From a virus: DNA of 24,192 nt. The stretch is taken from positions 1 to 24,192 of the IMG/VR virus record IMGVR_UViG_3300028228_000470, one strand, 5' to 3'. Positions 1-24,192 of this stretch are shown here, piece by piece. Positions within the stretch are counted from its first letter, which is position 1. Each line of letters begins with the position of its first letter. The notes under the pieces were generated by a model. The model did not search any database. It had not been told where the DNA came from and saw only the letters and a program-made list of their open reading frames with translations. Position numbers and translations under genes: made by a program.

Positions 1-1
1 T

Positions 2-166
2 AGGCTAGGAGTGGCGCGGCAAGGCATGGCAAGGCTGGCGGTGGACGTGGACGTGGCTCGGCGGGGCCGGGCGGGGCAAGGCTGGCGTGGATGGGCCCGG
101 CGGGCAGGGCGTGGCTGGGCACGGCTAGGCAAGGCAAGGCAAGGCAATAGCAGTAATCTCCAATAA
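2..166. repeat. G-rich short-repeat tract (GGCAA/GGCTGG-type)
   Basis: The first ~147 bases are a strongly strand-biased, G-rich low-complexity tract built from variants of GGCAA, GGCTGG and GGCGG. It ends in four exact tandem GGCAA units at 128-147. One plus frame is open from base 2 to a TAA at 164-166 and would read as an Arg/Gly/Ala/Trp-rich peptide, so the tract may be the 3' end of a truncated upstream gene. That is not provable here because the gene start is outside the window. Similar GGCAAGG-type tracts are known in some lambdoid phages. No function is assigned. Confidence 0.7.
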
Positions 167-167
167 A

Positions 168-189
168 GGCGGCTTCGGTCGTCCTTTTT
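168..189 (+). terminator. Rho-independent terminator, TTCG loop (copy 1)
   Basis: Stem GGCGGC (168-173), tetraloop TTCG (174-177), stem GTCGTC (178-183) pairing with two G-U pairs, then C and a run of five T. It lies between the G-rich tract and the first head gene. A near-copy follows at 212-234. Confidence 0.6.
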
Positions 190-211
190 AATGGACAAAA
201 ATTCAATACAA

Positions 212-234
212 GGTCACTTCGGTGGTCCTTTTTT
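212..234 (+). terminator. Rho-independent terminator, TTCG loop (copy 2)
   Basis: Stem GGTCAC (212-217), loop TTCG (218-221), stem GTGGTC (222-227) with G-U pairs, then CC and six T. Flanking bases match copy 1 (AAGG before, TCCTTTTT and ATGG after), so the two look like a local duplication. Transcription entering the head genes would have to read through or be antiterminated. Confidence 0.6.
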
Positions 235-247
235 ATGGGCGCGATAA

Positions 248-835
248 ATGACAAACCAGTTTGATACGGCTCATTATCCCGATGCAGTGCCTGCTGAACT
301 GGTGGCGGGCGCTCGCTGGGCGTGGACGAGGGCAGACATAACCCTTGCATACCCAACAGCAAGCTACACGCTGACTTTCCGGCTACTGCAATTGATTGCG
401 CCTTTCGCCGTGAAGAACGTAATTGCCAGCAAGATTAGCGCGGCACACGTTGTTGAGGTAGTAAGCGCAAACACCACGGGCACTGCGCTTGGCGATTATA
501 CATGGCAGGCCATTATTGCTCGTGACAGTGACGGCGAGAAAGTACAGGTCGATCAAGGGCTGCTAACCATTCAGCCGGATCTGATAGCGCCGGGAGAATC
601 GTCCTCGTGGGTGTATCAAGTCCTGATTGCCATCCGCGCCACCTTGAAAAAGACAGCATCGAAAGAGCAGTCCAGTTATTCGATTGGCGGGCGTTCCCTG
701 TCGAACAGAACCCCGCTTGAGTTACTGGAAATGGAAAAAGAATTCACTGACCGCTGGCGCAGAGAGCAATCGGATATTGAGAAAAACGCTGGCCGTAGAT
801 TCAGTCGCCGTGTGCTAGTCAAAATGGGCGCTTGA
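248..835 (+). CDS. Head-tail connector with gpW-like C-terminus
   Basis: A 195-residue protein just ahead of the portal gene, where lambda-type phages keep gpW. Residues ~1-115 are beta-rich and end in a GLLTIQPDL strand, as in an Ig-like domain. Residues ~140-195 carry SYSIGGRSLSNRTPLELLEM followed by a charged helix, the signature of the gpW/DUF6148-like head completion segment (family knowledge). It probably helps close the head at the portal vertex. The start ATG has only a weak upstream ribosome site. The stop lies one base before the portal ATG, so the two genes are likely co-translated. The match to this combined family is from motif recall, not alignment. Confidence 0.7.
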   Translation: MTNQFDTAHYPDAVPAELVAGARWAWTRADITLAYPTASYTLTFRLLQLIAPFAVKNVIASKISAAHVVEVVSANTTGTALGDYTWQAIIARDSDGEKVQVDQGLLTIQPDLIAPGESSSWVYQVLIAIRATLKKTASKEQSSYSIGGRSLSNRTPLELLEMEKEFTDRWRREQSDIEKNAGRRFSRRVLVKMGA

Positions 836-836
836 T

Positions 837-2321
837 ATGGGATTATTTGACCGCTTTAGCCGCAAAACTGTTACTGCTCGACGCATTCATTCGCCCAATC
901 CGCATACACACATGGGGGTACGGAGCGCTGGATTTTTTAGCAAGGACGTTGGCCGACTGCTGTCCGGCTGGGAAACCGATAGCAGCTCTATTGATTATTA
1001 TTTACAGGCGGAACTGACAGAGCTGCGGGCGCGATCTAGAAAGATGGTTCGCTCTAATCCGTATGGCAAGCGGTTCATCGCAACGATTAAGTCTAACGTT
1101 GTCGGCCCTGTTGGTATTGGCATTCAGGCACAGAGCTTGATGGGCATGAACCTCGACACATCAGCAAATGATGCGATCGAAGCGGCTTTCAAAGATTGGG
1201 CACAAAACCATTGCGACTATCGGGGTCGGACTAATTTTGTCGATATGCAAAACCTCGCCATCAGTTGCGCGGGGCAAGATGGTGAGTTTCTTTTTCGCAA
1301 GCACCACGGCAAGAGCGCTGGCGCGTATGGATATTCTCTTGAATGTATCGACCCTGAGCTACTGGATACACGCAAGAACACGCCTACACGTAACGGGCAA
1401 ATCCGGCTTGGCGTTGAATATGACGCATCCGGTCGGATTATTCAGTATCACTTCCGCTCCCGGAATGCTGACGGTACCTATGGCCACCAGAACGGCTACA
1501 TCATTAGCGCGAAAAATATCATCCATGGCTTCATCGCTGAGTGGCCGGATCAATCGCGTGGTGCTCCGTGGATGCACAGCAGCCTGGAGCGATCAAAGCA
1601 CTTAGAGAAGTATGAGGAAGCTGCGATTGTAAAGGCTCGAAGCACTGCGGCAACGATGGCCGTCATGCGGACGCCGGCAGGCGAGCAGGGATACGAGGGC
1701 GAGGAGGACGGAGGAGACGGCATTACGCTTGATGCTTTTGAAGCGGGCACAATCAAAGACATAGGCAACAGGGAAATAACTAATCTCGATTCGTCCTATC
1801 CGCACCAGATGTATGCGGCCTTTGTTAAAAGCCAATTACAGGGCATCGCATCAGGTCTGGGAATTTCTTATCACTCGCTATCGAACGACCTTGAGGGCGT
1901 CAACTACTCGTCCATACGATCAGGGGTTTTGGAGGATAGAGAAGTATACAAAGGCTTGCAGAGCTGGTTTATCCGCTCTTTTATGCGGCCAGTGTACGAG
2001 GAGTGGCTGTCATACGCTTATATGTCCGGCGCTATCAAGATCAACACGCGCCCACTGGCTCGGCCTATTCAGCAATACATGCCTGCCCACTTTCAGGCAA
2101 GGCGCTGGGCGTGGGTAGACCCGCTTAAAGACGGCAACGCCAACAAGCTGGCGATTGATTACCGACTGAAATCACACTCCCAAGTCATGCGCGAGCAAGG
2201 GGATGACCCTGATTCTGTTTGGCGAGAAATTGCGAGAGATCAAGACATGATGAAGCAGTTAGGAATTGCGCCCATTGCAAGTCCTGAACAACCTGTTACC
2301 GAGGAAATACCCGATGCCTAA
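837..2321 (+). CDS. Phage portal protein (lambda gpB type)
   Basis: 494 residues, the usual size of lambda-type portals. The N-terminal segment with a tyrosine/leucine-rich helix and RARSRKMVRSNPYGKRFI, followed by an IKSNVVGPVGIG strand, is characteristic of the family. So are the later HGFIAEWPDQSRGAPW clip region and the LEGVNYSSIRSG motif. The portal forms the dodecameric DNA channel at one capsid vertex, docks the terminase during packaging and later the tail connector. The gene starts one base after the preceding stop and overlaps the protease-capsid start by eight bases. No broken or missing segment is seen. Confidence 0.93.
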   Translation: MGLFDRFSRKTVTARRIHSPNPHTHMGVRSAGFFSKDVGRLLSGWETDSSSIDYYLQAELTELRARSRKMVRSNPYGKRFIATIKSNVVGPVGIGIQAQSLMGMNLDTSANDAIEAAFKDWAQNHCDYRGRTNFVDMQNLAISCAGQDGEFLFRKHHGKSAGAYGYSLECIDPELLDTRKNTPTRNGQIRLGVEYDASGRIIQYHFRSRNADGTYGHQNGYIISAKNIIHGFIAEWPDQSRGAPWMHSSLERSKHLEKYEEAAIVKARSTAATMAVMRTPAGEQGYEGEEDGGDGITLDAFEAGTIKDIGNREITNLDSSYPHQMYAAFVKSQLQGIASGLGISYHSLSNDLEGVNYSSIRSGVLEDREVYKGLQSWFIRSFMRPVYEEWLSYAYMSGAIKINTRPLARPIQQYMPAHFQARRWAWVDPLKDGNANKLAIDYRLKSHSQVMREQGDDPDSVWREIARDQDMMKQLGIAPIASPEQPVTEEIPDA

Positions 2322-4164
2322 AAGCAAAAACACGATTGAGGCCATGCCACTGGAGCGAACTTTTACTATACAAAGTCGCGCAATGGATGATGAGGCTCGA
2401 ACAGTAGAAATTTCCTTCAGTTCCGAAGAACCCTACGAGCGGTATTTCGGAACTGAGGTTTTAAGCCATAACCCGCAAAGTGTGCGGCTTGCCCGTCTGA
2501 ATGGCGGCGCTGCGGTTTTGGTGAATCACGATTCTGGCGATCAAGTCGGTGTCGTGGATTCTGCTCGTATTGATGGCGACATGAAGGGGCGGGCCGTGAT
2601 CCGCTTCAGCAAGTCGCAGCGAGGGCAGGATGTTTTTCAAGATGTGAAGGACGACATTCGCCAGCTAGTGTCCGTGGGTTATCGAATCCATAGATACGAA
2701 ACGGTGGAGCGTGAGGGTATGTCTGACCTTGTAACCGTCACGGACTGGGAGCCTTTCGAGGTTTCGATCGTCGCTATTCCGGCTGATGCCACTGTTGGCG
2801 TTGGACGATCCGCAGAAGAATTACTTGAAACTAAAATCAAAGCCAAACAAAAGGAAGTTCACATGGAAACTATCAAAGAAGAAGTACAGGTTGAGGCGGT
2901 CACTTTTGACGCTACAGCAGAGCGCACCAAAATACGCACAGAAGAAAAGAACCGCACAGAAGCTATTCGCGGCCTTTCTGATTTGCATGATCTTGGCGAT
3001 CTCGCAAAGCAGGGAATTAGCGAAGGCTGGAGCTTGACCGATTTCAACAAAAAAGCGCTTGAAGTAGTAGGCGAGCGAAACCAAAAAGCGCGCACTGAGT
3101 CACGCCATTCTGGTGAAGTTGATCTCTCTCCGAAGGATCGACAAGAGTTCAGCATGATCCGATTGATGGATGCCATCAGCAATCCCAATGATAGATCAGC
3201 ACAGAATCGCGCAGGTTTTGAGCTGGAAGTTTCAGCCGAATCACAGCGCGGATTTGGTAGCGACTTTAAGTGTCGTGGTGAGTTTGTGCCTGACAGCTTA
3301 CTGTCTGGCAAGCGTGACTTGTCAGCCGGTATAGCTACAGACGGCGCTGAACTGGTTGCCAACAACCTGCTGGCAGATAGCTACATTGAGGTGCTCAGAA
3401 ACGCTATGGTGACCGCTCAGGCGGGTATTACTATCCTGCCCGGCTTGATTGGTAACGTTGCGATTCCTCGCCAAACTTCTGGCGCTGCATCAACGTGGAT
3501 CAGCGCTGAAGATGGTGACGCTACCGAAGGTGAAGCACAGTTTGATCAGGTCACACTGACGCCGAAAGACTTGGCGTGCTACACCGAAGTCACGCGCCGC
3601 TTGTTGTTGCAATCAACTCCCGCAATTGAGGGTATTGTTCGCCGCGACTTGGCTATGGCTCAGGCGCTTGGCATTGATAAAGCTGTGCTTTACGGGACGG
3701 CTGCGTCAGGTCAGCCGCGTGGCATCAAGAATCAGACAGGTGTGCAAACGCTTGATCTGGCCGCAGCTAGCCCAACCTACGCGGAAATCATCATCATGGT
3801 TCGCAAAGTGCTGGCGGGTAACGCGCTGACAGGTACTCCGCAGTGGTTGATAAGCCCGGCGGGCTGGGAAGCACTGAGCACTACGCCCAAGCAAGGCTCT
3901 GGTGTTGAGGGCAATTTCATCCTCGGAGAAAATAACCGCATTGCCGGTTATGAGCGACAGGTGTCCAACCAGGTGACCACTGAAGAATATTTCTTCGGTG
4001 ATTTCTCTCAGGTGATGCTTGGCGAGTGGGGCGGTTTGGAGATCAATGTCGATCCCTTTACCCAGAGCCTGAAAGGCCGAATCCGTTATATCACTTTTAA
4101 GACTTGTGATGTTGCGGTACGTCAGCCTGGCTCATTCTGCTACGCGCACGATGGCATAGTGTAA
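2314..4164 (+). CDS. Fused HK97-type prohead protease and major capsid protein
   Basis: One 616-residue frame carries two functions that are usually separate. Residues ~10-165 are an HK97-type (S78) prohead protease. The catalytic His is in LVNHDSG (H72), the Ser in RQLVSVGYRI (S120), and the domain closes with WEPFEVSIVAIPADA. Residues ~185-300 are a charged, helix-rich scaffold-like delta region. Residues ~345-616 are the HK97 capsid fold (for example TEVTRRLLLQS, YGTAASGQPRG, and a C-terminal QPGSFCYAHDG). The start chosen has GAGGAAA upstream at 2301-2307. The longer frame from 2266 lies inside the portal gene. The protease would cut the delta region during head maturation and release the capsid. 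A strong internal start also exists at 2863. A terminator-like hairpin follows. Confidence 0.92.
   Translation: MPKSKNTIEAMPLERTFTIQSRAMDDEARTVEISFSSEEPYERYFGTEVLSHNPQSVRLARLNGGAAVLVNHDSGDQVGVVDSARIDGDMKGRAVIRFSKSQRGQDVFQDVKDDIRQLVSVGYRIHRYETVEREGMSDLVTVTDWEPFEVSIVAIPADATVGVGRSAEELLETKIKAKQKEVHMETIKEEVQVEAVTFDATAERTKIRTEEKNRTEAIRGLSDLHDLGDLAKQGISEGWSLTDFNKKALEVVGERNQKARTESRHSGEVDLSPKDRQEFSMIRLMDAISNPNDRSAQNRAGFELEVSAESQRGFGSDFKCRGEFVPDSLLSGKRDLSAGIATDGAELVANNLLADSYIEVLRNAMVTAQAGITILPGLIGNVAIPRQTSGAASTWISAEDGDATEGEAQFDQVTLTPKDLACYTEVTRRLLLQSTPAIEGIVRRDLAMAQALGIDKAVLYGTAASGQPRGIKNQTGVQTLDLAAASPTYAEIIIMVRKVLAGNALTGTPQWLISPAGWEALSTTPKQGSGVEGNFILGENNRIAGYERQVSNQVTTEEYFFGDFSQVMLGEWGGLEINVDPFTQSLKGRIRYITFKTCDVAVRQPGSFCYAHDGIV
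2851..2865 (+). promoter_or_regulatory. Internal ribosome site and in-frame ATG for capsid alone
   Basis: AAGGAAG at 2851-2857 sits five bases before an in-frame ATG (2863-2865, residue M184 of the fusion), exactly at the protease/scaffold junction. Translation from here would give a 433-residue delta-plus-capsid protein without the protease. This could supply the large excess of capsid over protease, as overlapping C/Nu3 starts do in lambda. Confidence 0.55.
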
Positions 4165-4176
4165 ACCTGTTGTATT

Positions 4177-4198
4177 GGGGGCTTCGGCCCCCCTTTTT
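4177..4198 (+). terminator. Strong rho-independent terminator after capsid gene
   Basis: GGGGGC stem (4177-4182), TTCG loop (4183-4186), GCCCCC stem (4187-4192), then C and TTTTT. It lies 13 bases after the capsid stop and ahead of the next gene. It may lower expression of the head-tail genes relative to capsid, or stabilise the upstream mRNA. Confidence 0.85.
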
Positions 4199-4218
4199 CT
4201 TTTTAAAGGATTTAACCA

Positions 4219-4461
4219 ATGGATTCACCACTACCAAAAACTATCCGATTACTTACTTCCACAATTTGCGGCGGCAAAACTGTTCAATCTGGGGAGACTG
4301 TTGATGCCAGTGTGTATGACGCGAGTTATCTTGTGGCAACAGGCTCGGCTGTTTATGCCGACAAGCCAGAAAAGGCAGTCAACAAGGCAAAGAAAGAAAA
4401 GAAGCTACCGAATCGAATGATCGCTGATGTGCAGGTTAATAATCGTGACACTGGCGAGTGA
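4219..4461 (+). CDS. Small conserved head-region protein
   Basis: 80 residues, with AAAGGA as ribosome site. The N-terminal half (IRLLTSTICGGKTVQSGETVD) resembles small phage proteins found after the capsid gene that begin with a short beta-rich domain. The C-terminal half is lysine-rich and probably disordered. Position between capsid and the FII-like protein suggests a head or connector accessory role. No catalytic motif is visible and the function is unknown. Confidence 0.7.
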   Translation: MDSPLPKTIRLLTSTICGGKTVQSGETVDASVYDASYLVATGSAVYADKPEKAVNKAKKEKKLPNRMIADVQVNNRDTGE

Positions 4462-4738
4462 TATTTTAAGCGATCTGTCTGACGTATTCCTGACTGATTT
4501 TGCTGTGACTGTGACAGCAACAACATGGGGCACAGCGCCGCTCGCTATTTTTGATAATGATTATGTTGAATATAACGACGTGTCAACGGTCGCGCCTTTC
4601 TTACTGATGAGGGATTCTGACGTTTCAATCAGTGCGAGGAGTGGCGATTTGTTCACGGTTGATTGCATTAACTATAAGCTGGTAGACAAGCAGTATTTCG
4701 ATCCCAGTATGACCCGAATTATTCTGGGGCTTGTATGA
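4445..4738 (+). CDS. Head-tail joining protein, lambda gpFII-like
   Basis: About 97 residues from a GTG start (MTLASDILSDLSDVF). An ATG at 4427 in the same frame would add six residues but overlaps the upstream gene more. The short N-terminal helix followed by a beta-barrel with APFLLMRDSDV, ARSGDLFTVDCINYKLVD and a final YFDPSMTRIIL strand matches the gpFII-type head-tail connector layout. It would attach to the head completion protein and offer the surface to which the finished tail binds. The stop overlaps the next ATG. Confidence 0.7.
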   Translation: MTLASDILSDLSDVFLTDFAVTVTATTWGTAPLAIFDNDYVEYNDVSTVAPFLLMRDSDVSISARSGDLFTVDCINYKLVDKQYFDPSMTRIILGLV

Positions 4739-5313
4739 AAGTAGAGTTTAGGTCCGACAACAAAAAGCTGCAACGACATCTCAGGGAATTGAGCGAGAAA
4801 CACGCGCCCGCTGCTCAGTCGTTTGCGCTAAACAGCACGGCGGCTTATATCAAGCGAGAGGCCGTCAAGATTGCGTCGAAAGCTACAGGCGTGCCTACCA
4901 CGATATTAAAGAACAGGATTGCAGTACCACGGGGTAAAAAGTCTACTATTCGCGGCCTCAAGACTGTGATTTTCGGAGGGCTGTGGCCGGTAAAGGTTGC
5001 CAAACTAAAGCCAGCTCCCAGAAAGCTAAAAAGTGGGGCGGTAAAATACAAGACAATGAAGGGTGAGCCGGTTAACGCCAATGCATTTATGGGCAAGAAC
5101 ACCAATGGCTCAGACAGTGTTTTTGTCCGAAAGGGTACGGCAAGATTGCCAATCAAGAACGTGACTGTAGAAATTGGCCCGCAAGTAGAGCGAGCAATAC
5201 AGGGATTTTCTGGCGGCCAACTAGCTAAAGACAAATACAGCAAAATGCTTTTTTCTCAAATGGATAGGCGCGTTCGTGGAGGATTGATTCGCATGGGCGT
5301 TAAAGTCACATGA
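4735..5313 (+). CDS. Minor tail protein Z-like (tail completion)
   Basis: 192 residues, the same length as lambda gpZ, in the gpZ position between the FII-like and U-like genes. The strongly basic protein has an N-terminal helix with AYIKREAVKIASKATGVP, then IKNRI/VPRGKK and a C-terminal helix with conserved KMLFSQMDRRVRGGL. The family acts late in tail completion and helps make tails able to join heads. It overlaps both neighbours by four bases (ATGA), consistent with translational coupling. Confidence 0.85.
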   Translation: MKVEFRSDNKKLQRHLRELSEKHAPAAQSFALNSTAAYIKREAVKIASKATGVPTTILKNRIAVPRGKKSTIRGLKTVIFGGLWPVKVAKLKPAPRKLKSGAVKYKTMKGEPVNANAFMGKNTNGSDSVFVRKGTARLPIKNVTVEIGPQVERAIQGFSGGQLAKDKYSKMLFSQMDRRVRGGLIRMGVKVT

Positions 5314-5744
5314 GCCACGCGAGGCAAAAGATCAGAGATCATATAGCGACGATTTTGGACGCGATACCGGGCATCGAGATATTTAACTCGCGGGTGTATC
5401 CGATTGTTACCCTTCCGGTTATTTCAGTGTTTACGCTTTCCGAGGAATCAAGTTCAGAAAATGAATTATTGACCGCACCTCGAAGGTACAGCCGAAGGCT
5501 AATCGTTGATATTGCGATTACTGTCAGCGACTCGGTGGACTGCGATGAAGTGGCCGACGACTTTGCAAGTTTGTGTGAAATAGCAATGGCGGCTGATACC
5601 ACGCTAGGCGGTAAGGTAACTGATTCGATGCTGGCAACTACCACAACGGAAATGAATGCAGGCGAGAAGCCGATATTTGTGACGAATCTTATTTATGAGA
5701 TTTGGTACAGAACAACAGCCGGTGATCCCGATAACGTCATTTAA
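5310..5744 (+). CDS. Tail terminator protein, gpU-like
   Basis: 144 residues with the order helix, beta-rich core (VYPIVTLPVISVFTLSEES), RRLIVDIAITVSD strand and the C-terminal KPIFVTNLIYEIWYRT strand seen in gpU-type minor tail proteins. The protein caps the end of the growing tail tube when it reaches its final length and forms the head-proximal interface. It is coupled to the gpZ-like gene and followed by a strong terminator. No missing region is apparent. Confidence 0.85.
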   Translation: MSHARQKIRDHIATILDAIPGIEIFNSRVYPIVTLPVISVFTLSEESSSENELLTAPRRYSRRLIVDIAITVSDSVDCDEVADDFASLCEIAMAADTTLGGKVTDSMLATTTTEMNAGEKPIFVTNLIYEIWYRTTAGDPDNVI

Positions 5745-5760
5745 CTTAAACCCAACAAAG

Positions 5761-5781
5761 ACCCGCTTCGGCGGGTTTTTT
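5761..5781 (+). terminator. Rho-independent terminator after gpU-like gene
   Basis: ACCCGC stem (5761-5766), TTCG loop (5767-5770), GCGGGT stem (5771-5776) running into a T tract. It separates the connector genes from the tail tube gene, which needs to be made in excess. Confidence 0.85.
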
Positions 5782-5803
5782 ATGCCTGAAATTTGGAGCA
5801 ATT

Positions 5804-5959
5804 ATGGATTTTTACATAGACGAAAAGGGCGACCGTTACGCGGTTGATTTGTTCGGCAAGAAAACATTAACAGACCCAGAAGTGACTGGAGAAGTCGCTT
5901 CTCCGGTGCAACCAAAAACACCTAAACTCAAAGCACCGCAAACCGAAGATGAGGATTAA
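5804..5959 (+). CDS. Small acidic/lysine-rich protein before tail tube
   Basis: 51 residues starting MDFYIDEKGDRYAVDLFGKK, with TTGGAGC as ribosome site. It has a short N-terminal beta segment and a disordered tail rich in Pro, Lys and Glu. It lies between a terminator and the tail tube gene, and its stop is three bases before the next ATG. Small proteins in this position are common in related phages. No function can be assigned. Confidence 0.65.
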   Translation: MDFYIDEKGDRYAVDLFGKKTLTDPEVTGEVASPVQPKTPKLKAPQTEDED

Positions 5960-5962
5960 CCC

Positions 5963-6895
5963 ATGCCATTATTAGCGCGTAAAAAGATACTTCTTGCCAA
6001 GATCGAAAGCACCTATGGCACAGATTCAACCCCCACGGGTGCGGCTAACGCCATACAGACGAGCGACTTGTCAATCACTCCTCTGGCTGGTCCGACTGTG
6101 TCCCGTAATTTAGATAGATCGGTTCTTGGCGGAGACTTACAGATACAAGTAGGGACGTTTGTCGAACTTTCTTTTATGGTTGAGATGGCTGGCGGAGGAG
6201 GTATTGACACGCCTGCGGCCTATGGCCCGCTCTTGCGCGCTTGCGGAACCGCCGAAACGGTTACTGCTACAACCAGTGTTCGCTATGACCCTATATCAAC
6301 AGCTCCTCCAGGTCTGTCGATGTATTTTGCGCACGATGGGCAACTGCACAAGGTGGTAGGCGCTCGCGGCAGTGTCGCCTTGCAGATGGATCCCGGCACG
6401 ATTCCAAAGTATGCGTTTACTTTTACAGGTCTGTATGTCGCGCCCTCATCCACAGGCGACCCCACGCCGGACTTTGCCGCGTACATCGTGCCAGTGCCGG
6501 TAAATAAGGTGAACACGGCGACCTTTACGCTGCACTCAACAGCAATGAACGTGACCGCTTTTAGCGTGGATTTTGCCAACGAAGTGATTTACCGCAACAT
6601 CATCGGCGAAGAATCTGTCCAGATTGTGGATAGAGCTGTTGTTGGCACTATCTCTTTTGAGTCTCCCGCAATATCAGCAAAAAACTGGTTTGAAATTGCG
6701 CGCCTTTCAACACTGGGTAGCCTTAACGTTATCCACGGAACTGTGACAGGCAACAGGGTTATTGTTAGCTCTCCGAGTGTGCAGCTAATATCGCCAACAT
6801 ATGCCGAATCAGATGGCGTTTCAATCATATCAGCCAGCCTCTCGCTGTTGCCGTCCTCTGTTGGCAACAACGAAATCCGAATTATAACCACCTAA
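5963..6895 (+). CDS. Major tail tube protein
   Basis: 310 residues. The N-terminal LARKKILLAKIESTYGTDS, then ANAIQTSDLSITPL, a central GPLLRACGTAETV and KYAFTFTGLYVAPS are hallmarks of a widespread siphophage tail tube family. It would stack as hexameric rings around the tape measure to form the non-contractile tail. It is the first large gene after the terminator at 5761 and is followed by the tail chaperones, as expected. It appears complete. Confidence 0.92.
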   Translation: MPLLARKKILLAKIESTYGTDSTPTGAANAIQTSDLSITPLAGPTVSRNLDRSVLGGDLQIQVGTFVELSFMVEMAGGGGIDTPAAYGPLLRACGTAETVTATTSVRYDPISTAPPGLSMYFAHDGQLHKVVGARGSVALQMDPGTIPKYAFTFTGLYVAPSSTGDPTPDFAAYIVPVPVNKVNTATFTLHSTAMNVTAFSVDFANEVIYRNIIGEESVQIVDRAVVGTISFESPAISAKNWFEIARLSTLGSLNVIHGTVTGNRVIVSSPSVQLISPTYAESDGVSIISASLSLLPSSVGNNEIRIITT

Positions 6896-6904
6896 GGAAA
6901 GTTT

Positions 6905-7243
6905 ATGTTTGAACTACGAGCGCAGGCAACATTCACATGGCCCGCAAAGGCTAAAGTGCCAGACGGCGGGAAATATGAAACGGTGCCTTTTGATGTAACC
7001 TTTAAGGTTTTATCTCAAGAAGAAATAAATGTGCTGATTGGTGACGATGCGGAAGGCGGATCTATTCGTGTGCTGCGTGAGGCGTTAGTTTCGTTTTCGG
7101 GTTTCCCTGTGAGGGACGAGGACGGCGAGCTGTGCGAGGACGACGAATCACGCAATGATATTATATTGCGGGTGCCATACTTTGTCAGCGCGTTATCTGA
7201 TGCCTGGATTGCAGGTATATCCGGGCGACGAATAAAAAACTGA
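6905..7243 (+). CDS. Tail assembly chaperone, gpG-like (zero frame)
   Basis: 112 residues starting MFELRAQATFTWPAKAKVP. The middle contains LSQEEINVLIGDD, then acidic stretches, ending ISGRRIKN. Position between tail tube and tape measure and the A AAA AAC slippery site at its last codons identify it as the lambda G-type chaperone. Such proteins coat the tape measure and recruit tail tube subunits and are not in the virion. Most ribosomes should stop here, and a minority shift to make the GT product. Confidence 0.88.
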   Translation: MFELRAQATFTWPAKAKVPDGGKYETVPFDVTFKVLSQEEINVLIGDDAEGGSIRVLREALVSFSGFPVRDEDGELCEDDESRNDIILRVPYFVSALSDAWIAGISGRRIKN

Positions 7244-7578
7244 AGGACGCTGTCGATCATCTAGTTGGCGGCAGCGGTGGATCAAAAGAACTAGAGGATG
7301 ATCTTGATTACTGGGGAGCGCCTGAAAGCGCAAGGCCGCCGGCAGTGTCCGAAACTTTTGGCGTTATGCCGGAAAACTGGGACTCTCTTAACGTCTTTAT
7401 TGCAATGCAAACGCAATGGCGAATATCCCCAACTGGATCAAGAACCGGGCTGGAGTATTCCAGCATTCGCCCCGTGTGTTATGCAAAAAAAATAAGGCTC
7501 ACGCCGGAAATTTTTGCTGATGTTCAAATGATGGAAATCACGCTCATAAATCGAGAGTCAAAAAATGGCAACAGGTAG
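6905..7578 (+). CDS. Tail assembly chaperone GT fusion by -1 frameshift
   Basis: Reading shifts back one base at 7240, giving join 6905-7240 and 7240-7578, about 224 residues. The shifted part has no good start of its own near its beginning. It carries the DUF1799/gpT-type motif PENWDSLNVFIAMQTQWR followed by GSRTGLEYSSI. Its stop (TAG 7576-7578) overlaps the tape measure start by 14 bases. In lambda the T extension lets the fusion bind tail tube subunits while the G part binds the tape measure. The layout here is the same. Confidence 0.9.
7234..7240 (+). promoter_or_regulatory. A AAA AAC programmed -1 frameshift site
   Basis: The heptamer AAAAAAC is read in the zero frame as ATA AAA AAC, immediately before the TGA at 7241-7243. 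This fits the X XXY YYZ rule exactly, and slippage gives AAA AAA CTG. The downstream -1 frame is a conserved gpT-like domain, so the site is functional rather than accidental. Confidence 0.92.
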
Positions 7579-10519
7579 ATTCGATTATGTGCTGCAAGCC
7601 AGCGCATCGGGGTTTACCTCCGAAGTGCAAAAGGCAGAACGCTCTGTTGACGGCTTGGATAAGTCGCAGAAAAACGCCAAGCGCTCAGGCGATGACTGGT
7701 CGAAAGGCACTGAAAAGCTGACGACTGCATTTAAGGCGCTGGGCGTTGGTCTGGCTGTGGCTTCTGCTGCTGGTGCCGTTATTTTTAATAAAATGATTGC
7801 CGCCACTATCGAACAAGATAGGGTAATGGCGCAGCTCAATGCGACATTGAAATCAACAGGCGGAGCAGCTGGTAAAACTGCTAGCGATCTAGCCAAAACT
7901 GCCGCTGAACTGCAAAAGATCACAACATACGGCGATGAAGCCATTATTTCGGCACAGTCTTTGCTGCTAACATTTAAGGAGATAAAGGGAGACAATTTCG
8001 ACCGCACGACCAAAGCCGTTTTGGATATGTCAACAGCAATGGGCACTGATTTAAAATCGGCAGCTATTCAGCTCGGCAAGGCGCTCAACGATCCAGCCAC
8101 TCAACTTTCAGCACTGTCTCGGTCTGGTGTTTCCTTTTCGGAATCGCAGAAGGAAATGGTTAAGGCGATGGTCGAGTCTGGAAACATCGCAGAAGCGCAG
8201 ACACTCATCCTTAAAGAGCTTGAATCACAGTTCGGCGGATCTGCTGAGGCAGCTAGAAACACGCTAGGCGGCGCTCTGGAGGGACTTAAAAACAACTGGG
8301 GTGATCTATTCGAGGTTCAGGGACAGGCGTCTGAGGGCATGGTCGATTCCATAAATACGCTAAACCAGACCATATCTGACCCGCAATTTAAAGAGTCGAT
8401 GGACGCGATTTTGAACGGCCTCATAGGTATAGTTAATTTTGCCGCTAAAGGCGCTGCCGCGATTGCATTTTTATACCAGACCATTGCCGGTACACGAGAA
8501 AAAACGCTAGTTGATCTTGGAGAGGAGATTGATACAGTAAGCACTGCGCTTGCGAACCTTGAAAAAAACCGGCGGGGCAGCTCTGCGACCGCAATTAAAT
8601 ACCGCGCTCAACTCGTCAGTTTACAGAAAGCATATGACGCAGAAGTAAAAGCGATCAATTCCGCAGGCAAATCTATTACGGCGCTATCGCCGATTATTGT
8701 CACGGCTACAGAGCGAACTGCGTCATTTGCAACAGCAACAGAAAAATCCTCCACGGCTTTAATCAAAAAAGCCGCATCATGCAGCAAGGCTGCAACTGAG
8801 GTTGCCAAGCTATCCCCGATTATCGTCACCGCAACGAGAAAAGCTGAAGTATTCGGAACGGCTAACGTTAGTGCAGCAGAAGAAACCTCTGAGGCGTGGG
8901 AGTCTGCACGCAGCACGCTGTCTGATTTCTTTTTTGAAATGGCCCGCGATGGAAACAACGCTTTTGATACCCTAGTAAAGGGATTTAAAGCGATGATCGT
9001 CAAGATGCTGGCCGAGGCTGCGGCTAACCGCATACTGTTGGCCGTGGGAATTGGCGCGACTTCCGCCGGCGCTGCTGCGGGTAGCGCCTCATCGCTGCTG
9101 TCTGGCGGTAGCTTTTTGGCTGGATTATCCGGTGGCATTGCTGAGGCTGGGCAGGGATTTTATGAGGGTATCGGGACATTTGCCAGCAACAACGGGCTGA
9201 CAGGAATCGGTGACGCGGCTTATACCAAAGGGCTAAACACGTCGCTTACGTCAATTGGGCTTGATATTGGCGGCGGGCTTGTGGGGAGTTTTCTCGGCAC
9301 TAAAGCGTTTGGCGAAACCAGTGGTATCGGTGCAGGCATTGGCGGGATTGCTGGTTCTATCGCTATACCTATTCCTGGACTTGGCGCTGCGATTGGCAGT
9401 TTTATCGGCAGCGGCTTGGAGTCGCTTTTCGGACAAGATAACAACGGCAACAACGCTGCCAGCGCCAGCTTTAACTTAGGCACAGGCGCCAGCAGCTCGC
9501 GCGGCATTGGTAACAGTTTCGATCAAGCCAACGTGGATGGCGCTAATACGTTGGTTAGAGTTTTGCAGTCTTTCTCTGATGCCATTGGCGGTTCAACGCT
9601 ATCTAATAATCTTGAGATTGGCAACAAGAACGGCATTAAGTACAACAACGTCAGTTTCGGACAGGATGTTGAGGCTTTCTTGCAGGTAGCGTTCGACGAC
9701 ATTATTAAGTCAGCGACCAACCTTAAAGAAAGTTTAAAGCCGCTAATACTCAGCTTTGAAGGTGCCTCTGGTGAAATAGCACGCTTTGCAAATTCTATTG
9801 CGTCGATAGATTCGCAAGCCGGAATCAACACAGTCACAAATGCGATTGAGCAGTTTAACGCTGTGCAGCCGTCTATAGCAAATGCTTACCAAGACCAGAC
9901 AGACGCATTGCAACTGCTGATAGATGGATACGATGGCTCTCTGTCTGCCTCAGAGCAATTAGCGGCGAGCTTGTTTACCAACAAGGTAGCAGCCTACGAG
10001 TTCGCGCTTGCCATTCAGAGTATTGGCCGTTCTCTTGCTGATCAAGCCGATGCGCAGGCAGTATCAATACGCGAGTCTGTAATGTCTCCACAAGAGATTT
10101 TAGACAGGCGCATCGGGGAAGCTGCATTTTTGCGGCAGGGTTTGGATCAGCAGACTGATCCCGTACTGGCTGCCGAAATAACGCGGCGGTATCTTGAGCT
10201 TAACAGGCTAATTTTTGACAGCATTACTGATGAACAGCAAATCTCTAATGCTGAATTATTCGCAGGTAACGCCGAAAGTTCCAACGAGGTTTTACAAAGG
10301 ATACTTCAAGGGGCTGTTGATGGCCTTGAAAACACGCAGAACAGCATTAATGAACAGGTCGCTACTATGCTTCAGAGCGCTGGCACGGGACTGCTTGAGG
10401 CAGCGGAAGCGCAGCAGCGGGCGGCAGAGACAACGCAAAGCGCTGCGGAACTATTGCGTGACGTTTTAAACAATTTCAACCCTTTCAACTCTTTTCGTTA
10501 TAGCGAGATTGGAAACTGA
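7565..10519 (+). CDS. Tail tape measure protein
   Basis: 984 residues, the longest intact frame. The N-terminus (GRFDYVLQASASGFTSEVQK) and the following charged helices are typical of lambda-family tape measures. A hydrophobic segment at ~58-78, a long region with SAAIQLGKALNDPATQLSAL and LGGALEGLKNNWGDLFE, and a glycine/alanine-rich hydrophobic stretch at ~490-640 all fit the family. It sets tail length and exits ahead of DNA. At roughly 0.15 nm per residue the tail would be near 150 nm. The peptide LSPIIVTAT occurs twice (~374 and ~416), suggesting a short internal duplication. The stop overlaps the next ATG. Confidence 0.93.
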   Translation: MATGRFDYVLQASASGFTSEVQKAERSVDGLDKSQKNAKRSGDDWSKGTEKLTTAFKALGVGLAVASAAGAVIFNKMIAATIEQDRVMAQLNATLKSTGGAAGKTASDLAKTAAELQKITTYGDEAIISAQSLLLTFKEIKGDNFDRTTKAVLDMSTAMGTDLKSAAIQLGKALNDPATQLSALSRSGVSFSESQKEMVKAMVESGNIAEAQTLILKELESQFGGSAEAARNTLGGALEGLKNNWGDLFEVQGQASEGMVDSINTLNQTISDPQFKESMDAILNGLIGIVNFAAKGAAAIAFLYQTIAGTREKTLVDLGEEIDTVSTALANLEKNRRGSSATAIKYRAQLVSLQKAYDAEVKAINSAGKSITALSPIIVTATERTASFATATEKSSTALIKKAASCSKAATEVAKLSPIIVTATRKAEVFGTANVSAAEETSEAWESARSTLSDFFFEMARDGNNAFDTLVKGFKAMIVKMLAEAAANRILLAVGIGATSAGAAAGSASSLLSGGSFLAGLSGGIAEAGQGFYEGIGTFASNNGLTGIGDAAYTKGLNTSLTSIGLDIGGGLVGSFLGTKAFGETSGIGAGIGGIAGSIAIPIPGLGAAIGSFIGSGLESLFGQDNNGNNAASASFNLGTGASSSRGIGNSFDQANVDGANTLVRVLQSFSDAIGGSTLSNNLEIGNKNGIKYNNVSFGQDVEAFLQVAFDDIIKSATNLKESLKPLILSFEGASGEIARFANSIASIDSQAGINTVTNAIEQFNAVQPSIANAYQDQTDALQLLIDGYDGSLSASEQLAASLFTNKVAAYEFALAIQSIGRSLADQADAQAVSIRESVMSPQEILDRRIGEAAFLRQGLDQQTDPVLAAEITRRYLELNRLIFDSITDEQQISNAELFAGNAESSNEVLQRILQGAVDGLENTQNSINEQVATMLQSAGTGLLEAAEAQQRAAETTQSAAELLRDVLNNFNPFNSFRYSEIGN

Positions 10520-10854
10520 TGGCTACTGTCGCATTTCCCACGGGCTATAACCTTACGAGGGATTCAAGTTTTCGCAACGCATCCACTGAGCAATTTGATG
10601 TAATGAGCGATGGAGCGCCACGATCTCGGACGGTGACCAGTAAGCGTTACGTTACGATAGGTTGCCGCTTCAATGCTTTGTATCGCGCTGAAAAAGACAC
10701 ACTTGAGGCGTTCATTTACGCCAACAGCGCAAACACGATTACATGGACGATTGACGGTATCAACTACTCTGGCCGCATTGTGAGCGATCACCAGACAAGC
10801 ATGACCGGGATATTATTTAACATCTCCTTTGATTTTTACGCGGAGATTATTTGA
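10519..10854 (+). CDS. Minor tail protein, gpM-like
   Basis: 111 residues directly after the tape measure, the lambda gpM position and size. It has a predicted beta-rich fold, with the RYVTIGCRFNALYRAEKDTL core, a TITWTIDG hairpin and a final FNISFDFYAEI strand that resemble gpM-type distal tail proteins. It probably sits at the tail tip where the tape measure C-terminus docks. The ATG shares one base with the tape measure stop, and its own stop shares one base with the next ATG. Similarity is recognised from layout and pattern only. Confidence 0.7.
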   Translation: MATVAFPTGYNLTRDSSFRNASTEQFDVMSDGAPRSRTVTSKRYVTIGCRFNALYRAEKDTLEAFIYANSANTITWTIDGINYSGRIVSDHQTSMTGILFNISFDFYAEII

Positions 10855-11369
10855 TGGACTTAACAACAGTCCAATTTAATAGAGTTCGCAGCGGCGCAAC
10901 GAAGCCCGTATATCTTGTGGAGCTGGAGCACGCGGGATTTTTGGAGTATTTCGCCACGGCTGAGGATGTGGTTTATAACGGTAATTCCTATTTTGCAAAC
11001 GGCCTTGATGTGTCAGATTTTCGTGATCAGGTATCTGCAAGCATAGATTTATTTGCGACCCCCGATAGGATTCTCCATTCCATTTCTGGCACATGGAGAA
11101 ACGATAAACGATGTCGAATCTATGCCGTTCCTGATGAGCCGGGCGGCGAAACTAATTATATATTAGAGAGCGCATTCTTGGTGCTTGATGGGGTCATTGA
11201 TTCGTCCTCTTGGTCAGGAACGAGAATCAGAATAACAGCAATACCAAAAACGGTAGCAGAGCTATCAACTCCACGCATAACATTCAACGAGCTGTCTGCC
11301 ATTCTCCCGGCGGTAGGATCGTCGATCAACTGGGAAGGCGGAACGCTTGTCTTGAGGGCTAGGACGTGA
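10854..11369 (+). CDS. Distal tail / hub protein, gpL or DUF2163-like
   Basis: 171 residues from the ATG that overlaps the preceding stop (TGATG). A TTG three bases earlier is less likely. The sequence VYLVELEHAGFLEYFATAED, then VVYNGNSYFANGLDVSD, resembles the minor tail/hub family that follows gpM. The C-terminal half is beta-rich with TRIRITAIPKTVAEL. It would form part of the ring joining the tail tube to the tip protein. Its stop overlaps the GTG start of the tail-tip gene by two bases. Confidence 0.65.
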   Translation: MDLTTVQFNRVRSGATKPVYLVELEHAGFLEYFATAEDVVYNGNSYFANGLDVSDFRDQVSASIDLFATPDRILHSISGTWRNDKRCRIYAVPDEPGGETNYILESAFLVLDGVIDSSSWSGTRIRITAIPKTVAELSTPRITFNELSAILPAVGSSINWEGGTLVLRART

Positions 11370-12259
11370 CGGAGGGAAACGCAGGGCGGCTTACAGCGCG
11401 ATCAGTAAATAATCTGAGATCACGCGGTCTTGAAATCGAAAACACGGCGGCGGATGCACCGATCCCGATTGTGTACGGGCTTCGCCCCGTTGCGGGGATG
11501 AATGCCGGATATGGATTGGATAGCGACGGCAAGTTAATCGTGCGGGTGGTGTGGTGTTGTGGCGAGGTTTTGCAAATTGGCAGTGTGTACATAAATGGCG
11601 AGCCGATGCCGTCAGGGGTGGAGGTCAACCACTACAGGGGCACGGATTATCAGGGCATTGATAATGCCATGCCAGATATTGTAGGCATTGATACCTATAC
11701 CGAGGACATGATATTAATAAAGCCGTTTGGCTCAATGGGTATTGCGTATTCTGTTTTCAGATTCTCTGAGGGTACGATTACTGATGCCCCAAGATTTCAA
11801 GCGTTAATTGCTGGCAGCCTCGTCTATGATACGCGCAAAGTCGATGATTATCCCGATCCGTTTCTGCCTTACGTCGCGTGGGGGATGGAGTTTGTCGGTG
11901 CTGATAATGCCACTCCCGCCGATGTGGATTACGGCGCAAACAATGTGGTGGCTACCTACGCGGGCACGGCAAAGATAACGTCAAATAAATTGGCGCTAAA
12001 TGGTTCCGGCCATGTTACAACGCCCGGCAACGTTGCGGCGGTGCAGTTTGGAACAGGCACATGGACGGTAGAAACCCGGTTTACTGCCACATCAATAGCC
12101 GCAGGATCTCGCGGCATATTGACCAAAGGCGGATCGTTCAGAGTTTTTCAAGACGGCTCAACAATAAAATTAACGGTATCCACCGATGGCACAACGAACA
12201 ACATTTTCGACGGGTTTATGTGCGCTCTGGTGTTGTTTCTGGCACACAGTACAGCGTAA
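11366..12259 (+). CDS. Tail-tip protein, N-terminal piece
   Basis: The 297-residue open frame from a GTG start (ACGTGACGGAGGG) that overlaps the previous stop. Residues ~1-165 are the gpJ-like tip domain (PIVYGLRPVAGMN; SMGIAYSVFRFSEG; SLVYDTRKVDDYPDPF). From ~170 a LamG/concanavalin-like domain begins (YGANNVVATYAGTAK; TVETRFTATSIAAGSRGIL). The domain is cut after NIFDGF. The last 14 residues before the stop are out-of-frame and not family-like. The real continuation is in the -1 frame from 12217. Confidence 0.7.
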   Translation: MTEGNAGRLTARSVNNLRSRGLEIENTAADAPIPIVYGLRPVAGMNAGYGLDSDGKLIVRVVWCCGEVLQIGSVYINGEPMPSGVEVNHYRGTDYQGIDNAMPDIVGIDTYTEDMILIKPFGSMGIAYSVFRFSEGTITDAPRFQALIAGSLVYDTRKVDDYPDPFLPYVAWGMEFVGADNATPADVDYGANNVVATYAGTAKITSNKLALNGSGHVTTPGNVAAVQFGTGTWTVETRFTATSIAAGSRGILTKGGSFRVFQDGSTIKLTVSTDGTTNNIFDGFMCALVLFLAHSTA

Positions 12260-12690
12260 CGGTTGAATTCACGGGAGAGGAGTATCTTGTTTTTTCCGGC
12301 AACACTATCGTTGGCAGAGTGAGCAGCCGCGCCGTTATATTTGAGAATTCAGCGACTTGGCAGTTTGGCGCTATCCAAGCGGCCTCCAGATTTATCGGCT
12401 CGATTGCTGTTGCGCGGCTTACAAAGTCGACTTTTAGATACGGCGGGCAGTGCTCTGCGGCTTCCGAGTCCTCTGCGCCGTGGCGCGAATCCGCTACAGC
12501 TAAGGCGGGCTTTTACTACAACGATTTGTCTGCACTGTGCGCAATGGATTTTGCAGTTAATCGTTTTTACGGTATGGGGGCTACCCAGACCACGCCAAAA
12601 AATCAGATTAATGCCATAGATTTTAACGAAGAATTGATCAAACGATTTAGCGCGTTGCCGGATATCTCTTACGATAAAAGATGTCAATAA
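12217..12690 (+). CDS. Tail-tip protein, second piece (shifted frame)
   Basis: This frame continues the LamG-like domain with YVRSGVVSGTQYSVTVEF and AVARLTKSTFRYGG, then the gpJ-like segment SALCAMDFAVNRFYGMGATQ and INAIDFNEELIKRFSALP. It has no convincing start of its own, so it is a fragment of the larger gene, joined through a one-base deletion in TTT at 12215-12217. It ends at TAA 12688-12690 because of one extra A at 12676-12679. Skipping that A leads into DVNKSAEWFELLC. Confidence 0.65.
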   Translation, partial: YVRSGVVSGTQYSVTVEFTGEEYLVFSGNTIVGRVSSRAVIFENSATWQFGAIQAASRFIGSIAVARLTKSTFRYGGQCSAASESSAPWRESATAKAGFYYNDLSALCAMDFAVNRFYGMGATQTTPKNQINAIDFNEELIKRFSALPDISYDKRCQ

Positions 12691-15079
12691 ATCAGCGGAG
12701 TGGTTTGAGCTGCTTTGTACTTATGCTGATTGCTTTTGGGTGCGCGAGGAAGATGCGATTGTATTAATCCCTGACAGGCCCGTGACGGCTGAAAACCCGT
12801 CCGGCTGGGCGATGGGTGACAACCCTGAATATGCGGTAGATCCCAGCGATGGAAGCTGGACATTCGGCAGCGAATGGACGTATGACGCGACCGACAAAGT
12901 AATGGTCAAGGAGGCAACGGCAGCGCCTGATCTTCCTCAAATAAATCTATTCCAATCTGAGGGGAAGCCATTTGAGGCAGGCGTTTCATATGTGGCAACG
13001 TTACGCTTTATTGGTACTGCGGGCGCTATCCGTCTGGACTTAGGTGCAGAGCAGCTATTTCCACTTGTCAGCTCCACTGGGTCGGCAATAAAAACCACCG
13101 TTGAATTTGTGGCGACAGGCTTTGAAACGGGCAGAGATTTAAGGGTAGAATCGACTGAAATTTTTGAGGGCGTTGTGCTTGAGGCATCAATACGGCGCAA
13201 ATACTGGCTAGAAAATACGCTAGTTGCAAATTCACTTTCCACGAGTTCGGTTCCGGAGGCAGGCACGCCGACAGCTATTAAGCTGAATTACACTCCAATT
13301 CTTTTTGATGATATTAACTGGCCTCCGGCTGTTTACGATGCGCAGTTGCCGGGTGTGTCAGAGGGATTACTGCCTATTATTGAGTCTGCGATTTACATGG
13401 AGGGCGTATACCGATTCCAAGAGGCCGCAAATAAGGCGCTCACGAAGATGGCGCGCATGGTGGGGCGCGTAAAAATTGGATGGATTTCCACGGACATTGG
13501 TATTGCGTTGCGTCGTGGTCTGGTAATACAGCTTAAAGACCCGTCTTCAGAAATCAATGAACTGGTACTGGTCGAGTCTGTTCAGATGATTTCTTACGGC
13601 AGGTATCGAGTGCAGGCGTCAAATTATTCACTGGCACATTACCCATCGGATGCGGTGCCCGTTGGCTTTGGCGTTGTACCTGTTGGCGCAATTCTGCCCG
13701 CGAAGGGTAACTCAGTTCCTGCGGGCTGGGCGGCATGGACTTCGGCAAATGGACGATTTATTAAAGGCACATCTACCAGTGTAGGCGATACAGGTGGCGC
13801 GGCGAGCGTCACTCCTCCGACAATAAATCTCGATGCGGGAAACTCTGCTCATACGGGCCGAGAATCAGGATTTCGGACGATCAATGTCAGGGGCGTTAGT
13901 CAGCGAGGAGGTGCGGCTAGCGAGAATTTTTACAGCGAAACACTGTCTACCTCCGCAGGCGGGCATACTCACACAACTGTACCTGATAGTTTTACGCCTG
14001 ACGTTTACCGCACCGAGTCGAGGATGATTATAAAGACCGAATCGATTTCATCCTCAATTCCGTCTGAAGCTATTGTGTTCGGCGCTACAGGGATTATTCA
14101 GCAGGGCGTAGGGCGATATTTACAGGGCGCAAAGCGAGCGTTAAAGGCTGCGGGCGCGCGCGCAATTGCAGGAATTAATACCAGCGCGCTACTGTTTAAA
14201 AATACATCTACTGTTGCGTTTTCCCACGACCACTGGGACGTTGAGGCCGTCACAGATGGCAAGCCTACTGCATTAAGCAGCACTTACTTTGCTCCAGACC
14301 AGGCCGGGCCGTCACACCTGCACACAGCGGTTGTACTTGCTGGAACTATTTTGCGTCAAATCAATATGCCTGCTTACTGGTCGAGCACCGACTACAAGGT
14401 ATCGCCGGGGATGATATTCGGCTGGGCAGGAAGCTTGACGTTACTACCAGCTAATTACACTCTCTGCAACGGCAGACTAGGGACGCCTGACCCGTCTACT
14501 TTTACGATCGCAATTTCGGCTATTGGCGAGGAGCTTTGGACATGGCAAGCGCCGGGCATTATCCGATATACCGGCCAGACTAATGACGCCGGGCTGCATG
14601 AGCATCAAGGAGCTGTCACTACAGGCGCGTCACTGCCGGTCGCGTCACTGCTGCACGCCATACCGATACAGCATAGACACTTTACTGTGACGCAAAATCA
14701 GGAGTGGGAGCCGCCCTATTACACGCTTGCTTTTATTATGTATAACCCAGTGCCTGTTGTTGGATTTGCTGACGTACTACTGCAAATTCAAGGCGGCGAG
14801 GCAGACGGCGCTACCGTCATCAAGGACGTATCGACATACGATAGAACGGCAACTGTTACCGGAGGGACTGGCACTCTGGCCTATACCGACTCGCAGCTAC
14901 TGTTTGGCATGACAACGATAGCAACCAACAACCACTTAGTACTCTATACCGGCGTTGAGTATCCGCTAGCGTTTACGATTGAGGGTTTCTATCGGATAGA
15001 TTCAATATCTGCGGGTAATATGGTTCTAGCGAGCAACTATACAGGAGCCGGAGCAGGCCGGTTACAGAGTTCGATTTAA
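12680..15079 (+). CDS. Tail-tip protein, third piece: hub, collar and HxH-rich region
   Basis: About 799 residues in the same frame as the N-terminal piece. A possible independent GTG start is at 12740. It begins with the gpJ-like KSAEWFELLCTYADCFWVRE and IPDRPV motifs, then a beta-rich insert (residues ~20-170), a further hub part (YRFQEAANKALTKMARMVGR; IGWISTDIGIALRRGLVIQL), a tail-collar domain (GAILPAKGNSVPAGW; GRFIKGTSTSVGDTGG), five HxH motifs, a second collar-like segment (PGMIFGWAGSLTLLPANYTL) and the start of a C-terminal LamG-like region. HxH repeats in phage tips often bind metal ions (as in T4 long tail fibres). Confidence 0.75.
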   Translation, partial: DVNKSAEWFELLCTYADCFWVREEDAIVLIPDRPVTAENPSGWAMGDNPEYAVDPSDGSWTFGSEWTYDATDKVMVKEATAAPDLPQINLFQSEGKPFEAGVSYVATLRFIGTAGAIRLDLGAEQLFPLVSSTGSAIKTTVEFVATGFETGRDLRVESTEIFEGVVLEASIRRKYWLENTLVANSLSTSSVPEAGTPTAIKLNYTPILFDDINWPPAVYDAQLPGVSEGLLPIIESAIYMEGVYRFQEAANKALTKMARMVGRVKIGWISTDIGIALRRGLVIQLKDPSSEINELVLVESVQMISYGRYRVQASNYSLAHYPSDAVPVGFGVVPVGAILPAKGNSVPAGWAAWTSANGRFIKGTSTSVGDTGGAASVTPPTINLDAGNSAHTGRESGFRTINVRGVSQRGGAASENFYSETLSTSAGGHTHTTVPDSFTPDVYRTESRMIIKTESISSSIPSEAIVFGATGIIQQGVGRYLQGAKRALKAAGARAIAGINTSALLFKNTSTVAFSHDHWDVEAVTDGKPTALSSTYFAPDQAGPSHLHTAVVLAGTILRQINMPAYWSSTDYKVSPGMIFGWAGSLTLLPANYTLCNGRLGTPDPSTFTIAISAIGEELWTWQAPGIIRYTGQTNDAGLHEHQGAVTTGASLPVASLLHAIPIQHRHFTVTQNQEWEPPYYTLAFIMYNPVPVVGFADVLLQIQGGEADGATVIKDVSTYDRTATVTGGTGTLAYTDSQLLFGMTTIATNNHLVLYTGVEYPLAFTIEGFYRIDSISAGNMVLASNYTGAGAGRLQSSI

Positions 15080-15409
15080 TGACAGCAGCAATCTATTGGA
15101 GCTAATAATTGAAGACACCGTTGTTAAAACTGGGATCACGGTCACTGCCAATAACTGGTTTTACTTTTCGGTTTCTTACGATGGCGCTGGGTGGTATTTC
15201 CATACTGGGATGGTGTCAACGGGCATTGCAACGCTTGCAGGCGGCAGCGCACACGCTGATGCGGGCAGAGCAATGCAAAACGTTTGTATGTAAACGGATC
15301 GGGCGCAGGACGGCAACGGCTATTTCTCCCAGCTTAGGCTAACCGGAGGCTCCGCGCTTAACAAAAAAATACGATCTTAATCCCCGAATCACCTTTTAAA
15401 ACGGCGTAA
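15072..15409 (+). pseudogene. Tail-tip protein, C-terminal LamG remnant in several frames
   Basis: After the stop at 15077-15079, three changed frames carry consecutive parts of one LamG-like C-terminus: RFNDSSNLLELIIEDTVVKT and WFYFSVSYDGAGWYFH, then KRLYVNGSG, then GNGYFSQLRLTGGSALNK, then TILIPESPFKTA ending at TAA 15407-15409. Each junction lies at a short homopolymer (15070, 15277, 15308, 15363). The pieces make sense only as the end of the tail-tip gene. A short ATG frame 15096-15293 covers part of it. Confidence 0.7.
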
Positions 15410-15413
15410 TGAT

Positions 15414-15656
15414 ATGAGCAAAAACGGCTTGGCAAAAAATATTGAAGTCTGTAAATCGCAGTGGGCTGATTATCAGGTGGAGCTTAATTACATTGTCTAC
15501 CCTGGGATTAAGCGCGCTAAAGGACTTTCAGAAACAGTCCACAAAGCCAGCGCAATTGGGGAGGAATTCTTTGACAAGTGCCCACGAATTGCATGGTACT
15601 CAACTGTAATTCGAGTGCTGGTGATCTATCCGTCCATTCTGTATGTCGTACTTTGA
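15414..15656 (+). CDS. Small membrane protein of lysis cassette
   Basis: 80 residues (MSKNGLAKNIEVCKSQWADY...). A hydrophilic N-terminus with a helical segment precedes one C-terminal hydrophobic segment (WYSTVIRVLVIYPSILYVVL), suggesting a tail-anchored membrane protein. It starts five bases after the end of the restored tail-tip gene and lies directly before the lysozyme, so a holin, antiholin or membrane accessory role is possible but not shown. I do not recognise the family. Confidence 0.6.
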   Translation: MSKNGLAKNIEVCKSQWADYQVELNYIVYPGIKRAKGLSETVHKASAIGEEFFDKCPRIAWYSTVIRVLVIYPSILYVVL

Positions 15657-15659
15657 GCC

Positions 15660-16121
15660 ATGATTCTCCACGGCAGGCAGGCGGTTGACGCTGTAGAGAA
15701 ACAGTTAGGGCGCTTACTCAACGACATAGAGCATCGTGTTGTTATGGTCGAGGGATGCAGCACAAAAGAGTATTTTTGCTCGGCGGGCGTACTGACTAAT
15801 GGCGTAGGGCAGACGGGGGTATGGCTGAATAAGACGTTCCCGCAAGCCTTAGAGTACCATATCCAGCGAGTGCGAAATCGGCTTCCGGCGTATGACAGCT
15901 ATCCCGAATATCTTAAGCGCGAGCTGGTGCAGTCGGAGTACCGGGGCGACTTGGGACTATCCCCCAAAGCCATGAGATTAGTTCGCGGCGGCATGTACGA
16001 TCAAGCGGCTATTGAGTTCCTCGACCACAAAGAGTACCGCGAGACTGAATCCGAAGGGATACGAAAGCGCATTGAAGCCGTATCTCACGCGCTCAACCTG
16101 TACCACTGCGAGTTACACTGA
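15660..16121 (+). CDS. Endolysin, T4/P22-type lysozyme (GH24-like)
   Basis: 153 residues. The catalytic pattern E-x8-(C/D)-x5-T is present as E31, C40 and T46 in VEGCSTKEYFCSAGVLTNGV, followed by GVG. T4 lysozyme has E11-D20-T26 with the same spacing, and several lambdoid lysozymes use Cys instead of Asp. The C-terminal helical part (PKAMRLVRGGMYDQAAIEFL) fits the family loosely. It would cut peptidoglycan after holin opens the membrane. No signal peptide or membrane anchor is seen, so release depends on holin. It sits between a small membrane protein and the holin. Confidence 0.78.
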   Translation: MILHGRQAVDAVEKQLGRLLNDIEHRVVMVEGCSTKEYFCSAGVLTNGVGQTGVWLNKTFPQALEYHIQRVRNRLPAYDSYPEYLKRELVQSEYRGDLGLSPKAMRLVRGGMYDQAAIEFLDHKEYRETESEGIRKRIEAVSHALNLYHCELH

Positions 16122-16122
16122 T

Positions 16123-16653
16123 ATGAACTGGAAAGACGTAGGCGGATGGCTGAAGGAGAACGCAGGCTCTGGCACTGCACTCGTTGGCTCGCTACTAACA
16201 GGTAACGTGCCTGGCGCTGTTGCTGCTGGTGTTGCGCTTGTGTCCAGTGCAACCGGCAGCACTAATCCTAATGATGCACTGGCGGCGCTACAAGGCGATC
16301 CTACGACAATGATACGGCTGAAAGAGCTGGCGATTCAAGATGAAGCCAGTATTCGGGCGCATCTTGAAACAATGACGCGCATGGAGCTTGAAGATCAGCA
16401 GGCTTCGCACGCGACAACACAGGCCACTATCCAGAGCGGCGACAACGCAGAGGATAAGTTTGTGCGCCGCACGCGCCCTGGGCAGAGCTGGCTGAGTTTG
16501 GCCGCAGCAATCGCCTACGTTTTTGCTCTGCCAGACCCGTCGATTGAAATCCTCGCCGCGCTGCTGGCGCTGCCGCTTGCGTATGCTGGCCTCAGGCAGA
16601 TTGGCAAAGGCTTTGATTCTGTTGGGCGAACAATCGTGGGCAAGATAAAATGA
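16123..16653 (+). CDS. Holin, 3-TM GTA-release type
   Basis: 176 residues starting MNWKDVGGWLKENAGSG, one base after the lysozyme stop. A longer upstream extension of the frame lies inside the lysozyme gene and is rejected. It has a hydrophobic N-terminal segment (TALVGSLLTGNVPGAVAAGV), a central charged helix, then DKFVRRTRPGQSWLSLAAAI and another hydrophobic stretch (ILAALLALPLAYAGL). The FVRRTRP motif before the membrane segment is typical of the GTA_holin_3TM family. It would form the membrane lesion for lysozyme exit. No spanin gene is recognisable downstream. Confidence 0.8.
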   Translation: MNWKDVGGWLKENAGSGTALVGSLLTGNVPGAVAAGVALVSSATGSTNPNDALAALQGDPTTMIRLKELAIQDEASIRAHLETMTRMELEDQQASHATTQATIQSGDNAEDKFVRRTRPGQSWLSLAAAIAYVFALPDPSIEILAALLALPLAYAGLRQIGKGFDSVGRTIVGKIK

Positions 16654-16678
16654 AATACTTCGTTGCACTCGCTGCTCT

Positions 16679-16787
16679 TTAGTTATCCGCGATATTGCGG
16701 TTTGAATTTGTCGGTAAAGTGGCAAGGTCAGGGCCGACCGGGAGAATCCCAATCCGCATAACCCCTTCCTCGCCATAAATCACTCAT
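16679..16787 (-). pseudogene. Possible tiny gene, one-base frame change
   Basis: Minus-strand ATG at 16787 follows GGGGGTGATTT. The frame reads MSDLWRGRGYADWDSP and then stops early. Dropping one G (CC at 16738-16739 on plus) continues it as VGPDLATLPTNSNRNIADN to a TAA at 16679-16681, 35 residues. Support is weak: the open frame is very short, though spacing and the recurring start motif match the neighbouring leftward genes. The plus strand also has a 10-codon frame (ATG 16650) ending at a TAG, not supported as a gene. Otherwise 16654-16798 holds nothing I recognise. Confidence 0.28.
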
Positions 16788-16798
16788 AAATCACCCCC

Positions 16799-16987
16799 TC
16801 AATCCTGCACACTAATAGGATTGTATAAAATGGCCTGTAAGCGACCCTGCACTATCTGCAACTGTGCGCGGCTCATATCGACAAAACACCCGCATCGGCC
16901 GTTTGTACGCATTCCTCGACCGTTATCATTGACTATGCACGAGCCGTTAGAGCAGCCCGTAAAGCCGTGAAAAAGAGTCTCTCTCAA
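16799..16987 (-). CDS. Small cysteine-rich hypothetical protein
   Basis: 62 residues from a TTG start that overlaps the upstream stop (TTGA). The Cys-rich core GCSNGSCIVNDNGRGMRTNG followed by RCGCF looks like a small metal-binding or knuckle-type protein common among phage early genes. The C-terminal half (SRAQLQIVQGRLQAIL) is helical. It is the last convincing gene of the leftward operon. Function unknown. The start is uncertain because TTG is rare, but the overlap with the preceding stop supports it. Confidence 0.55.
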   Translation of the reverse strand: MRETLFHGFTGCSNGSCIVNDNGRGMRTNGRCGCFVDMSRAQLQIVQGRLQAILYNPISVQD

Positions 16988-17279
16988 GTTTTTCTTTGCT
17001 CCAGCTCCTCGATGCTATTCTTAAAAATCCACGAGCGCATTTGTTTCCACAGGTGATCTGGTTTGCTTGTCTCGCCAAATCCATCGTCATTCATCAGCAT
17101 TATCTCTAGCACAACCGCCTCGCGTATGAGCCGATTTCCTGGCATCGCGTCTAGCGCCGAAAGCATGTCGCGCAAGAAACAACTCGCCCCCTTTTGCCCC
17201 TGATAGACGAGGACAAGGGGCCACGCCAGCGAATCAGCGCCCAAGAATCGCAGTCGTCTGAATATCCCGCTCTGCTCAT
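16984..17279 (-). pseudogene. Conserved phage protein (MSRxGYSDD type), frame broken at G5
   Basis: The ATG at 17279 with AGGAG upstream gives MSRAGYSDDCDSWALIRWRG, a start I recognise from a widespread small phage protein family, followed by SIRGKRG. The frame then leaves the family. Adding one G to the G5 run (CCCCC at 17187-17191 on plus) continues it as ASCFLRDMLSALDAMPGNRL, exactly the family continuation, to a TGA at 16984-16986, 98 residues. Function of the family is unknown. It overlaps both neighbours by four bases. A TTG-initiated 86-residue frame (17244 to 16984) is only the 3' part. Confidence 0.7.
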
Positions 17280-17645
17280 AAATTACTCTCCTGCTCTATG
17301 TCGGGACCAAACGTATCACTCATAACCCACTCTCCAGCGCTGTTTTTAGCCTCGCCTGAACCATAAATAGATTTGCCACCAAGTATGCCTGAGAATGAGA
17401 CCTCGCCAGACTCGTTAATAGACAAAAGAGAATACGTCTTGGGGCGAATTACTCCACTCCAGTTCTATGTACCCGTCCTCCGTGTATTCTGCGCTGTATT
17501 CCCAAAGGCTGGCACTCCCCGCCTCAAGCTCCTCGATGCGCTCTGCCGCTTCGATCATCAGGGCCGTGTCGCTGCCCCAGGCAATGCGCTCGCCAAGGGA
17601 AATGCTATCCGCTTTCGATTTCAGTCGGTCTTTTAGGTCACTCAT
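17276..17645 (-). pseudogene. Hypothetical protein, frame broken at T4; 76 aa as read, 122 aa restored
   Basis: ATG at 17645 with GGCAGGAGAGTGATTT upstream. As sequenced it reads 76 residues (MSDLKDRLKSKADSISLGER; MIEAAERIEELEA coiled helix; DGYIELEWSNSPQDVFS) and stops at 17415. Removing one T (AAAA at 17424-17427 on plus) extends the beta-rich part as LSINESGEVSFSGILGGKS and GEWVMSDTFGPDIEQE to a TGA at 17276-17278 that overlaps the next ATG, like the rest of the operon. An N-terminal helix plus beta C-terminus suggests a two-part protein. Function unknown. Confidence 0.65.
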
Positions 17646-17660
17646 AAATCACTCTCCTGC

Positions 17661-17785
17661 CTAGTTTGCTATCTCGACGACACAGATGTCGTCGACATCA
17701 TTCTGTATTCCCAGTAATAGGGTGGTGAGGCCGCTGCGATCATCCGCACAAATGGCACTTGATTGTCACGCAGAAGCCTCGCCAT
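17661..17785 (-). pseudogene. Tiny hypothetical gene, frame broken at T3
   Basis: ATG at 17785. The frame begins MARLLRDNQVPF. Adding one T (AAA at 17750-17752 on plus) continues it as CADDRSGLTTLLLGIQNDVD and DICVVEIAN to TAG 17661-17663, 41 residues. As sequenced, the same 5' end instead runs on as a frame rich in Ser/Thr/Arg that is not convincing. The GATTTATG start context is shared with neighbours. An 8-bp perfect inverted repeat (17675-17682 with 17687-17694) lies in the coding 3' end. Function unknown. Confidence 0.45.
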
Positions 17786-18036
17786 AAATCGTGCCAAAGA
17801 ATGTCGGTGTTTGTGTCGGTGAGCTGTCGATACATGGGCAATCAGACACCGACAGACGCTGTAAGCTGCTGATAAATAACGACACAGATCGACAGGGGAC
17901 ACTAAGCCACGGGTTCGAGTTATGCGACCCATCAACATGGACCGGCGTCATAACGGTTGGCCCGCGCTCTGCAGTGCCGTCGTAGTAGTAGCCACAACTT
18001 GTGGTGGTCGTTTAGGTCGCATAGTTTATTTTTCAT
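17766..18036 (-). pseudogene. Hypothetical gene, frame broken at A3 (89 aa restored)
   Basis: The ATG at 18036 overlaps the stop of the upstream repeat-protein gene (ATGA). As sequenced it reads MKNKLCDLNDHHKLWLLL and stops after 34 residues at 17932. Removing one A (TTT at 18011-18013 on plus) joins MKNKLCDL to TTTTSCGYYYDGTAERGPTV and MTPVHVDGSHNSNPWLSVP, open to a TGA at 17766-17768. The middle section looks protein-like. The last ~20 residues overlap the next gene. The opposite strand is also open here, so the call is tentative. Function unknown. Confidence 0.4.
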
Positions 18037-18728
18037 GCAGCAGTCTTCCCAGGCTTTTCGGCAGTAACCGCTTCCCTGATTTTTTCAGATGCCTCACACG
18101 CATCAGCAACCCACTCCGGAGGCTCTCGCTTGCTATCTCGAAGGGTCTCAAGCATCCATCGTTCGGTGCTGGTCCACTTGTCATCTTTGAGTAAGTTGAT
18201 GACCTTTTTCAAAACGCGAAAGCACAGCGCGTCATAGCAGCCATTGCTGATATCCATGCCCAGCCTTTCCTGCCAATAATCCCGCTGCCAGGCAGCTGGC
18301 AACACGCGATTTATGTAATATCTTTCTGGTAGGTGCGGCATCGATGCGTGCGACCAGATCAGGTCACCAGAGATAAAGAGGTATTCGCCACTGCAGTCCA
18401 GGTTTCCACTGCAGTCCAGGTAGCCACGGCAGTCCAGGTTGCCACGGCAGTCCAGGTTGCCACGGCAGTCCAGGTTGCCACTGCAGTACAGGCTGCCACG
18501 GCAGTCCAGGTAGCCACGGCAGTCCAGGTAGCCACTGCAGTACAGGTTGCCACTACAGTACAGGTAGCCACCGCAGTACAGGTAGCCTCCAACGACAATG
18601 CCTGCGATTTCTTTGCCAGCGGAGTAAGGCACGTCGCATTGGATGCGCAAGTCACCTTCAATTCGAATGACGCCGTCTTTGCTGCGAAGCGCCAGAAGTT
18701 CGTCTGTGGTTTTAACAATCTTTTCCAT
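18033..18728 (-). CDS. Cysteine-ladder hexapeptide repeat protein
   Basis: 231 residues from ATG 18728 (AAGGG upstream). A longer frame reaching 18815 lies in the upstream gene. N-terminus MEKIVKTTDELLALRSKDGV, then 11 consecutive hexapeptides of pattern (Y/N/S)-L-(Y/D)-C-(R/S/G)-G at ~51-116. Hydrophobic Leu and Cys alternating with Gly turns suggest a beta-solenoid with stacked Leu and Cys ladders. The C-terminal ~100 residues are helical (YYINRVLPAAWQRDYWQERL; RVLKKVINLLKDDKW) and end in a charged tail. Family unknown to me. The fold resembles polymer-forming beta-helix proteins only in general pattern. It is co-transcribed with the recombination genes and coupled to the next gene by ATGA. 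Confidence 0.85.
   Translation of the reverse strand: MEKIVKTTDELLALRSKDGVIRIEGDLRIQCDVPYSAGKEIAGIVVGGYLYCGGYLYCSGNLYCSGYLDCRGYLDCRGSLYCSGNLDCRGNLDCRGNLDCRGYLDCSGNLDCSGEYLFISGDLIWSHASMPHLPERYYINRVLPAAWQRDYWQERLGMDISNGCYDALCFRVLKKVINLLKDDKWTSTERWMLETLRDSKREPPEWVADACEASEKIREAVTAEKPGKTAA
18388..18585. repeat. 11 tandem 18-bp repeats (coding, minus strand)
   Basis: Eleven back-to-back 18-bp units with consensus CCACGGCAGTCCAGGTAG on plus, varying mainly at positions 5-6, 11 and 16-18. They encode the hexapeptides of the Cys-ladder protein on minus. Several units are nearly identical (three consecutive CCACGGCAGTCCAGGTTG), so copy number can probably change by slippage or recombination without breaking the frame. 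Confidence 0.95.
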
Positions 18729-18729
18729 T

Positions 18730-19092
18730 TTATGACCCTTGGGTTTCGGTGATCGATAGGTCGGGCAGATCGAATGCGTCGATCCGCATGCCATGTTTGA
18801 ATTCAAACAAACCAATCCCGTACCAGCGATACCATGCGCGCTCTACGCTCGATATGCTGTACCCCGTTGCTCGCGCTACAATCCCAGCATAGGGCTTACG
18901 CTGTACAATAAGGGCATCACAGCGGCGCTTACGCTCGGCATCGCGCAGAGCCGAATAGGTGGTTCCCTCATTCCGCAGCATTCGGCACATATCATTTTGC
19001 CGCATAGATAGAGCCTCCGCCGTTGCTGCCAGCGTTGCGTTTTCAAGCGGCACGGCGCTCAGGTAGTGCTGTATCGTTTCTGTTGTTTTCAT
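18730..19092 (-). CDS. AraC-like DNA-binding protein (HTH domain only)
   Basis: 120 residues. Residues ~20-60 (TAEALSMRQNDMCRMLRNEG, then TTYSALRDAERKRRCDALI) and ~70-95 (GIVARATGYSISSVERAWYR) match the two helix-turn-helix motifs and linking helix of an AraC/XylS C-terminal domain, including the RNEGTTYS turn. The usual ligand-binding domain is absent, so it is a stand-alone DNA-binding domain. It may regulate phage or host promoters. Its ATG shares one base with the stop of the coiled-coil gene upstream, and its TAA is one base from the next ATG. Confidence 0.75.
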   Translation of the reverse strand: MKTTETIQHYLSAVPLENATLAATAEALSMRQNDMCRMLRNEGTTYSALRDAERKRRCDALIVQRKPYAGIVARATGYSISSVERAWYRWYGIGLFEFKHGMRIDAFDLPDLSITETQGS

Positions 19093-19967
19093 CAGTATTT
19101 AATCCAAAAAGCGGGGACTTTGTTTTCTGCAATTGCAATAACAACGGCCTTAGCCTGGGACTCACTTATCTTTGCGTGCTCTATTAAGGCAGCCATTGCC
19201 GCACGATTTATTTTTACTTTGTGCGCCCGGTTAGCCATGCGCTTTTCAGTTTCTGCGTGCTCTGCTGCCTCCTTATCCCGCTGCGCCTTTTCTGCTGCTT
19301 CGGTGGCAGCGACTTTGGCCCGTTCGGTGGCTTCTTCTGCTATCTTTTCTTCGCGCTCAGTGCGTGCTTTTTCTCCAGCCGCCACGCGCTCGGCCTCGGC
19401 ATCAATAGCTGCTTTTTCTTGCGCCTGCAATCCAAGCAGCATCGGCTCTAAAAGTTGCAGCGACCTGTCTTTATTGAGTGCTGCCAGCGCCTCAAACTCT
19501 CCATAACTATCGTCGATTATGCGCGACTTAATCGCCGTGATCCTGTCCTGCACAACGCTAGACGTTGGCGCTATTTGGAATTCAGCGAGATCACGAAACT
19601 CTGACGCTCTACGCAATAAATCATCTTGCACCGCTTTTAGCGCCGCTTCGTGATCTGAGATTTGCGACTTGATGCCATCTTGGAGGGTCAGTAGCTGATC
19701 TTTGATTCGCTTGCGCTCACCGTCTAGCAGATCAACTCTCTCTTTCAGCGGCGCTTTAATATCTTTGTGAGCGCCGTCCAGCTTGGCGATTACCTTTCCG
19801 ATGGCGAGCTTATCAGATCGCGCCTGCTTGTCCTGCTCTGGCACAGTGAGATCATAAATAATTCCTTCGTAACGATCTTTGTACTCGGACAGATTTTTTT
19901 CAAACTCCCGAAATTCAACTATTTCAGTGCTTGTGATTGCTGGTAATAATTCCGCTGCGTTTGTCAT
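19092..19967 (-). CDS. Coiled-coil protein associated with phage recombinase
   Basis: 291 residues, almost entirely helical. Residues ~15-60 contain EFEKNLSEYKDRYEGIIYDL and QDKQARSDKLAIGKVIAKLD, a pattern I know from coiled-coil proteins next to phage exonuclease/annealing genes. Residues ~195-255 are a highly charged Ala/Glu/Lys/Arg coiled coil, and the C-terminus (ALIEHAKISESQAKAVVIAI, then AENKVPAFWIKY) looks like a small folded domain. No catalytic motif. It overlaps the recombinase stop by four bases, so the two are made together and may interact. Role unknown. Confidence 0.75.
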   Translation of the reverse strand: MTNAAELLPAITSTEIVEFREFEKNLSEYKDRYEGIIYDLTVPEQDKQARSDKLAIGKVIAKLDGAHKDIKAPLKERVDLLDGERKRIKDQLLTLQDGIKSQISDHEAALKAVQDDLLRRASEFRDLAEFQIAPTSSVVQDRITAIKSRIIDDSYGEFEALAALNKDRSLQLLEPMLLGLQAQEKAAIDAEAERVAAGEKARTEREEKIAEEATERAKVAATEAAEKAQRDKEAAEHAETEKRMANRAHKVKINRAAMAALIEHAKISESQAKAVVIAIAENKVPAFWIKY

Positions 19968-21199
19968 GCTGATTTCCTTTTTGTCATTAATGTTTTCATC
20001 GTGTTTTCCAGCGCCACCAGCTCGCTATTAAATAGCGTTATTGCGTCTGCCATTTGTTCAATGTCCTTTTCGTTCCGTGGTACTCGGCAAATAAATAGCT
20101 GTAGCCCTTCCGGTAGCCGGTCATCGAAGCTGATAAAATCGTTCCAATCGCGTCCCGTGCACCACATTTGATGCTGCTGCTGCCAGTAGTATTTCGAGTC
20201 AGCCTTGCCTGATTGCAAAGTGGCAATATGCGTGGCGCTGTTGGGGCACTTAACTTCACCGACACCATTGCCGAAAACAAGGCAGTCAGGGCTTGTTCCA
20301 GTGTAATCAAGTTGCGGGTGAACAATGAAGCCAACGTCCTGCACCAGTAATCCCGTTTCGATCTCATAAGCAGATTTCGCAAGCGGCTCCAGGTCTATTC
20401 CGCGCTGCATAATCGCGTTAGTGTATGTTTCTTCCCGCTGACCTGTAAGCCGCTCACAGAGCAACTGCGCCATGTAGTTTTTACGCGATGCACTAGGCTC
20501 ATTGCCTCGGCCCTTCGCCATCACATCGCTTACGCGGCTGCTAGTGATCTTGCCAATTCGAGCAGAAAACCAATCTTCTGAACCTTGCAAATTATTCACT
20601 GGTTTTTGCCTCCTTAAAAACTCGGCTTTTTTAACATCCTTCACGGCGGTCAATTCTTCCCGAGCGCTAGGCGGTAGGCTGTGATAAAGCATTTTGAAAG
20701 TCGCGGCTAGCTCGTCGATGTTCGCCGCGTTTTTCAATTGCTCTAGCTCCTTGCTGATGTCCAGCTCCGCAGTTCGGCTTTCGTCGTTCTCGCCTGTTTC
20801 CAAGCTGAAAGTTTTCAGAATGGCGTATTTAACAGCGTAAGACATAGCCTTGCCGGGCGCTTTGTCGCCGTTGTCGTTAGCGTGAGCATTGACAGTGGTA
20901 GTGCAGCTATCGTCAGGCTTATCTATATTGACAAAGTGGACAGCATAATCGCCTGCGTAAAGGTGCATTTTAATGTCATTCTTTAGGTCTCTGGCCTGCA
21001 ACAGCTCGCTGCGTAACTGCTCAACACGCACAACAATACCTGCCTTGACCATTTCTTTGCGAAGCACAGCTATAACCATATCGTGACTTACGGCTTTGTA
21101 GGTGCCGCCAGCACCGGCTGATACGCTTGCATCCTTTTGGACGTACTCAACCACTTTCATTACTGCATTGATGCGCTGGTAGATATTCATGTCATTCAT
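19964..21199 (-). CDS. ERF annealing protein fused to YqaJ-type exonuclease
   Basis: 411 residues from ATG 21199 with GAGGA upstream. A longer frame to 21295 is inside the membrane-protein gene. Residues ~5-145 match ERF single-strand annealing proteins (GTYKAVSHDMVIAVLRKEMV; HFVNIDKPDD; APGKAMSYAVKYAILKTFSL; ETGEND). A helical linker (~145-200) leads to a YqaJ/lambda-exonuclease domain: SEDWFSARIGKITSSRVSDV, RGIDLEPLAKSAYE, and the PD-(D/E)xK site with D305 (TSPDCL) and E315/K317 (GEVKCPN). It would resect double-stranded ends and anneal the exposed strands, combining exo and SSAP functions in one chain. No stop or frame break lies between the domains. Confidence 0.9.
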   Translation of the reverse strand: MNDMNIYQRINAVMKVVEYVQKDASVSAGAGGTYKAVSHDMVIAVLRKEMVKAGIVVRVEQLRSELLQARDLKNDIKMHLYAGDYAVHFVNIDKPDDSCTTTVNAHANDNGDKAPGKAMSYAVKYAILKTFSLETGENDESRTAELDISKELEQLKNAANIDELAATFKMLYHSLPPSAREELTAVKDVKKAEFLRRQKPVNNLQGSEDWFSARIGKITSSRVSDVMAKGRGNEPSASRKNYMAQLLCERLTGQREETYTNAIMQRGIDLEPLAKSAYEIETGLLVQDVGFIVHPQLDYTGTSPDCLVFGNGVGEVKCPNSATHIATLQSGKADSKYYWQQQHQMWCTGRDWNDFISFDDRLPEGLQLFICRVPRNEKDIEQMADAITLFNSELVALENTMKTLMTKRKSA

Positions 21200-21389
21200 G
21201 TTCGATTCCTCGCGATAGACCAGACAGCGACAAAAAGAAAAGCCCAAAGCACTGAGGCTGGCCAAAACCATACTGGCGCTGTTATTAGCCACCAAGACGA
21301 ACTAATAACGCCGGTTAATTTCAGCGCGGCGAGCACCAAAAATAAGACCAGCAAAAAAGCACCGTTATTGTCGCCTGAAAATTTGTCAC
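21196..21389 (-). pseudogene. Small membrane protein, frame broken at T6
   Basis: GTG at 21389 with AGAGGGGG upstream, overlapping the preceding stop. It reads MTNFQATITVLF. Adding one T to T6 (AAAAAA at 21353-21358 on plus) continues it as LLVLFLVLAALKLTGVISSS, then WWLITAPVWFWPASVLWAFL and FVAVWSIARNRT, to a TGA that overlaps the recombinase ATG, 64 residues. Two membrane segments with KLTGVISxSWW resemble the small phage transmembrane family annotated as fragile-X-F-like. As sequenced, the product stops after 24 residues. Function unknown. Confidence 0.65.
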
Positions 21390-21532
21390 TTATGCCCCCT
21401 CTGCGCTGCGCGCTGTGCTATTTCTTCCTGCTGTATTTCTTTGGCGAGGTCGTGCAGATGATCCCCACGCAGTTCCTCGCGCTCAATTCTGGCCCGTACT
21501 ACCTCGGCCTGATTTGCCAAATGAAGCGTCAA
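21386..21532 (-). CDS. Small charged helical protein
   Basis: 48 residues from a TTG at 21532 (MTLHLANQAEVVRARIEREE, then LRGDHLHDLAKEIQQEEIAQ and RAAQRGHK). The ribosome site is weak. A second TTG lies four codons in. The frame is helical and charged, overlaps the 61-residue gene by 50 bases, and its stop overlaps the GTG of the membrane gene, in line with the packing of this operon. The start is uncertain and the function unknown. Confidence 0.5.
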   Translation of the reverse strand: MTLHLANQAEVVRARIEREELRGDHLHDLAKEIQQEEIAQRAAQRGHK

Positions 21533-21668
21533 CCAAATGAGTTTTATCGGATTCGCTCAGATAAGGGCGGATGTGAAGATCAGGGTGCCCATCGGATTCC
21601 AGCCATGCGGAAATATCCCCATTATCCCACACTTCAAAATTAACGATAAACTCAAGTTCGGTTTTCAT
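21483..21668 (-). CDS. Small acidic hypothetical protein
   Basis: 61 residues (MKTELEFIVNFEVWDNGDIS, then AWLESDGHPDLHIRPYLSES). The ATG overlaps the stop of the upstream gene (ATGA). It is acidic, probably a small beta-rich domain. I do not recognise the family. The tail overlaps the next frame by 50 bases, so its last ~17 residues may be less constrained. Confidence 0.6.
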   Translation of the reverse strand: MKTELEFIVNFEVWDNGDISAWLESDGHPDLHIRPYLSESDKTHLVDASFGKSGRGSTGQN

Positions 21669-21877
21669 AATGGCTCCTCCATGCCATTAAGCGCCGCCTG
21701 GAAAAGGTCGATTAAATCCGTTATTTGCTCGTTAAGTGGATACGTTGAATAGCCGGTGAGTTCAAAAACTGCCTGATCCTTATAGTTCATGTAAAATGTC
21801 ACTATTTCGTTCGCTTTGTCGTGTTCAAGCCGTATAGTTGTTTCGTTTACAACGTAGTTGGTCAGCTCGTTAATCAT
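21665..21877 (-). CDS. Small hypothetical protein
   Basis: 70 residues from ATG 21877 (MINELTNYVVNETTIRLEHD, then KANEIVTFYMNYKDQAVFEL, ending FQAALNGMEEPL). A longer frame up to 21958 covers the membrane-protein gene in another frame and is rejected. Beta strands followed by a C-terminal helix (EQITDLIDLFQAAL). The start lies two bases after the stop of the upstream gene. No known motif; function unknown. Confidence 0.65.
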   Translation of the reverse strand: MINELTNYVVNETTIRLEHDKANEIVTFYMNYKDQAVFELTGYSTYPLNEQITDLIDLFQAALNGMEEPL

Positions 21878-21879
21878 CT

Positions 21880-22056
21880 TCAAACCCCCAGCGCATTCAG
21901 CGCAAATAGAAACCAGACCAGCGCAAGAGTTGATACTCCCAGCGCCCTGATCGTCCATATTGCCAGAGCCTCGGCCCTCGACTTTGTGACGTTAGTTGCT
22001 CTGCGCTCAGTTATCCTGGCGCAGTATTCTCGGTGCATTATCAGTAGGTCATCCAT
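21880..22056 (-). CDS. Small single-pass membrane protein
   Basis: 58 residues from ATG 22056 with GAGGAGC upstream (MDDLLIMHREYCARITERRA, then TNVTKSRAEALAIWTIRAL). A basic helical N-terminal half is followed by one hydrophobic segment (GVSTLALVWFLFALNALGV) at the C-terminus. The ATG lies inside the 3' end of the preceding gene (8-base overlap). Likely an inner-membrane protein of the early operon; function unknown. Confidence 0.65.
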   Translation of the reverse strand: MDDLLIMHREYCARITERRATNVTKSRAEALAIWTIRALGVSTLALVWFLFALNALGV

Positions 22057-22369
22057 CGAAGTGCTCCTCAGAATATGCTATTGCCGCGTGGACGATGTGC
22101 CAGCCTATCGACTCAACTATAAAATCTCTCTCCCGAGATGTTTCTGCTAAAGGGTATCGGTCAAGATACCGTTTTATCCAATTCGCTGCGTAGCTCGGCA
22201 GGCATACATCAGCGCAGTCGGAATTCCAGTCAGATGCACTGGCGTAAAAAGCCAGCATCGCAACCATCGGGTCACCCACTGGATAATCTGCGTCTGTGAT
22301 GCACATATCATCAATAGCTATGCTGTCAGATCGCTCCCGTGCCAAGTCTGTTTGAGTTTCAATGCCCAT
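22049..22369 (-). CDS. Hypothetical protein, first gene of leftward operon
   Basis: 106 residues, ATG 22369 with GGGAG eight bases upstream. The sequence includes DMCITDADYPVGDPMVAMLA, CADVCLPSYAANWIKRYLDR and IGWHIVHAAIAYSEEHFDG. It is acidic, mostly helical, with three cysteines. I do not recognise the family. It is the promoter-proximal gene of the leftward early operon, about 28 bases from a candidate -10 box. Confidence 0.7.
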   Translation of the reverse strand: MGIETQTDLARERSDSIAIDDMCITDADYPVGDPMVAMLAFYASASDWNSDCADVCLPSYAANWIKRYLDRYPLAETSRERDFIVESIGWHIVHAAIAYSEEHFDG

Positions 22370-22396
22370 TGTGTTGCTCCCGTTGATTGAGTTTTA

Positions 22397-22425
22397 AATA
22401 TAGTCTTGTCAAAACCATTGCGCAA
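22397..22425 (-). promoter_or_regulatory. Leftward early promoter (candidate)
   Basis: On the minus strand, TTGCGC (plus 22420-22425) and TATATT (plus 22397-22402) are 17 bases apart, a moderate sigma70-type match (3/6 and 5/6). Position fits: ~28 bases before the first leftward gene. A perfect TTGACA also occurs (plus 22408-22413), but its spacing to a -10 is poor. Confidence 0.45.
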
Positions 22426-22430
22426 GCAAA

Positions 22431-22452
22431 TTTGTAAATTAAATTAGACAAA
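22431..22452. promoter_or_regulatory. Possible operator between divergent promoters
   Basis: The imperfect palindrome TTTGT (22431-22435)...ACAAA (22448-22452), with AATT steps between the arms, overlaps the -35 of the rightward promoter and lies beside the leftward one. A repressor bound here could control both. The small putative regulators at 22504-22862 are candidate binders; this is inference. Confidence 0.3.
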
Positions 22453-22473
22453 CAACCTTTTGATAGTTACTAT
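22445..22473 (+). promoter_or_regulatory. Rightward promoter (candidate)
   Basis: TAGACA (22445-22450, 5/6 to consensus), 17-base spacer, TACTAT (22468-22473, 4/6). The start site would be near 22480, about 24 bases before the ATG at 22504. Confidence 0.5.
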
Positions 22474-22503
22474 GTGTATAAATCAATCAGATAGGCAATA
22501 AAC

Positions 22504-22662
22504 ATGAAAGAAGAAACGACACTATTTTCTTTGCAGCTAACCAACGCCGAGCAGAAAGCGTTTGCACGACAAGCGCGGATTGCCGGAACATCTAAAGCCG
22601 GTATGCTGCGTATTTGGCTTGCTAGAGCTGAAGCTGAACGCAAGCTGAGGGCCGCAACATGA
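22504..22662 (+). CDS. Small helical protein, possible ribbon-helix-helix regulator
   Basis: 52 residues: MKEETTLFSLQLTNAEQKAF, then ARQARIAGTSKAGMLRIWLA and a basic tail. A short beta-prone stretch (TLFSLQLT) followed by two helices with a GTSKAGMLR turn is the shape of an Arc/MetJ (ribbon-helix-helix) DNA-binding protein. It is first on the rightward transcript and its stop overlaps the next ATG. It could act on the nearby palindrome. The family match is only by secondary-structure pattern. Confidence 0.55.
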   Translation: MKEETTLFSLQLTNAEQKAFARQARIAGTSKAGMLRIWLARAEAERKLRAAT

Positions 22663-22862
22663 CACAGAAGCAGCGCATTTTAAAATACTTACAATCTGGC
22701 GGCGAGCTTACACGGTTAGATAGCTGGGACAAGCTCGGCGTGATTGAGACACCGGCGCGGATTTCAGAGCTGAGGCAGGACGGGCATTTAATTCGGACAG
22801 CTAGGCGGCGAGTCACTAACCGCTATTCGGAGCAGGTATTTATTGCTGTGTGGTCATTATGA
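22659..22862 (+). CDS. Small winged helix-turn-helix protein
   Basis: 67 residues: TQKQRILKYLQSGGELTRLD, then SWDKLGVIETPARISELRQD and GHLIRT. This is the pattern of a small phage helix-turn-helix (HTH_39-like) protein: helix 1 QRILKYL, recognition region ETPARISELRQ, then a GHLIRTARRRV wing. The ATG overlaps the stop of the preceding gene by four bases. Possible DNA-binding regulator; targets unknown. Confidence 0.7.
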   Translation: MTQKQRILKYLQSGGELTRLDSWDKLGVIETPARISELRQDGHLIRTARRRVTNRYSEQVFIAVWSL

Positions 22863-22869
22863 TAGGCAC

Positions 22870-22892
22870 AAAAAAGGCCACCGAAGTGGCCT
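22870..22892 (-). terminator. Leftward rho-independent terminator
   Basis: AGGCCAC (22875-22881), CGAA loop, GTGGCCT (22886-22892) on plus with AAAAAA in front (22870-22875). On minus this reads as a perfect stem with TTCG loop and T6 tail, so it stops leftward transcripts. No leftward gene lies just to its right in the window. It may block antisense transcription into the regulators. Confidence 0.75.
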
Positions 22893-22899
22893 ATTCTGC

Positions 22900-22952
22900 G
22901 AGGGGAATAAACCCTCTTACCACCATGTTGCGGGGAGCAGGGGAAGGTGGTA
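22900..22952 (+). other. Structured leader with two inverted repeats
   Basis: GAGGG (22900-22904)/CCCTC (22912-22916) forms a short hairpin. TACCACC (22918-22924)/GGTGGTA (22946-22952) is a 7-bp inverted repeat 21 bases apart. Both lie in the 22863-23046 gap ahead of the next rightward gene, and a TATACA box follows at 22983-22988. A leader, operator pair or small RNA is possible. No coding frame is convincing. Confidence 0.35.
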
Positions 22953-23046
22953 GTCTAAACGTGCAAAGTCAGACAGGGCTAGTATACATAAAATCAACAC
23001 TATGCAACACCCTCTCTACATCGCTCCGAAACTTACAGTGGTTACT

Positions 23047-23706
23047 ATGGAATTGAATCACGACGACCTTCCGTCTGTCGCAAACGCACAGCTACCTGCG
23101 AGCTATGAGAATGCAAAAACGGCGTTAGCCAATTGCAGCAGCATGGACGAGTGCAAAGACTGGGCAGATAAAGCGAAGGCGCTTGCCAGCTATGCCCGCC
23201 AGTCTCAAGATGAGTCTTTACGCAAGATGGCAACGCGAATACAAGCCCGCGCAATCCGTAGGGCTGGTGAGCTATTGAAGCAGATCATGCCGAAGAAAGG
23301 CGCTAACCAGAACATTAGTGCGGGTGACCACACTAAAGATTTAACCCGAAAGCAGGCCGCTGACGATGCGGGGTTTTCTCATCACCAGCGCAATCATGCA
23401 CTCCGAGTCGCTACGCTGGGAGAGGATGAATTTACGCAGCAAGTAGAGTCCGATAACCCGCCAACAGTCACTAAGCTGGCAGATCAGGGGACGAGGAAGC
23501 AATTAATAGACCTAAAAGGGCGTGACCCAAAAGAGTTTAACCAGGCGTTACACTTTATTGCGTTATTTGAAAGGCATCTAAAGGCAGCAAAAGGGCAGGA
23601 CACTGGCAGGATACTTGGCACTCTTACCAGTAAAGAGCGCGATAGTTTGCGTTCGCTTATCAGCCAGATAGATAACATTCACGATCACATTATCACGAGG
23701 ATTTAA
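23047..23706 (+). CDS. Conserved phage hypothetical protein
   Basis: 219 residues from ATG 23047 (MELNHDDLPSVANAQLPASY). An in-frame ATG at 23002 would add 15 residues that do not look conserved. Neither start has a clear ribosome site. The N-terminal helical half with SYENAKTALANCSSMDECKD, WADKAKALASYARQSQDESL and RIQARAIRRAGELLKQI is a pattern I recognise from phage proteins of unknown role. Residues ~105-145 (SAGDHTKDLTRKQAADDAGF; HHQRNHALRVATLGEDEF) look like a helix-turn-helix region. The C-terminal part is helical. Possibly nucleic-acid binding; not proven. Confidence 0.75.
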   Translation: MELNHDDLPSVANAQLPASYENAKTALANCSSMDECKDWADKAKALASYARQSQDESLRKMATRIQARAIRRAGELLKQIMPKKGANQNISAGDHTKDLTRKQAADDAGFSHHQRNHALRVATLGEDEFTQQVESDNPPTVTKLADQGTRKQLIDLKGRDPKEFNQALHFIALFERHLKAAKGQDTGRILGTLTSKERDSLRSLISQIDNIHDHIITRI

Positions 23707-23708
23707 CT

Positions 23709-24149
23709 ATGACGTTTCAAGACATAAAAGATATACGCTCACTAATCTCATCGCTTGTGGCTGATAAAATCGACGCAGGAAAAGTGGTAAACCAGCAATG
23801 GACTGTGACGGAAATACTGAACAGTTACGACGATATAGAGGGTGAAGATAAGGATTTCTATCTCGTTACCGCTCGGCACTGGATCGGGGGCGAAGTGAAG
23901 TCTGCCATCGGGAAATATGAGCCGCATTTAGGGAGTGATGGTACTCAGTTGGTTCTAGATGGCTTTGAGTATTTACAGAAAGGCTACCCAGTGCTGCGCG
24001 GAACAGTTCGCCAGCTAGTCCCTACCGACCAGATTACAGATGAAGAGTGGGATATTAAAGAGCGCGAATACGAGAAGATGGGTGATGGCTGTTATGCCCA
24101 TGCCGCTGAAATACGGATGTACAGGAATAGTCGCCAGCAAACAGCGTAG
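23709..24149 (+). CDS. Hypothetical protein
   Basis: 146 residues, ATG two bases after the preceding stop, preceded by AGGA. Sequence MTFQDIKDIRSLISSLVADK, FYLVTARHWIGGEVKSAIGK, RQLVPTDQITDEEWDIKERE. Mostly helical and acidic, with no recognised catalytic motif. Coupled to the upstream conserved gene, so probably the same transcript. Nothing is recognised in 24150-24192 after it. Confidence 0.65.
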   Translation: MTFQDIKDIRSLISSLVADKIDAGKVVNQQWTVTEILNSYDDIEGEDKDFYLVTARHWIGGEVKSAIGKYEPHLGSDGTQLVLDGFEYLQKGYPVLRGTVRQLVPTDQITDEEWDIKEREYEKMGDGCYAHAAEIRMYRNSRQQTA

Positions 24150-24192
24150 GTAAAACCAGTCGCGCCTGGAAAAATTGAGCAGTGCTCGCTGC

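Follow-up and report, generated by a model that had tools for sequence, protein, structure and literature searches.

Several families of short-unit solenoids provide a frame of reference for the repeat protein considered here. The bactofilin domain folds as a right-handed beta-helix with three sides (PMC9507126; PMC12448750); it polymerises, and the ends on either side of it are typically unstructured (PMC12448750). The left-handed hexapeptide beta-helices, such as those of LpxA and gamma-carbonic anhydrase, are three-sided solenoids of six-residue [LIV]-[GAED]-X2-[STAV]-X units, while the pentapeptide-repeat proteins, which also occur in phages, are solenoids of five-residue A(D/N)LXX units. 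In the window, the whole 24,192-nucleotide stretch of viral DNA that was analysed, we studied a gene coding for an array of hexapeptides of the form xLxCxG. We put at about one half the probability that its product is a length-variable solenoid binding protein of an early recombination region, consisting of a rod and a helical effector domain, the binding role being one that we infer.

The window protein shares with the bactofilins (PF04519) a hexapeptide rhythm, alternating hydrophobic residues along with glycine and a predicted beta-solenoid, but differs from them in its cysteine-rich core, its N-terminal cap, its helical C-terminal domain, its near-identical DNA units and its being encoded by a phage gene. 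It has no match to the bactofilin profile at E <= 10. The same profile matches proteins of phage contigs with the same hexapeptide and other ends (L005, 3.5e-16; L055, 4e-9), and it reaches members of the family described below, namely those of L066 (2.6e-5, 24.8 bits) and L088 (1.4e-4, 22.5 bits), both below the cut-off of 27.9. These phage-contig LxCxG proteins, typified by L005, L028, L052 and L055, have in common with the window protein the hexapeptide and its variation at positions 1, 3 and 5, but their N- and C-terminal parts are unrelated to those of the family. Likewise, the six-residue unit and the probably three-sided solenoid are reminiscent of the left-handed hexapeptide beta-helices, from which the window protein nevertheless departs in lacking recognisable catalytic residues and any match to the hexapeptide-repeat profile (no Pfam family at E <= 1). 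The pentapeptide-repeat proteins resemble it as short-unit solenoids, but its unit has six residues and its array is nearly neutral, and no pentapeptide-repeat match was recovered in Pfam. More generally, no family in Pfam (curated cut-offs), PHROGs, NCBIfam or PADLOC names this protein, and a literature search found no paper on a phage bactofilin-like or cysteine-solenoid protein.

Table 1. The repeat gene, its parts and the genes upstream of it in the window
Feature	Coordinates	Strand	Remarks
Repeat-protein gene	18033..18728	-	231 aa + stop; homologues in 12 other IMG/VR contigs
N-terminal cap, aa 1-48	18585..18728	-	TTDELLALR..DGVIRIE.DLRI.CDVP..AG..IAG; conserved in aligned relatives; found by own scan; confident in model
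Array of eleven 18-bp units, each coding for xLxCxG (aa 49-114), predicted beta-solenoid	18387..18584	-	Repeat analysis and model
Last solenoid strand and helical C-terminal domain (predicted), aa 115-231	18036..18386	-	WSHASMP..RVLP.WQR..WQERLG..GCY..TERWMLETLRDS
120-aa gene immediately upstream, weakly HTH-like	18730..19092	-	HTH_18 E 0.004, below cut-off; stop 1 base before repeat-gene start
phrog_1376 protein (function not assigned)	19092..19967	-	Member also near L088 homologue
Fused ERF-type annealing protein and YqaJ exonuclease	19964..21295	-	Profile matches

The open reading frame, the array and a shuffle test agree in upholding the eleven perfect hexapeptides reported in a first-pass annotation of this DNA: the units are contiguous, every one of them fits [YNS]L[YD]C[RSG]G, and shuffling the protein 20,000 times never gave a hexapeptide run above 2. 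Tandem Repeats Finder (TRF) gives the 18-mer array a score of 276. Other frames are also open across the array, because the 18-bp unit that repeats is free of stops; the frame given in Table 1 is taken as coding since it runs on into a C-terminal domain that relatives keep under purifying selection, and since the gene begins one base after the end of the upstream gene. The start is preceded by AAGGG. Among homologous C-terminal domains dN is 0.26-0.38, dS is close to saturation or beyond it, and most changes fall at third positions, a substitution pattern by which this domain is under purifying selection.

Scans of IMG/VR with the whole protein, the C-terminal domain, the N-terminal cap and two DNA patterns recovered relatives in L001, L063 (one contig with L002), L003, L006/L065 (one contig), L064, L066, L067, L068, L069, L070, L078 and L088, some of which sit at contig ends, along with an extra, divergent short form lacking the C-terminal domain in L077. 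A C-terminal domain profile, in which the window protein was included, matches 10 of the 16 records searched with E-values of 2e-57 to 6e-16, and matches L088 at 2e-20; this profile and the scan for the cap place the window protein in a family defined by N-terminal cap, LxCxG array and C-terminal domain. The same kinds of scan, run over 84,980 prokaryote genomes and 50,697 phage records, found no relative, and the family therefore looks rare in sequenced isolates. Certain candidates were rejected in the course of these searches: the sole tblastn match among phages lies antisense to a PEQPKE-repeat gene of Bacteroides phage BC679P5, a match on a B. altitudinis plasmid is antisense to the plasmid's CDS, and many matches to the LxCxG DNA patterns were excluded as unrelated low-complexity repeats (MLGCPG etc.). 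What emerges is a family defined by its two ends, matching no family of the four databases named above and seen only in IMG/VR virus contigs.

AlphaFold2, supplied with ten family members, modelled the protein with a mean pLDDT of 92.4 and a pTM of 0.86, as an N-terminal cap, one three-residue strand at each L-x-C, a longer final strand and five C-terminal helices; the C-terminal domain modelled alone had a pLDDT of 59. The beta-solenoid fold is well supported by this prediction, and the model likewise bears out the distinct C-terminal helical domain of the first-pass annotation. The same annotation had counted eleven coils, a number that does not stand: because each hexapeptide contributes a single short strand and solenoids of the bactofilin type are three-sided, the eleven hexapeptides probably make up about four (3.7) three-sided coils, with three hexapeptides to a coil. 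Neither the order of residues along the arrays nor a search for three-unit (lag-3) periodicity gave a consistent period. Foldseek searches against the PDB and viral structures returned nothing at E <= 0.001, the best viral match, to an S74 protein of a Gaeavirus, covering 103 columns at 1.6 Å with an E-value of 0.018. In a VIA comparison, limited to the families on the VIA list, left-handed hexapeptide enzymes ranked highest by Z-score, yet at an rmsd of about 11 Å, as against 5.2 Å to 4wa0. These structure searches are weakly compatible with a bactofilin-like solenoid.

The cysteines are not constant in the family. Cysteine occupies 65 of 75 unit slots over the nine family loci counted, but in L064 and L088 valine stands in its place across the whole array, and the L068 array reads x-C-x-I-x-G, with isoleucine at the cysteine slot and cysteine at the leucine position. 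Since the strand is three residues long, the leucine and the cysteine would face the same side, and as both slots accept aliphatic residues in these arrays, both appear to be core slots. Cysteine is thus most likely a buried core filler exchangeable with valine or isoleucine, its core placement being deduced from the sequences. By the same comparison a cysteine ladder is not a conserved function of the family, and the line of working thiols that had been proposed for this protein is not supported; homologues with cysteine not conserved are what the first-pass annotation itself had named as refuting its proposal. A regular line of cysteines in a solenoid need not signify thiol chemistry.

Variability in the number of units, predicted at the outset from their near-identity, is evident in the closest relative. 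Where L001 and the window align they are 95-99% identical, and within the gene the first 144 and last 351 bases that flank the array are identical, while the arrays have 16 and 11 units respectively; two units at the beginning and eight at the end match up, and between them L001 has six units and the window one. Other relatives have 1 (L067), 3 (L068), 6 (L064), 7 (L069), about 11 (L088) and 20 (L066) units, the changes in array length going in 18-bp steps, and in L070 a deletion or a change of frame interrupts the homologue after its second unit and before the C-terminal domain (about 7800-8123). Units within an array are 79-96% identical, whereas most pairs of arrays from different phages are 37-80% alike (about 90% among the window, L001 and L003), a contrast that is the mark of concerted evolution. 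Nature thus supplies a series with constant ends, a rod of 1-20 units and a core residue that is Cys, Val or Ile, on which one could test what determines solenoid stability and whether selection drives phages to diversify solenoid surfaces.

Variation between units is almost confined to positions 1, 3 and 5, which would face outward. Across seven family arrays about 35 unit-to-unit changes at these positions are nonsynonymous and 4 synonymous, where a synonymous share of 0.37 would be expected (p 1.8e-4, which is optimistic in that the arrays share ancestry and the events are not fully independent). From this excess, diversity among the outward residues seems to be favoured. In the regular units of the window, L003, L006, L064, L066, L069 and L088 leucine is always encoded by CTG and the third codon always ends in C, a pattern that holds even in the 38% GC gene of L088; CTG accounts for 28% of leucine codons in the large genes of the window. 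Outside the family, the L005 gene (863-1741, minus strand) has 31 LxCxG units, which vary at three outward positions and show zero synonymous differences from one another.

Genes for recombination recur near the repeat gene. ERF, RecT or YqaJ lies within about 6 kb of it in the window and in 6 of the 11 other contigs checked: in L003 and L064 the homologue is followed by RecT and YqaJ, in L070 by ERF, and in L065, L068 and L088 it has YqaJ close by, the last of these neighbourhoods also having phrog_1376 and SSB. L066 has instead a helicase and a pentapeptide-repeat gene upstream of the homologue. The association with recombination or replication genes is recurrent; it does not tell the function. 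The recombination neighbours of the gene are thereby upheld; the early phage operon of the first-pass annotation is a putative one, deduced from ERF and YqaJ.

In the reading that we prefer, a soluble phage protein would begin with the N-terminal cap, continue as a beta-solenoid rod and end in the helical C-terminal domain. Each x-L-x-C-x-G would supply one short strand, with leucine and cysteine pointing into the core, glycine at the turn and positions 1, 3 and 5 outward, and about three hexapeptides would form each coil of a right-handed, three-sided, bactofilin-like solenoid, in which the cysteines would be reduced core residues and not a working thiol ladder. Unequal recombination or slippage may expand, contract and homogenise the array, a turnover by which rod length and outward side chains would change fast while the caps and C-terminal domain are held. 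Most likely the product would serve as a rod that binds proteins and bears a helical effector domain, and it would be made together with the phage's recombination genes. That its target is a host factor, such as a nuclease, a recombination protein or a defence protein, is a guess of doubtful standing.

The same turnover could be read as neutral drift of the repeats in a gene that the phage can dispense with, and the array as a slippage product with no role of its own. The spread from 1 to 20 units among relatives, the broken copy in L070 and the 11 and 16 units of near-identical phages are all in keeping with this, but core residues and third bases are fixed, only outward residues vary, synonymous changes are fewer than expected, length changes keep to 18-bp steps and the C-terminal domain is under purifying selection, and we consider such drift unlikely. 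In another reading, selection may keep the outward residues at positions 1, 3 and 5 diverse while recombination shuffles and recounts the units around a fixed Leu/Cys core, making a modular recognition solenoid by which the binding of an early protein is quickly re-tuned. If true, this would be a beta-solenoid counterpart of the TALE-like or leucine-rich-repeat arms-race proteins, but we regard it as quite improbable. A cysteine ladder whose stacked thiols serve in metal binding, in disulphide formation or in the crosslinking of rods would accord with the prevalence of cysteine in the units and with the predicted solenoid. The bacterial cytoplasm is reducing, and this, together with the arrays in which valine or isoleucine replaces cysteine throughout, the single unit of L067 and the inward side common to cysteine and leucine, renders a functional ladder very improbable.

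The affinity to bactofilins raises the prospect of a filament former that polymerises end to end in the cell. The bactofilin profile does match same-repeat proteins and, weakly, some family members, and bactofilin domains are themselves polymerising right-handed triangular beta-helices (PMC12448750); against this, the window protein has no such match, and conserved extra domains occupy both ends of its solenoid in place of the typically unstructured bactofilin flanks (PMC12448750), so that we hold this role to be decidedly unlikely. Mimicry of DNA, as by pentapeptide-repeat proteins that inhibit gyrase or restriction enzymes, had also been raised at the outset, and the solenoid shape and the pentapeptide-repeat gene next to the L066 homologue speak for it. 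The unit, however, has six residues and matches no pentapeptide profile, and in place of the strongly negative surface expected of a DNA mimic there is an almost neutral array, with a net charge of -2 over 66 aa in the window (-5 over the entire protein) and 0 in L003 and L066, on account of which we give this mimicry hardly any credence.

Some further observations concern the surrounding contigs. The repeat gene was considered as the target of a diversity-generating retroelement (DGR), a candidate that was dropped as there is no RVT_1 match in 11 related contigs, which may be partial. In L068 at least seven tandem short ORFs (5580-7862 and 10085-10282) each contain the cassette RGGSW..NARNVRSANR..GFRLVSG, which is characteristic of formylglycine-enzyme/C-type-lectin folds and of the variable regions of DGRs, and they lie beside one longer ORF with the rest of this domain; this 43-kb contig has no RVT_1 match. 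In L066 the pentapeptide-repeat gene (6922-7434) is directly upstream of the homologue, placing two solenoid genes side by side. Finally, a 76-aa ORF of the window (17415-17645) corresponds, in shortened form, to a 122-aa ORF of the near-identical contig L002 (793-1161), and the window copy therefore looks frame-shifted or truncated.

Follow-up and report, generated by a model that had tools for sequence, protein, structure and literature searches.

Lambda Red and the SynExo recombinases combine an annealing protein, which carries an exonuclease-binding C-terminal domain, with an exonuclease of the lambda type, and the two associate as separate proteins (PMC8303780, PMC7496540). How the trimeric exonuclease and the multimeric annealing protein of lambda Red reach a complex with a subunit ratio of 1:1 is an open question (PMC7496540). 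Annealer-exonuclease pairs of the ERF type are present in Pseudanabaena phage Pam1 (gp40-gp39), in MW202713 and in Sinorhizobium phage phiLM21 (gp09-gp08), in all cases as two genes in different frames with overlaps of 4 to 8 bases. Pseudomonas phage PS-1 encodes an annealing protein with a RecT/Bet core instead of an ERF core, and its annealing and exonuclease genes are likewise separate and overlapping. LHK-Exo and lambda exonuclease are stand-alone enzymes with separate annealing partners. A natural fusion of ERF to a nuclease-like domain occurs in bacteria, where ERF and a DUF968 (HNH-like) domain share one frame; its nuclease part belongs to another family than the one described here, and a separate YqaJ gene lies nearby.

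The window analyzed here is a viral contig of 24,192 nucleotides (IMG/VR record IMGVR_UViG_3300028228_000470), in which an ERF protein and a lambda-type exonuclease are encoded in one open frame (Table 1). Domains, gene order, strand and exonuclease start are all as in Pam1, MW202713 and phiLM21, with the difference that the two parts lie in the same frame. The SynExo two-component recombinases are defined by two separate polypeptides; the locus as assembled has a single open frame and thus, on paper, a single chain. The ERF-YqaJ joining is probably a rare, minimal and recent form of an otherwise ordinary two-gene system, with a one-base sequencing error as the less likely alternative. In the literature searched, mostly outside subscription journals, no description of a natural ERF-YqaJ fusion was found, and earlier reports may exist.

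Table 1. Features of the joined ERF-exonuclease frame and its neighborhood (positions in the window).
Feature	Position	Strand	Remarks
Joined ERF-exonuclease reading frame	19964..21199	(-)	411 aa, ATG start, no internal stop (translation)
ERF core, residues 6-144	20768..21184	(-)	PF04404; possibly Rad52-like fold by model
Three-helix tail, residues 145-194	20618..20767	(-)	resembles RecT/Bet C-terminal tails; predicted helices
T5 run	20616..20620	(-)	with one T fewer, ERF stops with TAA at residue 194
Shine-Dalgarno site TAAGGAGG	20609..20616	(-)	perfect; read in frame within L195-R196-R197
In-frame GTG, residue 201	20597..20599	(-)	apparent native exonuclease start; position matches starts in relatives
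Exonuclease	19964..20599	(-)	211 aa if begun at GTG; PF09588
Overlapping next gene, 291 aa	19092..19967	(-)	phrog_1376, 4.7e-40; coiled-coil-like by composition
120-aa gene	18730..19092	(-)	weak resemblance to AraC-type HTH; relative in ERF locus L190

Domains of the joined frame

The preliminary description had claimed a single uninterrupted frame of 411 codons that joins an ERF and a YqaJ domain. Translation of 19964-21199 (-) bears this out, and both domains exceed the curated Pfam cut-offs: ERF (PF04404) matches residues 6-144 with E 2.8e-9 and 37.6 bits (cut-off 25), and YqaJ/lambda-exo (PF09588) matches residues 209-350 with E 3.3e-24 and 86.3 bits (cut-off 22). PHROGs concurs, with an Erf-like ssDNA annealing protein at residues 2-193 (2.5e-17) and an exonuclease at residues 200-408 (1.7e-47). 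The order in the chain is ERF core, helical tail, a joint of six residues and exonuclease.

In the AlphaFold model of the ERF part (ERF rows), a core rich in beta strands leads into a tail of three helices. PDB matches of this model comprise many RAD52 chains and phage Gp77 and are modest (E about 1e-3, TM about 0.4). The tail shares 50% identity with the tail of PS-1 Bet, and the PS-1 exonuclease is 53% identical to the exonuclease half. By inference from the C-terminal domain of Redbeta (PMC8303780), the tail is presumed to be an exonuclease-docking domain; a profile search did not reach the Redbeta domain of 6m9k. A helical tail of this kind is common to ERF and RecT/Bet proteins with closely related exonucleases (window 20618-20767 (-); locus L188, 1967-2704; L010).

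The two halves of the protein have different nearest relatives. The closest ERF cores are about 60-68% identical, and their exonucleases, where the pair was read, are just 38-43% identical. The closest exonucleases reach 58-59% (L009 and L010), and the ERF proteins beside them are weakly similar. Because these identities point to different relatives, the protein looks like a mosaic of an ERF core and a tail-exonuclease module that is also found with RecT/Bet cores, which suggests that annealing cores have been swapped onto this module. That the tail accompanies the exonuclease whether the annealing core is ERF or RecT/Bet suggests a modular principle for the construction of recombineering pairs.

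LHK-Exo (3syy, E 8e-59) is the nearest relative of the exonuclease half, followed by lambda exonuclease (1avq, 6m9k); both have the family and fold of this half, and their catalytic D/E/K residues align with it. The structural model of this half matches 3syy with 48% identity at 1.0 A; the full-chain fold was built from the exonuclease rows only, and its ERF part, being of low confidence, was disregarded. The PD-(D/E)xK residues D305, E315 and K317 (fusion numbering), which had been described as intact, are indeed invariant in all 35 aligned sequences and would be catalytic by homology. With the narrower model TIGR03033 of NCBIfam (lambda-exonuclease family protein) the protein scores 58.3 bits, below the curated cut-off of 68.05.

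The joint and its occurrence among relatives

On the coding strand the joint reads GAT GTT AAA AAA GCC GAG TTT TTA AGG AGG CAA AAA CCA GTG AAT AAT TTG CAA. The Shine-Dalgarno site TAAGGAGG is separated by nine bases from GTG 20599, and the anti-SD pairing energy of this codon (-12.1) was reached by none of the 178 other internal ATG, GTG or TTG codons in the genes of the window; the values for the ERF start and the next gene are -5.9 and -5.6. Exonucleases of related phages begin at the matching point, with MIEQRSDAW in Pam1 and MKIVDFPQGSQEW in MW202713, compared to (M)NNLQGSEDW here. ERF proteins with a similar tail terminate close to position 194, at most a few residues away (RKKEITNG* in L010, RKKEFTA* in L009, KKAEF here). 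Since the Shine-Dalgarno site, the ends of the relatives' ERF proteins and the starts of their exonucleases all align here, LRRQKP (residues 195-200) reads as a ribosome-binding site and spacer translated as codons, and not as a dedicated linker. A free exonuclease is probably made from GTG 20599 as well, because no other start tested has a ribosome-binding site as strong as the one retained here. The earlier proposal that the fusion fixes a 1:1 stoichiometry is thereby weakened.

For the survey of relatives 349 loci were collected from viral contigs, bacterial genomes and phage records; these are samples, some loci were fetched repeatedly, and other collections may contain further fusions. 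The exonuclease is present in 332 of them, together with an ERF gene in 179 and with a Bet-like gene in 93. Among 225 distinct co-located annealer-exonuclease pairs no fusion was detected, and only the frame of the window itself holds both full domains. Annealing gene and exonuclease occupy different frames in 192 of 193 distinct close-neighbor pairs, and none of the 193 is fused; the sole in-frame pair, from phage JBD44, still has its stop codon. Given the lack of a fused relative in the 225 pairs and the frame offset in all close pairs except this one, the fused state appears to be derived. Sampling 398 genomes of the phylum to which a Pseudomonas genome belongs gave 26 ERF and 50 YqaJ matches, none of them in a common frame. 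A second phylum, represented by 289 genomes, contributed ten ERF matches; none of their frames exceeds 325 aa, which leaves no room for a fusion of this kind. The fused architecture, whose frequency the preliminary description had left to be counted, is therefore rare. Of the 406 records that match the protein in a collection of annotated phages, only two reach a coverage of 80% or more, and in these the two parts are separate genes. An exact search of viral contigs with the junction DNA found no second copy, and DNA-level relatives among phages and plasmids were limited to an exonuclease stretch of 149 bases with about 70% identity.

Several candidates for further fusions were discarded. In L268 and L175 an open extension runs out of frame over a separate ERF gene. 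In L160 a frame-broken Bet with its tail runs into the exonuclease; this locus (3243-4807, Candidatus Pantoea persica) has the C-terminal tail of the frameshifted Bet in frame with the exonuclease and the look of a degraded prophage. Bacterial ERF frames with lengths of 407-434 aa turned out to be ERF with an HNH/DUF968-like domain. This architecture, in which the DUF968/HNH-like domain is C-terminal to ERF, is found in L180 to L185 (three from genome G117, two from G371, one from G041), of which L181 and L185 were assigned by Pfam and the others by eye.

Origin of the uninterrupted frame

The reading that we favor, with somewhat better than even confidence, is a two-gene cassette that has lost its frame break and now gives the fusion and, as expected, a free exonuclease. 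Against it stand the occurrence in a single contig, the fact that the fusion hinges on one homopolymer base, and the intact signals of a two-gene system. As in-frame ancestors are rare, an indel is the most likely origin of the fusion, with the T5 run as the simplest site. Loss of a stop codon by substitution is possible, TTA, CAA and AAA in the joint each being one change away from a stop, but less likely with just one of 193 close pairs in frame. An indel in T5 fits mutation and sequencing error alike, and because one base separates the joint from an ordinary two-gene layout, it is either recent or erroneous.

Homopolymers are the usual place of indel errors. A sequencing or assembly error would mean that the true phage has two genes: an exonuclease begun at GTG 20599 and an ERF that stops at the Shine-Dalgarno site or 8 bases inside the exonuclease. 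Four T in place of five let ERF end with GAG TTT TAA directly before the Shine-Dalgarno site, and one additional base gives the overlap of 8 bases, a layout present in 10 of 90 near pairs. The absence of any fusion among the 225 distinct relatives and the still intact Shine-Dalgarno site and GTG point in the same direction. However, T5 is a short run, and about ten other genes of the window (including portal, capsid-protease, neck, tail terminator, head-tail joining and minor tail genes) match their profiles in single, mostly full-length stretches without a frame break, where several breaks would be expected from an indel-prone platform. For this reason a real sequence is favored: by judgement rather than computation we regard the base in T5 as likely to be real, and an error as the less likely alternative, though a serious one.

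It is improbable that the protein is an old, established single-chain recombinase whose fusion was selected for itself. All parts are intact, the prediction extends the final helix of the tail through residue 198 into the joint, and ERF-DUF968 sets an example of another natural ERF-nuclease fusion; yet there is no dedicated linker, no second member was found in the survey and the two-gene expression signals are unchanged. Slippage of ribosome or polymerase on a real frame, with separate ERF as the main and the fusion as a minor product, is slightly more improbable still, since A6 and T5 runs just before the Shine-Dalgarno site and stops a few codons from the joint in both other frames are offset by the shortness of the runs, the lack of an in-phase canonical slippery heptamer (sequence read by eye) and the lack of supporting conservation.

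Proposed function and neighboring genes

Under the favored reading of a lost frame break, the ancestor would have been a standard phage cassette of an ERF annealing protein followed by a lambda-type exonuclease, and the break would have been lost probably recently. Two products would result, the fusion of 411 residues and the free exonuclease from GTG 20599. The exonuclease, presumably a trimer like lambda exonuclease, would resect 5' ends, and the tethered ERF would be loaded onto the newly exposed 3' strand, with the docking tail held beside the exonuclease by the fusion. Mixed trimers of free and fused subunits could ease the crowding that arises as ERF forms rings or filaments. We infer from the sequence that both products may be made and that the fusion may be functional. 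A natural single-chain annealer-exonuclease with additional free exonuclease, in which ERF assemblies carry tethered exonuclease in a ratio set by translation, is a tentative proposal that we hold with more doubt than trust. If true, it would offer a ready-made construct for studying the cooperation of a trimeric exonuclease with a multimeric annealing protein, and a natural fusion, or a phage tolerating one, would make the stoichiometry question of lambda Red testable in a single gene and three constructs.

The next gene overlaps the joined frame by four bases (ATGA at 19964-19967), as had been noted. Genes related to this phrog_1376 member turned up in 14 further loci of the survey, frequently on the upstream side of the annealing gene, and it therefore qualifies as a recurrent neighbor of the cassette. 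This recurrence makes a role as third partner, as suggested earlier for the coiled-coil protein, plausible. Further along, the window contains an ORF of 260 aa (18033-18815 (-)) with short repeats such as SGNLDCRGYLDC, which is pentapeptide-repeat-like and has a marginal PHROGs match (E 0.017). The stretch 16650-18030, which separates the minus-strand recombination cassette from the genes on the tail/lysis side, has only short ORFs. At 2266-4164 (+) one gene matches both a major head protein and a head maturation protease (phrog_617, phrog_4523, phrog_80) and by these matches represents a known kind of capsid-protease fusion.
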